A stretch of DNA of 64,000 nt from Bradyrhizobium sp. CCBAU 53340. Lineage in GTDB: Bacteria; Pseudomonadota; Alphaproteobacteria; Rhizobiales; Xanthobacteraceae. Positions 1-64,000 of this stretch are shown piece by piece. The notes beneath the pieces are model-generated. The model was not told the origin of the DNA and did no database searches. It saw only the letters and a program-made list of their open reading frames with translations. The stretch is taken from positions 4,340,001-4,404,000 of the forward strand of contig NZ_CP030055.1 in the NCBI RefSeq assembly GCF_015291645.1. The letters are read 5' to 3'. Each line of letters opens with the position of its first letter. Positions within the stretch are counted from its first letter, which is position 1. The position numbers and the translations under genes are program-made.

Positions 1-632
1 CGCCGCAGGTCGATGCCCTCAGGAAAGCTTTTGCCGGACCGAAGAATTCACGCGGCGCGCAGGTCTACCCGCCCTTCCCGTGGGACAGCGGCGTGGCAGC
101 CGAAGGCGTTGCCATTCCCGGCATCCTCACGACAGGCGCGCGCAGTCCGGTCGGACCGCCTGTTTGGGAAAGCATCGACGTCGATCAACTCGAAGACCGG
201 GTCAACGCGAGCGGGTTGGAACGGCTCACCAACACCGCCTACTGGACCAACCTGTCGAGCTATTTCGGCCATGGCGGCAAGCTGCTGTTTTACCACGGTG
301 TGAGCGATCCCTGGTTCTCGGCAAACGACACCGTGAATTATTACGAGCGCATGGCGGCGGATTCCGGTGGCATGGAGATGGTGCGGGAGAAATCGAGCCG
401 GGCCTTCCTGGTGCCCGGCATGGGTCACTGCTCGAGCGGCGCAACGCTCGATCATTTCGACCTCCTCAGCGCGGTCGTGAGCTGGGTGGAAGACGGCAAG
501 GCACCCGATGCGGTGGTCGCGACGGGACCAGCCTTCCCCGGCCGCAGTCGGCCGCTTTGCGCCTATCCGCAACATGCGCAGTACAAGGGCCAAGGCGATC
601 CGGAGAGCGCCGCGAGTTTTGAGTGCAAGTAG
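1..632 (+). CDS. Tannase/feruloyl esterase family protein, 3' end only
   Basis: The open frame enters from the left edge (first whole codon at base 3) and stops at 630-632, so only about 209 C-terminal residues are present. The sequence matches the C-terminal part of the tannase/feruloyl esterase family, secreted alpha/beta hydrolases that cleave esters of gallic or hydroxycinnamic acids. The family's late catalytic residues are visible: the Asp in FYHGVSDPWF and the His in VPGMGHCSSG. The CSxGG nucleophile motif lies outside the window. The ending SRPLCAYPQHAQYKG with a terminal Cys is also typical. The substrate cannot be told from this fragment; homologues act on various aromatic esters. 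Confidence 0.88.
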   Translation, partial: PQVDALRKAFAGPKNSRGAQVYPPFPWDSGVAAEGVAIPGILTTGARSPVGPPVWESIDVDQLEDRVNASGLERLTNTAYWTNLSSYFGHGGKLLFYHGVSDPWFSANDTVNYYERMAADSGGMEMVREKSSRAFLVPGMGHCSSGATLDHFDLLSAVVSWVEDGKAPDAVVATGPAFPGRSRPLCAYPQHAQYKGQGDPESAASFECK

Positions 633-754
633 CAGACATTTGAACGGTCAATGCGAACCGTAGAACGCGATGCCAGGGATTGGCGCACGTGGCAGCACCA
701 TGACAATGCGAGCAAGCTCTCACCGGAGCGTGTTCAGAACATCGCGCATCGAAC

Positions 755-782
755 TACGGTGACAGTCGAGTACACTCAATTC
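755..782 (+). repeat. Short dispersed motif, copy 1
   Basis: TACGGTGACAG followed after seven bases by CACTCAATTC. The same two blocks recur at 1268-1290 in the same orientation, and the first block recurs inverted at 2199-2209. Copies 1 and 2 bracket the gene at 787-1242. Confidence 0.55.
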
Positions 783-786
783 GGAC

Positions 787-1242
787 TTATCCTGCGATCG
801 ATTTTGCTCGACACATGCCGATGACAACATCTGCTCTCGCCACGTTTTCAGCCGAAACGGTTTTGCAGTTGCGCAGGTAGTATGTCGCACTGACAAAGTG
901 ACTTACGTAACCGGTAACAGTGACTCTCGAATAGACCGAATTCTTTGCAAACAGGCCGGAGAACGTACCTACGCTGGGTATACTGGAAGTTGGTTGAACG
1001 GCATCCAGGACCGTAAAGCTTCCCGGAGCAAGGCCAAACGCGCGCGCCTTGCTTTGCATGAAGCGCCAGAGGATCTCAGCCAGTTGGGAAGAATCCACAG
1101 ATTGCTTTATCTGTCCGAGGCCGATCGCAAGCTCTTCGTGAGTTGACGGATTAGTGAAAGCGAGCACATCGCTGTCCGATTGATCAATCCAACCAACCGG
1201 AAGTGTGATGGACAGCATGTCGTTCTCAAGGTGGATCGACAC
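787..1242 (-). CDS. Hypothetical protein (151 aa)
   Basis: No family is recognised with confidence. The GTG start at 1242 is chosen because AGGAG lies five bases upstream; the frame could extend to a TTG at 1260 but without a ribosome site. The protein begins VSIHLENDMLSITLPVGWID and has alternating hydrophobic stretches suggesting a beta-rich fold, loosely like small DcrB/DUF1795 proteins, with no signal peptide or membrane segment. Base composition is visibly less GC-rich than in neighbouring core genes, and related short repeats lie just beyond both ends, which suggests acquired DNA. No operon partner is evident; the next gene on this strand lies beyond a repeat. Confidence 0.6.
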   Translation of the reverse strand: MSIHLENDMLSITLPVGWIDQSDSDVLAFTNPSTHEELAIGLGQIKQSVDSSQLAEILWRFMQSKARAFGLAPGSFTVLDAVQPTSSIPSVGTFSGLFAKNSVYSRVTVTGYVSHFVSATYYLRNCKTVSAENVARADVVIGMCRAKSIAG

Positions 1243-1267
1243 AGATGCTCCTTTGGCCAATTGCGGT

Positions 1268-1290
1268 TACGGTGACAGCGCACTCAATTC
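1268..1290 (+). repeat. Short dispersed motif, copy 2
   Basis: TACGGTGACAG then CACTCAATTC two bases later. It lies 26 bases beyond the start of the 787-1242 gene, in the same orientation as copy 1 at the other end. Confidence 0.55.
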
Positions 1291-1365
1291 ATCCTGCAGC
1301 AACTTCGAATAGTGCGTAACCGCCCGGTGAGGACCACGGCGACGCCGAGCCAGACGATTAAGCCG

Positions 1366-1953
1366 TTACGCGAGAAACGCACCGAAGTCAGGTGCTTCGC
1401 GCAACTGCCGGAAGCTTGTTGGTTCAGGAGGCACCGCGTCGTCGTTAGACAACCCAAGGCGCCACCAACCGACATCGCGCCACGCGCCAAGCTTAAAGCC
1501 GACGTCCTTGTAGATGCCGATCGCTCTGAAGCCGACAGCCTCATGTAAACCTATGCTTGCGTCATTAGGCAGGGCGATGCCCGCAAACGCCCCGCGGAAT
1601 CCTTGGGCGCGCAGCATTGCGATCAAGCCGCCATAGAGCCGCCGACCCACGCCCCTTCCGCGCGCCGTCTCGGCGACGTATGCGCTGACATCGACGGACC
1701 ATCGATAGGCCGCCCGCTGCCGATGTTCGCTGGCATAGGCGTAGCCCAACACCTCGTCTTCCGCCGTGGCGACGAGCCATGGATATTGCTGTTGAATAGA
1801 TTCGATGCGCCCGGCCATGATCTCGGCCGACGGCGGCTCGATCTCGAACGATATGAACGTGTCGCGCACGATCGGCGCATAGATTGCGGCGATCTGCGCC
1901 GAGTCACATCGTTCGGCCGGGCGTAGATTGATCTTGGGAGGTTTCATGCCCAT
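1366..1953 (-). CDS. GNAT N-acetyltransferase, phosphinothricin acetyltransferase-like
   Basis: A 195-residue GNAT enzyme that should transfer acetyl from acetyl-CoA to a small amine. The order of elements fits the PAT/bar-like subgroup: NLRPAERCDSAQIAAIYAP at the N terminus, SFEIEPPS, then the acetyl-CoA loop ARGRGVGRRLYG near residues 105-116, followed by ALPNDASIGLHEAVGF and GFKLGAWRDVGWW. That ending is typical of phosphinothricin or methionine-sulfone/sulfoximine acetyltransferases. Start ATG at 1953 is chosen by homology; a second ATG six bases on is equally possible and no strong ribosome site is seen. The real substrate is unknown; such genes are common in soil bacteria and act alone. 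Confidence 0.88.
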   Translation of the reverse strand: MGMKPPKINLRPAERCDSAQIAAIYAPIVRDTFISFEIEPPSAEIMAGRIESIQQQYPWLVATAEDEVLGYAYASEHRQRAAYRWSVDVSAYVAETARGRGVGRRLYGGLIAMLRAQGFRGAFAGIALPNDASIGLHEAVGFRAIGIYKDVGFKLGAWRDVGWWRLGLSNDDAVPPEPTSFRQLREAPDFGAFLA

Positions 1954-1984
1954 CAATACCAAGCTGCATTTCCGCTGGTAGCTT

Positions 1985-2195
1985 GTAGGATGGGTTGAGC
2001 TCTTGCGAAACCCATCTCTTCTCGATCGCGGCACTCCGCAAGCTCGAAATACCCCATCAGGAACGACAGCTTCCGCTCCGCCAGATTGACGGTGAAGATG
2101 CTCCACCCGGAATGAAGTTGCGGCGGTTCGCGGTTATGCGCGATGTTATCGCGCTGCAAGAGAGATGGGTTTCGCAAGAGCTCAACCCATCCTAC
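1985..2195. repeat. MITE-like palindromic element, copy A
   Basis: About 211 bp bounded by perfect 33-bp terminal inverted repeats (1985-2017 and 2163-2195) that begin GTAGGATGGGTTGAGC. Each arm also folds on itself (GATGGGTT with AACCCATC), so the ends are hairpins as in REP doublets. The interior resembles copy B at 3558-3771 along its length, in the same orientation. No transposase is encoded and no target duplication is obvious. Confidence 0.8.
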
Positions 2196-2198
2196 GGG

Positions 2199-2209
2199 CT
2201 GTCACCGTA
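2199..2209 (-). repeat. Short dispersed motif, partial inverted copy
   Basis: CTGTCACCGTA, the reverse complement of the first block of the motif at 755 and 1268, sits directly beside the MITE-like element. Being only 11 bases, it may be coincidental. Confidence 0.35.
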
Positions 2210-2254
2210 ATTGAAGGCCCGGCGACGGCGGCAGAGGAGAAGTAGCCCGACTAA

Positions 2255-2289
2255 AGCAAAAAAGCCCGACCGTTTGACGCGGCCGGGCT
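2255..2289 (-). terminator. Rho-independent terminator of the Omp31-like gene
   Basis: On the minus strand AGCCCGGCCG, a short loop and CGGTCGGGCT form a stem with one mismatch, followed by a T-rich run. It lies about 30 bp beyond the stop of the gene at 2320. Confidence 0.85.
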
Positions 2290-2319
2290 AAGTCTGGACT
2301 GGAACAGTCGTTCAGACGA

Positions 2320-3066
2320 TCAGTACTTTGCGACGACCGGGCCGCCGAACTTGTAGTTCACACCGATCTTGGCGATCGAGAGCTTGTTCTTGACATCGAC
2401 ATTGGCGGTCGACGGCGCACCCGCCAGCCCGCTGAAATCCATCGCAATGCTCTTCTTGTCGAAGTCGATATAGTTGTACTCGATGAAGGCGCTCCAGTTA
2501 TGATCGAAGGCGTATTCGGCGCCGAGCCCGAGCAACCAACCGACATTCGTGCTGTCCGCGCTCACCGAGAGCACACCGGGCACACTGAGCGTGTTGTTGG
2601 TGTGCATCCAAGCTGCACCGCCCTTCGCGTAGACCAGCGTACGATCAGCGACGACGCCGCCGATGCGGCCCGTGACAGTCGCCAGCCAGTCGCTCTTCGC
2701 GCTGCACGACAGAGCGCCGAGGCACGGCGCGGTGCCCTTCACGTCCATCCCGGTGATGTCCCCCTGGACGCCAAACACGGCCCAGCCGCTCTGCCAGTTG
2801 TAGCCAAACTGGCCACCACCCAGGAAGCCGCTACGGTCGTTCTGGCTCAGGACCACGCCGGCGGGAAGTCCTGGGACCGCGCCTGTGAAGGAGGTCACGG
2901 TGGATTCCGTCGTCCCCCAGCCGGCGCCGACATGACCACCGAGATAGAATCCGGTCCACGACCACACGGCGGCGGGAGCGTACGGGGCCTTGACGGCCAG
3001 GTCGGCAGCGAAGCTCAGACTGGTGGACGCAAGAAGGAGTGCAGCGGCGGCGAGTTTTGTTTTCAT
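2320..3066 (-). CDS. Outer membrane beta-barrel protein, Omp25/Omp31 family
   Basis: A 248-residue outer membrane protein. A signal peptide (MKTKLAAAALLLASTSLSFA) is followed by ADLAVKAPY, the mature N terminus typical of rhizobial Omp25/31 proteins. WTGFYLGGHVGAGWG begins the barrel, and the protein ends in KFGGPVVAKY with a C-terminal aromatic residue as outer membrane barrels need for assembly. Start ATG 3066 is preceded by GGAAG at good spacing. Relatives at 49563, 50567 and 53277 share the design. The gene stands alone with its own terminator, between two MITE-like repeats. These proteins are probably structural or immunogenic surface proteins rather than classical porins. Confidence 0.92.
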   Translation of the reverse strand: MKTKLAAAALLLASTSLSFAADLAVKAPYAPAAVWSWTGFYLGGHVGAGWGTTESTVTSFTGAVPGLPAGVVLSQNDRSGFLGGGQFGYNWQSGWAVFGVQGDITGMDVKGTAPCLGALSCSAKSDWLATVTGRIGGVVADRTLVYAKGGAAWMHTNNTLSVPGVLSVSADSTNVGWLLGLGAEYAFDHNWSAFIEYNYIDFDKKSIAMDFSGLAGAPSTANVDVKNKLSIAKIGVNYKFGGPVVAKY

Positions 3067-3557
3067 AATTTCACTTCCAAAATTTCCGGCCAACGGCCAT
3101 TCACCCCCGGGTTGTACGGGCCGTGGAACCGAGGCGCCTAGTGCACGGCAGCAACACCTTCGTTGTTTCGTCACAACTCACACCAAAATTGCAGCGACAC
3201 TTCTCAACGCGCGCACACACTCAATGAACAGCGCGCGCGATGGCGACAATGACAGCGTAAGTTTGCGCAAGCACGCGGCTTATCACGTCAAGAATGCGTC
3301 TGCTGCGTCTTGCTTCTCGCTGCTGAATCGTTGAACGAGACAACGCATCGCGACCACGGCCGCGGCAGCATCGAATCTCGCGATGGCAGGAAGAAGTGGC
3401 ACCACTGCCGATCGCGTCATCGCAGAAGCGCGATGACGTCGATGCTGCAAGGCCTAGGGTTCGCCGATCCTGCCCGGCCAATTGCCATCGGCGACGTCCT
3501 TGCTCGCGAAATGGCATCCGGCCGCAACCGCGACCAGCGTAAAATTGACGCCAACTC
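3067..3557. other. Intergenic stretch, no gene seen
   Basis: About 490 bp between the Omp31-like gene and the second MITE-like element. It must hold the promoter of the minus-strand Omp gene. The open frames here are short, lack ribosome sites and show no protein-like composition. No RNA gene was recognised. Confidence 0.6.
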
Positions 3558-3771
3558 TTAGGATGGGTTGAGCGCTTGCGAAACCCATCTTTTCTCGATC
3601 ACAGCTCTTCGTAAGCCCGAGATAGCCCGCCGGCTACGGCAGCTTCCGCTTCGCCAGATTGACGGTGACGAAGCTTCCACCTGCAGCGAAGTTGCGAGGG
3701 TCCGCGGTCAAGTTGCAACGTTACTCCGCAACAAGAGCGATGAGTTCGCAAGAACTCAACCCTTCCCACAG
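3558..3771. repeat. MITE-like palindromic element, copy B
   Basis: Homologous along its length to 1985-2195 and in the same orientation. The left arm TAGGATGGGTTGAGCGCTTG is intact, while the right arm (GCAAGAACTCAACCCTTCC) has decayed. Identical interior words include CGCCAGATTGACGGTGA. It appears to be the older of the two copies. Confidence 0.75.
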
Positions 3772-3825
3772 GCTCTCGCGAGCAGAAGCGGCCCGACGGA
3801 AGCTTGTCCGCCAGGCCCTGCCGGA

Positions 3826-4340
3826 TCAGGCGGCGGTGGAAGCTGTCTTGTTAATGCCCTTGCGCAACGCAACGGTATTGAGCTTGGTGTTCGCCGCCTT
3901 CTCTTCATTCAGGTTCGTGGTCAGGAAGCGCACGATATCGTCGTGGCCGAACTCCTCTGCCCAGGCGATCAAGGTGCCGTAGCGACATATCTCGTAGTGC
4001 TCGACAGCCTGCGCGTTGGCAACGATCGCCGCATCCAGCACCGCCTTGTCCTCGATCTCGCCGGCCGTCTCGTCGGCCTCCTTGATGAGCCCGTCGATGG
4101 CTGGGCATTGAGTGCCGCTTGGCGATTGGCCGAGTCTCTCGAAGACCTTTTCGAGACGCTCGATCTGCTTGTTGGTCTCCTCGAGATGGTTCTTGAGGCC
4201 CGTGGTCAGATCGCGGTTGGTCGCCTTCTCGATCATTTTCGGCAAGGCTTTGGTGATCTGCTGCTCGGCGTAATAGATATCCTGCAAGCCATGCAGCAGC
4301 AGGTCATCCATCGTTTTGATGTCTTCGTGAATAGTCCCAT
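3826..4340 (-). CDS. YciE/YciF (DUF892) ferritin-like protein with a 5' frameshift
   Basis: The body (MDDLLLHGLQDIYYAEQQIT... from 4311) is a DUF892/YciF-type ferritin-like four-helix protein, a family linked to stress and possibly diiron chemistry; conserved Glu and His residues such as QAVEHYEICRYG are present. Relatives normally begin with an MGLFTKDIKTMDD-type N terminus. Here a good ribosome site (GAGGAG) precedes an ATG at 4340 that reads MGLFTK and then shifts frame. One base is missing near 4324, so GACATCAAAACGATGGAT is read out of phase and translation from 4340 ends after about 35 codons. Translation from the internal ATG at 4311 would give 161 residues but has no ribosome site. 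This is either a real lesion or a sequence error. Confidence 0.8.
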
Positions 4341-4603
4341 GACGTCGCTCCTCGAATTCAAACCGACGGAACGGCGGCGACAGGGCTCTGTTCCTCGCTG
4401 TTGCCGCTGCGGTGATCGCTCGCGCTCGTCATTGCCACCATCCTGACTTGCGGTGTTGGTCCATGTTTGTCTGATTTGCTCCGCCAGCCGCCTCACGCAC
4501 ATTTGCCCCCGCCCCCTGCCCCTGCTCCACGTTTCCTGCTATCTCTCCCCCGCCGTTCCGGCCCAAAGCAAAACCCTCCGAATACCCAAAGGGAGCAAGA
4601 ACC

Positions 4604-5056
4604 ATGCGTTATCTCCACACCATGCTGCGCGTGCGCAATCTCGATGTCGCGCTGAAGTTTTACCAGGATGCGCTGGGGCTGAAGGAGGTGCGGCGGATCG
4701 AGAACGACAAGGGGCGGTTCACGCTGGTGTTCCTGTGCTCGGCGGATGATCTCGACGCGCTGAAGGATCAGCCCAAGACGCGCGGCGCGCCGCTGGTCGA
4801 GCTCACCTACAATTGGGACGAGGAGAAATATGGCGAGGACCGCTTCTTCGGCCATCTCGCCTATGAGGTCGACGACATCTACGCCACTTGCGAGAAGCTG
4901 ATGAAGGCCGGCGTCACCATCAACCGGCCGCCGCGCGACGGCAACATGGCCTTCGTGCGCTCGCCCGATCTGCACTCGATCGAGCTGTTGCAGAAGGGCG
5001 AGCCGAAGCCGCCGCAGGAGCCGTGGGCCTCGATGCCCAACACCGGCCACTGGTAA
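4604..5056 (+). CDS. gloA: Lactoylglutathione lyase / VOC family protein
   Basis: A 150-residue vicinal-oxygen-chelate protein, most like glyoxalase I, which converts the methylglyoxal-glutathione hemithioacetal to S-lactoylglutathione with a divalent metal. The opening MRYLHTMLRVRNLDVALKFY and the later GHLAYEVDDIYATCEKL mark the two beta-alpha-beta modules. Metal ligands expected for the family are seen: His5, Glu in LVELTYNW, His in FFGHLAYEV and Glu in HSIELL. A ribosome site GGGAG precedes the ATG. The length is typical, apart from a short proline-rich tail. The gene is followed by a tiny membrane-protein gene and a terminator. Confidence 0.92.
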   Translation: MRYLHTMLRVRNLDVALKFYQDALGLKEVRRIENDKGRFTLVFLCSADDLDALKDQPKTRGAPLVELTYNWDEEKYGEDRFFGHLAYEVDDIYATCEKLMKAGVTINRPPRDGNMAFVRSPDLHSIELLQKGEPKPPQEPWASMPNTGHW

Positions 5057-5127
5057 CGGCCGCGCCACAGGAACCAGCCCTCGTCGCCGGTGTTGTCCCT
5101 CCAACAAGACAATAGGAGGAGGACGCG

Positions 5128-5208
5128 ATGGGACGCGGGATTTTGCTGTGGCTGCTGGGTGTGCCGATCCCGGTGATCATTCTGCTGTGGCTGTTCTTCG
5201 GCCACTGA
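5128..5208 (+). CDS. 26-residue single-pass membrane microprotein
   Basis: ATG at 5128 is preceded by an exceptionally strong ribosome site (AGGAGGAGG, five bases upstream) and opens a 26-codon frame. The peptide starts MGRGILLWLLGVPIPVIIL and ends WLFFGH: nearly one transmembrane helix, with a short basic N terminus and a central Pro-x-Pro. I recall very similar MGRGILLWLLG-type peptides in other alphaproteobacteria, where they are often left unannotated; that is memory, not a search. It lies 71 bp after the glyoxalase gene and is followed by a clear terminator, so it is probably the last gene of that transcript. Function unknown. Confidence 0.75.
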   Translation: MGRGILLWLLGVPIPVIILLWLFFGH

Positions 5209-5260
5209 CGTCAGCGCAAACGCATTTTGCGTTTGTTGCGCGACTGGTTGCTCTGCAATG

Positions 5261-5289
5261 AAAGCTCCGCCCTCGGGCGGAGCTTTTTG
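5261..5289 (+). terminator. Rho-independent terminator
   Basis: AAGCTCCGCC and GGCGGAGCTT form a perfect stem closed by a very short loop and followed by TTTTTGC. It ends the glyoxalase/microprotein transcript. Confidence 0.85.
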
Positions 5290-5375
5290 CATGAGGGGCG
5301 CGCGGCAATCGGCGTCGCTGCTTGGCGCAAATTCCGTTATGACCCACGGCAAATAAACGCCGCGGGAGACGCATC

Positions 5376-6014
5376 ATGCCTGACACACAGCTGACGATCT
5401 GGGGCCGTGCCAATTCGGTCAACGTGCAGAAGGTGCTGTGGTGCCTTGCGGAGCTGGGCTTGCCCTACCAGCGCATCGATGCCGGCATGGCTTTCGGCAA
5501 GACCCGCGAGCCCGGCTATCTCGCCATGAACCCCAATGCGCGCGTGCCGACGCTGGTCGAGGGCGACTTCGCGCTGTGGGAGTCCAACTCGATCATGCGG
5601 TATCTCTGCTTGGCGCATGGGCGCGGCACGCCTGTTTATCCCGAGGCGCCAAAGCTGCGCGCCGGCGTCGACCGCTGGCTCGACTGGACGCTGTCGATGG
5701 TGCAGCCGGTCGACCGCCCGGTGTTCTGGGGCATCGTGCGCACGCCGCCCGCCGAGCGCGACATGGTCAAGGTGCAACAGGATGCCGATGCCGCCGCCGA
5801 GGTCTGGGCGATCGCCGATCACCATCTCGCCTCACGCCGCTTCATGGAGGGCGATCAGTTCACGCTCGCCGACATTGCTGTTGGCGCTTATGCGCGGCGC
5901 TGGCTCGGCGTCGAGGGCATCACCCGGCCGGCGCAGCCCAATTTGACGCGGTGGCTCGCCGAGCTCGGCAAGCGGCCCGGATTTGCTCAGCACGTGGCCC
6001 CGCCGATGTCGTGA
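5376..6014 (+). CDS. Glutathione S-transferase family protein
   Basis: A 212-residue soluble GST. The N-terminal thioredoxin-like domain (residues 6 to about 85) contains WGRANSVNVQKVLWCLAEL, NPNARVPTL with the cis-proline that binds glutathione, and ESNSIMRYL (Glu-Ser, gamma-glutamyl binding). The C-terminal helical domain contains FMEGDQFTLADIAVGAYARRW, the N-capping box for folding. GGGAG precedes the ATG. It likely conjugates glutathione to electrophiles or acts as a peroxidase; the substrate cannot be told. The gene is alone, with its own upstream region after the terminator at 5289. Confidence 0.93.
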   Translation: MPDTQLTIWGRANSVNVQKVLWCLAELGLPYQRIDAGMAFGKTREPGYLAMNPNARVPTLVEGDFALWESNSIMRYLCLAHGRGTPVYPEAPKLRAGVDRWLDWTLSMVQPVDRPVFWGIVRTPPAERDMVKVQQDADAAAEVWAIADHHLASRRFMEGDQFTLADIAVGAYARRWLGVEGITRPAQPNLTRWLAELGKRPGFAQHVAPPMS

Positions 6015-6091
6015 GCCGCGGCGGCTGCGCGCAAGGTTCGGAAAGATCGCGCGGAATCGCGGTTGCCGGGCAAATCGGCCCGCGCCTGCCG

Positions 6092-6117
6092 GCTACTGTG
6101 CATGGGGTTGTTTTCGC
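6092..6117 (+). repeat. Dispersed repeat core, copy 1
   Basis: GCTACTGTGCATGGGGTTG continuing into TTTTCGCG. The same run of about 26 bases occurs inverted at 25137-25162. It lies just beyond the GST gene, in a stretch without genes. Confidence 0.6.
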
Positions 6118-6133
6118 GTTTTGCTGCGGCGGC

Positions 6134-6301
6134 CTAGTGCCAGGCGCGCTCGACCGTCACGACGATGGCGATCAGCGCCAGCGTGACCCCAATGATGGCA
6201 AGCTTTGCGATCCAGGACAGCCTGCGGCCGACCCACCAGATCATGACGAGATACATCAGCGCTGGAATGAGCAGGTCGAGCCGCGACAGGTCCGGCGACA
6301 T
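6134..6301 (-). CDS. Small membrane protein (55 aa)
   Basis: The frame from ATG 6301 to TAG 6134 encodes 55 residues, beginning MSPDLSRLDLLIPALMYLVM and containing IWWVGRRLSWIAKLAIIGVT and a final hydrophobic stretch before VERAWH. Two transmembrane helices separated by a short basic loop are predicted by eye. GAGAGG lies just upstream of the ATG, and the start is only 12 bp after the stop of the secreted protein at 6314, so the two are very likely cotranscribed. No function is known. Confidence 0.7.
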   Translation of the reverse strand: MSPDLSRLDLLIPALMYLVMIWWVGRRLSWIAKLAIIGVTLALIAIVVTVERAWH

Positions 6302-6313
6302 GCCGCAAGCCTC

Positions 6314-6559
6314 TCAGCGCCGGACCGCAGTGCCGACGCTGACCGAGCCGCCGATCTTGACGCAGGTGCTGGTGGCCTCGACCCAATAGAAGCCGCGGCC
6401 ATAGGAGGCGCAGCTGTTGGCTTTCGCCGTTCCGGTGGTGCCCTTCAGCGGCAGGGCCTTGCCGGCTTGCGGCTCTCCGGCCGGCGGCAGGCGCAAGGTC
6501 TCGGCCCGGGCTGCCGAGGTCAGTGCGAGAGGGACGAGAACGAGAATGGCGGCACGCAT
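6314..6559 (-). CDS. Small secreted protein with porin-like N-terminal Cys motif
   Basis: An 81-residue protein with a clear signal peptide (MRAAILVLVPLALTSAARAE). Near the C terminus CASYGRGFYWVEATSTCVKIGG closely resembles the segment right after the signal peptide of alphaproteobacterial Omp2b-type porins, whose usual form is CxxYGxGFYYIPGTDTCIKIGG. Here the protein ends about 10 residues later, so no barrel follows. The two cysteines probably form a disulfide in the periplasm. It lies upstream of, and close to, the 55-residue membrane protein. It may be a porin remnant that has become a stable small protein, or an independent use of the motif. Confidence 0.7.
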   Translation of the reverse strand: MRAAILVLVPLALTSAARAETLRLPPAGEPQAGKALPLKGTTGTAKANSCASYGRGFYWVEATSTCVKIGGSVSVGTAVRR

Positions 6560-6610
6560 GCCGCCTTGTAGCCCGGACCCGGGCTCAGCGCCATCAGGAC
6601 GGCCTGGACG

Positions 6611-6865
6611 TCAGAGGAACCGGACGCCCGCGGACTTGCCGCGGCGCCAGACCACCTGGCAGCTTCGCCCGGTCCGCGCGTCCCGCGCAAAGGCCATCCG
6701 GATCACCCCCGGCAGCTGGCCTGCATCCTCGTCCATGGTGATCTTCGCGCCTGAGGCCGAGATGTCCTGGACCAGGCAATGCCGCGCCGCGAATCCGCCC
6801 TCGAGCGTGATCCAGGCGTGCTGCGACAGCAGTTTGCGGGCTGCGCGCTTCTTGGGCTGTGGCAT
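6611..6865 (-). CDS. PilZ domain protein (84 aa)
   Basis: A protein made of a single PilZ domain, the common cyclic-di-GMP receptor module. Basic residues in the N-terminal RAARKLL are followed by the conserved block VQDISASGAKITM (D/N-x-S-x-x-G) near residues 32-44 and by VVWRRGKSAGVRFL at the C terminus. The classical RxxxR pair before the barrel is less clear than in strong binders, so cyclic-di-GMP affinity is uncertain. AGGAG lies upstream of the ATG. A second PilZ protein is encoded at 8208 and a diguanylate cyclase at 60155. Confidence 0.85.
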   Translation of the reverse strand: MPQPKKRAARKLLSQHAWITLEGGFAARHCLVQDISASGAKITMDEDAGQLPGVIRMAFARDARTGRSCQVVWRRGKSAGVRFL

Positions 6866-6985
6866 AGACGAAACATCTCCTGCCCCAGCGCTAGCGCAGG
6901 GAACCCTAAGAAACCGTTGAATTTACCGTCCGAACAGTCCCGGGGTGGGCTATCCACCGCCGCCCAAAGAGCGTTCCGGAACGGC

Positions 6986-7014
6986 TTGCCCACGGGCCCA
7001 AAGGCCACTATACG
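6986..7014 (+). promoter_or_regulatory. Candidate sigma-70 promoter for tRNA-Glu
   Basis: TTGCCC, 17 bases and TATACG, placed about 80 bp upstream of the tRNA. The spacing is ideal but the -10 box is imperfect and the implied leader is long, so this is tentative. Confidence 0.3.
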
Positions 7015-7092
7015 TTCGCCCGCTGCAAGCCGCCGGGCACGACTCGGACCGGCCAGCGGGCCTGTCGCCACAGGCGGCTCGGCCTTGCGTTT

Positions 7093-7167
7093 GCTCCCTT
7101 CGTCTATCGGTTAGGACGCCACCCTTTCACGGTGGAGAGAGCGGTTCGATTCCGCTAGGGAGCGCCA
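7093..7167 (+). tRNA. tRNA-Glu (UUC)
   Basis: A complete cloverleaf. The acceptor GCTCCCT pairs with AGGGAGC, the D arm contains GGTTAGGA, the anticodon arm CCACCCTTTCACGGTGG carries anticodon TTC, and the T arm GCGGTTCGATTCCGC is perfect. Discriminator G and an encoded CCA follow. No other tRNA is adjacent. Confidence 0.97.
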
Positions 7168-7314
7168 AGCAGTGCTCACATCCCTCACCGCTCGCCCTCG
7201 AAGCTGCCGCGTCATCCCGGCATGAACCTCCACGGCCCTTGCCTTCGACCAATGTCCGAAGGCAGCCGCATCGCCAGCCACAATGGCGTTACGCCCTTGA
7301 AGGACTTGGGGCCC

Positions 7315-7980
7315 ATGGAGCAGCGCAAATCCACCACGGACGACCAGTCCGGCACCCCGTCGGCGATGACCACGCTCCCCACCTGGATGCAGCGCACGAC
7401 GCCATATGCGCCGGACCGGCGCGCCAGGATGCTGGACCACATGGCGCGCGCCCGATCGGTGCCGCAGCATCAGCCAGCAGTGGCACCGTTGCCGGCGCGA
7501 AAGAGCGGCCCGGACATCCTCGGTGATCTCTTCGGCTATATCGTCCTGTTCGGCGCGATCGCCATTCTCTCCGCTTCGCGCATTCCCCTCTATCTCGGCG
7601 CGTTTCTCTTCCTGGCCGACGACGAGCGCATCGAAAGCGCCTTTGCAGCGGTCGGCGTCCGGTTCGAGCCCGATACGGTTGGGCCCGACCTCATCAAAGG
7701 CTTCCCGTCGTGGTTCGGATGGATCGCCCTGCTCGCGTCCTTGCGAACCTCCGCGCCCGTCTGGCTTGCATCGCTGCTGCCGCCGTCGCAGTCGTGGGGC
7801 GACATCGCCAGCGTGGCCCTTGCGCTCTCCGTGGTCGAAGCGCTCGGATCGCTTGCGATACGACGTGCGCGGCTGCGGTTCGGATGGGGCGGCCGGCTCG
7901 ACAGCCTGACCTTGACGACGATCAAATTCGTGATCGCGATCGGCGCGCTGCTGCTGGTGGTGCTGCTCGGCACTGTTTGA
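7315..7980 (+). CDS. Hypothetical membrane protein
   Basis: About 221 residues if translation starts at ATG 7315, which has GAAGGA ten bases upstream; the frame stays open back to an ATG at 7222 without a ribosome site. After a polar N-terminal part of about 70 residues come a hydrophobic helix (LFGYIVLFGAIAILSASRIP), a DDERIESAFAAVGV stretch, a second helix around FGWIALLASL, and a C-terminal helix (FVIAIGALLLVVLLGTV). No domain is recognised. It lies directly after the tRNA gene, a common integration site, but nothing in it suggests a mobile element. Confidence 0.6.
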   Translation: MEQRKSTTDDQSGTPSAMTTLPTWMQRTTPYAPDRRARMLDHMARARSVPQHQPAVAPLPARKSGPDILGDLFGYIVLFGAIAILSASRIPLYLGAFLFLADDERIESAFAAVGVRFEPDTVGPDLIKGFPSWFGWIALLASLRTSAPVWLASLLPPSQSWGDIASVALALSVVEALGSLAIRRARLRFGWGGRLDSLTLTTIKFVIAIGALLLVVLLGTV

Positions 7981-8207
7981 GGATCTCGTCCGATCCGGGC
8001 GAGGCCAAAATGGCCGGGGCGGTCGCAATGACGCCGTTGTGAACGTCCGCGCCCGATGACCGGGATGTTTTGTCGCACTCCCCGGCGCACTACCGCCCCG
8101 CTCATTTACCGGAAATTTACCCCTCCTCCTGAGCCGCGGTATCATTTGCTTAGAATTTGATTGCTACGTGGAATTACGGAAACAATCAGAAACACGATTT
8201 GGCGCCC

Positions 8208-8834
8208 ATGTCCGTCGCGGAGTTCCTCAGGCAGCGAGCAGTGGAAGTGAGCGTGACGGGCAGCTATTCGCTGCACCGCTGGTACGATTGTGAGGGCAAG
8301 CTGCGAAACTTCGCCTGCCGCACCAAGCGCGTCTCGCCGTTCCGTATGATCGTGGACGTGCCGGTCGTCGGCAAGATCGGCGAGCGCGTGACCTCCTATT
8401 TCCAGGACTTCGGCGAATTCGAATGCACCATCAGCGCGACGATGAAGTCGGGTTTCCTGATGGAGCTCGACATGACGCGGGCGCGCCGCGCCTGGATGTC
8501 GGAAAAGCTGACCTGGCTCGAAAAGAAACAGAAAGACGACAGCATCAAGGACCTGCGGCGCGACGCGCGCTTCGTCCCGCAGGCCTCGCACAGCGTCCTG
8601 ACCCTCGCCGACGGCAGCAGCTATCCCTGCTTCATCATCGACGTCTCCACGGCCGGCGTCGCCATCTCCTGCGAATGCGATCCGGCGATCGGGACCCCGC
8701 TTGCCGTCGGTGCCTGCGTTGGACGCGTCATCCGCAAGTTCGACAACGGCTTTGCGGTCAAATTCGCCGAAAAACAGGAGCGGGACGATCTCGTCCGGCT
8801 GGTCATACGCCAGGCCGTGCCGCAATCGGCCTGA
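8208..8834 (+). CDS. PilZ domain protein (208 aa)
   Basis: The C-terminal half holds a PilZ domain. RRDAR near residue 120 matches the RxxxR cyclic-di-GMP clamp, and FIIDVSTAGVAISC matches D/NxSxxG. The N-terminal half (TGSYSLHRWYDCEGKLRNFACRTKRVSPFRMIVDVPVVGKIG) looks like a second, degenerate PilZ-type barrel joined by the charged helix WLEKKQKDDSIKDLRR. The ATG at 8208 is preferred over an upstream ATG at 8157 because homology-like sequence begins there. The protein is cytosolic and probably a cyclic-di-GMP effector controlling motility or polysaccharide; its partner is not visible nearby. Confidence 0.82.
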   Translation: MSVAEFLRQRAVEVSVTGSYSLHRWYDCEGKLRNFACRTKRVSPFRMIVDVPVVGKIGERVTSYFQDFGEFECTISATMKSGFLMELDMTRARRAWMSEKLTWLEKKQKDDSIKDLRRDARFVPQASHSVLTLADGSSYPCFIIDVSTAGVAISCECDPAIGTPLAVGACVGRVIRKFDNGFAVKFAEKQERDDLVRLVIRQAVPQSA

Positions 8835-8986
8835 GGCCGGGCCGGACCAATCCGACGGCGGCCTGAAACGGGCTGCGGCCCGTCTCGCCTCCACGCTGCC
8901 CTATCGCGGCCCCATTGCAGGATCAGGTTTTGAGTGTCCGTGCCTCAGGCCGGACGTCATTTGCGGACTTGCGATCGGGGGACCGG

Positions 8987-9229
8987 ATGGCAGTCAACAA
9001 GATCACCTGGGACAGGGTCGGCCGGGTCACCGTGCCCGGACGCTACATGTACACGTTCGGCTGGCTCACCATCACAGCGGGCGATCTCGATATCTGGAAG
9101 CAGTATCCGCAAGCCGCGTTCACGCTGCTCGCGTACCATACCGAGCCCGATGAGGTCGCCGGCGAGGAATTCCATCTCGGCGCATTCGACATCGCCCCCG
9201 ACGCTCCACCGCTGTTGACGACCCACTGA
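8987..9229 (+). CDS. Conserved small hypothetical protein (80 aa)
   Basis: ATG 8987 has GGGGGA upstream and reads MAVNKITWDRVGRVTVPGRY, followed by FGWLTITAGDLDIWKQYP and an acidic C-terminal part. I recall similar short proteins in Bradyrhizobium, but no domain or function. There is no signal peptide or membrane helix. It sits 150 bp after the PilZ gene on the same strand and could share its transcript. Confidence 0.6.
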   Translation: MAVNKITWDRVGRVTVPGRYMYTFGWLTITAGDLDIWKQYPQAAFTLLAYHTEPDEVAGEEFHLGAFDIAPDAPPLLTTH

Positions 9230-9337
9230 GCGGGAAAACGCGAGCTGCCGCGCCTGGAGCTCAAGCAAGCAGCGCCTCGGTGAGACCCCATCGCGCGATA
9301 TGGGAACGCATGGCATGGGCGTTGCTTAGTTAACGGT

Positions 9338-9493
9338 ATGATCCAGATCCCTCCCGCCGATCAGGCCCTTCTCCTGCTGCTCCTCGTCTCCTGCCTTGGC
9401 ACGTGCCTTGTACGAGCCATTTGGGAGCTCGAGCAGCTGCGAGCCCGCCGGAGCGCGCTCCTGCCTCGCGAACGTATGACGAAGCGTGACTAG
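9338..9493 (+). CDS. Possible small single-pass membrane protein (51 aa)
   Basis: A short frame, ATG 9338 to TAG 9493, begins MIQIPPADQALLLLLLVSCL and continues into an amphipathic charged helix (IWELEQLRARRSALL). The layout, one hydrophobic helix followed by a basic coil, is that of many small inner-membrane proteins. No ribosome site is visible before the ATG, and a longer open frame of biased composition lies on the other strand, so coding status is uncertain. Confidence 0.35.
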   Translation: MIQIPPADQALLLLLLVSCLGTCLVRAIWELEQLRARRSALLPRERMTKRD

Positions 9494-9816
9494 GCCACCC
9501 CGCTCGTCGCGCGTTGTCTGAACGAGATCATCTCGTCTCTGGACTTGCGGCCCGCGTACGTGCATCGTGAATCGAAGAAACCTGCACATCATCTTGATCT
9601 GACTTATCAATCGCAAGCCGGTGGCCTATGCGTGGCCATTATCGTCGATGACGAGGTGGTCCTGTCATGCAATTGATTCCGCTCGTATTCTACAATTTGC
9701 GCCCCCGATGAACGCCAGCTGTCGCGCTTGTTAAGCAAGGGGACAGCGAGCGCATGACAGATGGTCGCATCGGGAAACGTGGATAAGCGGACCAAGGGAA
9801 TCTATTTTCGGCGCCG
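9494..9816. other. Intergenic stretch, nothing recognised
   Basis: About 320 bp of average-to-low GC between the doubtful 51-residue frame and the PrsW-like gene. No ribosome site linked to a convincing frame, no RNA gene and no repeat was seen. It presumably includes the promoter of the gene at 9817. Confidence 0.5.
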
Positions 9817-10857
9817 ATGTACCTGATTGAAGCGTTACCCACCGTCATCGGAACGGCTGCCATCGCCCCGGCGCTGCTGATGCTGTGGCTTGTCATAGCC
9901 GCTGAGGAACGCCCCGGACCTCCGGCCCAGGTCTGGACCGCCTTTCTGCTCGGCGCGGCCAGCATCTCGCTGCTGGGTCTCGTCCGGGCGCCATTCGCCA
10001 AGATGGTTGCGGCGCCCGACAATCCCTGGGCGGCGCTCGCCATGCATTCGGTCTTCGGGGTAGCGCTGCCCGAGGAGGCGGTGAAGGTCATCGCAATCGT
10101 GCTGGTGTCGTCGGCCAAACGGCGAACCTTCGCCAATCCCATGGATACCGTGGTCTATGGCGCCGCCGTCGGCCTCGGCTTCGCGGCCTATGAGAACCTC
10201 GCCTATCTGGTTCAGCATGCCGAGATGTGGCGGTCGCTGGCGGCGCTGCGCAGCGTCCTGACCGTGCCGTTCCACGGCGCGCTCGGCATCATCGCCGGCG
10301 CCTATCTGACGATTGCGCGTGCCGGGACGGCGCTGGGTGCGAACCGCCATCACCGCGACTGGGCCCGCCTCTCCAGCCGCCTGCTGATCTTCGCGGGTCC
10401 GCTGGCACTGCATTCGGCCTTCGACTTCCCGCTCCTCACGCTCCAGCGCATGCCGGATCTCGATCCGACCTTGCGGATGTGGCTGGGCGGCGCAAGCCTG
10501 CTGATCGGGTTCAGCTCGATCGCCTTCGCCATTCGCCTGGTCCGCCGCGTCGCGCGTCACCACGCGCCCCGCACCGATATCGCGCGGGAAAGGCTCAGTC
10601 AGTTGCGGCGGATGTGGGCGTTGCTGCTTGCTGGCGGCGGCGTCGGCTTCCTCGGCCTCGCTTTCGTGCTGACCTCGATCCACCACTGGCTCATCAACCC
10701 CGAGCGCAACCTGACGCTGGCATTGATCCCGATCGGTTTCGTCTCGATCCTGCTCGGCCTTGCGCTTCTGATCGTCACAACCGCGATCTATATTCTTGGC
10801 CGCAACCGCATCCGCACCAGTGGCGAAGGCTTTTCGTCTGCGCACGGCGGCGGTTGA
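9817..10857 (+). CDS. PrsW-type intramembrane metalloprotease family protein
   Basis: A 346-residue polytopic membrane protein with about eight hydrophobic segments. The PrsW/ABI-type signature residues occur in order: LPEEAVKVIAI (Glu-Glu pair, residues about 90-95), FAAYENLAYL (Glu), PFHGALGII (His) and LALHSAFDF (HxxxD). In Bacillus PrsW performs site-1 cleavage of an anti-sigma factor; in alphaproteobacteria the substrate is generally unknown. The C-terminal third (after residue 240) adds two helices and a polar tail. There is no adjacent sigma or anti-sigma gene, so the function is open. The ribosome site is weak. An HdeD-type gene follows 69 bp downstream. Confidence 0.82.
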   Translation: MYLIEALPTVIGTAAIAPALLMLWLVIAAEERPGPPAQVWTAFLLGAASISLLGLVRAPFAKMVAAPDNPWAALAMHSVFGVALPEEAVKVIAIVLVSSAKRRTFANPMDTVVYGAAVGLGFAAYENLAYLVQHAEMWRSLAALRSVLTVPFHGALGIIAGAYLTIARAGTALGANRHHRDWARLSSRLLIFAGPLALHSAFDFPLLTLQRMPDLDPTLRMWLGGASLLIGFSSIAFAIRLVRRVARHHAPRTDIARERLSQLRRMWALLLAGGGVGFLGLAFVLTSIHHWLINPERNLTLALIPIGFVSILLGLALLIVTTAIYILGRNRIRTSGEGFSSAHGGG

Positions 10858-10926
10858 TCCACCGCATGGCAAGCCTGGTGCGTGCGCACTAGATTGAGCA
10901 CACAACTTTCGATCAGGAGCTTCCCG

Positions 10927-11505
10927 ATGGCATCGCCCGACGATTTTTCACGGCTGCAATCCGCGATGAGCCAGGCGGTGAAGGCGCACTGGAAGGCCTT
11001 CCTGTTCGAGGGCATTCTGCTCGCCTTTCTCGGCATTGCGGCGCTGATCCTGCCACCGCTGGCAAGCCTCGCCATCACGATCTTCCTCGGCTGGATGTTC
11101 CTGATCAGCGGCATCGGCGGGTTGATCGCAACCTATTGGGCGCGCACCACGCCGGGCTTCTGGTGGTCGCTGATTTCGGCTGCGCTCGCGATCCTCGCTG
11201 GCATGATCCTGCTGGCGCGGCCGATGCAGGCCGTGCTGACACTGACCATCGTGCTCGGCGCCTATTTCCTCGCCGAAGGCGTCGCCAGCATCATGTACGC
11301 GCTGGAGCACCGCCGTGAGCTGAGCGGCCGCTGGTCATGGCTCCTGGTCTCGGGGTTCGTCGACATCGCGATTGCATTCATGGTGATCACGGGATTGCCG
11401 AGCTCGGCGGAATGGGCGATCGGCTTGCTCGTTGGCATCAATCTGCTGTTCGGCGGTGCAACCCTGATCGGCATGGCGCTGGCGGCACGCAAAAGCAACA
11501 GTTGA
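10927..11505 (+). CDS. HdeD family membrane protein
   Basis: A 192-residue protein of about six transmembrane helices in three pairs, matching the HdeD acid-resistance family: an N-terminal amphipathic segment, then FLFEGILLAFLGIAALILPP, FLGWMFLISGIGGLI, WWSLISAALAILAGMILLARP and later repeats of the same pattern. AGGAG lies nine bases before ATG 10927. In E. coli HdeD is linked to acid tolerance at high density; elsewhere its role is unproven. The gene lies on the same strand as the PrsW-like gene and may be cotranscribed with it. Confidence 0.88.
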   Translation: MASPDDFSRLQSAMSQAVKAHWKAFLFEGILLAFLGIAALILPPLASLAITIFLGWMFLISGIGGLIATYWARTTPGFWWSLISAALAILAGMILLARPMQAVLTLTIVLGAYFLAEGVASIMYALEHRRELSGRWSWLLVSGFVDIAIAFMVITGLPSSAEWAIGLLVGINLLFGGATLIGMALAARKSNS

Positions 11506-11537
11506 GCCGCCTCGAAGCCTTGAACGCCGATTGGGGG

Positions 11538-11566
11538 GTGACAATCCGCCAATGGCGCGCTATATG
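11538..11566 (+). promoter_or_regulatory. Candidate promoter of the aromatic leader transcript
   Basis: GTGACA (five of six matches to TTGACA), a 17-base spacer and TATATG. A start about seven bases further on would fall at or next to the A of the leader-peptide ATG (11574), giving a leaderless mRNA. That fits the absence of any ribosome site there. Confidence 0.5.
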
Positions 11567-11573
11567 GCCTGCC

Positions 11574-11654
11574 ATGATCACCGTCGCCACCAGCTATTTT
11601 TGGTACTTTAGCTACGACAGCTTGCTGGCGGCAGGAGGATCGCGCTCAATCTAA
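11574..11654 (+). CDS. Aromatic amino acid leader peptide
   Basis: A 26-codon frame, MITVATSYFWYFSYDSLLAA then GGSRSI, ending at TAA 11652-11654. Codons 8-14 read Tyr-Phe-Trp-Tyr-Phe-Ser-Tyr: six of seven codons are aromatic, including a Trp. No Shine-Dalgarno sequence precedes the ATG, and a candidate promoter would start transcription at the ATG itself. Its position, between two complementary RNA segments and upstream of a terminator that precedes the DAHP synthase gene, identifies it as a regulatory leader peptide. Ribosome stalling on uncharged Tyr, Phe or Trp tRNAs would report low aromatic amino acid supply. The peptide itself need not be stable. Confidence 0.85.
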   Translation: MITVATSYFWYFSYDSLLAAGGSRSI

Positions 11655-11704
11655 ATATTGAAGCAAACGTCCGAACAGCCGCCAGACCTGGCGGCTTTTT
11701 TATT
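11586..11704 (+). promoter_or_regulatory. Transcription attenuator of the DAHP synthase gene
   Basis: Four RNA segments are visible. Segment 1 (GCCACCAGC, 11586-11594) lies just before the aromatic codons and pairs, with one mismatch, with segment 2 (GCTGGCGGC, 11624-11632) just after them. Segment 2 can instead pair through CTGGCGGC with segment 3 (GCCGCCAG, 11678-11685). Segment 3 otherwise pairs with segment 4 (CTGGCGGCT, 11688-11696) to form the terminator. A ribosome stalled on the aromatic codons covers segment 1, frees 2 to pair with 3, and so lets transcription run into the DAHP synthase gene. Read-through is predicted when charged aromatic tRNAs are scarce. Confidence 0.82.
11677..11704 (+). 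terminator. Attenuator terminator
   Basis: AGCCGCCAG and CTGGCGGCT form a nine-base perfect stem with a very small loop, followed directly by six T residues. It lies 34 bp before the GTG start of the DAHP synthase and is the default outcome of the leader switch. Confidence 0.9.
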
Positions 11705-11738
11705 GGCCGGCAGGTTCTGAAACAAACAGGAGCCCGCC

Positions 11739-12824
11739 GTGCTGAGCACGACTGACGATCTTCGTATCCGCGAACTGAAAGAGCTGAGCACGCCTGAGGA
11801 CGTGATGCGGGAAGTGCCGCGCACGCTCACGGCGACCCGTGTGGTCATGGCAGCACGCAACGCCATCCACGCCATCCTCAATGGCCAGGACGACCGGCTT
11901 TTGGTCGTCGTCGGCCCCTGCTCGGTGCACGATCCCAAGGCCGCGCTCGACTACGCCGACCGCCTCGCACGCTTGCGCGAAGACCTCGCCGACCAGCTCG
12001 AGATCGTGATGCGGGTCTATTTCGAGAAGCCGCGCACCACGGTCGGCTGGAAGGGACTCATCAATGATCCCGATCTCGACGGCAGCTTCGACATCAATAA
12101 GGGCTTGCGGCTCGCGCGCAACGTGCTCTCGGCCGTCAACAATCTCGGCCTGCCCGCCGGCACCGAATTCCTCGACATGACGACGCCGCAATACATCGCC
12201 GACCTCGTCTCCTGGGCCGCGATCGGCGCGCGCACGACCGAGAGTCAGATCCATCGCGAGCTGGCCTCAGGGCTCTCCTGTCCGGTCGGCTTCAAGAACG
12301 GCACCGATGGCAATGTGCGCATCGCGGCGGACGCGGTGAAGTCAGCTTCGCATCCGCATCATTTCATGGCGGTGACGAAGCTTGGCCGTTCCGCGATCGC
12401 CTCGACCGCGGGCAACGAGGATTGCCACATCATCCTGCGCGGCGGAGCCAAGCCGAACTACGATGCCGCAAGCGTAGCTGCGGCCTGCAACGATCTGGCG
12501 AAATCCGGCGTCGCGCCGCTGGTGATGGTGGATGCGAGCCACGCCAATTCTAGCAAGAAGCCGGAGAACCAGCCGCTGGTCATGGCCGACATCGCCAGCC
12601 AGATCTCGGGCGGCGAGAAACGCATCATGGGCGTGATGGTCGAGAGCAATCTCGTCGCCGGTCGTCAGGATGTGGTTCCTGGCAAGGCGCTGACTTACGG
12701 CCAGAGCATCACCGACGGATGCATCGATTGGGCAACGACGGCGACTGTGCTCGAGCAACTTGCCGATGCGGTCGAGATCCGCCGGAACACCGCGCGCGCC
12801 GGACGACACGAGCGTTCCGCCTAA
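11739..12824 (+). CDS. aroG: 3-deoxy-7-phosphoheptulonate (DAHP) synthase, class I
   Basis: Condenses phosphoenolpyruvate and erythrose 4-phosphate in the first step of the shikimate pathway to Phe, Tyr and Trp. The 361 residues match the AroF/G/H class I enzyme: VVVGPCSVHDPKAALDYADR (59-65 is the GPCSVHD motif), EKPRTTVGWKG in the PEP site, GARTTESQIHRELASG, and a metal-site His in VMVDASHANSSKKP. GTG is the start, with AGGAG nine bases upstream. The symbol aroG is chosen for class; aroF is equally defensible. Transcription is predicted to be controlled by the leader and attenuator directly upstream. It stands alone; no trp or tyr gene is adjacent. Confidence 0.95.
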   Translation: MLSTTDDLRIRELKELSTPEDVMREVPRTLTATRVVMAARNAIHAILNGQDDRLLVVVGPCSVHDPKAALDYADRLARLREDLADQLEIVMRVYFEKPRTTVGWKGLINDPDLDGSFDINKGLRLARNVLSAVNNLGLPAGTEFLDMTTPQYIADLVSWAAIGARTTESQIHRELASGLSCPVGFKNGTDGNVRIAADAVKSASHPHHFMAVTKLGRSAIASTAGNEDCHIILRGGAKPNYDAASVAAACNDLAKSGVAPLVMVDASHANSSKKPENQPLVMADIASQISGGEKRIMGVMVESNLVAGRQDVVPGKALTYGQSITDGCIDWATTATVLEQLADAVEIRRNTARAGRHERSA

Positions 12825-12888
12825 TCGGGCCAATGGCGGGCGGCGCGATGCTGTTCGCGCCCTGCCCGCTGCGGTCCGTCTATTGTTT

Positions 12889-12958
12889 GAGCATGATCTC
12901 TTCGGAAAACCGCTTCACAATTTGCGCTACCGCAGCCGTTTGGGTCCGGATCATGCTC
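12889..12958. repeat. GAGCATGATC palindromic element, copy 1
   Basis: Bounded by GAGCATGATC and GATCATGCTC, with TTCGGAAAACCGCTTCACA inside. The same family occurs at 38613 and 52036. Its right edge coincides with the TAG stop codon (12958-12960) of the minus-strand gene. Confidence 0.75.
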
Positions 12959-13209
12959 TAGCAGCCGCGGCAGATGCTCTTGATCTTCTTGTCGAGCAGA
13001 GCGTCTTCTTTGCTCACGGGGTTGTTCGGATCGTTCACGGTCTTCTCGCTCGGCACGTCACCGGCGCGGGGCTGGCGATGACCGACGGGCGCCTGCGGCA
13101 ACGTTCCCGACGTGGCCCCACCGGACGGCGATCCCTTGGTGGCGGGTTGGGCGAGCGCCGTACCTCCGAGCAAGACCACGAGCGATGCTGCCACCATGAT
13201 CTTCTTCAT
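12958..13209 (-). CDS. Small secreted protein, hypothetical (83 aa)
   Basis: Signal peptide MKKIMVAASLVVLLGGTALA with cleavage before QPATKG, then a Gly/Ser/Pro-rich region and the charged end VSKEDALLDKKIKSICRGC. ATG 13209 is chosen for the signal peptide and the GGAGG ribosome site; an upstream in-frame start at 13230 is less likely. The protein is probably periplasmic and unstructured in its first half. The stop codon TAG is formed at the edge of the palindromic repeat at 12889-12958, so the native C terminus may have been changed by the repeat. Function unknown. Confidence 0.7.
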   Translation of the reverse strand: MKKIMVAASLVVLLGGTALAQPATKGSPSGGATSGTLPQAPVGHRQPRAGDVPSEKTVNDPNNPVSKEDALLDKKIKSICRGC

Positions 13210-13254
13210 ATCCAATCCTCCATTCCTCAAGCCTGGCGTGTCCTCCGCTCCTGC

Positions 13255-14349
13255 TCAGGTCTCGGGCGGATAAAGATGAACGTCGCCACAATAGTCCATG
13301 ATACGATAGCGCGTTTCCGTCACCACATCACCTGCATCGGCTGCGGTATTTTGCGCCGCCAACACATAATTCGGTCCGACCGGCGATTTGCCGGCGCCGC
13401 CGGGAATGTCGATCACATAGTCCGGCTGACACAGTCCTGACACTCGACCGCGCAGCTGCCGCATCAATTCCTGCCCGTGCGCCAGCGTCGTACGCAGATG
13501 CGCCGTGCCGGGCGCAAGATCACCGTGATGCAAGTAGTACGGCTTGATCCGGCACTCGACGAACGCCCGCATCAAATCCGACAGAGCTGCGACATTGTCA
13601 TTGACGCCGCGCAAGAGCACGGACTGGCTCACCATGGGAATGCCGGCGTCGACCAACCGCGCACAGGCTTCGCGGGCCGGCCCCGTCAGCTCGCGCGCGT
13701 GATTGGCATGCAGCGCGACCCAGGTGGTTGCGCCCTCGACCTTGACGGCTGCGACCATCTCGTCACTGATGCGCGCGGGATCGGCCACCGGCACGCGGGT
13801 ATGAAGACGGATGATCTTGACGTGATCGATCGCAGCGAGATCGGCCATGATCTCGCCCATCCGGCGCGGCGACAACATCAAGGGATCACCGCCGGTCAGG
13901 ATCACCTCCCAGATCTCGCTATGCCCGCGGATATAGTCGATCGCGGCGCGATAGGCCGCCTCGGGCAGCGCGTTCTCCTTGCCAGGCCCGACCATCTCGC
14001 GGCGGAAGCAGAAACGGCAGTACACTGCGCAGACGTGAACGAGCTTAAACAGCACGCGATCGGGATAGCGGTGCACGATGCCGGGAACCGGCGAATGCGG
14101 ATGATCGCCGATCGGATCGGCGTTCTCGCCAGGCTGCATCTCGAGCTCAGCGGCCGTTGGAATAAATTGGCGCGCGATGGGATCGTCGGGATCGGATTTG
14201 TCGATCAGATCGACCAGCGCCGGCGTGATCGCAACCGCATAGCGCGCGGCAACACGCTCGAGCGCGGGAAGCGCCGTGGCCGGCACGAGGTCCGCGGCCA
14301 CAAGTTCGGCCGGCTCGCGCAATGTCCGTGCAAGATTGGTCTTCGTCAT
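13255..14349 (-). CDS. epmB: EF-P beta-lysylation protein EpmB (lysine 2,3-aminomutase family)
   Basis: A radical-SAM, PLP-dependent aminomutase of 364 residues that converts (S)-alpha-lysine to (R)-beta-lysine, the group attached to elongation factor P. The [4Fe-4S]/SAM motif CAVYCRFC occupies residues 107-114, and EVILTGGDPLML is the glycine-rich SAM motif of this family. The location settles the call: epmB overlaps epmA by four bases (ATGA at 14349-14346), implying translational coupling, and efp is divergent next door. The long C-terminal dimerisation region of clostridial lysine aminomutases is missing, as is usual for EpmB. Confidence 0.95.
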   Translation of the reverse strand: MTKTNLARTLREPAELVAADLVPATALPALERVAARYAVAITPALVDLIDKSDPDDPIARQFIPTAAELEMQPGENADPIGDHPHSPVPGIVHRYPDRVLFKLVHVCAVYCRFCFRREMVGPGKENALPEAAYRAAIDYIRGHSEIWEVILTGGDPLMLSPRRMGEIMADLAAIDHVKIIRLHTRVPVADPARISDEMVAAVKVEGATTWVALHANHARELTGPAREACARLVDAGIPMVSQSVLLRGVNDNVAALSDLMRAFVECRIKPYYLHHGDLAPGTAHLRTTLAHGQELMRQLRGRVSGLCQPDYVIDIPGGAGKSPVGPNYVLAAQNTAADAGDVVTETRYRIMDYCGDVHLYPPET

Positions 14350-15398
14350 CTCTCATCCGCAGGCGGCGTCCACACCACCTGATCAATCCGTGTTGCACCG
14401 CTCGCCAGCATCACCAGCCGGTCAAAGCCGAGCGCGACGCCGCTTGCTTCCGGCATTGCGGCGACCGCCGCCAGAAAATCCTCGTCCAGCGGATAGGCCT
14501 CGCCGTAGCGGCGCTGCTTCTCCGCCATCGATTCCGTGAAGCGCTCGCGCTGCTCCTCGGCGTCGGTCAGTTCGCCAAAGCCGTTGGCCAGCTCGACACC
14601 GCAGGCATAGACCTCGAACCGTTCCGCTACCCTGGGATCGCCTGCCTTCACCCGCGCTAGCGCCGCCTCTGGAGATGGGTATTCGAACAGGATGGTCAAA
14701 CGCCCTTGTCCCAGATGCGGCTCGACGTGCTCGACCAGGACCTTGCTGAAGATGTCCGACCAGGTGTCGTCCTCGGCCACGCGAACCTTGCCGGCGGCCG
14801 CCTGGGCGAGCGCGGCACGGTTACCCTCGGCGCCCGAGATTGTCGACAGCAGGTCGACCCCGGCGAAGCGATCGAAGGCGTCCGCGACCGTCAACAGTTC
14901 CGGCTCGGCGAAGGGATCGGCGCTCCGGCCTCGGAACGAAAAGGTCCCGATTCCGGTCGCCTGCGCCGCCCGGGCGATGACCACCACGGTGTCAGCCATG
15001 ATGGCATCATAGGGGGCAGCCGCCCGGTACCATTCCAGCATGGTGAATTCGGGCAGATGCAGGTCGCCACGTTCGCGGTCACGGAACACCCGGGCGAACT
15101 CGAAAATCCGCGCCTCGCCGGCCGCCAACAGCTTCTTGCAGGCGAATTCGGGCGAAGTCCGCAAATATCGGCTGGCCCGGCTGCCATCCGGCCGCATGAT
15201 CTCGGTCCGGGGGGCGTGCAAATGGGTTTCGTTGCCCGGGGAGACTTGAAGGACCGAGGTTTCGACCTCGACAAAGCCCTGCTCGCCGAAAAAGCCCCTC
15301 AGCGACGCGGTAATGGCCCCCCTCGCCTGGAGGAATGGCCGGCGGTCGAGATGCCGGCTGGGCGTCCAGAATGGCGAAATCGGCTTGTCCCCAGCCAT
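14346..15398 (-). CDS. epmA: EF-P lysyl-lysine ligase EpmA
   Basis: A 350-residue paralogue of the catalytic domain of class II lysyl-tRNA synthetase (PoxA/GenX/YjeA). It activates beta-lysine and ligates it to a lysine of EF-P instead of a tRNA. Class II motif 2 appears as FEFARVFRDRERGDLHLPEF and motif 3 as SGVALGFDRLVML near the C terminus; ELANGFGELTDAEEQRERF is the substrate region. There is no anticodon-binding domain, as expected. ATG 15398 is chosen by homology (MAGDKPISPFWTP). First gene of the epmA-epmB operon, divergent from efp across about 160 bp. Confidence 0.95.
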   Translation of the reverse strand: MAGDKPISPFWTPSRHLDRRPFLQARGAITASLRGFFGEQGFVEVETSVLQVSPGNETHLHAPRTEIMRPDGSRASRYLRTSPEFACKKLLAAGEARIFEFARVFRDRERGDLHLPEFTMLEWYRAAAPYDAIMADTVVVIARAAQATGIGTFSFRGRSADPFAEPELLTVADAFDRFAGVDLLSTISGAEGNRAALAQAAAGKVRVAEDDTWSDIFSKVLVEHVEPHLGQGRLTILFEYPSPEAALARVKAGDPRVAERFEVYACGVELANGFGELTDAEEQRERFTESMAEKQRRYGEAYPLDEDFLAAVAAMPEASGVALGFDRLVMLASGATRIDQVVWTPPADER

Positions 15399-15560
15399 TA
15401 ACCGAGCGCCTCGCAGGCCAGCAAAGTGCTGGCATCGAACCGCAAAATCAGTATGTTGCGGCCCGAAACGGGCGCCGAGGCCTGATTTGAGGCCCCAAGT
15501 CCCCCATTGATTTGACCACGTCCTGGCCTGAGCCGGGCCAAGCAAGCAGGAAATATAGCT

Positions 15561-16127
15561 TTGAGAGTCATCGCCAGTTCTATTCGCAAGGGCAACGTGA
15601 TCGAGCAAGACGGCAAACTTTATGTCGTCGTGAGCGCCGAGAACATCCATCCCGGCAAGGGCACGCCGGTCAGCCAGATCGAAATGCGCCGAATTTCGGA
15701 CGGGGTAAAGATCTCCGAGCGCTACAAGACCACTGACCAGGTCGAAAAGGCCACGATCGAAGAGCGCAACTACACCTTCCTGTATGAAGATGGCGACGGT
15801 TTCCACTTCATGAACCCCGAGACCTACGATCAGGTCCAGGTCCCCAAGGACGTCGTCGGCGATGCCGCCGCCTATCTTCAGCCAGACATGACCGTCAAGC
15901 TGTCGTTGCACGACGTCAACGTTGTCTCGCTCGCTCTGCCGCAGCGCGTGACGCTTGAAGTCGTCGAGACCGAGCCGGTGACCAAGGGCCAGACCGCCTC
16001 GTCGTCCTACAAGCCGGCGGTGCTCTCCAACGGCATCCGCACCACCGTGCCGCCGCACATTTCGGTTGGCACCCGGATCGTGGTGATGACCGAAGACGGC
16101 TCCTACTCCGAGCGCGCGAAGGACTAA
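15561..16127 (+). CDS. efp: Elongation factor P
   Basis: A 188-residue EF-P, which relieves ribosome stalling at polyproline. It has the three-domain architecture of the family: an N-terminal KOW-like domain with the loop [10 protein letters not shown], where Lys33 is the expected site of beta-lysylation, then two OB-type domains ending [20 protein letters not shown]. The start is a TTG, unusual for such an abundant protein, but AGGAA is well placed before it and the N terminus ([12 protein letters not shown]) is complete. The modifying enzymes epmA and epmB are adjacent and divergent, and Lys rather than Arg in the loop agrees with them. Confidence 0.96.
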
Positions 16128-16144
16128 GCGAGGGATCGAAACAA

Positions 16145-17770
16145 GTGCCGCCGGGGGGCGAGACAGTGGTTGGGAAGAGTTTCCGCTTCGTCTCGCTGCT
16201 TCTGGCGTCGCTCTCGCTCCTCACCGCCACGCCGGTCGCGGCGGACGAGATCCGCAGTCCATCCCTCACGGCCCTGCGCGTCGATTGGCGCGCAGCGCTC
16301 GATCAGCTTCGCACCGAGATCAACAGCCGGCCACAGATCGCCGGCAACTTCATCTTCGTGCCGCGCCGTTCGGTCCCGCGCTACGATCCGCGCGCCACGC
16401 CGGCGCTGGTGCAGCTCAACGCAGTCTCCTCGCAATTCTTCTCCGGCATCGCCCGCAGCTCCGTTCCCGTGCTGCTGCCGTTCGATGCTGCCGCCTATCT
16501 CGAGGCGCAACGCAGCGGCGCCCCAGGCGCCTCGCCCGCGCTGTCGCGCTACCAGGCCGATTTCGATCCCGCTGACATGTTCGACGCCGGTCCCGCCGGC
16601 TACAGCGCGACGTTCTTTCTCGAGCCCGGCGCCGGCGATGGCATGCCGCCGCGTACCTTCGCAAAACCGGTCGAGGTACAGATCACGGGCTCGGCGCTCG
16701 TCTACGACATCGCCGATCCCGCCGGCGGCAAGGGCGAGCCGGTCAAATCACTTGCCACCATCTATCCGGACCTGCGCAAATTCATCCGCGAAGGCTTTGT
16801 CCGTTACGCCTTCACGCGGTTCGGTGTCGCCTATGTGGTGTCGATCCAGTGCCTGGACAGCGTCGCAAGGCCGCGGCGGCTAGCCTGCAAGGAGGCCTAC
16901 CCCGTCGCCGAGCGTTTCCTGAAGGCGCTGCACGTCGCTGGTGGTCAGCGCATGCGGCCGCTGATGGACGTTGCCTCCTACGTGATCGATCGTCCCGCCC
17001 CGCGTTCGACGGATTTCAGCTTCCGACCGAGCGGCGATATCATCCCGAACACCGGTTATCGCAAACAGGGCGGCCACCCCGATGCGATGGCCTATGCACA
17101 GATCCGCTTCCCGCTCGAGAAAGCGCCGGCCTTCGTGCATTCGCAATCCTACGCCAAGCGCGACAAGGACGACGGCCCGACCGCATATCCCTGGCGCGAC
17201 AATTTCTGCGAGTCGCGCAGCTTCGAGGTCTGGCAGTGCGGCGGCGGCTACGGCCACCAGGGCGAGGACATCCGCGCCGCCAATTGCCCCTCACCCGGCG
17301 ACGGCCACGAAGCCTGCGATCCCAAGCAGCGCGGGGTCGTCGCCGTCCGCGATGCCGTGGTGATCCGCACGCCCAAGGACCAGGCGGCAACGCTCGAGGT
17401 CAACAGCCACACCGAGCGCATCCGCTTCCGGTACATGCACATGAACCCGCAGGCGTTGAACGCCGACGGGATACTCAATGGCCGCATCGTCAGCGAAGGC
17501 GAAAAGATAGGCGTGATCTCGAACTATCTCGACCATCCCGCGGGCACATCGATGCATCTGCATTTCGACGTCCAGGTGTTCACGCGTGATGGCTGGATCT
17601 GGGTCAGCCCCTACGTCACGCTGGTCTCGGCCTATGAGCGCCTGATCCGCGCCCGCGGCCGCGAGATCGGCCCGGAGATCGCAGGCACCCCGCAACCGGT
17701 CGCACATGCGGCGCCCGAGGATGTAGTGAAGCCCGATCTGCGAGAGGGAGCAAGCAGCGAAGAGAACTAG
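16145..17770 (+). CDS. M23 family peptidase-like secreted protein
   Basis: About 541 residues with a signal peptide (FRFVSLLLASLSLLTATPVAA). The C-terminal part resembles an LytM/M23 endopeptidase: GGGYGHQGEDIRA supplies the HxxxD pair near residue 375, RYMHMNP a further His, and SMHLHFDVQV the HxH motif near residue 471. A large insert with several cysteines lies between the first pair and the rest, and there is a long N-terminal region of unknown fold. It probably cuts peptidoglycan cross-bridges or is a degenerate scaffold. GTG 16145 (GAGGG upstream) or a GTG at 16169 could be the start. It follows efp by 17 bp and may share its transcript. Confidence 0.82.
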   Translation: MPPGGETVVGKSFRFVSLLLASLSLLTATPVAADEIRSPSLTALRVDWRAALDQLRTEINSRPQIAGNFIFVPRRSVPRYDPRATPALVQLNAVSSQFFSGIARSSVPVLLPFDAAAYLEAQRSGAPGASPALSRYQADFDPADMFDAGPAGYSATFFLEPGAGDGMPPRTFAKPVEVQITGSALVYDIADPAGGKGEPVKSLATIYPDLRKFIREGFVRYAFTRFGVAYVVSIQCLDSVARPRRLACKEAYPVAERFLKALHVAGGQRMRPLMDVASYVIDRPAPRSTDFSFRPSGDIIPNTGYRKQGGHPDAMAYAQIRFPLEKAPAFVHSQSYAKRDKDDGPTAYPWRDNFCESRSFEVWQCGGGYGHQGEDIRAANCPSPGDGHEACDPKQRGVVAVRDAVVIRTPKDQAATLEVNSHTERIRFRYMHMNPQALNADGILNGRIVSEGEKIGVISNYLDHPAGTSMHLHFDVQVFTRDGWIWVSPYVTLVSAYERLIRARGREIGPEIAGTPQPVAHAAPEDVVKPDLREGASSEEN

Positions 17771-17830
17771 GAGACGCGCCGTTGAGGTCACCCGGATTTC
17801 GCAGACGCTCCATCCGGGTCACCATCTATT

Positions 17831-18334
17831 TTAGTCCAGATACGTCGTCAGCTGCGCGCCCTCATCGGCCACGAACACGGCGATCAGTTCGGCCGGCTCC
17901 GTGGTGCTGGCATTGGCCGAGACCAGATGCGTGGCTCCTGGCGGCTCGAAGAAGGACTGGCCGACACCGAACGTCTCGACCGGGCCGCCCCCGAGCTGGG
18001 AGCGGATCTCGCCCCTGGTAATGTAAGCGGTCACCGAGCCGGCATGCCGGTGCGGTCGCGAAAACCCGCCGGGGCCATAAAACACGCGCACGATGGTGAC
18101 CCGCTTTCCCGGCACGTTTGGCAGCGCGTAGGAACCGATCGGCTCGACCTTGTCGAGCGGCGAGCTCTCCGCAGCGGCGGCGCAGAGGGGCGCGAGTGCG
18201 CCTGATACGGTGTCCATCGTGATCGGCAGCACCTTGCCGATCGCGAGCGCACAGGCAAGCCCACCGACGACGGCCAGCACCATCGAGCGCATTGGCACCG
18301 GGCGCTGCATGGTGGCTAAATTCATTGCAGTCAT
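17831..18334 (-). CDS. Cupin domain protein with N-terminal membrane segment
   Basis: A 167-residue protein. An N-terminal hydrophobic helix (SMVLAVVGGLACALAIGKVL) anchors or exports it. A single cupin barrel follows, with metal-binding residues in FSRPHRHAGSVTAYITRGE (His, His, Glu) and GATHLVSAN (His). GGGAG precedes ATG 18334. It is the second gene after ahpD (19 bp gap) and is controlled with it from the operator region at 18853-18887. The ligand is unknown; the pairing with an AhpD-type protein suggests a role against reactive electrophiles or peroxides in the cell envelope. Confidence 0.85.
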   Translation of the reverse strand: MTAMNLATMQRPVPMRSMVLAVVGGLACALAIGKVLPITMDTVSGALAPLCAAAAESSPLDKVEPIGSYALPNVPGKRVTIVRVFYGPGGFSRPHRHAGSVTAYITRGEIRSQLGGGPVETFGVGQSFFEPPGATHLVSANASTTEPAELIAVFVADEGAQLTTYLD

Positions 18335-18353
18335 GACAAGCTCCCTGTCCCAA

Positions 18354-18833
18354 TCAGGATGTTGCAGCATTCGCTGCGATCGGCCGCTTCGCCGGAGTCC
18401 ATTGAAAGGCCGCGCCAAACCGGTTCCAGACGTTGATCGAGGCAATCGCGGATGTCAGGTACATCAGCTCGGTCTCGGAGAACTCGCGCTGCACTTCGGC
18501 ATACACCTCGTCGCCAAAGCCTTCAGGCAGCAGGGTCAGAGCCTCGGCCCAGGCCAGCGCCGCGCGTTCGCGCGCCGAATAGATCGGCGCCTCACGCCAG
18601 ACGGCGACGAGATGAAGCTTGTCGACGGGCACCCCAAGCCGCTCCGAGAGAAGGACATGGTGCTGCACACAAAAGGCGCAGCCATTGATCTGCGAGGCTC
18701 GCAGCTTCACAAGCTCGAGGAGCTGCTTGTCGAGGCCGGCCTTGGCCGCGACCTGGCCCAGAGCCAGCACCAGATCATAGGCATTTGGCGCAATCCTCTT
18801 GAAATCCTCATATTCGCTGCGGGCGTGTGACAT
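18354..18833 (-). CDS. AhpD-like / carboxymuconolactone decarboxylase family protein
   Basis: A 159-residue all-helical CMD/AhpD protein. The peroxidatic site is intact: LELVKLRASQINGCAFCVQHH has the Glu, CxxC and His of active alkylhydroperoxidase-like proteins (residues 40-60). GAGGTG lies before the ATG. First gene of an operon with a cupin. The divergent marR gene and the twin operators in the 55-bp gap make a compact stress-response unit of a type often induced by quinones, organic peroxides or phenolics; the inducer here is not known. Confidence 0.92.
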   Translation of the reverse strand: MSHARSEYEDFKRIAPNAYDLVLALGQVAAKAGLDKQLLELVKLRASQINGCAFCVQHHVLLSERLGVPVDKLHLVAVWREAPIYSARERAALAWAEALTLLPEGFGDEVYAEVQREFSETELMYLTSAIASINVWNRFGAAFQWTPAKRPIAANAATS

Positions 18834-18852
18834 TGCCGTTCACCTCGTGTAT

Positions 18853-18887
18853 TATAAGAGTACTTATATGTTATAAGAGCCCTTATA
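18853..18887. promoter_or_regulatory. Twin MarR-type operators
   Basis: Two near-identical inverted repeats, TATAAGAGTACTTATA (18853-18868) and TATAAGAGCCCTTATA (18872-18887), with centres 19 bp apart in the gap between ahpD and marR. The second ends one base before the marR ATG, so a bound repressor would block both divergent genes and any ribosome site for marR. Confidence 0.85.
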
Positions 18888-18888
18888 C

Positions 18889-19422
18889 ATGACACGCAAG
18901 CCTGCCGGTATCACAAGATCGCAATCGGAGCGGAAGAGGCCCGACCCCGCAAAGGACAGCCTGGTGCATGTACCCGCCCCCGGCGAGGGCAAGCGTGGCG
19001 AACAGGGCTATCTCGGCTATCTCCTGCGCCAGGCCCACGCCGCGGTCCGGCTGAAGATGGAACGCTCGCTGGCCGATCTCGGCGTAACCTCACCGCAATT
19101 CGCGGTGCTGACCATGCTCAATGCCTATCCGGGACTGTCAGGGGCCGACGTCGCCCGCCTCACCTTCCTGACGCCGCAGACCGTCGGCGTCATCATCCGC
19201 AACCTCGAGCGCGATGGTGCGATCCTGATGACACCCCACCCCGTCCACGGCCGCATCCAGCAGTGGACGCCGACGCCGCGCGGCACGACACTGCTGAAGG
19301 CATGTCGGGATCGGGTGCTCGAATTGGAGAAACGTCTTGCGACAGGAATAGACGGCAAGGCCGAAGTCACAATCCGCCGCTGGCTGGCCGGCATCGCGGC
19401 CGACTTGCAGGACGAGGCCTAG
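18889..19422 (+). CDS. MarR family transcriptional regulator
   Basis: A 177-residue winged-helix repressor. After a charged N-terminal extension of about 40 residues comes YLGYLLRQAHAAVRLKMERSL, then LGVTSPQFAVLTMLNAYPGLSGADVARLTFLTPQTVGVIIRNLERDG (helix-turn-helix) and the wing. Two operator copies lie immediately upstream and should be bound by this protein, giving autorepression and repression of ahpD-cupin. There is no ribosome site before ATG 18889; the mRNA may be leaderless, or translation may start at GTG 18963. A single Cys in the C-terminal half (LKACRDRV) is a possible redox sensor. Confidence 0.9.
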   Translation: MTRKPAGITRSQSERKRPDPAKDSLVHVPAPGEGKRGEQGYLGYLLRQAHAAVRLKMERSLADLGVTSPQFAVLTMLNAYPGLSGADVARLTFLTPQTVGVIIRNLERDGAILMTPHPVHGRIQQWTPTPRGTTLLKACRDRVLELEKRLATGIDGKAEVTIRRWLAGIAADLQDEA

Positions 19423-19463
19423 TCACCTTCAAGAAGGGAATCCGAGCCTTGCGCGAGAGCACC

Positions 19464-19715
19464 CTATCCGCCTTTGAGCGCATTCTGAACCTCACCGTCG
19501 GGCCAAGGCTCGCCAGTTGCCATGACTCGAACACGGCTTCGGTCCGCAGCGTTCACTAGCACATGCGAACTCATCCGGTCGGCACTTGGTTCAAGATGCA
19601 GATCCGTTTCTGGTTTCCAGCTCAGCGTTGCCGCAAGATCGGCAGGAAAGATCTGCCAGCACGATCCGTCGTCGAGTTCGACGACATGGCTTTCCGCATG
19701 CGCGCGTATCTTCAT
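19464..19715 (-). CDS. Conserved small hypothetical protein (83 aa)
   Basis: Reads MKIRAHAESHVVELDDGSCW, then QIFPADLAATLSWKPETDLHLEP and a C-terminal VLVNAADRSRVRVMATGEPWPDG. It looks like a compact beta-rich domain; I recall similar proteins in Bradyrhizobium without a function. GGGGTTGA before the ATG is a fair ribosome site. It is cytosolic and stands between marR (convergent) and a small secreted protein on the same strand, from which it is separated by a strong hairpin. Confidence 0.65.
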   Translation of the reverse strand: MKIRAHAESHVVELDDGSCWQIFPADLAATLSWKPETDLHLEPSADRMSSHVLVNAADRSRVRVMATGEPWPDGEVQNALKGG

Positions 19716-19743
19716 TCAACCCCGAAGTCTCGTTGAAGCAGGC

Positions 19744-19769
19744 GGGCCCCGGCGAATTGGCCGGGGCCC
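19744..19769 (-). terminator. Strong hairpin, probable terminator
   Basis: A perfect ten-base stem, GGGCCCCGGC with GCCGGGGCCC, loop GAATTG, between two minus-strand genes. No T-run follows on either side, so its terminator function is tentative. Confidence 0.45.
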
Positions 19770-19776
19770 TGCTCCG

Positions 19777-20031
19777 TCAATCGTTGTCGTGATGAATCAC
19801 GGTCTTGCTGCGATTGCCGAATTCATCTTCCTTCTTGATGACAGTGGTGCGGTCGGCGGGTGCGCGCTCCTTGATGACAGTGGTCCGATCGCGATCGCGG
19901 TCACGATACTCGTGGGACTCGCCGACCGTCACGCCAGCGCCGACCGGACCGACGTGAACGCCGACCTCATCCGCGAAAGCAGGGGCAGCGATCGCAGTGA
20001 CCATGGCCGCGGCAAACAGATATTTCCTCAT
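19777..20031 (-). CDS. Small secreted protein (84 aa)
   Basis: Signal peptide MRKYLFAAAMVTAIAAPAFA, then a mature part of about 64 residues rich in Arg, Asp, Lys and Thr with an internal repeat: DRTTVIKERAPADRTTVIKK contains DRTTVIK twice. GAGGAGG precedes the ATG. It is periplasmic or extracellular and probably disordered; I recall related proteins in Bradyrhizobium. No function is known. It ends just before the hairpin at 19744-19769. Confidence 0.72.
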   Translation of the reverse strand: MRKYLFAAAMVTAIAAPAFADEVGVHVGPVGAGVTVGESHEYRDRDRDRTTVIKERAPADRTTVIKKEDEFGNRSKTVIHHDND

Positions 20032-20155
20032 CTTGTCCTCCTCAATGTCATGCGAGGGGAATGCAGGAGTGCGACACTTTGTTCCGGGGAACGGCCTCTT
20101 CCTCGCGTTCCCGGAACCGGCTCGCAGAAGCCCTGTTTCCCGCTACAATGGCTCG

Positions 20156-21388
20156 ATGAAACACGCTGATTCCTCGACCATTCACGTCGCCCGCCGCACC
20201 CTGCTCAGATCCGCACTCGGCGCAGCCAGTTTGATCGCAGTTCCGAGGCACGTCCTCGCCTCGCCCCCAGGCTTCGACGAATGGCGCGAGGGCTTTCGTG
20301 CACGCGCAATGTCGAAGGGCATTTCGGCTGCGACCTGGCAGCGCGCGATGGCGCGGGTCGAACCCGACATGAGCGTGTTCAAGCAGATGCGCAACCAGCC
20401 CGAATTTCACGAGCAGGTCTGGCAGTACATCAACCGTCGCGTCTCCGACTGGCGCATCATCAACGGCAAGATCGCACTGAAGAACAACGAAGCGCTGTTT
20501 GCGCGCATCGAGCGCGATTTCGGCGTCGAGCGCGGCACGTTGCTGGCGCTATGGGGCGTGGAGTCCGCTTACGGCGATCCGCTGGTGCAGCAAAATCACA
20601 TGACGCCGGTGTTTCCCTCGCTCGCCGCGCTCGCCTGGAATGAGCCGCGCCGCAAGGCCTATTGGGAGGCCGAGCTGATCAATGCACTGCGCATCGTCGA
20701 CAAGGGCTGGAGCACGCCGGAGGAGATGCGCGGCTCATGGGCCGGCGCGATGGGTCATTCGCAATGGATGCCGGAGGTGTGGCTCAATGTCGGCATCGAC
20801 TATAACGGCGACGGCAAGGTCTCGCCCTTCGGCAAGCCCGACGACGCGTTGGGATCGACCGCAAAATATCTCGTCAATCGCGGCAAGTGGCACCGCGGCG
20901 AACATTGGGGCTATGAGGTGCGCGCGTCCGGCGAGATGAGCGGCAGCCGCACCTATGCCGCCTGGCAGGCGGCCGGCGTTACCCGCGCCGACGGCCAGGC
21001 ATTTCCGCAGCCGAATGCGTCCGCGCAGATGTGGACGCCGGTCGCGGGCGGGCCGACATTCCTGCTGGGGCCAAACTTCTACGCGGTCAAGAGCTACAAC
21101 CCTTCCATGAACTATGCGCTCGCGATCTGCCATCTCGGCGATCGCTGCCTGGGCGCACCGCCCTTCATTCAACCCTTCCCCGGCTCCGAGCGCGTGCTGA
21201 CGCTCGCCGAGGTGCAGGAGATGCAGACGCGCCTGACCAAGGCCGGTTTCGATACCGGTGGCACCGACGGCCGCGTCGGCAACGACACGATGAAGGCGAT
21301 CAAGGATTTTCAGCTGCGTGCCGGGATCACGCCCGCCGATGGTTATGGCGGGCTGAAGGTGCTGGCAAAGCTGCGGCAGGGATCTTAA
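20156..21388 (+). CDS. Lytic murein transglycosylase, MltB family
   Basis: A 410-residue secreted enzyme that cleaves the glycan strands of peptidoglycan with formation of 1,6-anhydromuramic acid. The signal region ARRTLLRSALGAASLIA resembles a twin-arginine signal. The SLT_2/MltB domain spans about residues 40-330 with the catalytic Glu136 in LLALWGVESAYGDP and the motif GSWAGAMGHSQWMP. A C-terminal PG_binding_1 domain (TLAEVQEMQTRLTKAGFDTG...LRAGITPADGYGG) anchors it to the wall. ATG 20156 is chosen because homology and the signal peptide start there; the ribosome site is weak. Confidence 0.93.
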   Translation: MKHADSSTIHVARRTLLRSALGAASLIAVPRHVLASPPGFDEWREGFRARAMSKGISAATWQRAMARVEPDMSVFKQMRNQPEFHEQVWQYINRRVSDWRIINGKIALKNNEALFARIERDFGVERGTLLALWGVESAYGDPLVQQNHMTPVFPSLAALAWNEPRRKAYWEAELINALRIVDKGWSTPEEMRGSWAGAMGHSQWMPEVWLNVGIDYNGDGKVSPFGKPDDALGSTAKYLVNRGKWHRGEHWGYEVRASGEMSGSRTYAAWQAAGVTRADGQAFPQPNASAQMWTPVAGGPTFLLGPNFYAVKSYNPSMNYALAICHLGDRCLGAPPFIQPFPGSERVLTLAEVQEMQTRLTKAGFDTGGTDGRVGNDTMKAIKDFQLRAGITPADGYGGLKVLAKLRQGS

Positions 21389-21394
21389 GCCGCC

Positions 21395-22186
21395 TCAGTG
21401 TCTGTACTGCGGCTCTTCCGCGTCGAGCTGGCGGCGGATCGCGGCGAGATGCAGTCGTGCGGATTCGGAATCGCCCTCGCGCATCTGCGTGTAGGTCGCG
21501 GCCGCAATCGCGGGATCGACCGGCAAGACCTTTCGCCCCGTCGACATCGCCAGCACCTGCACTTCGGCGGCGCGTTCGAGATAGTAGAGATCGTCCCAGG
21601 CTTCCGCGATGGTCGGCGCCAGCACCATCACGCCATGATGCTTCATGAAGACGATATCTGCACCACCGACGGCTGATGCAATCCGCGCGCCTTCGCTGGT
21701 GTCCAGCGCGAGGCCGTTGTAATCGCGATCGACCGCCGTGCGGCCATAGAACTTCAGCGCGGTCTGGCCGGCCCAGATCAGCGGATCGCCCTCGGTCATC
21801 GACAGCGCCGTCGCGTAAGGCATGTGGGTGTGGAAGGCGACCTTGGCGCGCGGCAGGCGCTTGTGCATCTCGGCATGGATGTAGAACGCGGTCGCCTCGG
21901 GCACGCCCTCGCCATCCAGTACATGACCGTGGAAGTCACAGATCAGCAGCTTTGATGCCGTCAGCTCGCGGAAGGCGTAGCCGTAGGGGTTGACCAGGAA
22001 GAGGTCATCGTGGCCGGGCACCACGGCCGAGAAATGGTTGCAGATGCCCTCCTCAAAACCGTTGCGCGCGGCCATGCGAAAACAGGCCGCGAGATCTTCG
22101 CGCGCGGTGCGGATCGCATCGGTCACGAGGTCCGGCCGGTTCGAGCGAACGGCGGCGGGCGAGGAGGCGTGAAGGCTGTGCGCCAT
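21395..22186 (-). CDS. Class II aldolase/adducin family protein
   Basis: A 263-residue Zn-dependent aldolase-type protein. The family's metal and substrate residues are present: ICNHFSAVVPG, VNPYGYAFREL (phosphate or carboxylate site), FHTHMPYATALS (HTH zinc ligands) and FMKHHGVMVLAPTI (third His). Proteins of this size without a sugar-phosphate operon are often annotated only as class II aldolase/adducin; the substrate is unknown. It converges on the transglycosylase gene (6 bp apart) and lies downstream of an SDR on the same strand, which could be a partner in oxidising an aldol product. Confidence 0.9.
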   Translation of the reverse strand: MAHSLHASSPAAVRSNRPDLVTDAIRTAREDLAACFRMAARNGFEEGICNHFSAVVPGHDDLFLVNPYGYAFRELTASKLLICDFHGHVLDGEGVPEATAFYIHAEMHKRLPRAKVAFHTHMPYATALSMTEGDPLIWAGQTALKFYGRTAVDRDYNGLALDTSEGARIASAVGGADIVFMKHHGVMVLAPTIAEAWDDLYYLERAAEVQVLAMSTGRKVLPVDPAIAAATYTQMREGDSESARLHLAAIRRQLDAEEPQYRH

Positions 22187-22282
22187 GACGAAGGAGACCT
22201 CTTTCGGGCAATAGACGACTGCGTTCTACAGGGCCGACGCCTGCGCGTCAGCCCCTATGGCCGCCGGCCTGCCCTGCGCGTC

Positions 22283-23092
22283 TCACGCCCGCCGAGGCAC
22301 TCCGCCGGCATTCATGCCGCCGTCGATGACGAGTTCGCTGCCGGTGACGTAACGCGAGGCATCTGACGCCAGATACAGCACGCCGGAGGCGATCTCCGCC
22401 GCCTGGCCGGCGCGACCAAGCGGGGTTGCGATCTTGGCCCGTTCCTCCGGATCGATCGGCGCGTTCTGGCCTGCGCCGGTTGCACCAGTCGGGATCTTGC
22501 CCCAGATCGGCGTGTCGATGATCCCTGGATGGACCGAATTGACGCGAATGCCGTCGCCGGCCGCCGCACACTCCATCGCAATCGATTTGGCGAACAGCCG
22601 CACGCCGCCCTTGGTCGCCGAATAGGCTGACAATCCGGGCGCGCCGCGCAAGCCCGCGAGCGACGACATCATGACGATCGAGCCGCCGCCATGCTTGCGC
22701 ATCAGCGGCAGGCAATGCTTGACCGAAAGGAACACACCATCGAGATTGATCGCGTTCTGCTTGCGCCAGTCGGCGAGCGTCATGTCGGTGATCGACGGCA
22801 CGGCGATGCCGATGCCGGCGTTCGACACCAGGATGTCGAGCCGGCCGTAGCGCTTGGCGATCTCGGCGACGATCTCGATCCAGCGCTCCTCGCTGGTGAC
22901 GTCCTGCTCGAGGAAGATCGCCTTGCCACCGGTTTTTGTCACACGCTTGGCGAGTTCGGGGCCGCGTAGCTCATCGATGTCGGTGATGACGACCGTCGCG
23001 CCTTCGCGAGCAAATGACTCGACGATGGCCTCGCCAATGCCCGACGCACCGCCCGTCACCAGCGCGACCTTGCCCTCAACCTGCCCTGCCAT
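22283..23092 (-). CDS. SDR family oxidoreductase
   Basis: A 269-residue classical short-chain dehydrogenase. The Rossmann motif TGGASGIG is at 13-20, VSNAG follows, and the catalytic Tyr157-x-x-x-Lys161 lies in SAYSATKGG with Ser before it. TDID after beta-2 suggests NAD preference. GGGAG lies five bases before ATG 23092. The reaction is unknown; it is close to a class II aldolase (about 100 bp) and follows recJ by 48 bp on the same strand. Confidence 0.92.
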   Translation of the reverse strand: MAGQVEGKVALVTGGASGIGEAIVESFAREGATVVITDIDELRGPELAKRVTKTGGKAIFLEQDVTSEERWIEIVAEIAKRYGRLDILVSNAGIGIAVPSITDMTLADWRKQNAINLDGVFLSVKHCLPLMRKHGGGSIVMMSSLAGLRGAPGLSAYSATKGGVRLFAKSIAMECAAAGDGIRVNSVHPGIIDTPIWGKIPTGATGAGQNAPIDPEERAKIATPLGRAGQAAEIASGVLYLASDASRYVTGSELVIDGGMNAGGVPRRA

Positions 23093-23139
23093 GTTCACTC
23101 CCTTTCTTTTTGTTGCTTGCGGTTTGTTGTTTGCGACCG

Positions 23140-24981
23140 TTACCTGATCACGGATGGCCCCTGGTCCGGTAGCGCGACGTCGACGACGCGAAACTGTACG
23201 CGCTCGGCGCCCTGATAGCGATCGACCGACAGCGACCCCGCTACATGCAATTGCTGACCACGATTGGCCAGCAATGCATTGCCAAGCTTTTGCCCGACGG
23301 AACGGAACGCGATACCATTCACGATGGCGCCGTCGCCCGACTTGAAGCGCAGGCGCAGATGCGCCTGTCCGACTTCGTCGGCAAACACGAGCTGATGCGC
23401 CGGCAGCGCCAGCACCGGCTCCGGATTGCCGCTGCCGAAGGGTCCTGCGCGATTGAGCGTGGTCGCCAGCTCCGTTGTCACCGCGCGCGCCGAGACTGCT
23501 CCGTCGATGTAGAGCTCGTTGACGTGGCGCGCCTCGGCGACATCTTGCGCCAGCGCGTTTTCGAGATAGGCACGGAATTCGGCAAGCTTCTCTTTCCGCA
23601 GCGTGACGCCCGCAGCCATGGCATGGCCGCCGCCCTTGAGCAGAATACCGTCGGCGACGGCCTGCCGCACCACCTTGCCGAGATCGACGCCGGCGATCGA
23701 GCGACCCGATCCGGTGCCGATCCCGCCGGGCTCCAGCGCGATCGCAAAAGCCGGCCGCGAGAACTTCTCTTTCAGCCGTGAGGCCACGAGGCCGACCACG
23801 CCGGGATGCCAGCCTTCGGACGCGGTGACGATCACGCCGAGCTTGTCCTCGAACCCGATCGAGGCCAGCGCCTCGGCTTCGGCCTGCGCTTCGGCCGCCT
23901 GCTCGATGACGCGGCGCTCGCTGTTGAGACGGTCGAGCTCGGCAGCGATCCGCGCGGCCTCGACGCTGTCGCCTTCCAGCAAGAGCCGCACACCGAGGTC
24001 GGCACGGCCGATGCGGCCGCCGGCATTGACGCGCGGGCCCAGCATGAAGCCGAGATGCCAGGCCTCCGGCGGCCCATTGAGCCGCGCCACGTCCATCAGC
24101 GCGGTGTGGCCGACATGGTCGCGCCGGCGCATCGCGATCAGGCCCTTGGCCACGAAGGCGCGGTTCAGGCCGATCAATGGCGCAACGTCCGCGACGGTGC
24201 CGAGCGCGACGTGGTGCAGCATGCCGAGCAGATCGGGCTCGGGCATCTCGGCGGTCCAGAAGCCGCGCTGGCGCAGCTCGCGGTTGACCGCAACCAGCGT
24301 CACCAGCACGAGGCCGACGGCCGCGAGATGGCCGAGGCCGGAGAGATCGTCGAGCCGGTTCGGATTGACCAGCGCATCGACCTCTGGAAGCACGTCACCG
24401 GCCTGGTGATGGTCGATCACGACCACGGACTGGCCCAGCCGTTTCGCCTCCGCCAGCGGCTCGACACTGGTGGTACCGCAATCGACGGTGACGAGCAGCG
24501 TGGCGCCCTTGGCCGCGAGGCCTCGAACCGCTTCGACGTTGGGACCGTAGCCCTCGAAGATGCGGTCGGGAATATGGATCAGCGGATCGAGGCCGCAATG
24601 GCGCAAGTGCCAGGCGAGCAGCGCCGCCGAGGTCGCGCCGTCGACGTCGTAGTCGCCGAAGATCGCGACCTTCTCGCCCCTCTCCGCCGCATCCGCGATG
24701 CGCTTGGCGGCGGCTTCCATTTCCGTCACCGTGAACGGATCGGGCATGAGCTTGCGGATGGTCGGATCGAGGAAATCAGGTACGGCGTCGATATCGACGC
24801 CGCGGCCGGCCAGCACCCGCGCCAGCAATTCCGGCAGCTGATGGCGTTGCACAATCGCGAGCGCCGTCGCGGCGCCGCGCGCATCCAGCCGGGAGCGCCA
24901 GAGCTTGTCGGTGAGCGAGCGCGCCACGCCCAAGAACGCCTGGGGCATTTCGACGGGGAGTGCGGATGCGGGAGGAACCAT
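23140..24981 (-). CDS. recJ: Single-stranded-DNA-specific exonuclease RecJ
   Basis: A 613-residue 5'-3' exonuclease used in recombination and mismatch repair. DHH-family motifs are intact: GDYDVDG (residues 109-115), VDCGTT (166-171), DHH (190-192), GPRVNAGGRIGRADLGVRLL and the DHHA1 motif LKGGGHAMAAGVTLR, followed by the C-terminal OB domain. The length is typical. In several alphaproteobacteria that I recall recJ lies next to glpX and hom; here those genes are about 12.5 kb away with accessory genes between. Confidence 0.96.
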   Translation of the reverse strand: MVPPASALPVEMPQAFLGVARSLTDKLWRSRLDARGAATALAIVQRHQLPELLARVLAGRGVDIDAVPDFLDPTIRKLMPDPFTVTEMEAAAKRIADAAERGEKVAIFGDYDVDGATSAALLAWHLRHCGLDPLIHIPDRIFEGYGPNVEAVRGLAAKGATLLVTVDCGTTSVEPLAEAKRLGQSVVVIDHHQAGDVLPEVDALVNPNRLDDLSGLGHLAAVGLVLVTLVAVNRELRQRGFWTAEMPEPDLLGMLHHVALGTVADVAPLIGLNRAFVAKGLIAMRRRDHVGHTALMDVARLNGPPEAWHLGFMLGPRVNAGGRIGRADLGVRLLLEGDSVEAARIAAELDRLNSERRVIEQAAEAQAEAEALASIGFEDKLGVIVTASEGWHPGVVGLVASRLKEKFSRPAFAIALEPGGIGTGSGRSIAGVDLGKVVRQAVADGILLKGGGHAMAAGVTLRKEKLAEFRAYLENALAQDVAEARHVNELYIDGAVSARAVTTELATTLNRAGPFGSGNPEPVLALPAHQLVFADEVGQAHLRLRFKSGDGAIVNGIAFRSVGQKLGNALLANRGQQLHVAGSLSVDRYQGAERVQFRVVDVALPDQGPSVIR

Positions 24982-25329
24982 CTTGCTTCAGTCCGTACGA
25001 CGACGGTAGCACATTGGGCAATCTCCCGATGCCCCAGCCGGGCGGTTTTGCACAGCGCCTCCACGAGCCCTTTTTCCGTAGACTTCACCCTGGTCTGCAC
25101 AGCATCTCGCGGGCTCGGTTGGTGTGATCCGAGATCGCGAAAACAACCCCATGCACAGTAGCGGGAAGGCTTTTTTCACGGCGATTTTTCATTGCCGTTT
25201 GACGCGTCGGGCAAGATCGCTTGACACGTCGGGCAAAACACCGGCGTCGGTGCGATGGTGGCGCCATTGGCGGCCTGGTGAGCTTCGTCGAGCGCCTCGG
25301 AACACGCCCGCCTCCTCACCTCCAGAGCC
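24982..25329. other. Intergenic stretch with a dispersed repeat
   Basis: About 350 bp between recJ and the AraC-type gene. It contains the repeat core at 25137-25162 and two CGTCGGGCAA words (in GACGCGTCGGGCAAGATC and ACACGTCGGGCAAAACA near 25200-25240), probably parts of the same larger repeat unit. No gene was recognised. Confidence 0.6.
25137..25162 (-). repeat. Dispersed repeat core, copy 2
   Basis: On the minus strand it reads GCTACTGTGCATGGGGTTG then TTTTCGCG, the same as 6092-6117. Flanking sequences differ except for scattered CGGGCAA words. Confidence 0.6.
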
Positions 25330-26373
25330 CTAAGCCCTGGCGCGATCGTCCTCCGCGGTCTGCAATGTTGCTCCCCCCAGCGTCTGCGACGGATGCTCCC
25401 CGAACATCGCGAGGTAATATTGCGCGAACCGGCCAAGCTCGTAAAAGCCCTGCTCCATTGCCACGGCCGCCACGGTGGTCGAGCCGGGCGCGCTCCGGCG
25501 CAGAATGGAATGAACGGCGCACAGCCGCTTGTGCCGGAGGAAGCTGACGGGGCCGAGGCCGAACACCTCCTGAAAGGCGCGGTGCAGAGTCCGTCGCGAT
25601 ACGCCCAGCGCCGCGCAGATTTCCGCCACATGAACCGGACGCGTGCCTGTCGCGTCGAGATAGTCCTCGACCCTGCGGATCAGCCGGCGTGCCGAAGGCA
25701 GCCAGCCGCTATCGTCCGGCGGCAGCGACGACATGATGTTGGCCGCCATGCATTCGACAATCGATCGCTTCCAGAAGTCGGCAGTTGCCGGCGTCAGGCT
25801 GGCGCTACGGGCGCGCAGATGCGACATGATGCGGACCAGGCGGCGGGTGGCGATCGCGCCGGTCTTGGGATCCGCCCGGAAATGACCACGACTGCGCCAG
25901 GCGTCGGGATCGCTCAACCGCCCCTCGCCGCTGAACAGCGTCGCGACCTCACCGAGGTCGAAGCGCATCGCGGCGTAAGCGGACGCGCCGTGAAAGACCC
26001 CGTCGTGCTCGAGCAGCGGCGGAATGACGAGCACGTCGTTGAGCTGCATGTCGAACGCCCAGTGGGCGACGCGCTCCTCGGCCGCGAGCAACATTCCGAT
26101 AATCAGCTTGTCGTCGCTGGAGACACGTTGCGTGCGCATGCCGACATTGAAGGTGCCGATGCTGAGCGAGAAGTCGCCGATGCCGACATGGGACAACCTC
26201 CCGCGCAACCGGCCGCGGCCGAGCTGCATCACGTCGACATGCGATCCGTGGACGGCCCCGCGAAGGCCTTCAAAACCGTCCAGCTTCCTCGAATCAACCA
26301 GAATAAGTGGCCCCATGGCTGCAGGCTGTTGCGGAAGCACGACAATTCTGGGGCGGGCGACAGGGCATCGCAA
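25330..26373 (-). CDS. AraC family transcriptional regulator
   Basis: A 347-residue regulator. The C-terminal AraC DNA-binding domain (residues about 240-335) has both helix-turn-helices: VHVAEICAALGVSRRTLHRAFQEVFGLGPVSFLRHKRL and a second half with QGFYELGRFAQYYLAMFGEHPS. The N-terminal 200 residues resemble the sensor part of other large AraC proteins but give no ligand clue. A TTG start at 26373 with AGGTG upstream is used. The neighbours, recJ and a formylglycine-generating enzyme gene on the opposite strand 437 bp away, suggest it may control the latter. Confidence 0.9.
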   Translation of the reverse strand: MRCPVARPRIVVLPQQPAAMGPLILVDSRKLDGFEGLRGAVHGSHVDVMQLGRGRLRGRLSHVGIGDFSLSIGTFNVGMRTQRVSSDDKLIIGMLLAAEERVAHWAFDMQLNDVLVIPPLLEHDGVFHGASAYAAMRFDLGEVATLFSGEGRLSDPDAWRSRGHFRADPKTGAIATRRLVRIMSHLRARSASLTPATADFWKRSIVECMAANIMSSLPPDDSGWLPSARRLIRRVEDYLDATGTRPVHVAEICAALGVSRRTLHRAFQEVFGLGPVSFLRHKRLCAVHSILRRSAPGSTTVAAVAMEQGFYELGRFAQYYLAMFGEHPSQTLGGATLQTAEDDRARA

Positions 26374-26810
26374 TGCGAGACACCTGCGACAAGCTGACTC
26401 GGTTTGAGGCCAATCGGTGCCGAATTTGACGCAAGAGCCGCGCTACGTCGCGCTGGCGCTTGAGGAAATTGCCACGGAGATCATGAGGTCTCGCCTGCCG
26501 CGCTCACGCGGACTGGCACAAACTGCACATCACAGCCGTCAAGTTCTCGGATAATATTTTGCTGTCCTAACAATATCGATTGAACGCACTCTGCGGTTGG
26601 CAGAGCGCACGCCGCAAGACCTTGTGGCGCGCCGGAACGTGCATGCGCAAAGGAAAGAGATGTTGACGGAATGACGCGTCTTCCTCTCCCCGAGCGCCAA
26701 AAGAGGGGGCCAGACCATGTGTGCAAGCTGCCGAGCCATGTGCTGTCGCCGAACTCTGCCAAAGTCCGCGCCTTAGCGTCGGGTGGAATACACGTATCGG
26801 AATTTCCACC
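26374..26810. other. Divergent intergenic region, no gene seen
   Basis: About 437 bp between the AraC-type gene and the FGE gene, partly AT-richer than its surroundings (around 26530-26660). It should hold promoters for both genes. No clear operator pair, RNA gene or repeat was found by eye. Confidence 0.55.
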
Positions 26811-27785
26811 ATGCTGCGTGCGGATCTGGATCGCTGCGAGTGGTTGCCGGATGATGCGAAGACCGGCGAGATGGTCTTCGTTCCCGGTGGAACTTTTCGC
26901 ATGGGATCCGACCATCACTACCCCGAGGAAGCGCCAAGCCACCGCGTCTGCGTCGACGGCTTCTGGATTGATCGAACGCCTGTGACCGTCAGACAATTCA
27001 AGCAGTTCGTCGACGCAACCGGCCATATCACCGAAGCGCAGATCGTTCCGGATCCAACCAATTATCCCGACGCCCCGACAGAGCTGCAATACGCGGGATC
27101 CCTGGTGTTCGCGCCGCTGCCGCACATCACCGATCTCGCCGATTGGAGCCAATGGTGGTCCTTCCTGCGCGGCGCCGACTGGTGCCATCCCTACGGCCCC
27201 GGCAGCAGCATCAAGGGGCTCGATGACCATCCGGTTGTCCACGTTTCCTACAGCGATGCGGCGGCCTATGCGCGCTGGGCCGGCAAGGCGCTGCCGACCG
27301 AAGCGGAGTGGGAATTTGCCGCGCGCGGCGGCCTCGACGGCGAGGAGTTCGCCTGGGGCGATGCGTTGATGCCGGGCGGCAAGCACATGGCGAACATCTG
27401 GCAAGGCAATTTCCCTGTCCAGAACCTCGCCGAGGATGGGTTCGTGCGCACCTCGCCGGTCATGGCCTTTCCGCCGAACGGCTACGGCCTCCACGACATG
27501 ATTGGCAATGTCTGGGAGTGGACCGCCGACTGGTGGTCGGCCCAGCACACGGCCGAAGCTGGAAAGCCGCGCTGCATCCCCCAAAATCCCCGCGGCGGTC
27601 GCGAGGAGGCAAGCTACGACCCTCGCCTTCCCGATGCCAGAATTCCCCGCAAGGTCCTGAAGGGCGGCTCGCATCTATGCGCGCCCAACTATTGCCGTCG
27701 CTACCGTCCCGCTGCACGCCACGCCGAGCCCGTCGATACCTCAACCAGCGATATCGGTTTCCGCTGCGTGGTGCGTGCAACATAG
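26811..27785 (+). CDS. Formylglycine-generating enzyme family protein
   Basis: A 324-residue protein of the FGE/sulfatase-modifying factor fold. FVPGGTFRMGSD opens the domain, VHVSYSDAAAYARWAGKALPTEAEWEFAARGG and NGYGLHDMIGNVWEWTADWW follow, and GGSHLCAPNYCRRYRPAAR holds Cys290 and Cys295. These are the copper-binding pair that lets aerobic FGE oxidise the CxPxR cysteine of sulfatases to formylglycine; many superfamily members lack them. No sulfatase is encoded in the window, so the substrate must be elsewhere. The ATG at 26811 is preceded only by a weak GGAA. Confidence 0.93.
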   Translation: MLRADLDRCEWLPDDAKTGEMVFVPGGTFRMGSDHHYPEEAPSHRVCVDGFWIDRTPVTVRQFKQFVDATGHITEAQIVPDPTNYPDAPTELQYAGSLVFAPLPHITDLADWSQWWSFLRGADWCHPYGPGSSIKGLDDHPVVHVSYSDAAAYARWAGKALPTEAEWEFAARGGLDGEEFAWGDALMPGGKHMANIWQGNFPVQNLAEDGFVRTSPVMAFPPNGYGLHDMIGNVWEWTADWWSAQHTAEAGKPRCIPQNPRGGREEASYDPRLPDARIPRKVLKGGSHLCAPNYCRRYRPAARHAEPVDTSTSDIGFRCVVRAT

Positions 27786-27841
27786 GCGTATTGCTTGGGC
27801 TGCGCGTTGGCCCTTGGGCCGCCACGTCCGTGGAGCTCGCA

Positions 27842-28852
27842 TCATCCGCCTTCCACAAAGGCCACCGGTGTCCCTTTCGCGACGCTGGCTGCGACGCGTT
27901 CGGCATCCCAGTTGGTGAGGCGCACGCAGCCGTGCGATTGCCCCTTGGAGATATTTTGCGGCGATGGCGTGCCATGGATGCCATAGCCGTCAGCGGACAG
28001 GTTGATCCACACTATGCCGACCGGATTGTTTGGACCGGGCATGATCTTGAAGGGCTTTCGGGCATGCACGCCCTTGAAGTGATAGGCGGGATTGTAGCGG
28101 TAGGTCGGATTTGGATCGATCTCCGTCACCTTCAGCGTGCCTGATGGGGACGGCTTCTCCTCGCTGCCGACACTGGCCGGATAGAAACCGATCATCGCAT
28201 TCGACTTGTCGAACAGCTTCACGGTTTGCCTGACCTTGTCGATCTCGACCCTGTCGGCCTTGACGGGCGGAGCGCTGCCGCCGCCGCTGGTGTCGACGAC
28301 AGCGATGGTCTCGCCGGCGTGGTCGAAATGACGTCCTGGGTTGAGCGCCGCCAGCAGTTGCTCGCTCATGTGAAACTTCTCGCCCAACGCTTCCCTCGGG
28401 CTGGTGTAGCCCAGCTTCGGAATGTCCTTCATGTCTTCCATCTTGGCGGGAAGCTTGCGCAGGAACGGACCTGCGACGTCCTTGTCGGTGATGGTGTAGG
28501 TGGTCGTCGGCGGCCGTGCGTCCGCCTGGAGGGCCTTCCAGACGTCGTCGGTCACCTCGTCAGAGACAGGCAGTTGCCGCGCTTCCGCATAGGCGCGAAG
28601 CGCCTTCCTGGCATTCTCTCCGAACTTGCCGTCGATCTCGCCAGGCGAGAAGTGGGCCCTGTCCAGCAGAACCTGCAGGCGCACGCCCGCCGGGGTCGGC
28701 TTGTCTTTCGAGAGGGTCTTCTTCGAAGGCTGAGTGGACGCGATGGCGGCCGGATCCATCCCGGCGGCGAGCGCTGGCGTGGCCGTCAAGGCCAGCAGTG
28801 CGGCTGCAAACGCAATCTTCGCGGCCGCGCGCGGCGGCCTCGCCTCGGCCAT
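27842..28852 (-). CDS. L,D-transpeptidase (YkuD) with peptidoglycan-binding domain
   Basis: A 336-residue secreted enzyme that forms 3-3 cross-links in peptidoglycan or attaches proteins to it. Order of parts: signal peptide (AAKIAFAAALLALTATPALAA), a PG_binding_1-like domain (VRLQVLLDRAHFSPGEIDGKFGENA), a LysM-like stretch around LLAALNPGRHF, then the YkuD domain ending YGIHGTPSPQNISKGQSHGC with the catalytic Cys of SHGCVRLTNWDAE. ATG 28852 has GGAGC upstream. It converges on the FGE gene. It lies 94 bp beyond pdxA on the same strand and is probably a separate unit. Confidence 0.94.
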   Translation of the reverse strand: MAEARPPRAAAKIAFAAALLALTATPALAAGMDPAAIASTQPSKKTLSKDKPTPAGVRLQVLLDRAHFSPGEIDGKFGENARKALRAYAEARQLPVSDEVTDDVWKALQADARPPTTTYTITDKDVAGPFLRKLPAKMEDMKDIPKLGYTSPREALGEKFHMSEQLLAALNPGRHFDHAGETIAVVDTSGGGSAPPVKADRVEIDKVRQTVKLFDKSNAMIGFYPASVGSEEKPSPSGTLKVTEIDPNPTYRYNPAYHFKGVHARKPFKIMPGPNNPVGIVWINLSADGYGIHGTPSPQNISKGQSHGCVRLTNWDAERVAASVAKGTPVAFVEGG

Positions 28853-28946
28853 GGTCCAGCTCCGACGTAGGGACGTTCGTCGCCATGGCAACTCGGTTCG
28901 GCGCTGGAAGTTTCCGGTTTTTCCTGACGGGCGAAAGGTGGGCGGC

Positions 28947-29954
28947 CTACCAGGCGGCGCGCCGCGCTGCCATCTCGGCCGCGAGCAGGACCGCAGCGCG
29001 ACTGGCGCCGATCGAGGCGATCCCCTGCCCTGCGATGTCATAGGCCGTGCCATGGGCGGGCGTGCAGATCGGGAACGGGAAGCCGCCGAGCAGGGTCACG
29101 CCGCGATCGAAGCCCATCAGCTTCATCGCGATCTGACCCTGGTCGTGATACATGGTCAGCACCGCATCGAAGGCGCCGGCCTTGGCGCGCAAGAACACGG
29201 TGTCGGCGGGAAACGGGCCGTCCACGGCGATGCCGTCGCGCTTACCGGCTTCGACCACAGGCGCGATGACATCGATCTCTTCGCGGCCGAAATTGCCGCC
29301 ATCGCCGGCATGCGGGTTGAGCCCCGCCACTGCAATGCGAGGCCGCGCAAAGCCCCCTTTACGCATGCAAGCATCGGTCAGCCTCAAGGCGCGCTGGATA
29401 CGCTCGCCGGACAGTTTCGCAGCGACATCCCTCAGTGGAATGTGCGAGGTGACCCGCGCATTCCAGAGTTCTCCAAGCACGTTGAACTCACTGGCCGGCG
29501 TCCTCAGTCCCGCGACCTCCGCGGAAAATGCAATCTCGTCGTCGTAGTCGGCGCGCGCAAGGCGCATCGCCTGCTTGTTGAACGGGGTGAAGCAGACGGC
29601 ATCGACCCGGCGGTCGCGTGCGAGCTCTAGCGCGTTCCGATAGTTCGTCAGGGCGAATTTGCCGCCGGCGAGTGTTGCCGTCTTGGGCGTGACCTCGCTG
29701 GGAGCGAGATGACCGAGATCGATGAACAGCGCGTCGCCCGGCGCTGCGCGAAGATCGGTCGCTTGCTCCACGCTGGTGAGCTCCGGCGCAACACCGGCAA
29801 CGCGCGCACCTTCGTCGAAGATGCGGCGGTCGCCGATCACGACCAAGCGGCAGCGCGCTCGGATCTCGTCCAGCGCCGCGAGTTTTGCCGTCAGCTCGGG
29901 GCTGATGCCGGCAGGGTCTCCCGTCGGCAGTGCAATGAGCGGTTTTGCGGTCAT
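28947..29954 (-). CDS. pdxA2: PdxA family dehydrogenase (PdxA2-like)
   Basis: A 335-residue metal- and NAD-dependent oxidative decarboxylase of the 4-hydroxythreonine-4-phosphate dehydrogenase family. Zn ligands are seen in VTSHIPLRD, LNPHAGDGGNFG and MYHDQGQIAMKLMGF. The start overlaps the tctA stop by four bases, so it belongs to the tripartite-transporter operon, not to vitamin B6 synthesis. PdxA-like enzymes in such catabolic operons act on other hydroxy-acid phosphates (for example in four-carbon acid sugar pathways), but no partner kinase (DUF1537) is present here, so the substrate is undetermined. Confidence 0.88.
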   Translation of the reverse strand: MTAKPLIALPTGDPAGISPELTAKLAALDEIRARCRLVVIGDRRIFDEGARVAGVAPELTSVEQATDLRAAPGDALFIDLGHLAPSEVTPKTATLAGGKFALTNYRNALELARDRRVDAVCFTPFNKQAMRLARADYDDEIAFSAEVAGLRTPASEFNVLGELWNARVTSHIPLRDVAAKLSGERIQRALRLTDACMRKGGFARPRIAVAGLNPHAGDGGNFGREEIDVIAPVVEAGKRDGIAVDGPFPADTVFLRAKAGAFDAVLTMYHDQGQIAMKLMGFDRGVTLLGGFPFPICTPAHGTAYDIAGQGIASIGASRAAVLLAAEMAARRAAW

Positions 29955-31489
29955 ATGATCACCTTTTCATGGGCGGGCGTCTCGGCGGCTGGCGAGACGT
30001 CTTTGCGGAACGGCCGTGCGAGTTGCAACACCAGCGGAAGCAGCAACAGCGCGATCCCCGCGACCACCAGGCACGTCACCAGCTTGTTGGCAAAGAAGAT
30101 CCCGAGTGATCCCTTCGACATCAGCATCGACTGCCGGAACGCGTCCTCGGCCTTGTCGCCGATGACGATCGCGAGCACCAGCGGCGCCAGCGGATAGAAC
30201 AGCTTCTTGAAGAGATAACCAACGACGCCGAAGCCGAGCATCATCACCACGTCGAGATAGGAGTTGGACACCGAATAGGCGCCGACGACGCAGATGATCA
30301 CGATCAGCGGCGCGATGACGACGAAGGGGATCCGCATCAACGCGGCAAACACCGGGACGGTCAGCAGCACCAGCGCGACCGCGACGATGTTGCCGACATA
30401 CATCGAGGCGATCAGGCCCCAGACGAAATCTTTCTGGTCCACGAACAACATCGGCCCGGGATTGAGGCCCCAGATCATCAGTCCGCCCATCATCACGGCC
30501 GCGGTCGCCGAGCCGGGGATGCCGAGCGAGAGCATCGGCAACAGCGCACTGGTGCCGGCGGCATGATCGGCGGTCTCCGGCGAGATGATGCCCTCGATCT
30601 CGCCCGTGCCGAAATAGCGGCCGCGGCGGGAGAAGCGGCGGGCGATGCCGTAGCTCATGAAGGAGGCCGCGGTCGGGCCGCCCGGGGTGATCCCCATCCA
30701 GCAACCGATCGCAGCGCTTCGCAACAGCGCAACGCTATGGCGCGGCAGGCGGCCGACCGCACGGAACACCTCCAGCCAGTCGATCTTCGACGAAACGGCA
30801 CGAGCGTGAAATTCCTCTTCGACCGCAACCAGCAACTCGCCGATGCCGAACAGGCCCATCACCGCGACGACGAAGTTCACGCCCTTGACCAGCTCGTCCA
30901 CGCCCATGGTGAGGCGGACGCTGCCCGAGACCGTGTCGATGCCGATGGCAGCGATGGCAAAGCCGATCGCGAGCGCCACCACGGTCTTGATCGGCGCCGC
31001 GCCGCCCATGCCGACAAAGCTGGCGAAGGCCAGGAAATAGACCGCAAAATATTCCGGTGGGCCGAAGGCGAGCGCGACCTGCGCCACCCAGGACGCCAGG
31101 AAGGTGATGAGGATAACGCCAACAAGGGCGCCGAACGCCGCCGAGCCGAAGGCGGTGGCAAGCGCCGTGGTTGGCCTTCCGTCGCGCGCCATCGGATAGC
31201 CGTCGAAGGTGGTCGCGACCGAGGACGGCTCGCCCGGGATGTTGAACAGGATCGAGGTGACCGAGCCGCCGAACAGCGCACCCCAATACATGCTGGACAG
31301 CAGGATGATCGCCGAGACCGGCTGCATGCCGAAGGTCAGCGGCAAGAGCAGCGACACCCCGTTCGGCGCGCCCAAGCCCGGCAGCACGCCGACAAGAATG
31401 CCGAGCAGAACGCCGATCGCCATCAGCACGAGATGCGGCACGGTGACCGCGATGGTGAAACCGTGCAGGAGCTCTGAGAGGTTGTCCAT
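29951..31489 (-). CDS. tctA: Tripartite tricarboxylate transporter, large permease TctA
   Basis: A 512-residue, roughly 12-helix inner-membrane permease. Family motifs: GVLPGLGAPNGVSLLLPLTFGM, GGSVTSILFNIPGEPSSVATTFDGYPMA and the later GGPTAASFMSYGIARRF with ISPETADHAAGTSALLPMLSLGIPGSATAAV. Together with TctB and the periplasmic TctC it imports a carboxylate driven by an ion gradient. GAGGAGAGGG precedes ATG 31489. It is coupled to pdxA2 (ATGA overlap) and lies 10 bp after tctB. Confidence 0.95.
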   Translation of the reverse strand: MDNLSELLHGFTIAVTVPHLVLMAIGVLLGILVGVLPGLGAPNGVSLLLPLTFGMQPVSAIILLSSMYWGALFGGSVTSILFNIPGEPSSVATTFDGYPMARDGRPTTALATAFGSAAFGALVGVILITFLASWVAQVALAFGPPEYFAVYFLAFASFVGMGGAAPIKTVVALAIGFAIAAIGIDTVSGSVRLTMGVDELVKGVNFVVAVMGLFGIGELLVAVEEEFHARAVSSKIDWLEVFRAVGRLPRHSVALLRSAAIGCWMGITPGGPTAASFMSYGIARRFSRRGRYFGTGEIEGIISPETADHAAGTSALLPMLSLGIPGSATAAVMMGGLMIWGLNPGPMLFVDQKDFVWGLIASMYVGNIVAVALVLLTVPVFAALMRIPFVVIAPLIVIICVVGAYSVSNSYLDVVMMLGFGVVGYLFKKLFYPLAPLVLAIVIGDKAEDAFRQSMLMSKGSLGIFFANKLVTCLVVAGIALLLLPLVLQLARPFRKDVSPAAETPAHEKVII

Positions 31490-31499
31490 CGCCCTCTCC

Positions 31500-31982
31500 T
31501 CAGAACCCGAGCGCCGCGGCGAGCGCGCCATGCGGCAAGGACACCTGGAACATGCGCTCAAACACGACATAGAGCGCGAGCGCCGTCACCGCGGCTGTAC
31601 CCGCTGAGCGCACCATGGCTTGATGCCGCGGGATCGCGAGCACGGCGAAGATGTAGCCAGCCGAAGCGACATACATTCCGAGCAACGGGATGGCGGCGAC
31701 GAAGATCGCCGCCGGCAGGAACAGGCCCGCCAGCCGCCGCAGCTCAATCGACGTGATCGCGACGGGAACGCTCGCCAGCGAAGCTGTCGGCACCACGCCG
31801 CGCGCGAGATTGTAGAGGCTGCCGGCAACGATGATGAGGCCGGTCAAAAACGGAAACGTGCCGGACTCGACGCCCTCGCTCGACCAGCCGATGCCGTTGT
31901 CCAGGCTCTGGACCACCACCGCAACACCGAAACTGCCGGTGAGGACCGCGGTCGCAAGCTCGAGGACGCGTCGCGAGATCAT
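31500..31982 (-). CDS. tctB: Tripartite tricarboxylate transporter, small permease TctB
   Basis: A 160-residue membrane protein of about four helices, in the TctB position just before tctA. Typical features are the N-terminal helix followed by GIGWSSEGVESGTFPFLTGLIIVAGSLYNL, the long central helix pair (LAGLFLPAAIFVAAIPLLGMYVASAGYIFAV) and a C-terminal amphipathic end. It is separated from tctC by 232 bp that contain a palindromic repeat, so continuous transcription from tctC is not guaranteed. Confidence 0.92.
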   Translation of the reverse strand: MISRRVLELATAVLTGSFGVAVVVQSLDNGIGWSSEGVESGTFPFLTGLIIVAGSLYNLARGVVPTASLASVPVAITSIELRRLAGLFLPAAIFVAAIPLLGMYVASAGYIFAVLAIPRHQAMVRSAGTAAVTALALYVVFERMFQVSLPHGALAAALGF

Positions 31983-32052
31983 TGAAGGCTCCGGTCACAG
32001 CACGTGCAGCGGCTGGACGTGTATGGCGCGCACTTTTTCCCCACCCCGGGTG

Positions 32053-32189
32053 GTCGTCCCGGCGAAGGCCGGGACCCATAACCCCAGGGAGCAGTTTGAC
32101 GAAGACTCGATGTCAAGCGCTCCTCGGTACGACGACCGCCGCCCATCGAGAGATCACGCGGTATGGGTCCCGGCGTTCGCCGGGACGGC
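32053..32189. repeat. GTCCCGGCG palindromic doublet, copy 1
   Basis: About 137 bp with self-folding ends (CGTCCCGGCGAAGGCCGGGA on the left, GGTCCCGGCGTTCGCCGGGA on the right) that are also inverted relative to each other. The interior includes GAGATCACGCGGTATGGG. A second copy lies at 62407-62528. It is inserted between tctC and tctB. Confidence 0.8.
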
Positions 32190-32214
32190 GGACGAGCTTG
32201 TGGCAAGCCCCGCC

Positions 32215-33207
32215 TCACTTGATCAGCCACCCCTGCTCGCTCGCGACCTGCTTGACGTGCTCGAGGTCCTCCTTGATGAACTTGTCGAACTCGGCGCCGG
32301 TCAGGAACGTGTCGACCTGGGAGGTCTTCTCGATATAGTCCTTCCATTCCGGCGTCGCCTGCACCTTCTTCATGAGGTCGACATAGTAGGCCGCCTGCTC
32401 CGGCGAGACCTTGCCGGGCAGCCAGACCGTGCGCGGCTGCTCGTATTGCTTGATGTCGAGGCCCTGCTCGGTGCAGGTCGGAACGTCGCCCCAGCCTTCG
32501 GTGGCCGTGATCTTCGGACCTTGCGGCAGCTGCTTCGGGCTGAACACGCAGAGCGGACGCTGCGTGCCGCCGCGCCACTGTCCCAAGCTCTCACTGGGAT
32601 TGTTGACGTGGGAATCGAGGTGCCCGCCGGCGAGCTGCACGGCCGCCTCGGCGCCGCTCTTGAAGGGGATGTAGGTCAACTTCACATGACCGATCTTCTC
32701 GATCATGCGCGTCAGCACCTCGTCGGTGTCCTTGGACTGCGCGCCGCCCATCTTGAATTCGCCCGATGCGGCCGCCTTGAGATAGTCGCCTGCGGTCTTG
32801 TAGGGCGCGTCCTGTTTCACCCAGAGCAGGAACTCGTCCTGCGCCATCGCCGCGATCGGGGTCAGGTCGGTATAGTTGAAGGCTACCTTGGAGACGAGCG
32901 GCTGCTGCCAGGCGTTCGAGGTGCCGAAGATCACCTTGTAGGGATCGCCGGCGGAGGCCTTGCCGTAGACATAGCCCTCCGCGCCGCTGCCGCCGCCCTT
33001 GTTGACGACGACGATCGGCTGCTCCGTCAGCTTGTACTTGGTGATGATGTTCTGCACCGCGCGGGCGAGATTGTCGGTGCCGCCGCCGGGACCTGCGGTC
33101 GCCACGAACTCGATCGGCTTCTGCGGCTGCCAGGCTGCGAATGCCGGCGCGCTGCCTGCGAGCACGGCTGCACTGACGGACAATAGAAAGAGAGACGTCC
33201 CACGCAT
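32215..33207 (-). CDS. tctC: Tripartite tricarboxylate transporter, solute-binding protein TctC
   Basis: A 330-residue periplasmic binding protein of the large TctC (Bug) family. Signal peptide MRGTSLFLLSVSAAVLAGSA, then KPIEFVATAGPGGGTDNLARA, the loop that binds the substrate carboxylate, and KGGGSGAEGYVYGKASAGDPY and GTSNAWQQPLVSK typical of the first domain. GGAGG lies before ATG 33207. The ligand cannot be predicted from sequence; known members bind citrate, dicarboxylates, terephthalate and other acids. It sits between the CoA-transferase gene and tctB. Confidence 0.93.
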   Translation of the reverse strand: MRGTSLFLLSVSAAVLAGSAPAFAAWQPQKPIEFVATAGPGGGTDNLARAVQNIITKYKLTEQPIVVVNKGGGSGAEGYVYGKASAGDPYKVIFGTSNAWQQPLVSKVAFNYTDLTPIAAMAQDEFLLWVKQDAPYKTAGDYLKAAASGEFKMGGAQSKDTDEVLTRMIEKIGHVKLTYIPFKSGAEAAVQLAGGHLDSHVNNPSESLGQWRGGTQRPLCVFSPKQLPQGPKITATEGWGDVPTCTEQGLDIKQYEQPRTVWLPGKVSPEQAAYYVDLMKKVQATPEWKDYIEKTSQVDTFLTGAEFDKFIKEDLEHVKQVASEQGWLIK

Positions 33208-33260
33208 GATTTCCTCCAACTGAATTTTCTGTTTGTTTGATCAGTCGTCCTGGCGTCCGC

Positions 33261-34520
33261 TCAGGCGACGCGTTCTTCGCGCTCCCTGGATGCCGAAACA
33301 ATTGCGCCTTCTTGTTCGAGCGCTTCGATTTGCGTCTGGTCGAACCCATGCTCGGCCAGCACCTCGCGTGTATGCTCGCCATAGACAGGCGCGCCTGATG
33401 CGACCTTGCCCGGCGTCTCCGAGAATTTCACCGGCAGCCCGATGGTCTTGACCGGGCCGAGGGTGGAATGCTCGACCTCGACGACCATCTCGCGCGCCAG
33501 CGTCTGCGGATCGCTCAGCGCCTCCAGCATGTCGTACACGGGACCGCAGGGCACGCCCTTCTCGTCCAGCGCCGCGAGCCAATGCGCGCGCGTTTGGGTT
33601 CTGAAACGTTCGCTGAGGACCGCTTCGAGCTCCTTCAAATTCGCCATGCGGTCGGAGCCATTGACGAAGCGCGGATCGGCGGCGAGCTCGCTCGCGCCGA
33701 GCGCTTCCAGCATCAGCAGCCAGTTCTTCTTGTTGGCGCCGCCGACGACGAGCCAGCCGTCGGAGGCCTCAAACGCCTGATAGGGAGCGTTGAGCGGATG
33801 CGCCGAGCCCATCGCGCGCGGCGCTGTGCCTGCGGCGAGCGCAATGGTCGATTGCCAATAGGTCTGCACCAGCGCGGCTTCAAAGAGCGAGGTCTCGACC
33901 CATTGCCCTTCACCGGTCTTGAGGCGATGGGTGTAGGCGGCAAGGATCCCCATGCTCGCGAGCAGGCCGGCGGTGATGTCGGACAGCGGCGGGCCGCACT
34001 TTACCGGCGGACCATCGGGGCGCTCGCCGGTAAAGCTCATGATGCCGCTCATGGCCTGCGCGACGAGGTCAAATCCCCTGCGATGCTTGTAGGGCCCGGT
34101 GCGGCCAAAGCCCGACAGCGAGCAATAGATCAGCGCCGGGAATTTCTTGTGCAGCTCTTCATAGCCAAAGCCCAGACGCTCCATGGCGCCCGGCGCAAAA
34201 TTCTCGACCAGTACGTCGGCGTCCGCGATCAGGCGCCGCAGCACCTCCTTGCCGCCGTCGGTCTTCAGATCCAGCACGATACCGCGCTTGTTGCGGTTCA
34301 TCATCAGGAAGGATGCGGCCTCGTCGCCGATCTTCGGCGGCACCGAATGGCGGGTGTCGTCACCACCAGGCCACTTCTCGATCTTGATGACGTCGGCGCC
34401 CATGTCGGCGAGCATCAGGGTGCAGGTCGGCCCCGCCATGACATGGGTGAGGTCGATGACCTTGAGGCCCGCAAGCGGTCCCGAACGGCGTGAGGTGGAT
34501 TGCGATGGTTCGCTTGGCAT
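33261..34520 (-). CDS. CaiB/BaiF (family III) CoA-transferase
   Basis: A 419-residue enzyme that moves CoA between carboxylic acids. Family features: GPLAGLKVIDLTHVMAGPTC, GADVIKIEKWPGGDDTR, MNRNKRGIVLDLK, ADVLVENFAPGAMERLGFGY and SGFGRTGPY, with the catalytic Asp expected in the GFDLVAQAMSGIMSFTGE region. AGGACG precedes ATG 34520, eight bases after the hydratase stop. In this operon it probably activates the acid imported by TctABC to its CoA ester before hydration. The substrate is unknown. Confidence 0.94.
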   Translation of the reverse strand: MPSEPSQSTSRRSGPLAGLKVIDLTHVMAGPTCTLMLADMGADVIKIEKWPGGDDTRHSVPPKIGDEAASFLMMNRNKRGIVLDLKTDGGKEVLRRLIADADVLVENFAPGAMERLGFGYEELHKKFPALIYCSLSGFGRTGPYKHRRGFDLVAQAMSGIMSFTGERPDGPPVKCGPPLSDITAGLLASMGILAAYTHRLKTGEGQWVETSLFEAALVQTYWQSTIALAAGTAPRAMGSAHPLNAPYQAFEASDGWLVVGGANKKNWLLMLEALGASELAADPRFVNGSDRMANLKELEAVLSERFRTQTRAHWLAALDEKGVPCGPVYDMLEALSDPQTLAREMVVEVEHSTLGPVKTIGLPVKFSETPGKVASGAPVYGEHTREVLAEHGFDQTQIEALEQEGAIVSASREREERVA

Positions 34521-34528
34521 CGGGCGTC

Positions 34529-35323
34529 CTATTGACCACGCCACTGCGGGGCGCGCTTGTTGAGGAAAGCATCGAGCCCTTCGCGAAAATCCTGGCTCGT
34601 GTAGCACATCAGGATGAGGTCTTCGCCCTCGTCCCGGGTCAGCCGCCGCTGCAAACGGGCGACCGCCTGCTTGGTCGCGTTCAGCGTTAGCGGCGCGTGG
34701 CTGGCAACGAGGCGCGCGATCTCATCAGCGCGCGTGTCGAGCGCTGCGAGATCATCAACGATCTCGCCGAGCAGACCGATGCTGGCGGCCTCCGCGGCAT
34801 CGACGAGGCGGGCGGTGAAGATCAGGTCCTTGACCCGCGCCGCCCCGATCAGAGCGGTGAGACGGCTGACATTGGACATCGACAGGCAATTGCCCAGCGT
34901 TCGCGCAATAGGAAATCCGATTTTGGCGCTGCGGGTGCCGATGCGCAGGTCGCAGGCCGCGGCAATGCCCGCCCCGCCACCGGTGCAGAAGCCGTTGATC
35001 GCCGCGATCGTCGGCACCCGGCATTGCTCGAGCGTGGTCAGCACCCGGTCGATGCGGTTCTCGTAGTCGATGGCGTCCTGTGGCGTCTCGAATTCGCGGA
35101 ACTGGTTGATGTCGGTGCCCGAGGCGAAGGCCTTGTCGCCGGCCCCGCGCAGCACCAGCACCTTGATGGAGCTGTCGTCATTGGCTTGCTCGCAGATGGC
35201 CGCGAGCCGTTCGTACATGGCGAAGGTGAAGGCATTGCGCGCCTGCGGACGGTTGAAGGTGACCCGCCCGATCCCGTCCTTGCATTCAAAAACGAGGTCG
35301 TCTGCCCTCACGGCCTGGTCCAT
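34529..35323 (-). CDS. Enoyl-CoA hydratase/isomerase family protein
   Basis: A 264-residue crotonase. The oxyanion-hole segments are VTFNRPQARNAFTFAMYERL with KAFASGTDINQF, and INGFCTGGGAGIAAACDLRIG; ATKQAVAR and QDFREGLDAFLNKRAPQW end the protein as in typical hydratases. It is the first gene of the operon read from the GntR-operator region. The usual second catalytic Glu position is not clear by eye, so it may catalyse hydration, isomerisation or C-C cleavage of a CoA ester. Confidence 0.93.
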   Translation of the reverse strand: MDQAVRADDLVFECKDGIGRVTFNRPQARNAFTFAMYERLAAICEQANDDSSIKVLVLRGAGDKAFASGTDINQFREFETPQDAIDYENRIDRVLTTLEQCRVPTIAAINGFCTGGGAGIAAACDLRIGTRSAKIGFPIARTLGNCLSMSNVSRLTALIGAARVKDLIFTARLVDAAEAASIGLLGEIVDDLAALDTRADEIARLVASHAPLTLNATKQAVARLQRRLTRDEGEDLILMCYTSQDFREGLDAFLNKRAPQWRGQ

Positions 35324-35351
35324 TTCCTCGACTCCCCGACTGTTTTTGCAT

Positions 35352-35427
35352 TTTTGAATGCAAAATTTTTGATTTTCAAGATATAATTCCGGAACTTTCG
35401 TCTATTGAGGCACTTTTGCATTCAAAA
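35352..35427. promoter_or_regulatory. Pair of inverted GntR-type operators and promoter region
   Basis: TTTTGAATGCAAAA (35352-35365) and its exact reverse complement TTTTGCATTCAAAA (35414-35427) lie in the 117-bp gap between the hydratase and gntR genes, 62 bp apart. Each is itself nearly palindromic (TTTTG...CAAAA). TATAAT at 35382 between them is a candidate -10 box. Confidence 0.8.
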
Positions 35428-35440
35428 TTTGAGGAAGCCC

Positions 35441-36106
35441 ATGCTGCATGAGGAGGTCGTCGGCCGCATCCGCGACATTCTGCTCGACGGCGAGATCCCG
35501 CCGGGCGCGCGGATTCCCGAGCGCGAGCTGTGCGAACGGCTGGAGATTTCGCGCACGCCGCTGCGCGAAGCGCTCAAGGTGCTGGCTGCCGAGGGTCTCG
35601 TTCAGCTGCTGCCCCATCGCGGCTCGCGCGCGGCGAAGCTGACCGACAAGGACATGCGCGACCTGTTCGAGGTCTGCCAGGGCCTCGAAGCGCTGGCGGG
35701 CGAGCTCGCTTGCGAGCGCATCACCGATCAGGAGATCGCTGAGATTGCCGCCGCGCACGCGGCCATGGTGCAGCATTATCGCGAGGGTGATCTGATCCAG
35801 TATTATCGTGGCAACCGCGCCATCCACGAGGGGATCGTCAGCGCCGCCGGCAATCCCGTGCTTTCAGGACTCTACGCATCAGTGACCGCGCGCATCCGCC
35901 GCGCCCGCTACGTCACACCGATGACGCCGCAGCGCTGGGCGCTGGCCGTGAAAGAGCACGAAGCGATCCTGAATGCGCTCGAGCGGCGCGACGGCGCCGG
36001 CCTCTCCCACATCCTGCGCACCCATCTGCGCCACAAACGGGAGGAGGTGCTGCAGGCGGGGTTTGCCGAGGCGGAAGCGAGCGAGCCCACGCTGAAGATC
36101 GCGTGA
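35441..36106 (+). CDS. GntR family regulator, FCD (FadR-type) subgroup
   Basis: A 221-residue regulator. The N-terminal winged helix reads VVGRIRDILLDGEIPPGARIPERELCERLEISRTPLREALKVLAAEGLVQLLPHRGSRA. The all-helical FCD ligand domain follows, with metal-binding His residues expected in YRGNRAIHEGIVSAAGN and in ALAVKEHEAILNALERRD and ILRTHLRHK. GAGGAAG precedes ATG 35441. It is divergent from the six-gene catabolic operon and lies beside the operator pair, so it most likely represses that operon until a pathway acid binds. Confidence 0.94.
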   Translation: MLHEEVVGRIRDILLDGEIPPGARIPERELCERLEISRTPLREALKVLAAEGLVQLLPHRGSRAAKLTDKDMRDLFEVCQGLEALAGELACERITDQEIAEIAAAHAAMVQHYREGDLIQYYRGNRAIHEGIVSAAGNPVLSGLYASVTARIRRARYVTPMTPQRWALAVKEHEAILNALERRDGAGLSHILRTHLRHKREEVLQAGFAEAEASEPTLKIA

Positions 36107-36242
36107 GGCCGGCTGCCAGTGTAACCGGCGCGATTCCGCTGGCGGCCCACGCGACGGATGTGCTTTCATGAGTGCACTTTTTCCGCTGCCCAGCCTTGGT
36201 ACGATTTTTCCCGTGTAGTTATTTAAAACATCGGAGACGCAG

Positions 36243-36629
36243 ATGCCTCTCAAAACCTTTTTAGCGATTGTCACGATTTTGGCGATTCCTCACGGGATCG
36301 CTTTTGTTTTTGTACCCGACCTGCTCGCGACAATTTATGGCCTTGAGCATTCGCCAGCCGTCGCATTCATGGGCCGGCTGTTCGGAGGCGCTTTGATCGC
36401 ATGGGGAGGCATCATCTAGTCAGCTCGGAATTTTGGCGACGATGCTAGCATACGCGCCGTCTTGATGTGGACCGCGGGAGCCGAAGCGATTGGCCTGGTG
36501 ACCGCTGTCGCCGCGACCTTGTCGGGTGTCCTCAATGCGATGGGTTGGCTCGCTGCCGCGATATATCTGTTTGGCTCAGCCGGCTGCACCTACTTCCTGA
36601 CGACGCAGGCAAAGCTCTCGGCGGCCTGA
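36243..36629 (+). pseudogene. Small four-helix membrane protein interrupted by an amber codon
   Basis: ATG 36243, with GGAGA upstream, opens a frame that reads MPLKTFLAIVTILAIPHGIA, then FVFVPDLLATIYGLEHSP and GRLFGGALIAWGGII before TAG at 36417. The same frame continues without further stops for 69 codons (SARNFGDDASIRAVLMWTAG... TYFLTTQAKLSAA) to TGA 36629. Together this makes a coherent 128-position membrane protein of four helices, and the amber codon falls where Trp (TGG) would fit. One G-to-A change or sequence error would explain it. No family name can be given; similar small proteins exist in rhizobia as far as I recall. Function unknown. Confidence 0.75.
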
Positions 36630-36663
36630 CTTGAGAGAGCCCGGTTCGTCCGGTCCCCCTCCT

Positions 36664-37383
36664 CTAGCAGCCGAGTCTGTCGGCGATGCCGCCAAAATCC
36701 TTGGCGACGATGTCCCAGTTGCCAGTCGCTTCGAAATCGACCTTCTGGTGCGGGCCGTACTCGGTCGGCCGCGCCACGAAGGCGGTCTTCAGGCCGTATT
36801 TCTGCGCGGCGGCGAGATCGCCGTTGTGCGCGGCGACCATCATCACCTCCTCCGGCTTGAGACAGAGCAGCTTTGCGGCGCCGAGATAGGTTTCGGGATC
36901 GGGCTTGTAGTGCTCGAACAGTTCGGCCGACATGATGAGGTCCCACGGCAGGCCGGCGAACTTCGCCATGTTGGTGAGCAGCGCGACGTTGCCGTTCGAC
37001 AGCGGCGCGATCACGAACTTCGTCTTCAGCCGCGTCAGGCCGGCGACGCTGTCAGGCCAGGGATTGAGGCGGTGCCAGCCCTTGGTGAGATGATCGAGAT
37101 CGGCGTCGGTGAGGCCCTTGATCGCGAATTTCTCGACCAGCTTTTCGAGAGAACGCCGATGCAGATCGTCGAGCATGACGTAGCCGCGCTCGGGATGCTC
37201 GCGCACATCCTGCATCGAGGCGACATACATGCCGCGCCAGCCATCGACGAGCGCGGTCCAGTCGGCGCTGATGCCGCGCCCCTTCCCCCACCACATGAAA
37301 TCGGTGATCAGGCTGGTGCGCCAGTCAACGACGGTGCCGAACACGTCGAAGATCAGGGCTTTGACGGCGGAGAGATCGGACAT
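36664..37383 (-). CDS. Haloacid dehalogenase type II / HAD hydrolase
   Basis: A 239-residue HAD-superfamily protein. Motif I is LIFDVFGTVVDWR with nucleophile Asp14; motif II is PLSNGN; the motif III Lys is in EHYKPDPETYLGAAKLL; motif IV is VAAHNGDLAAAQKYGLKTAFV. FGTVVDW and the length match type II 2-haloacid dehalogenases, although HAD proteins close to this subgroup often act on phosphates. It lies downstream of glpX on the same strand, separated by a palindromic repeat, and converges on the broken membrane-protein gene. Confidence 0.9.
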   Translation of the reverse strand: MSDLSAVKALIFDVFGTVVDWRTSLITDFMWWGKGRGISADWTALVDGWRGMYVASMQDVREHPERGYVMLDDLHRRSLEKLVEKFAIKGLTDADLDHLTKGWHRLNPWPDSVAGLTRLKTKFVIAPLSNGNVALLTNMAKFAGLPWDLIMSAELFEHYKPDPETYLGAAKLLCLKPEEVMMVAAHNGDLAAAQKYGLKTAFVARPTEYGPHQKVDFEATGNWDIVAKDFGGIADRLGC

Positions 37384-37408
37384 GGCGCGCTTCCCTTGTT
37401 CTTATCGT

Positions 37409-37513
37409 TGTCATTCCGGGGCGATGCGCAGCATCGAACCCGGAATCCATTTCGCCTCAGACTTTGCCGCCCGATGGATTCCGGGCTCTCGCTTCGCGAG
37501 CCCCGGAATGACA
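37409..37513. repeat. GTCATTCCGGGG palindromic doublet
   Basis: About 105 bp. Outer ends TGTCATTCCGGGGC and GCCCCGGAATGACA are inverted copies, and an inner pair CCCGGAATCCAT / ATGGATTCCGGG makes each end a hairpin. It sits between glpX and the HAD gene. No second copy is in the window. Confidence 0.75.
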
Positions 37514-37520
37514 GAGGCGC

Positions 37521-38522
37521 TTAGTCCAAATGGAACTTCGCGAGCTCGCGATGCTCGGCCTTGATGTAGCGCACGGTGCCGGTGACGGAGCGCATCACCA
37601 CCGTCTCGGTCTCGATCACGCCGTCCTTGCGGAACTTGACGCCTGACAGCAGCGAACCGGTGGTGACGCCGGTGGCGGCGAACAGACAGTCGCCGCGCGC
37701 CATGTCCTCGATGCCGTAGATCATCTTGGGATCGTTGACGCCCATCTTGGCGGCGCGCTCGATCTTCTCGCCGGAATCGAGGATCAGGCGGCACTGCATC
37801 TGGCCGCCGATGCAGCGCAGCGCCACCGCCGCGAGCACGCCTTCCGGCGCGCCGCCGGTGCCGAGATACATGTCGACACCGGTGTTGTCGGGATCGGCGC
37901 AGTGGATCACGCCGGCGACGTCGCCGTCGGTGATGAGGCGCACGGCAGCGCCCGTCGAGCGCACGCTCTCGATGATGCTGGCATGGCGCGGACGGTCGAG
38001 CACCAGCACGGTGATGCCCTCAGGCTTGACGCCCTTGGCCTTGGCGAGGCGGCGAACGTTTTCGGCCGGCGATGCGTCGAGCTCGACGACACCCTTGTCA
38101 TAGCCGGGGCCGATCGCGAGCTTCTGCATATAGACGTCGGGCGCGTGCAGCAGCGTGCCGCCATCGGCCATCGCCATGGTGGCGATCGAGCCCGGCATGT
38201 TCTTGGCGCACAGCGTGGTGCCTTCGAGCGGGTCGACCGCGATATCGACCTCGGGGCCGGCATTCACGCCAACCTTCTCGCCAATGAAGAGCATCGGCGC
38301 TTCGTCGCGCTCGCCCTCGCCGATCACGATGGTGCCCTGGATCGGCAGCTTGTTGAGCTCGCGGCGCATGGCGTCGACGGCGGCCTGGTCGGCGGCCTTT
38401 TCCTGCCCGTGCCCGCGCAGCCGCGCCGACGACACCGCCGCCCGCTCCGTCACGCGCACAATCTCCAGCGTCAGAATGCGCTCGAGCAATGCCTGCGGCG
38501 GCACTGAAATATGGGTCGACAT
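37521..38522 (-). CDS. glpX: Class II fructose-1,6-bisphosphatase GlpX
   Basis: A 333-residue Li-sensitive phosphatase fold that hydrolyses fructose 1,6-bisphosphate in gluconeogenesis. Signature stretches are TIVIGEGERDEAPMLFIGEKVG, VDIAVDPLEGTTLCAKNMPG (metal and phosphate site), LVLDRPRHASIIESVRSTGA, and TGGAPEGVLAAVALRCIGGQMQCRL. It lies downstream of hom on the same strand, with a palindromic repeat and 138 bp between. In Calvin-cycle bacteria related enzymes also act on sedoheptulose bisphosphate. Confidence 0.96.
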   Translation of the reverse strand: MSTHISVPPQALLERILTLEIVRVTERAAVSSARLRGHGQEKAADQAAVDAMRRELNKLPIQGTIVIGEGERDEAPMLFIGEKVGVNAGPEVDIAVDPLEGTTLCAKNMPGSIATMAMADGGTLLHAPDVYMQKLAIGPGYDKGVVELDASPAENVRRLAKAKGVKPEGITVLVLDRPRHASIIESVRSTGAAVRLITDGDVAGVIHCADPDNTGVDMYLGTGGAPEGVLAAVALRCIGGQMQCRLILDSGEKIERAAKMGVNDPKMIYGIEDMARGDCLFAATGVTTGSLLSGVKFRKDGVIETETVVMRSVTGTVRYIKAEHRELAKFHLD

Positions 38523-38612
38523 CGGCTAACTCCTTCGAAACCGTTTTGGACAGGACACCCTGCCCGCATCAACTCGTAACACCCACAGTTCGTTCGAACC
38601 GTGTCATCGTTT

Positions 38613-38661
38613 AAGCATGCTCTTTCCCGAAAACCGCTGCACACTTTTCGGGAGCATGCTC
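38613..38661. repeat. GAGCATGATC-family palindromic element, copy 2
   Basis: Bounded by AGCATGCTC and GAGCATGCTC, with CCGAAAACCGCTGCACACTT inside; same family as 12889 and 52036. The right edge is shared with the TAG stop (38661-38663) of hom. Confidence 0.75.
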
Positions 38662-39977
38662 TAGTTCTTCTCAATTCTGATGACCTGCGGCCGTCCGCTG
38701 ATCACCTTGTCCTTCTGCACGGCGGCCAGCGCGCGGCGCACCGCGTCTTCATGCGTGGCGTAGGTGATCAGGATGACGGGCACGGGCACAGCCTTGCCGT
38801 CAGCGGGCGCAACGCCGCCATTGGGGTGCCGCTGCACGATCGACTCGATCGAAATCTTCTGCTCCGCAAGTCGCGTTGCGATCGCAGCTGCGGTGCCCGG
38901 GAAATCGCGCGCGAGAAGACGGATGTAGTAGCCGCCCTCGTGCCGCTCCATCGGCGCCTTCTTGGTGTCGCGCAACTGCGCGATCGGCCGGCCGAACGGA
39001 TTGGCGCGGATGCCGCGCGCGACGTCGGCGATATCGGCAACAACGGCGGACGCGGTCGCAGCGCCGCCCGCGCCCGGGCCGACCAGCGTGATCGGCGGAA
39101 TGCCCTCGCCATCGATCGTGACCGCATTGGTGACACCCATCACCTGCGCGATCGAGGAAGATTTGGGAACCATGGTCGGATGCACGCGCTGCTCGATGCC
39201 CTTGGCGGTGCGAACGGCAACGCCGAGCAGCTTGACGCGGTAGCCGAGATCGGCGGCCGCGCGCAGATCTTCCGGCGCAATGGAGGAGATGCCTTCGACA
39301 TACACTGCGCTTTGAGCAACTTTCGTGCCGAAAGCGAGGCTGGCGAGGATCGCGAGCTTCTGCGCGGTATCGTGACCGTCGACGTCGAAGGACGGGTTGG
39401 CCTCGGCATAGCCGAGCCGCTGCGCATCCTTCAGGCACTCGGCGAACGACAGGCCCTCCTGCTCCATCCGCGTCAGGATGTAATTGCAGGTGCCGTTGAG
39501 GATACCGTAGACGCGATTGATGCCGGTTCCCGCAAGACCTTCACGCAACGTCTTGATGACGGGGATCGCGGCGCCGACGGCTGCCTCGAAATTCAGCGCA
39601 CCGCCATGCTTTTCGGCGGCCTTCGCCAGCTTGATGCCGTGCTTGGCGAGCAGCGCCTTGTTCGCCGTGACGACGGACTTGCCGGCATTCAGCGCAGCCT
39701 CGACCGCGGACAGCGAGGGATCGCCCGCGCCGCCCATCAGCTCGACGAAGCAATCGATGTTGGGATCCGTTGCGAGCGCCATCGGATCCTTCGCCCATGT
39801 GACGCCACGCAGATCGATGCTGCGCTTCTTTGCTTTTGAACGCGCGGTCACGGCGACGACGTGAATACCGCGACCGCTGCGGCCCGCGAGCACGCGCGCC
39901 TGCGTTTCGATCAAACGGACAACTTCGGCGCCCACGGTGCCGAGCCCCGCTATGCCCACTTTCAGGGGTGCAACCAT
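38661..39977 (-). CDS. hom: Homoserine dehydrogenase with ACT domain
   Basis: A 438-residue NAD(P)-dependent enzyme that reduces aspartate semialdehyde to homoserine for threonine and methionine. VGIAGLGTVGAEVVRLIE (residues 7-24) is the Rossmann motif; SVVTANKALLAKHG, GINRVYGILNGTCNYILTRME and GYAEANPSFDVDGHDTAQKLAIL are core catalytic segments; a C-terminal ACT domain (YYIRLLARDFPGTAAAIATRL...) allows threonine feedback inhibition. The TAG stop sits at the edge of a palindromic repeat. It lies 28 bp after the aminotransferase, so the two are likely one operon. Confidence 0.97.
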   Translation of the reverse strand: MVAPLKVGIAGLGTVGAEVVRLIETQARVLAGRSGRGIHVVAVTARSKAKKRSIDLRGVTWAKDPMALATDPNIDCFVELMGGAGDPSLSAVEAALNAGKSVVTANKALLAKHGIKLAKAAEKHGGALNFEAAVGAAIPVIKTLREGLAGTGINRVYGILNGTCNYILTRMEQEGLSFAECLKDAQRLGYAEANPSFDVDGHDTAQKLAILASLAFGTKVAQSAVYVEGISSIAPEDLRAAADLGYRVKLLGVAVRTAKGIEQRVHPTMVPKSSSIAQVMGVTNAVTIDGEGIPPITLVGPGAGGAATASAVVADIADVARGIRANPFGRPIAQLRDTKKAPMERHEGGYYIRLLARDFPGTAAAIATRLAEQKISIESIVQRHPNGGVAPADGKAVPVPVILITYATHEDAVRRALAAVQKDKVISGRPQVIRIEKN

Positions 39978-40005
39978 GATGCTTTAGTGAACCTGTCGAA
40001 GAGAA

Positions 40006-41226
40006 TTAGCGCCTGTTGGCGAGTGGAACGACGTTGTGCAACGTTTCGATGCCGCTTTCAAGGAAGCGACGCACGCCGCGCGCGGCCTGCCTGATCCGCT
40101 GCTCGTTTTCCACCATGGCGATGCGGACATATCCTTCACCATGCTCGCCGAAGCCGACGCCGGGCGAGACCGCAACGCCTGATTTTTCCACCATCAGGGT
40201 CGCGAACTGCATGCTGCCGACGCTGCGGAAAGCCTCCGGCAGCGGCACCCAGGCGAACATCGAGGCCTCCGGCGGCGGGATCTCCCAACCGGCGCGGCCG
40301 AACGATTCCACCAGCGCATCGCGGCGCTTGCGATACGTGTCGCGCATCTCCTTGATGCAATCGTCGGGGCCGTTCAGCGCCGCGGTCGCAGCGACCTGCA
40401 CCGGCGTGAATGCACCGTAATCGAGATAGGACTTGACGCGGGCGAGTGCTGCGATCACACGCTCATTGCCGACCGCAAAGCCCATGCGCCAGCCGGCCAT
40501 CGAATAGGTCTTCGACATCGAGGTGAACTCGACGGTGACGTCCATCGCGCCGGGGACCTGCAGCACCGAGGGCGGTGGATTGTTCTCGTCGAAATAGACC
40601 TCGGCATAAGCGAGATCGGACAGGATCAGGATCTCGTGCTTCTTCGCGAAGGCGACGAGGTCCTTGTAGAAGTCGAGGCTCGCGACATAGGCGGTCGGGT
40701 TCGAGGGATAGCAGACCACGAGCGCCAGCGGCTTCGGGATCGAATGCACGATCGCGCGCTCCACCGCCTCGAAGAATTGCGGCGTCGGCTCCGAAGGCAC
40801 CGAGCGGATCACGCCGCCCGCCATCAGGAAGCCGAAGGCGTGAATCGGATAGCTCGGGTTCGGGCAAAGTATGACGTCGCCCGGTGCCGTGATCGCCTGC
40901 GCGACGTTGGCAAAGCCCTCCTTCGAGCCCAGCGTCGCCACGACCTGGGTGTCCGGATTGAGCTTCACGCCGAAGCGGCGGTCGTAATAGGCGGCCTGGG
41001 CCCGGCGCAGGCCCGGGATGCCGCGGGACGCCGAGTAGCGGTCGGTGCGCGGCTTGCCCAGCGTCTCCTTCAGCTTCTCCAGGACATGCGGCGGGGCCGG
41101 CAGGTCCGGATTGCCCATGCCGAGATCGATGATGTCGGCGCCGGCATTCCGCGCGGCCGCCTTGGCCCGGTTGACCTGCTCGAACACGTAAGGCGGTAAG
41201 CGGCGGATGCGGTAAAAGTCTTCCAT
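40006..41226 (-). CDS. Class I/II PLP aminotransferase (LL-DAP aminotransferase/AlaC-like)
   Basis: A 406-residue fold-type I aminotransferase. MEDFYRIRRLPPYVFEQVNRAKAAARN is the N terminus usual for this rhizobial subgroup, DIIDLGMGNPDLPAP the family start, ATLGSKEGFANVAQAI binds PLP phosphate, CYPSNPTA contains the Asn-Pro of the cofactor pocket, and EFTSMSKTYSMAGWRMGF contains the Schiff-base Lys. It precedes hom in the same direction; such genes are annotated as LL-diaminopimelate aminotransferase or as the alanine/glutamate enzyme AlaC, and the substrate cannot be fixed here. ATG 41226 is chosen by homology. Confidence 0.93.
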   Translation of the reverse strand: MEDFYRIRRLPPYVFEQVNRAKAAARNAGADIIDLGMGNPDLPAPPHVLEKLKETLGKPRTDRYSASRGIPGLRRAQAAYYDRRFGVKLNPDTQVVATLGSKEGFANVAQAITAPGDVILCPNPSYPIHAFGFLMAGGVIRSVPSEPTPQFFEAVERAIVHSIPKPLALVVCYPSNPTAYVASLDFYKDLVAFAKKHEILILSDLAYAEVYFDENNPPPSVLQVPGAMDVTVEFTSMSKTYSMAGWRMGFAVGNERVIAALARVKSYLDYGAFTPVQVAATAALNGPDDCIKEMRDTYRKRRDALVESFGRAGWEIPPPEASMFAWVPLPEAFRSVGSMQFATLMVEKSGVAVSPGVGFGEHGEGYVRIAMVENEQRIRQAARGVRRFLESGIETLHNVVPLANRR

Positions 41227-41471
41227 GGGTCTCTGGGCTCCGGGCAGCCGGTCAGGACAGAATCGAGGGGCAATGACCACCCCTTTGAAGGAACCTCGGC
41301 CCGCGCCCAAAAATCACTCAAGATCAAATACTTGGAGCGACTTTTGGCGATAAGGACTAAACTCCTTCGCCCTGACTCTCGGCTGAATTGAAGTCTTTTA
41401 GCACGGTGTGGCGGGGGCGCCAGCGATTACCTTGCGCCGCACGGCGGCCGTCCCGTCGCTCTTCCGCGCTG

Positions 41472-41747
41472 CTATTTGGCGTCCTTGGCAGCGATGGCCT
41501 GGCGATCGCGCGCAGCCGCAAGCTCCGCCTCGATCTTGGCGCGCTGGTCGGGCGGGATGATCGCCTGGTCACGGTCCGGCGGCAAATCATGCACCGGAAG
41601 GTAGGTTCCGGGCTCCCTGGGATGTGCAGGTGAATCTGCGGCCGACATGTCCGCCAACTGGCTCGAGCAGCCGCCCAACGTGCACGCCGCCATCAGCAGC
41701 GCGCAGCACGCAAGCCGCGTCTTTTGCAGGTCCCACCACGCCAACAC
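41472..41747 (-). CDS. Small putative lipoprotein (91 aa)
   Basis: N terminus LACCALLMAACTLGGCSSQL with the lipobox LGGC, so Cys27 is probably acylated. The mature part is short, acidic and Pro/Asp-rich (HDLPPDRDQAIIPPDQRAK), ending in a charged helix EAELAAARDRQAIAAKDAK. A GTG start at 41747 is used, but an ATG within the signal region could serve. It is divergent from phaC across 254 bp. Function unknown. Confidence 0.75.
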   Translation of the reverse strand: MLAWWDLQKTRLACCALLMAACTLGGCSSQLADMSAADSPAHPREPGTYLPVHDLPPDRDQAIIPPDQRAKIEAELAAARDRQAIAAKDAK

Positions 41748-42001
41748 TTGGGAAATCCCCTACTCGTCCCAACGCAAGGCTGCCGATAGCTTAATCAACA
41801 ACCTGCCCAAGCTCAAACCATTGCTGCCCACAAATGGCACGAGCGAGAAATCATCCAAGGCCCCGCGTCACAAAACGTGCATTGCGATTGTGACAAAAGC
41901 AAGAAGCCTTGTCGCAGTGCAGCACATCTTCGCGTCTGTTTAGCGCGAAACCAGCGAGCTTCGCGGTGACGAATACGGAATGAATCGTTACTGTCTCCTT
42001 C

Positions 42002-43843
42002 ATGAGTACCGTCACAACCGACACGCCCAAATCCGAGATCAAGTCCGGGACAAGATCCGGGACAACGTCTGACACCAAGTTCGATGCGGAAGCCTTCGCA
42101 ATGAATGTCGCGCGGGCGATGGAGAGCGGCGGCAAGGCGCTTGCCGCGTATCTGAAGCCCCGCGAAAGCGGTGAGGTTCAGGACCGCCCACCGGCCGAGC
42201 TCGCGGAAGTCGTCAAGACCTTCACGTCGGTCGCCGAATACTGGCTGTCGGACCAATCGCGTTCGTCCGACCTGCAGACCAAGCTTGCCAAGGACTATCT
42301 CGATCTGTGGGGCGCGGCGGCGCGGCGAATGGCCGGCCAGGACGCGCAGCCCGCGATCGCGCCCTCGCCGCGCGACAAGCGTTTCGCCGATCCGGAATGG
42401 AAGTCGAACCAGTTCTTCGACTTCGTGATGCAGCTCTATCTGCTCACCAGCAAATGGGCACAGGAGCTGGTGCGCGATGCCGAGCTCGATCCGGCGACCC
42501 GCCGCAAGGCCGAGTTCTACGTCCAGCAGGTCACCAACGCGATCTCGCCGTCGAACTTCGTACTGACCAATCCGGAGGTGCTGCGCGAGACCGTTGCAAG
42601 CAGCGGCGAGAACCTCGCGCGCGGGCTGACGATGCTGGCGGAGGACATCGCTGCGGGCAAGGGCATGCTCAAGATCCGCCAGTCCAACCCGGACAACCTC
42701 GTCGTCGGCGTCAACATGGCGACAACGCCGGGCAAGGTGATCTACCAGAACGAGATGATGCAGCTGATCCAGTATTCTCCGACGACGGAGAAGGTGCTGC
42801 GCACGCCGCTTTTGATCGTGCCGCCCTGGATCAACAAATTCTACATTCTCGATCTCAAGCCGGAAAAATCCTACATCAAGTGGTGCGTCGACCAGGGCAT
42901 CACCGTGTTCGTGATCTCATGGGTCAATCCCGACAAGAAGCTCGGCACCAAGAGCTGGGAAGACTACATGAAGGAAGGCCCGCTCACGGCGATGGACGTG
43001 ATCGAGAAGGTCACCGGCGAGATGAAGGTGCACACCGCCGGCTATTGCGTCGGCGGCACCATGCTCGCGACCACGCTGGCCTGGCTCGCCGAGAAGCGGC
43101 GCCAGCGCGTCACGTCGGCCACGTTCTTTGCCGCGCAGGTCGACTTCACCCATGCCGGCGATCTCTTGGTGTTCGTCGACGAAGACCAGATCGCAGCACT
43201 CGAGCAGGACATGAAGGCATCGGGCGTGCTCGAAGGCTCCAAGATGGCGATGGCCTTCAACATGCTGCGCTCCAACGATTTGATCTGGTCCTACGTCGTC
43301 AGCAACTACCTCAAGGGCCAGCAACCGAGCGCGTTCGACCTGTTGCACTGGAATTCCGACGCGACGCGAATGACCCAGGCGAACCATTCCTATTATTTGC
43401 GCAACTGCTATCTGGAAAACCGGCTGTCGACCGGCACCATGGTGCTCGACAACACCCTGCTCGACCTCTCCAAGGTCAAGGTGCCCGTCTACAACCTCGC
43501 CACCCGCGAGGACCACATCGCGCCCGCGGAATCGGTGCTGTACGGCTCGCAGTTCTTCGGCGGACCGGTGAAATACGTGCTGTCCGGCTCCGGCCACATC
43601 GCCGGCGTCGTCAATCCGCCGGCCTCGGGCAAGTACCAGTACTGGACCAACGACAACATCAAGGACGTCAACGTTGCCCAGTGGATGAAGGGTGCGGTGG
43701 AGCACAAGGGCTCGTGGTGGCCGGACTGGCGCGAATGGCTTGGCGAGCTCGACCCTGAAGAAGTGCCCGCGCGCAGTGTCGGCACCGAGGCGTTTCCGCC
43801 GATCGAGGACGCGCCCGGCAGCTATGTCAGGGTTCGCGCGTAG
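42002..43843 (+). CDS. phaC: Class I poly(3-hydroxyalkanoate) synthase
   Basis: A 613-residue polymerase that adds 3-hydroxyacyl-CoA to growing polyester in storage granules. The alpha/beta hydrolase core has the lipase-like box HTAGYCVGGTML with nucleophile Cys349, Asp504 in ATREDHIAPAESV and His532 in LSGSGHIAGVVNPP. FYILDLKPEKSYIKWCVDQG and ISWVNPDKKL are class I markers. The first 35 residues are low-complexity with a repeated SGT. The start lacks a good ribosome site. It is divergent from the lipoprotein; no phaP, phaR or phaZ gene is adjacent. Confidence 0.97.
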   Translation: MSTVTTDTPKSEIKSGTRSGTTSDTKFDAEAFAMNVARAMESGGKALAAYLKPRESGEVQDRPPAELAEVVKTFTSVAEYWLSDQSRSSDLQTKLAKDYLDLWGAAARRMAGQDAQPAIAPSPRDKRFADPEWKSNQFFDFVMQLYLLTSKWAQELVRDAELDPATRRKAEFYVQQVTNAISPSNFVLTNPEVLRETVASSGENLARGLTMLAEDIAAGKGMLKIRQSNPDNLVVGVNMATTPGKVIYQNEMMQLIQYSPTTEKVLRTPLLIVPPWINKFYILDLKPEKSYIKWCVDQGITVFVISWVNPDKKLGTKSWEDYMKEGPLTAMDVIEKVTGEMKVHTAGYCVGGTMLATTLAWLAEKRRQRVTSATFFAAQVDFTHAGDLLVFVDEDQIAALEQDMKASGVLEGSKMAMAFNMLRSNDLIWSYVVSNYLKGQQPSAFDLLHWNSDATRMTQANHSYYLRNCYLENRLSTGTMVLDNTLLDLSKVKVPVYNLATREDHIAPAESVLYGSQFFGGPVKYVLSGSGHIAGVVNPPASGKYQYWTNDNIKDVNVAQWMKGAVEHKGSWWPDWREWLGELDPEEVPARSVGTEAFPPIEDAPGSYVRVRA

Positions 43844-43904
43844 CGGAATCTGCGACGCTTGTATAAGCTCACTCTCAGACAGCGACGACAGAGGGGACCG
43901 GGTT

Positions 43905-44303
43905 ATGACGCGTGAATTGTTCTGGCTGACCTGTACGGTGATCCTGACCGGGGTCCTCTGGATTCCCTACACCATCAACCGCTGCCAGGTTCGCGGGCTC
44001 AGCGGCGCCATGGCCAACCCCTCGCGCGGCGACAAGCCCCAAGCCGAATGGGCGAACCGGCTGATGTTCGCGCATGACAATGCGGTCGAGAACCTCGTGC
44101 TGTTCGCGCCGCTGGTGCTGATCCTGAATGCGATCGACTATTCGTCGAAATGGACCGTTCTCGCCTGCGTGGTCTATTTCTGGTCGCGAGTCGCGCATCT
44201 GATCGTCTACGCGCTCGGAATCCCGGTGTTCCGCACCCTCGCCTTCTCCGTCGGCTTCCTGGCGCAGGCCGTGCTGGCGCTGGCGATCTTCAAGGTGTTT
44301 TGA
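43905..44303 (+). CDS. MAPEG family membrane protein
   Basis: A 132-residue, four-helix protein of the MAPEG (membrane-associated, eicosanoid and glutathione metabolism) family. The conserved part is RLMFAHDNAVENLVLFAPLVLILNAI, with the Glu-Asn pair that binds glutathione in active members, then YFWSRVAHLIVYALGIPVFRTLAF. AGGGG precedes the ATG. It lies 61 bp after phaC on the same strand but has no functional link. The actual reaction of bacterial members is mostly unknown. Confidence 0.9.
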   Translation: MTRELFWLTCTVILTGVLWIPYTINRCQVRGLSGAMANPSRGDKPQAEWANRLMFAHDNAVENLVLFAPLVLILNAIDYSSKWTVLACVVYFWSRVAHLIVYALGIPVFRTLAFSVGFLAQAVLALAIFKVF

Positions 44304-44390
44304 AAACGATACGCAGCCTCGAGGCTGCCTTCGACCTGTAATCAGGACTATCGTTGCGTGCTGGTGGCAACCAACGCGAGGAAAGCCGTG

Positions 44391-44741
44391 ATGCGAATCC
44401 TCTTGCCTATTGCCGCGATCATCGTGCTCACCGGACCATGCAGCGCGGCCGGCGCGCAAGCGCAATGCCCTGAATTGACACGGCTGCGCAACGAGGCTGT
44501 TCAAGCCGCAAAACCGGCGTCACGCTCTTTGATGCTTGGCGAGTGCGGTGCCTATGTGCGGGCCTCGCGGACGTGGGACGCCGTCGTCGACTATGCGGCT
44601 GAGCATCAGGACGTCTGTAACATATCTGACCAGATGCTTGACGCCCTCAAAACCTCTCGCAGCAATGCTGTGACAGCCCGCAACAACGTCTGCGCCGGGC
44701 GTCCTGCTCGACCGTTTCCTGCCGACATTGTTTTGCAATGA
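44391..44741 (+). CDS. Small secreted Cys-containing protein (116 aa)
   Basis: Signal peptide MRILLPIAAIIVLTGPCSAAGA, then a soluble part with spaced cysteines (QCPELTRL, GECGAYVRA, QDVCNIS, NNVCAG) that may form two disulfides in the periplasm. GAGGAAAG precedes ATG 44391; the frame also has an upstream start at 44358. No family is recognised. A hairpin at 44752-44776 follows the gene. Confidence 0.7.
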   Translation: MRILLPIAAIIVLTGPCSAAGAQAQCPELTRLRNEAVQAAKPASRSLMLGECGAYVRASRTWDAVVDYAAEHQDVCNISDQMLDALKTSRSNAVTARNNVCAGRPARPFPADIVLQ

Positions 44742-44751
44742 AGACGCAGAA

Positions 44752-44776
44752 GCCCGGACCTGCTGACTGTCCGGGC
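44752..44776. terminator. Hairpin between convergent genes
   Basis: GCCCGGAC and GTCCGGGC form a perfect eight-base stem, loop CTGCTGACT, between the secreted-protein gene and argC, which converge here. There is no T-run, so this is only a probable terminator. Confidence 0.45.
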
Positions 44777-44836
44777 CTCCGATTTGCGGCGCATCACGCA
44801 GGGCAATGCTTCAAGGCGCGCTGCGTCGTCTGCCGC

Positions 44837-45814
44837 CTACTCCTCCGGCAAGCCCAGCATCAGCCGCATATTCTGCACGGCTGCGCCAGATGCGCCCTTG
44901 CCAAGATTGTCCAGCCGCGCGACCAGCACGGCCTGATGGTACTTGTCGCTGGCGAAGACGTAGAGCTCGAGCATGTTGGTCTCGTTGAGCGCCTCCGGCT
45001 CGAGCCGGCCGCCCTTTGATGCTTCGTTCTGGAGCGGCATCGCCTTGACGTACCTTGAACCTGCGTAACGCTTGGCGAGCGCGGCTTGCAGATCTGCCCC
45101 CGTCGGCTTGCCCGGCAACGTGTCGAGCTGGAGCGGCACCGAGACCAGCATGCCCTGCCTGTAATTGCCGACCGAGGGAATGAAGATCGGCCGCCGCGTC
45201 AGGTTCGAATAGAGCTGCATCTCCGGCAGATGCTTGTGCTCGAAGCCGAGGCCGTAGAGCTCGAAGGCCGGCGCGCTGCCGTCTTCAAAGCTTGCGATCA
45301 TCGACTTGCCGCCACCGGAATAGCCGCTCACCGCGTTCACGGTGACGGGATAGTCAGGCGGCAACAGGCCGGCGTCGACGATCGGCCGCAGCAGCGCGAT
45401 CGCGCCGGTGGGATAGCAGCCAGGATTGGACACTTTCTTCGCGGCCTTGATCTTGCCGGCCTGGTCCGGCGCCAGTTCCGGAAAACCGTAGGCCCAATCA
45501 GGCGCGACCCGGTAGGCGGTGGAGGCGTCCAGCACCTTCGGCGCTGAGGGACCCATGCTGTCGACCAGCGCGACCGTTTCCTTGGCGGCATCGTCGGGCA
45601 GGCAGAGGATGACGAGATCGACTTCCTCCATCAGCGCCTTCTTGGCCGCGGGATCCTTGCGCTTGTCATCGGGAAGCGTCTTCACGACGACGTCGCTCTG
45701 GAGCTTCAGCCGCTCGTTGATGCCGAGCCCGGTGGTGCCGGAGCCGCCGTCGACGAAGACGGATTTTTGCTTGGCGCCGGCAGGCCGGATTTCGTTTGTG
45801 TCAGCAAGGCTCAT
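44837..45814 (-). CDS. argC: N-acetyl-gamma-glutamyl-phosphate reductase, type 2
   Basis: A 325-residue NADPH enzyme of arginine synthesis that reduces N-acetylglutamyl phosphate to the semialdehyde. VFVDGGSGTTGLGINERL is the nucleotide motif, and Cys133 in KKVSNPGCYPTGAIALLRP is the catalytic thiol; GFEHKHLPEM supplies the base. The short length and sequence mark the type 2 (non-E. coli) form common in alphaproteobacteria. AGGGAG precedes ATG 45814. It stands alone here; in many relatives it lies in the rpsI/rplM neighbourhood. Confidence 0.95.
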   Translation of the reverse strand: MSLADTNEIRPAGAKQKSVFVDGGSGTTGLGINERLKLQSDVVVKTLPDDKRKDPAAKKALMEEVDLVILCLPDDAAKETVALVDSMGPSAPKVLDASTAYRVAPDWAYGFPELAPDQAGKIKAAKKVSNPGCYPTGAIALLRPIVDAGLLPPDYPVTVNAVSGYSGGGKSMIASFEDGSAPAFELYGLGFEHKHLPEMQLYSNLTRRPIFIPSVGNYRQGMLVSVPLQLDTLPGKPTGADLQAALAKRYAGSRYVKAMPLQNEASKGGRLEPEALNETNMLELYVFASDKYHQAVLVARLDNLGKGASGAAVQNMRLMLGLPEE

Positions 45815-46235
45815 GTCATGCTCCCTTCGAGCTTGGCACCTGGTCCGGCCAGACGCACCAATCGGATGATAGACATAGATGGGAACCCGGGTCGCAGTTC
45901 GCGAGCTGCCGGGGTAGCGTTCCATCCGCGGGTTTTACCAGCGGATTGTGACTGATGACGCGGAACGCCGCGCGGCGTTCTGTCTGCGGCGTAATCGAGG
46001 GCGAATACATTATCGATCTCCTGCTGGGCCTCCTTGGGGGCCGCCGGATCAGATCGCGCTGACAGGAGAGAGAATGCCGCGGACCGGATCCAGCGGCAAA
46101 GACGATGATCTCAAACGCGATCGACCGCCCAAACCGCTAGGATGCGGCGGCGGCGACGGGCGAACAGGATGGTCGCGGCGTTGATCATGGCGCGCGGCTA
46201 TAAGGCCAGTCGCGGTTCCCGTCAAGGTTTTGGCG
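45815..46235. other. Intergenic stretch, no gene seen
   Basis: About 420 bp between argC and the DedA gene. It includes the argC promoter region. A plus-strand open frame (45948-46184) lacks a ribosome site and has random-looking composition, so it is not called. No repeat or RNA was recognised. Confidence 0.55.
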
Positions 46236-46766
46236 TCAAATCGCCCGCCAGATCCATTCCATGATCTTGGCGATCACGTCGCCAAACAGCAGCAGCGCCG
46301 CCGACCAGACCAGGGCCGAGACGAAATTGGCCGTCTGGAAGCTCCAGTAGGGCATCTCGAAGATGCCGGCCGCGAGCGGTACCGAAGCCCGCAACGGACC
46401 GAAGAAGCGGCCGATGAAGATGCTCGGCACGCCCCAGCTGCGCACGAAGGCCTCGCCCTTGGGCAACAGTTCCGGATAGCGCGAGAGCGGCCACATCTGG
46501 GCAACGTGCTCCTTGTAGCGATAGCCGAACCAGTACGAGACCCAGTCGCCAAGCGCAGCGCCAAAGCCGCCGGCGATCCAGACCGGATAGAAGCTGATGC
46601 CGCTTGCCCCGATCAGCGCGCCGATCGCCACGAGTGCGCCCCAGGCCGGGATCAGCAGCGAGATGAAGGCGAGCGACTCGCCGAAGGCGAGCAGGAATAC
46701 GATCGGAGCCGCCCACGCCTGATGAGCCCGCACGAAGTCGGCCAGCGCGTGTGCAAACTGCTCCAT
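46236..46766 (-). CDS. DedA family membrane protein
   Basis: A 176-residue inner-membrane protein of the DedA/VTT family, which includes undecaprenyl-phosphate and phospholipid translocases. Typical stretches are ESLAFISLLIPAWGALVAIGALIG, GAALGDWVSYWFGYRYKEHV with the acidic residue and Arg expected for function, and FGPLRASVPLAAGIFEMPYWSFQTANFVSALVW with the conserved G-R-F-x-G-P-x-R motif in SIFIGRFFGPLRA. It has about four to five helices including re-entrant loops. It stands alone, divergent from parE. Confidence 0.92.
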   Translation of the reverse strand: MEQFAHALADFVRAHQAWAAPIVFLLAFGESLAFISLLIPAWGALVAIGALIGASGISFYPVWIAGGFGAALGDWVSYWFGYRYKEHVAQMWPLSRYPELLPKGEAFVRSWGVPSIFIGRFFGPLRASVPLAAGIFEMPYWSFQTANFVSALVWSAALLLFGDVIAKIMEWIWRAI

Positions 46767-47039
46767 TCCAGATTAGCCTTCCCGCGCTGTCTCAAGGTGC
46801 TGCTCGATGAAAAGGACTGGTAAGCCAAGCACTTGTGTGACATCAAGTCACAAAATCCGGCCCAGACCGGACCGGCGCGTCAAATTGCCGGGAATGGACG
46901 GGTCTGCGGCGTAAAATCGCCGGGATTGGCTCCCAACGACGCCCAAGTTCGGTCCGGCGGTGATTTTTCCAAGCCGGCCGTGGCATAGTCACCTCAACCG
47001 ATTCGCCGCCTGCGCGGCCCTCAAAACGCATCAAGATAT

Positions 47040-49088
47040 ATGTCCAAGCAGTTGAAAACTAAAGCCAAAGACGATTTGTTCGAAGGCAACGAGCCGAAGG
47101 GACGCGCGAGCGCCGCAAAGGCAGCCCAGCGCGCGGCCGGCGGCGAGGCTGATTACACGGCCGCCGACATCGAGGTACTCGAAGGCCTGGAACCGGTGCG
47201 GCGCCGGCCCGGCATGTATATTGGCGGCACCGACGAGAAGGCGCTGCATCACCTGTTCGCAGAAGTCATCGACAACTCCATGGACGAGGCGCTTGCCGGG
47301 CACGCGACCTTCATCGGCGTCGAGCTCAGCGCCGACGGGTTCCTGACCGTCACCGACAACGGCCGCGGCATCCCTGTTGATCCGCACCCGAAGTTCCCGA
47401 AGAAGTCGGCGCTCGAAGTCATCATGTGCACGCTGCATTCGGGCGGCAAGTTCGACAGCAAGGTCTACGAGACCTCGGGCGGTCTGCATGGCGTCGGCAT
47501 CTCCGTCGTGAACGCCCTCTCCTCGCGTCTCGAGGTCGAGGTCGCGCGCAGCCAGAAGCTCTATCGCATGTCGTTCGAGCGCGGCCATCCCAAGGGGAAG
47601 CTCGAGGATCTCGGCAAGGTCAACAACCGCCGCGGCACGCGCGTGCGCTTCAAGCCGGATACCGACATCTTCGGCGCCAAGGCCGCGTTCAAGCCGCAGC
47701 GCCTGTTCAAGATGACGCGCTCGAAGGCCTATCTGTTCGGCGGCGTCGAGATTCGCTGGAACTGTGCGCCAGAGCTGCTCAAGGGCGTCGAGGACGTGCC
47801 GGCGGAAGCGACCTTCCACTTTCCCGGTGGCCTCAAGGATTATCTGGCCGCGGCGATCCACGCCGACACACTGGTGCACCCCGACATCTTCTCCGGCAAG
47901 TCGGGCCGCAACGGCGCACACGGCGCCTGCGAATGGGCGGTGGCCTGGACTGCGGACGCCGACGGCTTCCTCTCCTCCTACACCAACACCGTGCCGACGC
48001 CCGATGGCGGCACGCATGAATCGGGATTGCGCAGCGCGCTCTTGCGCGGCCTGAAGGATCACGCCGAGCGCGTCGGCCAGGGCAAGCGCGCGGCCTCCGT
48101 CACTTCCGAAGACGTGATGGTGGGCGCCGCCGTGATGCTGTCGGTGTTCGTCCGCGAGCCCGAATTCCAGGGCCAGACCAAGGATCGCCTTGCGACCGCA
48201 GAAGCGCAGCGCATCGTCGAACAGGCGATGAAGGATCCGTTCGATCATTGGCTGTCGGGCAATCCGAACATGGCCAACCGGCTGCTCGACTTCGTCATCG
48301 ACCGCGCCGAGGAAAGGCTGCGGCGCCGCCAGGAAAAGGAAACCGCGCGCAAGACCGCGGGCAAGAAGCTGCGCCTGCCCGGCAAGCTCGCCGACTGCAC
48401 CGATGCTGGCACCGAAGGCTCCGAGCTCTTCATCGTCGAGGGCGACTCGGCCGGCGGGAGCGCCAAGCAGGCGCGCGACCGCAAAACTCAGGCTGTGCTG
48501 CCCTTGCGCGGAAAAATCCTCAACGTGGCTTCCGCCGGCAAGGACAAGCTCACCGCGAACGCGCAGCTCTCCGACCTCGTGCAAGCGATCGGCTGCGGCC
48601 AGCTCCTGCAATATCGGGAAGAGGATCTGCGCTATCAGCGCATCATCATCATGACCGACGCCGACGTCGACGGCGCGCACATCGCTTCGCTGCTGATTAC
48701 GTTCTTCTACCGGCAGATGCCGAAGCTGATCGACGAAGGCCACCTCTTCCTCGCGGTGCCGCCGCTCTACAAGCTCACTCACGGGCAAAAGTCGGTTTAC
48801 GCGCGCGACGACAAGCACAAGGACGAGCTGATCAAGAGCGCCTTCAACGCCAACGCCAAGGTCGAGGTGAACCGCTTCAAAGGCCTCGGCGAGATGATGC
48901 CGGCGCAGCTCAAGGAAACCACCATGGATCCGAGCAAGCGGACGCTGCTCAAGGTGGTGCTGCTGCCCGACGATCGCGACACCACAGCGGATTCGGTGGA
49001 GCGACTGATGGGCACCAAGGCCGAAGCGCGCTTTGCCTTCATCTCCGACAAGGCGGAGTTTGCCAGCGAGGAGCTGCTGGACGTCTGA
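47040..49088 (+). CDS. parE: DNA topoisomerase IV subunit B
   Basis: The ATPase subunit of topoisomerase IV, 682 residues. The GHKL ATPase domain holds EVIDNSMDEA (75-84), DNGRGIPVD and GGLHGVGISVVNALS; the transducer and TOPRIM domains hold FIVEGDSAGGSAKQARDRKTQ (near 460) and IMTDADVDGAHIASLL (near 537), with the C-terminal FKGLGEMMPAQLKETTMDP. The absence of the long GyrB-type insert and the ending MGTKAEARFAFISDKAE point to ParE rather than GyrB. It has an N-terminal basic tail of about 40 residues. parC is not in the window. Confidence 0.96.
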   Translation: MSKQLKTKAKDDLFEGNEPKGRASAAKAAQRAAGGEADYTAADIEVLEGLEPVRRRPGMYIGGTDEKALHHLFAEVIDNSMDEALAGHATFIGVELSADGFLTVTDNGRGIPVDPHPKFPKKSALEVIMCTLHSGGKFDSKVYETSGGLHGVGISVVNALSSRLEVEVARSQKLYRMSFERGHPKGKLEDLGKVNNRRGTRVRFKPDTDIFGAKAAFKPQRLFKMTRSKAYLFGGVEIRWNCAPELLKGVEDVPAEATFHFPGGLKDYLAAAIHADTLVHPDIFSGKSGRNGAHGACEWAVAWTADADGFLSSYTNTVPTPDGGTHESGLRSALLRGLKDHAERVGQGKRAASVTSEDVMVGAAVMLSVFVREPEFQGQTKDRLATAEAQRIVEQAMKDPFDHWLSGNPNMANRLLDFVIDRAEERLRRRQEKETARKTAGKKLRLPGKLADCTDAGTEGSELFIVEGDSAGGSAKQARDRKTQAVLPLRGKILNVASAGKDKLTANAQLSDLVQAIGCGQLLQYREEDLRYQRIIIMTDADVDGAHIASLLITFFYRQMPKLIDEGHLFLAVPPLYKLTHGQKSVYARDDKHKDELIKSAFNANAKVEVNRFKGLGEMMPAQLKETTMDPSKRTLLKVVLLPDDRDTTADSVERLMGTKAEARFAFISDKAEFASEELLDV

Positions 49089-49562
49089 CACGCCTTGCGA
49101 GAAGCGCCCGTCGCTCCCGGCGGCGGCGCCTCTCTCGTTCTTCAAAGCCCCGGCGCAGGCCGGGGCTTTTTCGTGTCGGCACGCGGCAAACACAATTGGC
49201 GAGTTCAGCGCTTCCCGATGATTCTCTCGGCGCCCGAGTCGGCCGGGGATTTACGAGCTCAAAGGCCAGACGCGGCCCGCCTTTGTTCGGACGGGCGCGC
49301 CCCGCACCCGGACAGGAGCGACCTGGCCGGGTGGCAGTTTCGGTCCGCCACTTTGGGTGGGAAGGTAACCGATTGAATCTATGAATTAATTTCGATCGCC
49401 CGCTTGCGCGGCGGAACTGTGTCCTCCGTACAACTGCGGACCCTTTTCCGTCCATTGTGTCTGCGCAGCAACAGCTTTTCGGCAGAAACCGTCTATAGTC
49501 CAACCATCGAATTTGACCGGAACGGCGCTCGCGCCCGCTAAAGCCAAGGTTGGGGATTTAAC
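49089..49562. other. Intergenic stretch between parE and an Omp gene
   Basis: About 470 bp containing the parE terminator at 49144-49171 and then the promoter region of the Omp gene at 49563. No gene or further repeat was recognised. Confidence 0.6.
49144..49171 (+). terminator. Rho-independent terminator of parE
   Basis: AAAGCCCCGGC and GCCGGGGCTTTTT form a strong GC stem followed by a T-run, 55 bp beyond the parE stop. Confidence 0.88.
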
Positions 49563-50351
49563 ATGAACAAGATTTTGCTGGCTCTGACCGCGGTTGCGGC
49601 GATGACGGGAACGGCTTCGGCCGCCGATCTGGCTGCTCGTCCCTATACCAAGGCTCCGGTGGCGGTCGCCCCGGCCGTCAACTGGACCGGCTGCTATCTC
49701 GGCGCCGGCGGTGGCGGTGCCATCACGAAGAACGACCACAACGATTTCGTTGCCGGATTTGGTGCAGTTGGTCCCAACCTGTCGACGGGTGCGGATGGCT
49801 GGCTCGCAACGGTTCAAGGTGGTTGTGACTACCAGTTCGCTGGTACGAACTGGGTTATCGGCGGCTTCGCCGACTACGACTTCATGGACGTGAGAGGCGA
49901 TATTTCGACCGGTGGCACTTTTGCTCCGTCGCTCGTCGGAAGCCAGAAGCAGGATTGGCAGTGGGCCGTCGGCGCTCGCGTCGGTTACTTGGTTATGCCC
50001 TCATTGCTGACCTACGTTTCGGGTGGCTACACGCAAGGCCACTGGAAGTCGACGACGCTTTCCGCATTTGCTGCCCCCGGCGTTGGCGTCGCAACGTTGC
50101 CTGGATCGACCAAGGGTGGCTGGTTCATCGGCACCGGCGACGAATACGCTCTGACGAACTTCCTGCCCGGCCTGTTCTGGAAGACCGAGTACCGTTACTC
50201 GGAGTTCGATCGGTCGGACGTCTCCATCAATGCCCTTCCGAGCGGCTTGCCGACCGGCGTTTCCGAAACCCAGAAGTTCCGCGAGCACAGCGTTCGCAGC
50301 GAGCTGGTCTACCGCTTCAACTGGGCCGGCCCGGTCGTCGCGAAGTACTGA
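49563..50351 (+). CDS. Outer membrane beta-barrel protein, Omp25/31 family (tandem copy 1)
   Basis: A 262-residue outer membrane protein. Signal peptide MNKILLALTAVAAMTGTASA, mature start ADLAARPYTKAPVAVAPAVN, then NWTGCYLGAGGGGAITKNDHNDF, a barrel of eight or so strands, and the end FNWAGPVVAKY. A pair of Cys (WTGCYLG and VQGGCDYQF) is unusual for a barrel and is shared with the copy at 50567. It has its own terminator at 50374. Codon use favours high expression by eye. Confidence 0.93.
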   Translation: MNKILLALTAVAAMTGTASAADLAARPYTKAPVAVAPAVNWTGCYLGAGGGGAITKNDHNDFVAGFGAVGPNLSTGADGWLATVQGGCDYQFAGTNWVIGGFADYDFMDVRGDISTGGTFAPSLVGSQKQDWQWAVGARVGYLVMPSLLTYVSGGYTQGHWKSTTLSAFAAPGVGVATLPGSTKGGWFIGTGDEYALTNFLPGLFWKTEYRYSEFDRSDVSINALPSGLPTGVSETQKFREHSVRSELVYRFNWAGPVVAKY

Positions 50352-50373
50352 TCTGAACGCGAGTTGTAGACGT

Positions 50374-50402
50374 CAAAGCCCCGGCATCGCCGGGGCTTTT
50401 TC
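50374..50402 (+). terminator. Rho-independent terminator
   Basis: AAAGCCCCGGC, ATC and GCCGGGGCTTTTT, 23 bp after the first tandem Omp gene. Confidence 0.9.
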
Positions 50403-50566
50403 GTTTTGCCGCCAGACGCGACGTTTCGTCGTTCCGGCCTGCGAATTCTACTACTGAGTGTGTCGGATGGGCGACAGCCCGCGCGCACGATTCAAGGTAG
50501 GTTTGACTCGTCTCAGCGCCGAGGGCGGACAAATTGGCGCGGCTTCTTGTTTCCAGGGAATTGAAA

Positions 50567-51361
50567 ATGAAGAAATTGATGCTCGTTATGGTTGCGACGG
50601 TAGCTATGGCAGGCGCAGCCTCGGCGGCTGATTTGGCCGCCCGCCCCTACACCAAGGCTCCAATTGCTGCGCCGGCCGTGAATTGGACAGGCTGCTATGT
50701 CGGCGCCGGTGGTGGCGGTGCAATGACGAAGAACGATCACAACGACTTCGACACCGCAACCGGTGCGGCGCTCGGCCCGAATCAGACGACCGGCGCAAGC
50801 GGTTGGCTCGCGACCGTCCAGGGTGGCTGCGACTATCAGTTTGCAGGTACCAACTGGCTCATCGGCGGCTTCGCCGACTACGACTTCATGGACGTTCGGG
50901 GCGACATTTCGACGTTCGGCACCGCCTTTCCGACCAATGTCGGCAGGCAGAAGCAGGACTACCAATGGGCGGTCGGCGCGCGCGTCGGCTATCTCGTAAC
51001 GCCCCAGCTGCTCACCTATCTCTCGGGCGGCTACACCCAGGCGCATTGGACCGCGACCAACATGGTGACCTCAAATACCGCGATCGGGGCCGCGCCAACC
51101 ACCCTCCCGGGCGGCACCAAGGGCGGCTGGTTCATCGGTGCAGGTGACGAATATGCGCTGACCAGTTTCCTGCCTGGTCTGTTCTGGAAGACCGAATATC
51201 GCTACTCGGAATTCGACCGGTCGAACGTTGCTATCAACTTCACCGCCACCGGCACGCCCTTCTTCGGCACCTCGGAGACCCAGAAGTTCCGCGAGCACAG
51301 CGTGCGCAGCGAGCTGGTCTACCGCTTCAACTGGGCCGGCCCGGTGGTCGCGAAGTACTGA
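50567..51361 (+). CDS. Outer membrane beta-barrel protein, Omp25/31 family (tandem copy 2)
   Basis: A 264-residue paralogue of the gene at 49563. Signal peptide MKKLMLVMVATVAMAGAASA, then the same ADLAARPYTKAPIAAPAVNW and matching blocks such as GGFADYDFMDVRGDIST and LPGLFWKTEYRYSEFDRS. The last 80 or so bases are nearly identical in DNA to the first copy. AGGGAA precedes ATG 50567. Both copies keep the two Cys. Separate terminators show separate transcripts, so the pair probably allows independent regulation or dosage. Confidence 0.93.
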   Translation: MKKLMLVMVATVAMAGAASAADLAARPYTKAPIAAPAVNWTGCYVGAGGGGAMTKNDHNDFDTATGAALGPNQTTGASGWLATVQGGCDYQFAGTNWLIGGFADYDFMDVRGDISTFGTAFPTNVGRQKQDYQWAVGARVGYLVTPQLLTYLSGGYTQAHWTATNMVTSNTAIGAAPTTLPGGTKGGWFIGAGDEYALTSFLPGLFWKTEYRYSEFDRSNVAINFTATGTPFFGTSETQKFREHSVRSELVYRFNWAGPVVAKY

Positions 51362-51382
51362 GCCCAACAAAGTCTCAAACGT

Positions 51383-51411
51383 CGAAGCCCCGGCATCGCC
51401 GGGGCTTTTTC
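51383..51411 (+). terminator. Rho-independent terminator
   Basis: GAAGCCCCGGC, ATC and GCCGGGGCTTTTT, 22 bp after the second tandem Omp gene; the core is identical to the terminator at 50374. Confidence 0.9.
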
Positions 51412-51425
51412 GTTGTGTAGGGTGC

Positions 51426-52016
51426 TTATCGGCTGACGCTCGCCTTCAGCAATCGGTACGCCTCCCCTAGCCGGCTCTCGATCATCGTCCAGTCGGCTTC
51501 GGTTATGGCCTGTCCCCTCGCATCGCGGAACGCCATCGCCTCTGCCCGCGCGATGCCGAACTGCCTGATGCCGGGATCGTCTGCGCTCTCGCCGTAGGTC
51601 AGCGCCGTGACCCGCCCGATGGTGAGACCATAGTCCTGCGGGACCACCGCCTCGCGGCGCGCCTGCCACCAGTCGAGCTCGAGGCGGGCGGCCTGCTCCA
51701 CGTCGAACGCCACGGGGGCCGCCGGCGCGAAATCGCGGTAGTACGCCACGAGCGCCGGCAGCGCCGCATCGGCCTCTTGCCGTGACTGCGTCGGCTGGAA
51801 CGCCTTGGCGGCCTCGGCCGCGCTGAGGGCGACATGGAGGTGATAGAACAGCGTGGCATAGCGCTTGTCGTAATAGTCCCGCCACATCGCGGTTTCGAGC
51901 CGCGCCATTTCAGCCGGATCGAATGCCCGCAGATCCGCCTGGCGCGGCATGGCGACGTAGGCTGCGACCAAAGCGGCCACCGCCGCGGTGCCCGGAATTA
52001 CGATGCGCACGGACAT
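51426..52016 (-). CDS. Hypothetical membrane-anchored protein (196 aa)
   Basis: One N-terminal helix (IVIPGTAAVAALVAAYVAM) and then a helical, mostly extracytoplasmic part: MARLETAMWRDYYDKRYATLFYHLHVALSAAEAAKAF, DVEQAARLELDWWQARRE and a C-terminal WTMIESRLGEAYRLLKAS. GGGAGG lies before ATG 52016. No domain is recognised; the pattern of helices with W and Y residues suggests a helical bundle. It converges on the Omp terminator and has a palindromic repeat upstream. Confidence 0.7.
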   Translation of the reverse strand: MSVRIVIPGTAAVAALVAAYVAMPRQADLRAFDPAEMARLETAMWRDYYDKRYATLFYHLHVALSAAEAAKAFQPTQSRQEADAALPALVAYYRDFAPAAPVAFDVEQAARLELDWWQARREAVVPQDYGLTIGRVTALTYGESADDPGIRQFGIARAEAMAFRDARGQAITEADWTMIESRLGEAYRLLKASVSR

Positions 52017-52035
52017 GCGTCCTCCCGTTTGTTGG

Positions 52036-52083
52036 AGCATGATCCTTTCGGAAAACCGCTGCGCACTCTTCCGGATCATGCCC
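52036..52083. repeat. GAGCATGATC palindromic element, copy 3
   Basis: Bounded by GAGCATGATC and GGATCATGCC, with TTTCGGAAAACCGCTGCGCA inside. Same family as 12889 and 38613. This copy lies upstream of the gene at 51426 and does not touch a stop codon. Confidence 0.75.
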
Positions 52084-52204
52084 TTGCGTCCGCAGCCATT
52101 GTATCTGAACCGAAGCTACGGCTAGTCTGGCGGGAAGTTTTCGCGACCCGCACCGATCTTCATGCCGCCGGTCGCGACAGAAGCAGCCCAATGGGGAGGA
52201 AAGC

Positions 52205-52390
52205 ATGCGCAGATTTCTGCTTGTCGCAGGCCTGTTTGCCCTCGCTGTCGGGCTGCTCTGGATCGGACAGGGCACGGGCACCGTCGCCTGGCCACGATCG
52301 AGCTTCATGGTCAACCAGCTGCAATGGGCCGGCTACGGCGCCGCCATGGCGGGCTTCGGGCTGGTGCTGATCTGGCAGAGCAATCAATAG
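52205..52390 (+). CDS. Small membrane protein (61 aa)
   Basis: Two transmembrane helices (RRFLLVAGLFALAVGLLWIG and WAGYGAAMAGFGLVLIWQ) joined by the loop QGTGTVAWPRSSFMVNQ. GGGGAGGAAAGC gives a strong ribosome site before the ATG. I recall similar 60-residue proteins in Bradyrhizobium. It lies 21 bp before the SDR gene on the same strand, so they are probably cotranscribed. Function unknown. Confidence 0.75.
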   Translation: MRRFLLVAGLFALAVGLLWIGQGTGTVAWPRSSFMVNQLQWAGYGAAMAGFGLVLIWQSNQ

Positions 52391-52411
52391 AAGAAACCAG
52401 AAAGTGAAAGC

Positions 52412-53182
52412 ATGACATCCAACCGGTTCGATCTCCGTGGCAAAGTCGCGATCGTCACAGGGGGCAATGGCGGCATCGGGCTCGGATTGGCCCACGGGCT
52501 TGCCGACGCCGGCGCCGATATCGCCGTGGTCGGACGCAACGAAGCCAAGTCGGCCGCAGCGGTCGCCGATCTCAAAGCACGCGGCGTGAAGGCGATTTCC
52601 GTCACCACCGACGTCACCGACAAGGCGGCGGTCGCCGCCATGATCGACCGTGTCGTCAGGGAGCTCGGCCGCATCGACATCCTCATCAACAACGCCGGCA
52701 TGAGCATCCGCAAGCCACCGCACGAGCTCGAGCTCGACGAGTGGAACAAGGTGATCGACACCAACCTCACCAGCGCCTTCGTCTGCTCCAAGCTCGCCTA
52801 TCCGGCGTTGAAGGCGTCGGGCAACGGCAAGGTGATCAATATCGGCTCGATGATGTCGATCTTCGGCGCGAGCTTCGCGACCGCCTATGCGGCCAGCGAA
52901 GGCGGAATCGTCCAGTACACACGCGCCTGCGCCAACGCCTGGGCCCCCGACAACATCCAGGTCAACGCCATCCTGCCGGGCTGGATCGACACCGATCTCA
53001 CCCGCGGTGCGCGGAGCCAGGTGTCGGGCCTGCACGAGCGCGTGCTGGCACGCACGCCGGCGGGACGCTGGGGCGACATCGACGATTTCGCCGGCATTGC
53101 CGTCTTCCTCGCCTCCTCGGCCTCGAACTTCGTCACGGGGACCGCGATTCCCGTCGACGGCGGCTTCTCAGTGATGGCCTGA
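52412..53182 (+). CDS. SDR family protein lacking the catalytic lysine
   Basis: A 256-residue short-chain dehydrogenase fold with TGGNGGIGLGLAHGL (residues 16-30), TDVTDKAAV, LINNAGMSIRKPP and INIGSMMSIFG. The catalytic tetrad is incomplete: TAYAASEGGIVQYT has Tyr159 but Glu163 (GAA, 52898-52900) where almost all classical SDRs have Lys in YxxxK. PGWIDTDLTRG and PVDGGFSVMA complete the fold. A single A-to-G change (AAA to GAA) would explain it. It may be inactive, may have shifted function, or may reflect a base error. It is the second gene after a small membrane protein. Confidence 0.9.
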   Translation: MTSNRFDLRGKVAIVTGGNGGIGLGLAHGLADAGADIAVVGRNEAKSAAAVADLKARGVKAISVTTDVTDKAAVAAMIDRVVRELGRIDILINNAGMSIRKPPHELELDEWNKVIDTNLTSAFVCSKLAYPALKASGNGKVINIGSMMSIFGASFATAYAASEGGIVQYTRACANAWAPDNIQVNAILPGWIDTDLTRGARSQVSGLHERVLARTPAGRWGDIDDFAGIAVFLASSASNFVTGTAIPVDGGFSVMA

Positions 53183-53203
53183 GGCGCCGCCACCATTGCA
53201 CGC

Positions 53204-53238
53204 AAAAAAGAAGCCCCGGTCGAAGCCGGGGCTTTTAA
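53204..53238. terminator. Bidirectional Rho-independent terminator
   Basis: AAGCCCCGG and CCGGGGCTT form the stem. TTTTAATTT follows on the plus strand and CTTTTTTGC on the minus strand, so it serves both the SDR and the convergent Omp gene. Confidence 0.88.
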
Positions 53239-53276
53239 TTTGGCCGTGATCTTTTCTTTGATTGGTCGTTTGTCGC

Positions 53277-54041
53277 TTAGTAGCGCGCGATCACAGGAGC
53301 GTCGAACTTGTAGCTGGCGCGGACGACAGCCCACTGGATGTCGCGCGGCTTGGCATCGAAGGTGTAATTGCCGGAGATGCCGCCGAGCTGGTAGGTCTGG
53401 CTGCCGAAGGCCGCGTAATTGTACTCGAGGCCGACGATCCAGTTGCGGGTGATGCCGTATTCCCAGCCGGCGCCGACGGTCCAGCCGTTGGCCCAGTGGG
53501 TCTGACCGCCCGTACCCGTCACAACCGGATCGGTGACCGACAGCCTGTTATTGACGCCGGCGTAGCCGCCCTTGATGTAGAACAGGTTGTTCTGCACGGC
53601 AAAGCCGGCGCGACCGACGACGGTCGCGAGAACGTTGGCGCGCCAGGAGAACACGTCGTTCGCCGGGCCGAAAGCGGTGTTCACGATCGTGCCCTTGTTG
53701 TCGAGGCCGGAGATCGTACCTTCCACACCGAACACGTAGTTGTTGGCCTGCCAGTTGTAGCCGATCTGGGCGCCACCCATGACGCCCGAGTTGCGCTGGC
53801 GATAGCCCTCGCCCGGCGTCAGATCGCCGAACGCCGCGCCCGTGCCGTTGTTGATGAACTGCTCGTTGGTCCAGGCGCCACCGATGTGGCCGCCGACATA
53901 GAAGCCTGTCCAGTTGAACAGCGGCTCGATATAGGCGGGCGCCTTCGTGTAGGGACGCGCGGCGAGATCGGCGGCGGAAGCAGCGCCGGTCGAAACCAGT
54001 GCGGTCGTGCAGGCGAAGGCGGCAATCAATTTGTTACGCAT
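53277..54041 (-). CDS. Outer membrane beta-barrel protein, Omp25/31 family
   Basis: A 254-residue relative of the other three barrels. Signal peptide MRNKLIAAFACTTALVSTGAASA, mature start ADLAARPYTKAPAYIEPLFN, then NWTGFYVGGHIGGAWTNEQF, VMGGAQIGYNWQANNYVFGVEG and the end YKFDAPVIARY. It lacks the Cys pair of the tandem copies and is more like the gene at 2320 (WTGFYLGGHVG). It is placed convergent to the SDR and shares the terminator at 53204. Confidence 0.93.
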   Translation of the reverse strand: MRNKLIAAFACTTALVSTGAASAADLAARPYTKAPAYIEPLFNWTGFYVGGHIGGAWTNEQFINNGTGAAFGDLTPGEGYRQRNSGVMGGAQIGYNWQANNYVFGVEGTISGLDNKGTIVNTAFGPANDVFSWRANVLATVVGRAGFAVQNNLFYIKGGYAGVNNRLSVTDPVVTGTGGQTHWANGWTVGAGWEYGITRNWIVGLEYNYAAFGSQTYQLGGISGNYTFDAKPRDIQWAVVRASYKFDAPVIARY

Positions 54042-54220
54042 GGTACACCCCGTGTCCTTTGATGGGCGCACGCTCACACGCAGGTCTTACTCAAATTTGA
54101 ATCAACAAAGTTAAGGCGCCGGATTGGCCCGCGGCGGGATTTGAATCCAGGTGCGCTGTTGCACGCGCGCAACGCAATGCATGCGATTTAACGCGGTGTT
54201 ATCCCTACCAGATCCCTGTG

Positions 54221-55477
54221 CTAGGAGGCCGGCGCGGCTTTCGAATGGACGTGCTCGGGCCGCACGCCGATGGCGATGAAGCGCGCCGGAATGCCCTGAA
54301 GCCATGGCCATGCAGACATCAGGCGCAGGATCAGCGGAACCTTGAGCGGCTGATCGCCGCCTTTCAGCGCGCCTTTGATGATGTTGTTCTGCACGGCCAC
54401 CTGCAGCGCCTGCGTCATCCGCACCGGAAAGGCGCGGCGCCGCCTGATGGCATCGAGCTCCGCCTCCGATGGACAGCCGTGCACCAGCTTCTCTGCGAGC
54501 AGATTGGCGGTCGCGACCGCATCCTGGACAGCGAGATTGACGCCGACGCCGCCGACCGGCGACATCGCATGCGCGGCGTCGCCGATCAGCAGCAGGCCGG
54601 GCCGCGTCCACCTGACGAGGCGGTTGATCGCGACCGTCAGCAATTTTATATCATCGAAGCTCTTGACGTCGGCAATGCCGCGCTTGAGGGCAGGCGCCAT
54701 GCGCACGACGTCGTCGAGCAGCGCCGGCAATCCCCTCGCCTTCACCACGTCGTATTGCCCCTTGGCGATGACATAGGCGCATTGCCAATAGTCTCCACGG
54801 TCGAAGGTGATCATCATCTTGCCGGACTCGATGCGCGCGAAGAAATTGTCGACCGCGTCTGGCGTTCGCCCGGCGCGGAACCAGAGCACGTCCATCGGCG
54901 CCCCGATCTCCTCCGCGCTGAGGCCGGCGCGCTCGCGCACCGTCGAATGCCGGCCGTCGCAGGCGATGGTCAGGTCGGCCTCGATGTCGAGGATGCCGTC
55001 GGGCGTCCTTGCGCGCACCCCGGCGATGGTCTCGCCGTGGCGGATCAGATCGATCGCCTCTGTATTCATGAGCACCTTGAGCGAGGCAAAGCGCTGGCCG
55101 GCCTCACGCAGGAAATTGAGAAAGTCCCATTGCGGCATGAAGGCGATGAAAGGGTATTTCGTATTCAGCCGGCTCAGATCGGCAATGCGCACCTTGATGC
55201 CGCCGATCAGGCCGTCCATGGTCTGCAGGCGCTGATGCGGCAGCTTGAGGAAGCCGTCGATCAGACCGAGTTCGTCCATCACCTGAAGCGTCGAGGGGTG
55301 CACGGTGTCGCCGCGAAAGTCGCGGAAGAAATCGGCATGCTTCTCCAGCACCACAACCTCGATGCCGGCGCGTCCCAGGAGATAGCCGAGCATCATGCCC
55401 GCAGGTCCGCCGCCGACGATGCAGCAGCGGACTTTCATCAGGCGCGGCGGGGGTTGTTGAGGCGAGGCTGCGTCCAT
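54221..55477 (-). CDS. FAD-dependent monooxygenase (PF01494 type)
   Basis: A 418-residue flavoprotein of the PHBH-like group. CCIVGGGPAGMMLGYLLGRAG (18-38) binds FAD, TIACDGRHSTVRERAGL is the DG motif, and PGLLLIGDAAHAMSPVGGVG with NLAVQDAVATANLLAEKL is the GD motif. GDTVHPSTLQVMDELGL resembles the substrate-side region of aromatic or quinone hydroxylases. No electron-transfer partner is needed for this class. The substrate is unknown; the gene stands alone, downstream of the caspase-like gene on the same strand with 84 bp between. Confidence 0.92.
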   Translation of the reverse strand: MDAASPQQPPPRLMKVRCCIVGGGPAGMMLGYLLGRAGIEVVVLEKHADFFRDFRGDTVHPSTLQVMDELGLIDGFLKLPHQRLQTMDGLIGGIKVRIADLSRLNTKYPFIAFMPQWDFLNFLREAGQRFASLKVLMNTEAIDLIRHGETIAGVRARTPDGILDIEADLTIACDGRHSTVRERAGLSAEEIGAPMDVLWFRAGRTPDAVDNFFARIESGKMMITFDRGDYWQCAYVIAKGQYDVVKARGLPALLDDVVRMAPALKRGIADVKSFDDIKLLTVAINRLVRWTRPGLLLIGDAAHAMSPVGGVGVNLAVQDAVATANLLAEKLVHGCPSEAELDAIRRRRAFPVRMTQALQVAVQNNIIKGALKGGDQPLKVPLILRLMSAWPWLQGIPARFIAIGVRPEHVHSKAAPAS

Positions 55478-55561
55478 GATTCTGCCTTCTGGCGCTTAGA
55501 TCCATCAAGGGATTGTAACGCCCGCCTGCGCCAAAGGCTCAATTCGATCGAGAGGAACCGC

Positions 55562-57085
55562 TCAATTGTTGCTGCGGTTGGCGGTGCGGAAGCTCTTGAC
55601 CTCCGACACGCTGCCATCGCGATAGGTCAATTCGACCGACATGAATTGCGTCGACGGGGGCAGCTTCTCATAGAGCAGCATACCGGCCGAGATCGCGGTC
55701 GGATCTCTGAGATCGCAAGGCGGCATCTTCAGCACCTTGTCCGGCACCGCCGTGTCGATGCCGATGCGCACCTCGCGGATCGCGCAGCGGTACGAGACGA
55801 GATGCGTGTAGTAGACCAGCAGCCCGTTGAACTGGCGGAACGAGAGCCAGCTCGTCGCGGTCATATCCAGGATCTTGCGTTGGTCGCGGATCAGCGCCGC
55901 CTCTGGATCGAACTTGATCGGAAACGGGCCCTGCATGTCGCCGGAGGCGTCGACGTAACGAACCTCGATGGTGCCGGCCTGCGCATCCGGCGGCAGCTCG
56001 ATCGACGGGTTCGGCAGGCGCTTGCGCGTGCGCGGGTCGAGCGTGTCGATGAAACCGGTCTCGCGAAAATCGCCACTGCCGGCCATGCGCCAGGAGATGC
56101 CGATGGTGGGATCGGCGAAGGAGAACGTCACGCTCCAGCCGCCATTGTGGCGCGAGAAGCTCGCGATCGGCGCGTTGGTGGTCTCTTCCCGCGGCACCCG
56201 CGGCACCGAGACCGGCGGCAGCGCCGCGACCTTCTGCGGCGGCGGGTCGGCCGGACGCGCTGCGGCCGCGGCCGCGTCCTTCGCGGCTCCGCTGAGGAAG
56301 ACGTCGTCGACCATCTGGTCGAAATAGACAGGCACCTGCTTGTGCTTGACGGTGTCGGCCATCTCGCTGACCAGGCGGCGCGTGTGCTGCGCGACCTGAA
56401 CGAGGTTCTCGCCGGGCTGGAGCAGCTCCTTGGCGAAGGTGCGCGTGAACACTGAATTCGGATTGGAATCGTCGTTGGAGAGACGATCGAGCGCGGTCTG
56501 GCGCGGGCCGGCCGAGAACACCGAGAACACGCCCTCGGGCAGCTGCGTCATCGGCGCCAGCCCGCCGCCGCCGGCGACCGCGCGCGTACCCGCGCGCTCG
56601 AACGGATTGTTGCGGCAGGCGTCGAACACCAGGATCGAGGTGCGCGCCTTCTTGTTCTGGAGACGCTCGACCACGCGGTCGGCGAGAATGGAGGCGTCGC
56701 GCACCAGCTCTTCCTGGCCTTCGGTCGCCGCCGGCACGTCGGTCGGCAGCAGATAGTTCTGGCCGGCGATCTCGAAACCATGGCCGGCGTAGAAGAAGAA
56801 CGCGGTATCGCCGGGCTCGATCGCCCGGTCGAAGGCAAGCAGCGTCTCGGTGAATTGCTGACGATTCTGGTTTTCAGCGACCATCACCTGGAAGCCGAGC
56901 TGCTTCAGCGTATCGCCCATGGTGCGGGCGTCGTTGACGGCCTTCAGGAGTTTGGGGACGTTCTTGTAGTCATTGTTGCCGACGACGAGCGCGACACGTT
57001 TTTCGGCATGAGCAACGTCTGCGAAACCGCTGAGGCTCGCCGCCAGGCCAAGCGCTGCCAGAGTTCTGAAAAATCGCCGCGTCAT
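55562..57085 (-). CDS. Secreted caspase-like (peptidase C14) protein
   Basis: A 507-residue protein. Signal peptide MTRRFFRTLAALGLAASLSG to about residue 27, then a caspase-like domain: EKRVALVVGNNDYKNVPKL opens it, His102 in AFFFYAGHGFEIAG and Cys157 in SILVFDACRNNPF form the catalytic dyad. A Pro/Ala-rich linker (about 280-320) leads to a C-terminal beta-rich domain (SRHNGGWSVTFSFADPTIGI...) of unknown fold. Such orthocaspases cleave after Arg or Lys in known cases. It is exported, so it likely acts in the periplasm. Divergent from an AraC-type regulator. Confidence 0.92.
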   Translation of the reverse strand: MTRRFFRTLAALGLAASLSGFADVAHAEKRVALVVGNNDYKNVPKLLKAVNDARTMGDTLKQLGFQVMVAENQNRQQFTETLLAFDRAIEPGDTAFFFYAGHGFEIAGQNYLLPTDVPAATEGQEELVRDASILADRVVERLQNKKARTSILVFDACRNNPFERAGTRAVAGGGGLAPMTQLPEGVFSVFSAGPRQTALDRLSNDDSNPNSVFTRTFAKELLQPGENLVQVAQHTRRLVSEMADTVKHKQVPVYFDQMVDDVFLSGAAKDAAAAAARPADPPPQKVAALPPVSVPRVPREETTNAPIASFSRHNGGWSVTFSFADPTIGISWRMAGSGDFRETGFIDTLDPRTRKRLPNPSIELPPDAQAGTIEVRYVDASGDMQGPFPIKFDPEAALIRDQRKILDMTATSWLSFRQFNGLLVYYTHLVSYRCAIREVRIGIDTAVPDKVLKMPPCDLRDPTAISAGMLLYEKLPPSTQFMSVELTYRDGSVSEVKSFRTANRSNN

Positions 57086-57278
57086 CGTGACATTCCCCTG
57101 CAGAACGGCTCCGCCTTGGGCTCCCAGCGGAACCCCGCGCCGTTGATGTGATAGTCGGTCCAATCGCATCGAGGGTTCAACCGCTCGGAGTTTGTCCATT
57201 CCCCATTCCACCTATGGCAGATTCCGGTGGAATCTGCTTTTTTCTCGGGTGGAATTCCGTTCGAGACAAGGGGCAGCC

Positions 57279-58241
57279 GTGTATCGCTGGTGCACCGACG
57301 AGGTCGAGCCGCACGACCGCTTCGACTATTGGCGCGAGGTCCGCGCCAAGGGCCTGTTCGGGGTTACAGCAGAACTCGAGCGCGAAAGGCGCGGCGACTT
57401 CTACGGCGAATTCTTGCTGGGCCAGCTCGGCGGTGGCGGACTGGTCGAGCTGAAGGCCTCATCCTACGCAGTCGAACGCAGCCAGACCGACATCGGCGAC
57501 GCGCCGGGTGACAGCATCTGTGTCTACCAGCAGCTCGGTGGCGGCGGCTGGTTCGGCGGCATGCGCGCCAGCGATTTCGTGATTCCCAATGGCAGCTTCG
57601 CAACCAGCCATACCGACCTGCCCTACCGCACGAGGCCACTGGGGGACGCCGGTTTTCACCTGCGGATTCTCAAGATCCCCGTCAGCGGCCTCGCGACCGA
57701 GGACAAGCGCGTGCGCGAGCTTGCGGCCAAGCCATTCAACGATCCCGCCCTGGCCCCCCTGCTCGATGCCTGTTTTGCCGACCTCGGCGAGGCGGCTGCG
57801 AATGATGGCTCGCCCGATGCCGTTCCGCTGGTCCAGGCGCTGGCGCAGCTGGCGCTGATCGAGCGCGGCATCGTCAGGCCGGGCAGCCGGCGCGGACAGG
57901 CCGGGCTTCGGACCGCGCGCCTGTCGCTGGCGCGGCGCCTGATCGCGCGCCATTTGCAGGATCCAGACCTGGCGCCGGCACGGGTCGCCGACCTGCTCGG
58001 CATCTCCGTGCGCCATCTGCACATGCTGTTCGAGGTTGCCGAGCGCAGCTTCTCGCAGACGGTGACGGATGAGCGGCTGAAGAAAAGCCGCAGCCTGATG
58101 CGCGAAGCGCCCGACCGGCTGATCGCGGATATCGCCGCCGCCTGCGGGTTCGAGAGCCTGGCGACCTATTACCGGGTCTTCAACGCCGCCTATGGCATGG
58201 CGCCCGGCGATTTCCGGGCCCAGGTCGCAAGGGCGCGTTAA
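57279..58241 (+). CDS. AraC family transcriptional regulator
   Basis: About 320 residues with an N-terminal AraC-binding-like domain (VEPHDRFDYWREVRAKGLFG...) as in the AraC/XylS-NahR-type group, and a C-terminal DNA-binding domain: DLAPARVADLLGISVRHLHMLFEVAERSFSQTV and LIADIAAACGFESLATYYRVFNAAYGMAPGDFR. A GTG at 57279 with AAGGGG five bases before it is the preferred start; the frame is open back to 57192. It is divergent from the caspase-like gene with about 190 bp between, which suggests it may control that gene. Confidence 0.9.
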   Translation: MYRWCTDEVEPHDRFDYWREVRAKGLFGVTAELERERRGDFYGEFLLGQLGGGGLVELKASSYAVERSQTDIGDAPGDSICVYQQLGGGGWFGGMRASDFVIPNGSFATSHTDLPYRTRPLGDAGFHLRILKIPVSGLATEDKRVRELAAKPFNDPALAPLLDACFADLGEAAANDGSPDAVPLVQALAQLALIERGIVRPGSRRGQAGLRTARLSLARRLIARHLQDPDLAPARVADLLGISVRHLHMLFEVAERSFSQTVTDERLKKSRSLMREAPDRLIADIAAACGFESLATYYRVFNAAYGMAPGDFRAQVARAR

Positions 58242-58522
58242 CCCTCAGGCTGGCCACCGTAGCCGAAAAGCCGAGCCGCGCCCGCTATTTGGGCAAAAAC
58301 ATGAGGGTTTTTAGGACCTTCCCGCGCCTGCTCCATTGACTTTGGCCGATTCCGCCCTATGTTCCGGGTCGACGCGGCTCAGATCGAAAAGCGATTCCTG
58401 AGCCTGGCGCTTTGTTCGCGTGAGTCAGCACCCCCAGCTTCTTTGAGAGCGCGCCGTTTCGGGGTGGAACGCGACAGCCTTTTTACCCTCGATTCCGAAC
58501 GGCGGTTTCGACCAGAGGCTCA

Positions 58523-60025
<1,503 letters not shown>

Positions 60026-60154
60026 CACCGAAATACACGCGTGAGTTGAACGGTCGAGCGTTTACCGGCCGTTCATGATCGTCCGTTAGCCTACGAACAT
60101 AATTTAAGCATTGCCGCGGTCGATGGGCGCACCGACCGCTGTGGGGTATGTTCT

Positions 60155-61222
60155 GTGGTCAAAGTGCTCGATGAACACGAACGCACATTGGCGTTCGCCG
60201 AGGTGGCGCTCGGTCAGATCCGGTCGCTGAAGCAGACCGCAATTCCACGCAATTACGAGATCTGGTACGTCTACGCGACCGGTTACAACGCGCCGCTCAA
60301 CAAGATCATCAACGAGACGCTGGCGCGCAACGGCAAGCTGTCCGAAGCCGATCTCGAGCAGATCTACGACACCTACCTCTCCCACATCAAAACGACCGAC
60401 CGCATCGACAAGGTTGGTGCGCGCGTTATCGGCGAGATCGACGACGTGATGAAGGTCTTGAGCGATGCGCTCGGCATGACCGGCGCCTACGACACCAGCC
60501 TGTCGAACGCGACCGATCAGCTGTCCTCGGCCAAGAGCGCTGCGCAGATCAAGACGATCGTCGAGGCGCTGCTGCGCTCGACCGGCGAGATGCGCGACAC
60601 CAACAGGGCGCTGGAAGACCGGCTGGCGCTCTCCAAGGACGAGATCAGCAACCTTCAGCAGAGCCTGGAGGCGATCCGTGCCGAAAGCCTCACCGATCCG
60701 CTGACAGGTCTTGGCAACCGCAAATATTTCGACCGCATGATCGGCATGGCCGTGCAGAGCGCGCTTGCTGGCGGCGAGCCGCTGTCGCTGCTGCTGCTCG
60801 ACATCGATCACTTCAAGTCGTTCAACGATTCCTACGGCCACCTCACCGGCGACCAGGTGCTCCGGCTGGTCGGCCTGTCCCTGAAGCAGACCATCAAGGG
60901 CCAGGACATCACCGCGCGCTATGGCGGCGAGGAATTCGCGGTGGTGCTGCCCAACACCGCAATGCGCCAGGCCCTCACCGTCGCCGACCATATCCGCCGC
61001 GCCGTGATGGCGAAGGAATTGAAGAAGAAGTCCACCGGCGAGATCCTCGGCCGCGTCACCATCTCCGTCGGCGTCTCGATGCTGAAGCAGGGCGACGACA
61101 CCGACGCGCTGATCGAGCGCGCGGATGCCTGCCTCTACGCGGCCAAACGCAACGGCCGCAACCGCGTGATCTGCGAAGTCGATCCGGAGTTCGCGGTCGA
61201 GACGAATAGCCGCGTGGCCTGA
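60155..61222 (+). CDS. GGDEF diguanylate cyclase
   Basis: A 355-residue cytosolic protein. The N-terminal 160 residues are helical (NYEIWYVYATGYNAPLNKIIN...) and probably a sensor; a coiled-coil stretch (NRALEDRLALSKDEISNLQQSLEAIRAE) links to the GGDEF domain, LTDPLTGLGNRKYFD to NRVICEVD. The active site is GGEEF (257-261), so cyclic-di-GMP synthesis is expected. The inhibitory site normally RxxD five residues before reads KGQD, so product feedback may be weak. GTG start. It lies on the same strand as fabA, 94 bp before it. Cyclic-di-GMP receptors of the PilZ type are encoded elsewhere in the window. Confidence 0.93.
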   Translation: MVKVLDEHERTLAFAEVALGQIRSLKQTAIPRNYEIWYVYATGYNAPLNKIINETLARNGKLSEADLEQIYDTYLSHIKTTDRIDKVGARVIGEIDDVMKVLSDALGMTGAYDTSLSNATDQLSSAKSAAQIKTIVEALLRSTGEMRDTNRALEDRLALSKDEISNLQQSLEAIRAESLTDPLTGLGNRKYFDRMIGMAVQSALAGGEPLSLLLLDIDHFKSFNDSYGHLTGDQVLRLVGLSLKQTIKGQDITARYGGEEFAVVLPNTAMRQALTVADHIRRAVMAKELKKKSTGEILGRVTISVGVSMLKQGDDTDALIERADACLYAAKRNGRNRVICEVDPEFAVETNSRVA

Positions 61223-61316
61223 GACCATTCGGCGGGCGACGCGATCCGGCTCCGCTTGACATTCCAACCTGACGAACGACATCCTCCTCACCAATTTGCA
61301 TCGGGGACTTGTCGCC

Positions 61317-61846
61317 GTGCCCAATCCTCATGATTTTCACACGCCGCAACCGTCCTACACCAAGGACGAGCTGCTGAAATCGAGCGAAGGCGGCTATTTC
61401 GGCCCGGGCAACGCGCAATTGCCGGCCCCGCCGATGCTGATGATGGACCGCATCACCGAGGTCGCCTGGATGGGGGCGAATATGGCAAGGGCCATATCGT
61501 CGGCGAGCTCGACATTCTGCCTGAGCACTGGTTCTTCGACTACCACTATCGCGGCGATGCGATCATGCCGCCCACTCTCGGGCTCGATGCCATGTGGCAG
61601 ATGATCGGCTACTGGCTCGGCTGGTCGGGCTCGTCAGGCAAGGGCCGCGCCATCGGCGTCGGCGAGGTCGAGGCCACGGGCGAGATCACACCGGCGACGC
61701 GATCGGTGCGCTACGAGGTCGCCATGCGCATGGTCCGGCGCGGCAAGCTGGTGCTCGGCATTGCGGATGGGCGTGTGATGGCGGACGGCGTCTGCGTGTT
61801 CGCAGCGAAGGACATGCGGGTCGGGCTGACCAAGGCTGTCGACTAA
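61317..61846 (+). pseudogene. fabA: 3-hydroxydecanoyl-ACP dehydratase FabA, frameshifted
   Basis: Reading from GTG 61317, [20 protein letters not shown] and [12 protein letters not shown] match FabA, then the frame is lost near 61464. In the next frame [40 protein letters not shown] with the catalytic His and Asp, and [12 protein letters not shown] continue to TAA 61846. Insertion of one G after 61464 (GTCGGCCTG) restores a 176-residue FabA, close to the usual length. FabA makes and isomerises unsaturated acyl-ACP for unsaturated fatty acids. No fabB lies downstream, unlike the common fabA-fabB layout. Either a damaged gene or a base-call error. Confidence 0.85.
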
Positions 61847-61858
61847 GCAAACGGTCTC

Positions 61859-61967
61859 GTAGGGTGGGCAAAGGCGCATCGCGCCGTGCCCACCGTCTTT
61901 GAATCGTGGGCACGCTTCCGCCTTCGCTCTGCGAGCTTCGGCGGACGAGTCGCTTTGCCCACCCTAC
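61859..61967. repeat. GTAGGGTGGGC palindromic doublet
   Basis: About 109 bp with 15-bp perfect inverted ends (GTAGGGTGGGCAAAG and CTTTGCCCACCCTAC) and an inner pair CGTGCCCAC / GTGGGCACG. The right edge provides the TAG stop of the tfoX-like gene (61964-61966). Confidence 0.8.
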
Positions 61968-62386
61968 CGCACCGATTTCCTGGCTGCCTTCTTGGACGGC
62001 CGCTTCTTCGCAGCGGGCTTCTTCGCCTCTGCCTTTCTCTTCGCCGCTTTCTTCTTCGGCCGCTTCTTCACCTTGGCGCGCTGGGCTGCCGCCAGCGCCG
62101 CCCTCGCCCATTGCGCCAGCTCCTCGGAATCGTCGAAGAGGCGCGCCGGCAGCTCCCAGTAGGAGTTCACCAGCACGGTCTTGGCGCGGGTCGAATACTG
62201 AAACGGCTTCGAGCCTTCCGCTTCGAAATCAGGGATGGTCACCTCATCGGCGCGGAAGAACAGGCCGGCGCGCAAGGCGAGCGCGAAGTTGACGCCGTCG
62301 ACGGAGATGCCGTGGCCGGAAAACATCTTTCGGATCGTGACGGGACCGAAATCGGCGAACAGGTCGATCAGGAATTCGCGGTCCAT
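61964..62386 (-). CDS. TfoX/Sxy N-terminal domain protein with Lys-rich tail
   Basis: A 140-residue protein. Residues 1-95 are a TfoX N-terminal domain: FLIDLFADFGPVTIRKMFSGHGISVDG, FALALRAGLFFRADE and SYWELPARLFDDSEELAQWA. The rest is a basic low-complexity tail (KKRPKKKAAKRKAEAKKPAA), which could bind nucleic acid. In gammaproteobacteria TfoX activates competence genes with a C-terminal domain missing here; in alphaproteobacteria the role is unknown. The stop TAG is at the edge of a palindromic repeat, so the tail end may be altered by that insertion. Confidence 0.88.
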   Translation of the reverse strand: MDREFLIDLFADFGPVTIRKMFSGHGISVDGVNFALALRAGLFFRADEVTIPDFEAEGSKPFQYSTRAKTVLVNSYWELPARLFDDSEELAQWARAALAAAQRAKVKKRPKKKAAKRKAEAKKPAAKKRPSKKAARKSVR

Positions 62387-62406
62387 GGCCCAACTCTCTC
62401 CCCGGC

Positions 62407-62528
62407 GTCGTCCTGGCGAACGCCAGGACCCATTACCAGAGGGAGAAGTTTAGCTAAGACTGTCGGTACTAGCACCTCGCTCCATCGAAACATCACGCGG
62501 TATGGGTCCTGGCGTTCGCCAGGACGAC
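62407..62528. repeat. GTCCCGGCG palindromic doublet, copy 2
   Basis: Same family as 32053-32189. The left end CGTCCTGGCGAACGCCAGGA and right end GGTCCTGGCGTTCGCCAGGA are hairpins, and the interior keeps CATCACGCGGTATGGGTC. It lies between tfoX and sufA. Confidence 0.8.
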
Positions 62529-62554
62529 GGCGGAGTGAGACGACAGAACCGGGC

Positions 62555-62953
62555 CTACCCGTCGATCTTGGCCGGGCGCAGCTCGACCGACTCGCCGCAG
62601 CCGCAGGCGGAGATCTGGTTGGGGTTGTTGAAGACGAACTGGGCCTGCATCTTGTCGGCCTTGTAGTCCATCTCGGTGCCGAGCAGGAACAGCACGGCCT
62701 TGGGATCGACCAGGATCTTGACGCCCTTGTCCTCGACGACCTCATCGGTCGGGCGGATCTCGTGGGCGTATTCGACCGTGTAGGACTGGCCGGCGCAGCC
62801 GCCGTTCTTCACGCCGACGCGCAAGCCGACGATCTCAGAATCGGCGCGCTGGGTCAGCTCGGTGATGCGCTGGGCAGCGGCATCCGTCAGCCGCATCACC
62901 TGCGGGCGGGGCCGCCGGGGCTTCGGAGTGGATGCTGGTGTTGCCTGTGTCAT
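62555..62953 (-). CDS. sufA: Iron-sulfur cluster assembly scaffold SufA/IscA family
   Basis: A 132-residue A-type carrier that receives and delivers Fe-S clusters. The three ligand cysteines are present: Cys53 in VKNGGCAGQSYTV and Cys117 and Cys119 in NQISACGCGESVEL. A Pro/Arg-rich N-terminal extension of about 20 residues precedes the domain. It lies 49 bp after sufT on the same strand at the end of the suf operon. A palindromic repeat follows. Confidence 0.95.
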   Translation of the reverse strand: MTQATPASTPKPRRPRPQVMRLTDAAAQRITELTQRADSEIVGLRVGVKNGGCAGQSYTVEYAHEIRPTDEVVEDKGVKILVDPKAVLFLLGTEMDYKADKMQAQFVFNNPNQISACGCGESVELRPAKIDG

Positions 62954-63002
62954 GTCAGTGATGTGGTCCGTTGCGGAGCGAATTCAATGTCGGGTTTACG
63001 CG

Positions 63003-63374
63003 TCACCACATGTTGAGCACGAGGCGGGCCTCGTCGCTCATGCGTTCCGGCGTCCAGGCTGGCTCCCAGACCACCTTGACGTCGACCACGCCGACGCCGG
63101 GGACGCTGGCGACCGCGTTCTCGACCATGGTCGGCAGCTCGCCGGCGGCGGGGCAGTTCGGCGTCGTCAACGTCATCTGCACGTCGACCGACCGGTCATC
63201 CTTGATCTCGACCTTGTAGATCAGGCCGAGCTCGTAGATGTCGGCCGGAATTTCCGGGTCGAACACGGTCTTGAGCCCAGCGATGATCTCGCGGGTGAGA
63301 CGCTCGGTCTCCTCCGGCGGCAGCGCCGAATGGGTCTCCATCGGATTGGCTTTGATCTCGGCCGTGTCACTCAT
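63003..63374 (-). CDS. sufT: SufT / MIP18 (DUF59) Fe-S assembly protein
   Basis: A 123-residue DUF59 protein used in Fe-S cluster maturation. The domain reads VFDPEIPADIYELGLIYKVEI, then VQMTLTTPNCPAAGELPTMV with the conserved Cys, and VVWEPAWTPERMSDEARLVLNMW at the end. It overlaps the sufS stop by four bases (ATGA), showing translational coupling, and precedes sufA. Confidence 0.95.
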   Translation of the reverse strand: MSDTAEIKANPMETHSALPPEETERLTREIIAGLKTVFDPEIPADIYELGLIYKVEIKDDRSVDVQMTLTTPNCPAAGELPTMVENAVASVPGVGVVDVKVVWEPAWTPERMSDEARLVLNMW

Positions 63375-64000
63375 GCGAACAAATCCCGCGCCTTGAGCAG
63401 CGCCTGTGCCAGATGATCGACTTCTTCCCGCGTATTATACATGCCGAACGAGGCCCGGCAGGTCGCGGTCACGTTGAACCGCTCTAAAAGCGGCATCACG
63501 CAATGAGTGCCGGCGCGCACCGCGATGCCCTGACGGTCGATCACGGTCGCGACGTCATGGGCGTGGGCGCCCTTCAGCTCGAAGGAGATCACCGGACCCT
63601 TGCCCCGCGCGGTGCCGATTAGCCGCAGCGAGTTGATCTCGCGCAGCCGCTCCTGGGCGTAGGCCGTGAGGTCGGCCTCGTGCGCGGCGATGCGCTCCTT
63701 GCCGATCGAATTGACGTAGTCGATGGCCGCGCCAAGGCCCACGGCCTCGACGATCGCCGGCGTGCCCGCCTCGAACTTGTGTGGGGGATCGCCATAGGTG
63801 ACGATCTCGCGCGAGACCTCGCGGATCATCTCGCCGCCGCCGTTGAAGGGACGCATCGCGACCAGATGGTCGTACTTGGCCCAGAGCACGCCGATGCCGG
63901 TCGGGCCATACACCTTGTGGCCGGTAAAGACGTAAAAGTCGCAACCGATGTCCTGGACGTCGACGGGCAGATGCACCGCGCCCTGGCTGCCGTCGACCAG
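63371..64000 (-). CDS. sufS: Cysteine desulfurase SufS, 5' end missing
   Basis: The frame enters from the right edge and ends at 63371, giving about 209 C-terminal residues of a group II cysteine desulfurase. LVDGSQGAVHLPVDVQ opens the visible part; YVFTGHKVYGPTGIGVLW holds the PLP-binding Lys; FEAGTPAIVEAVGLGAAID and RAGTHCVMPLL follow; the persulfide-forming Cys is in VTATCRASFGMYNTREEVDHL. It supplies sulfur for Fe-S assembly with SufE and SufBCD, presumably encoded to the right of the window. Confidence 0.95.
   Translation of the reverse strand: MVDGSQGAVHLPVDVQDIGCDFYVFTGHKVYGPTGIGVLWAKYDHLVAMRPFNGGGEMIREVSREIVTYGDPPHKFEAGTPAIVEAVGLGAAIDYVNSIGKERIAAHEADLTAYAQERLREINSLRLIGTARGKGPVISFELKGAHAHDVATVIDRQGIAVRAGTHCVMPLLERFNVTATCRASFGMYNTREEVDHLAQALLKARDLFA

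Follow-up and report, generated by a model that had tools for sequence, protein, structure and literature searches.

Transcription of a class I DAHP synthase gene (aroG) of Bradyrhizobium sp. CCBAU 53340 is, judging from the sequence, very probably controlled by a ribosome-mediated attenuator. This interpretation, which was offered in an earlier note on the same DNA and is supported by the present analysis, draws directly on the sequence elements, their conservation, their linkage to the gene and the folds favoured at each ribosome position. Within the window, by which is meant the whole 64-kb stretch of DNA that was analysed, a leader ORF encoding MITVATSYFWYFSYDSLLAAGGSRSI, four segments capable of pairing and a terminator with a T6 tract precede the DAHP synthase gene, which begins with GTG at 11739. 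The locus combines a leader ORF containing codons for the end products, an intrinsic terminator placed before the gene and an antiterminator (segments 2 and 3, or 2:3) that is mutually exclusive with the terminator (3:4). The individual features are as follows:

11538..11566, + strand: promoter-like sequence, GTGACA and TATATG separated by 17 nt, best among the positions scanned, with similar spacing in most alphaproteobacterial relatives
11574..11654, + strand: leader peptide ORF MITVATSYFWYFSYDSLLAAGGSRSI, 26 codons, from ATG 11574 to the stop codon TAA at 11652-11654
11586..11594, + strand: segment 1, GCCACCAGC, pairing with segment 2 with one A-C mismatch; weak beyond near kin
11595..11615, + strand: control codons TAT TTT TGG TAC TTT AGC TAC (Tyr Phe Trp Tyr Phe Ser Tyr)
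11624..11632, + strand: segment 2, GCTGGCGGC, within the leader ORF
11633..11642, + strand: purine-rich AGGAGGATCG 3' of segment 2, a predicted antiterminator extension that is also SD-like
11668..11685, + strand: segment 3, (A)GCCGCCAG, at 11677-11685, plus an upstream CGTCC able to lengthen the antiterminator
11688..11701, + strand: segment 4, CTGGCGGCT, at 11688-11696 and T6 tract at 11696-11701; intrinsic terminator, hairpin 11677-11696
11728..11732, + strand: aroG ribosome site AGGAG, identified by eye
11739..12824, + strand: class I DAHP synthase gene of aroFGH type, PF00793, GTG start

Leader transcript and target enzyme

The 26-codon frame with the run YFWYFSY, the four segments, the six T residues and aroG all lie where the earlier note had placed them, and its observation that the aromatic codons separate segments 1 and 2 was confirmed, with 11595-11615 falling between 11586-11594 and 11624-11632. 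The ribosome site that it had called good is likewise evident by eye (AGGAG at 11728-11732), and the assignment of aroG as a DAHP synthase gene was borne out by a TIGR00034 score of 532.7 bits, versus a curated cut-off of 173.2, together with a match to PF00793. YFWYFSY is the sole 7-codon window with six aromatic codons among 112,296 stop-free windows in the six frames of the 64 kb, and the run is therefore not attributable to chance. On its other side aroG is adjoined by a lysine-2,3-aminomutase-like radical SAM gene (Pfam; window 13258-16058, - strand). A second ORF there appears to contain an EpmA-type lysyl-tRNA synthetase paralogue, and the two genes are perhaps an EF-P modification pair.

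In the program-made ORF list the leader frame runs upstream to another ATG at 11337. The start was assigned to ATG 11574 on the basis of its place in relatives and of the promoter-like sequence ending 7 nt before it. The -10-like box was chosen as the best among the positions scanned. In the alphaproteobacterial relatives that were covered, its end is mostly separated from the ATG by 6-10 nt, or by 12-13 nt in L005, L006, L022 and L080, and in several Massilia, Rugamonas and Janthinobacterium sequences such a box lies approximately 25 nt upstream; a stricter consensus promoter scan found no promoter at the leader. No ribosome site precedes this leader, and an SD-like motif was found before only 4 of 75 leaders. 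Since the box is close to the ATG and few leaders have an SD-like motif, the leader ORF probably begins a leaderless mRNA. A leaderless leader transcript is described for Sinorhizobium meliloti trpL (PMC10117765, available text), and 320 transcription start sites located at most 10 nt from a start codon are given for Bradyrhizobium japonicum in the text available of PMC4842269.

DAHP synthases of both classes are encoded in the genome, one of each, and no aromatic leader was seen by eye upstream of the class II gene. The earlier claim that the leader controls entry to the shikimate pathway would consequently hold for the class I gene only, i.e. for one of two isoenzymes; the attenuator would raise the supply of enzyme during a shortage of aromatic amino acids. 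Control of DAHP synthases by TyrR and TrpR is known from enteric bacteria. The TrpR model found no match in the Bradyrhizobium genome, and the TyrR-type HTH domain PF18024 gave three matches above cut-off, two of which lie in a response-regulator-like and a LysR-like ORF (labels assigned by eye), so that a TyrR may still be present. According to the accessible part of PMC5343134, many groups of gammaproteobacteria have conserved TyrR and TrpR, whereas other classes lack them.

Alternative pairings and ribosome position

Pairings 2:3 and 3:4 are perfect across eight pairs, and among the nine positions of 1:2 there is a single A-C mismatch. Folding energies were -15.0 kcal/mol (z -4.15) for the hairpin of the terminator and -27.1 kcal/mol (z -4.32) for that of 2:3, each better than 200 of 200 dinucleotide shuffles, whereas 1:2 alone gave a z of -1.52, with 14 of 200 shuffles equally good. 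In alignment A2 the cells of terminator 3:4 are 98.9% paired, with 20 double-change cells and 0 of 500 shuffles as high; the corresponding values in the narrower alignment A1 are 99.7% and 12 double-change cells. Antiterminator 2:3 is 91.6% paired in A2, with six double-change cells (1 of 500 shuffles as high), and 89.4% paired in A1, with two such cells (260 of 500 shuffles as high). Over 40 relatives, protector 1:2 is 68.6% paired versus 58.3% after a 3-column slide, and its double-change cells are no more numerous than in the slide (15 vs 15). Compensating changes, which had been proposed as a check of the four segments, are therefore clear for 3:4 and modest for 2:3 in A2, but those of 2:3 in A1 and of 1:2 do not rise above controls. 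The classic order of 1:2, 2:3 and 3:4 put forward in the earlier note is thus upheld by covariation for the latter two pairings, whereas 1:2 is convincing only in Bradyrhizobium and its near kin.

Ribosome positions were simulated with a 30-nt mask, a size assumed from general knowledge. With the A site on Tyr8, Phe9, Trp10 or Tyr11, 2:3 was favoured even in the full RNA. With the A site on Phe12 or Tyr14, 2:3 was favoured before segment 4 is made but the equilibrium fold of the full RNA was 1:2 plus 3:4, so that antitermination from these codons would require 2:3 to have formed earlier. Simulated ribosomes from 11619 to 11646 gave 3:4 in the full RNA, and those from 11622 to 11643 left no 2:3 pair at either stage; a ribosome on the stop codon left segment 2 uncovered, and the full RNA folded as 1:2 plus 3:4. 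Ribosome-free RNA ending at 11686 or 11690 adopted 2:3, and only the full RNA adopted 1:2 plus 3:4. Termination without translation is hence not assured, its outcome depending on folding speed.

The purine-rich stretch 3' of segment 2 might be an SD-like parking site, which would slow the ribosome over segment 2 and favour termination. The strongest anti-SD site of the leader lies there, 12 nt before the stop codon, in Bradyrhizobium and Mesorhizobium sequences; the codons GCA GGA GGA are rare in the window (0.10, 0.07 and 0.07), and segment 2 would be masked by a ribosome translating them. Across 120 leaders this stretch contains 148 Gly codons, of which 128 are GGA or GGG and 97 are GGA, in a count that keeps near-copies and includes at least one locus twice, and GGC has a share of 0.71 of the Gly codons in 29 long ORFs of the window. 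The stretch is SD-like in many alphaproteobacteria, but mostly weaker in betaproteobacterial sequences, and in comparison with letter shuffles only 21 of 75 sequences, chiefly those of near kin, reached p<0.05. The same conservation is explained by pairing with the TCC or CCC that the stretch faces before segment 3 in many sequences. Over 71 non-redundant sequences the mean energy of the duplex between the stretch and this partner was -7.76, versus -6.78 with permuted partners, and 0 of 5000 permutations were as low; the whole of 2:3 also fitted better than in all 5000 partner permutations, a test that is uncorrected for relatedness of the sequences. Taken singly, only 14 of the 71 sequences reached p<=0.05 for the extension pairing. 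These pairing tests made an extension of the antiterminator the better explanation, and parking is accordingly considered unlikely. The antiterminator is probably longer than drawn in the earlier note, with the purine-rich stretch extending it beyond segment 2.

Distribution and control codons

Among the best 80 of 591 matches in a protein scan, the aroG product of the window has its closest named relatives in Bradyrhizobium (95% identical). The earlier note had held that relatives lacking the frame or the pairing would speak against the attenuator, but both are present at every gene found in the family and in the class sample: within the family, the class I gene occurs in 15 of 149 genomes with leader and terminator in 15 of 15, and within the class the gene occurs in 9 of 337 genomes with the element at 9 of 9. 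A covariance-type search gave the same picture, in that model R1, built from 40 sequences with the 3:4 pairs only, scored at least 74 bits in 9 of the 337 class genomes, these being the same nine that hold the gene, with the next match at 35.4 bits. Eight of the nine strong matches are directly upstream of the gene; in the ninth genome (G335, locus L105) the assembly is broken within the terminator hairpin, with the leader on another contig and the gene's contig beginning inside the terminator. At an E value of 0.001 R1 matches 79 of 337 genomes, all places beyond the nine strong ones being at or below 35.4 bits, and many weak matches cover the terminator end only; two of them were inspected. 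The second-best of 12 model matches up to E 10 in the Bradyrhizobium genome itself (L098, 24.5 bits) is a terminator behind another gene. The best weak match in the class (L121, 35.4 bits) is at the end of an ORF that resembles argB.

Across the phylum the class I gene occurs in 225 of 398 genomes. Model R2 (44 sequences; cut-off E<=1e-7) matched 42 of 369 phylum genomes at one place each, so that the majority of class I gene carriers went unmatched. Each of the 42 matches is followed by a DAHP synthase gene at a distance of 39-144 nt: 40 precede listed genes, and the remaining two, in G701 and G785, were checked separately and lie 100 and 92 nt upstream. When loci were chosen by protein similarity, 77 of 95 matched at 50 bits or more, two matched weakly (L073 and L067) and 16 did not match, among them L059 with only 52 nt of upstream DNA. 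The element was found also at 29 of 31 further loci, the misses being L105, owing to the contig break, and L156; these loci had been selected because their proteins resemble that of the window (best 80 of 591), and the fraction is therefore no census. The element is carried, among other named genera, by Bradyrhizobium, Mesorhizobium, Devosia, Methylosinus and Leisingera, as well as by Bordetella, Burkholderia-type and Massilia-type genera, Xanthomonas, Dyella and Rhodanobacter.

In a quick, unrooted protein tree of 92 of 140 rows, from which four rows of unsure state and near-copies were dropped, 76 rows have the element and 16 do not, and all 35 alphaproteobacterial rows have it; rows without it include Pantoea, two Vibrionaceae, Methylophilaceae and Zoogloeaceae. 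The element state requires 7 changes on the tree versus 15.1 when shuffled, which suggests an old element staying with its gene. Eight genomes have two class I copies, and in these the leader precedes the copy nearer to the window's. The aromatic-ORF script detected a convincing leader before none of the eight second copies (L204-L211); seven had no ORF at the aromatic threshold, and L204 passed only via an FFF run over a T tract. A separate observation concerns L071, on a metagenome-assembled contig labelled Anaerolineae, where an aromatic-rich ORF (MSRYFSFFSWYGYFAAGQV...) lies approximately 194 nt before a DAHP synthase gene. No terminator was detected upstream of that gene and no model matched, and the locus represents either another leader type or a binning error.

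Control codons were surveyed at 140 loci, of which 18 without element or upstream DNA and two unreadable by the script were excluded; the most aromatic short ORF was taken at each locus, and near-copies were kept. The conservation of aromatic codons anticipated in the earlier note was evident, Phe and Tyr each being present in 120 of 120 leaders. Its proposal that all three aromatic amino acids are sensed together holds for the codons of the present leader, which specify Tyr, Phe and Trp, but does not extend to every relative, as Trp occurs in only 90 of 120 leaders. Among 71 non-redundant sequences the distance from the ATG to the core of segment 2 ranges from 44 to 59 nt with one phase kept in 59, the control codons interchange synonymously (TAT/TAC 85/87, TTT/TTC 164/50), and in 40 sequences 11 nt separate the end of the aromatic codons from the segment 2 core. 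Such phase, codon exchange and spacing are the pattern expected if the sensor is translated and the ribosome covers a constant length of RNA.

Two groups depart from the common form. One clade (L056, L076, L190 and L191) has altered runs (RFYRPY, RFYSY, RFYWY), with a terminator arm CCGCTAG facing CTGGCGG in L076, L190 and L191, and may follow a differing sensing rule. The leaders of L184-L189 (family f186) read YFWFS and score only 47-54 bits with R2; their proteins form one long-branched group in the tree, and they are possibly a distinct subfamily.

The codon data bear also on what is sensed, and how. It is somewhat doubtful that the response is in practice to one amino acid only, e.g. Phe, with the other codons as passengers. 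Corynebacterium aroF offers a precedent, in that it is described as responding to Phe and not to Tyr despite a Phe-Tyr-Phe leader (PMC11802643, available portion), and 30 of the 120 leaders have no Trp codon; however, Tyr and Phe are both invariably present, and the simulated stalls at Tyr8, Phe9, Trp10 and Tyr11 all lead to 2:3. It is far less probable that the principal role of the locus is to supply a small RNA or trans-acting peptide, with read-through into aroG as a side product. The terminated product would be an RNA of about 128 nt, and trans roles are described in Sinorhizobium, where rnTrpL is called a dual-function RNA and peTrpL functional (PMC10117765, in the text available), but every strong model match precedes a DAHP synthase gene and the antiterminator pairing is kept; a trans role could, moreover, coexist with attenuation. 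If an aromatic compound were instead sensed directly, by a ligand-binding riboswitch or a protein-bound attenuator, the ORF would be incidental; riboswitches, too, use a terminator and a competing hairpin. With this explanation, however, universal Phe and Tyr codons, their synonymous exchange and the kept phase would be unexpected, and no Rfam family reached its gathering score here or in eight relatives, making it extremely improbable. Ribosome-mediated attenuation remains the preferred reading.

Proposed mechanism and known systems

The scheme that we infer covers where transcription starts, translation of the leader, termination in the cell and the response to amino acids. In it, a leaderless transcript would begin at or close to the leader's ATG. 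Should charged Tyr, Phe or Trp tRNA be short, the ribosome would stall at YFWYFSY, covering segment 1 and leaving segment 2 free. Segment 2 and its purine-rich extension could then pair with segment 3 and the preceding CGTCC, and with 2:3 formed no terminator would arise and aroG would be transcribed. With all three amino acids plentiful, the ribosome would move over segment 2, 3:4 would form and transcription would stop at the T tract. We give roughly even chances to a wider reading, in which the leader belongs to an old attenuator family of alpha-, beta- and some gammaproteobacteria that forms a regulator-gene unit with a class I DAHP synthase of patchy distribution and is carried along with it, acts as an OR gate over the charging of Phe, Tyr and, in some lineages, Trp tRNAs, and replaces the enteric control by TyrR and TrpR, its hallmarks being a leaderless mRNA, a segment 2 within the ORF and an extended antiterminator. 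Such an attenuator could explain control of shikimate-pathway entry in many alpha- and betaproteobacteria, and the leader would lend itself to sensing the aromatic amino acid status of a cell; natural variants with and without Trp codons make the rule of mixed-leader sensing directly testable.

E. coli pheL is a leader peptide attenuator with Phe codons. It differs from the present leader in controlling pheA, which it precedes (PMC11802643, available portion), and the corresponding Rfam family, Phe_leader RF01859, showed only weak model similarity (21.1 bits, versus a gathering score of 55). Phe_leader, RNAI, BjrC1505 and isrK were the four Rfam matches up to E 10 at the leader, all far below threshold and taken as chance or shared terminator shape, and Trp_leader RF00513 was not among them; in Rfam 15 no family was at gathering score at the leader or in the eight relatives. 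No account of this proteobacterial leader was found in the searched literature (including the available parts of PMC5082802 and PMC2965389), subscription papers lying mostly outside the search. The mechanism is a classic one, familiar from trp, phe and Corynebacterium aroR-aroF, whereas the proteobacterial family is apparently undescribed, in that we found no description of it.

The original account of the C. glutamicum aroR leader before aroF is reportedly that of Neshat in 2014. Compared by description only, aroR-aroF likewise has an aromatic leader peptide and attenuation before a DAHP synthase gene, but in an actinobacterium, and with a run given as Phe-Tyr-Phe and no Trp mentioned in the available portions of PMC11802643 and PMC4046766. 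The Acholeplasma uORFC-13-1 motif, also compared by description only, similarly comprises a predicted uORF with one or more Phe codons and a terminator before aroF, a DAHP synthase gene, but has a ribosome site and, in the accessible part of PMC8632094, is reported only from Acholeplasma and unassigned environmental sequences. Putative attenuators before the aroA-tyrA operon are mentioned for two Vibrio species (PMC1173090, in part). Sinorhizobium meliloti trpL (rnTrpL/peTrpL) shares with the present leader a leaderless ORF, attenuation in an aromatic pathway and an alphaproteobacterial host, but is described as a tryptophan attenuator of 14 residues that precedes trpE (PMC10117765, available text).
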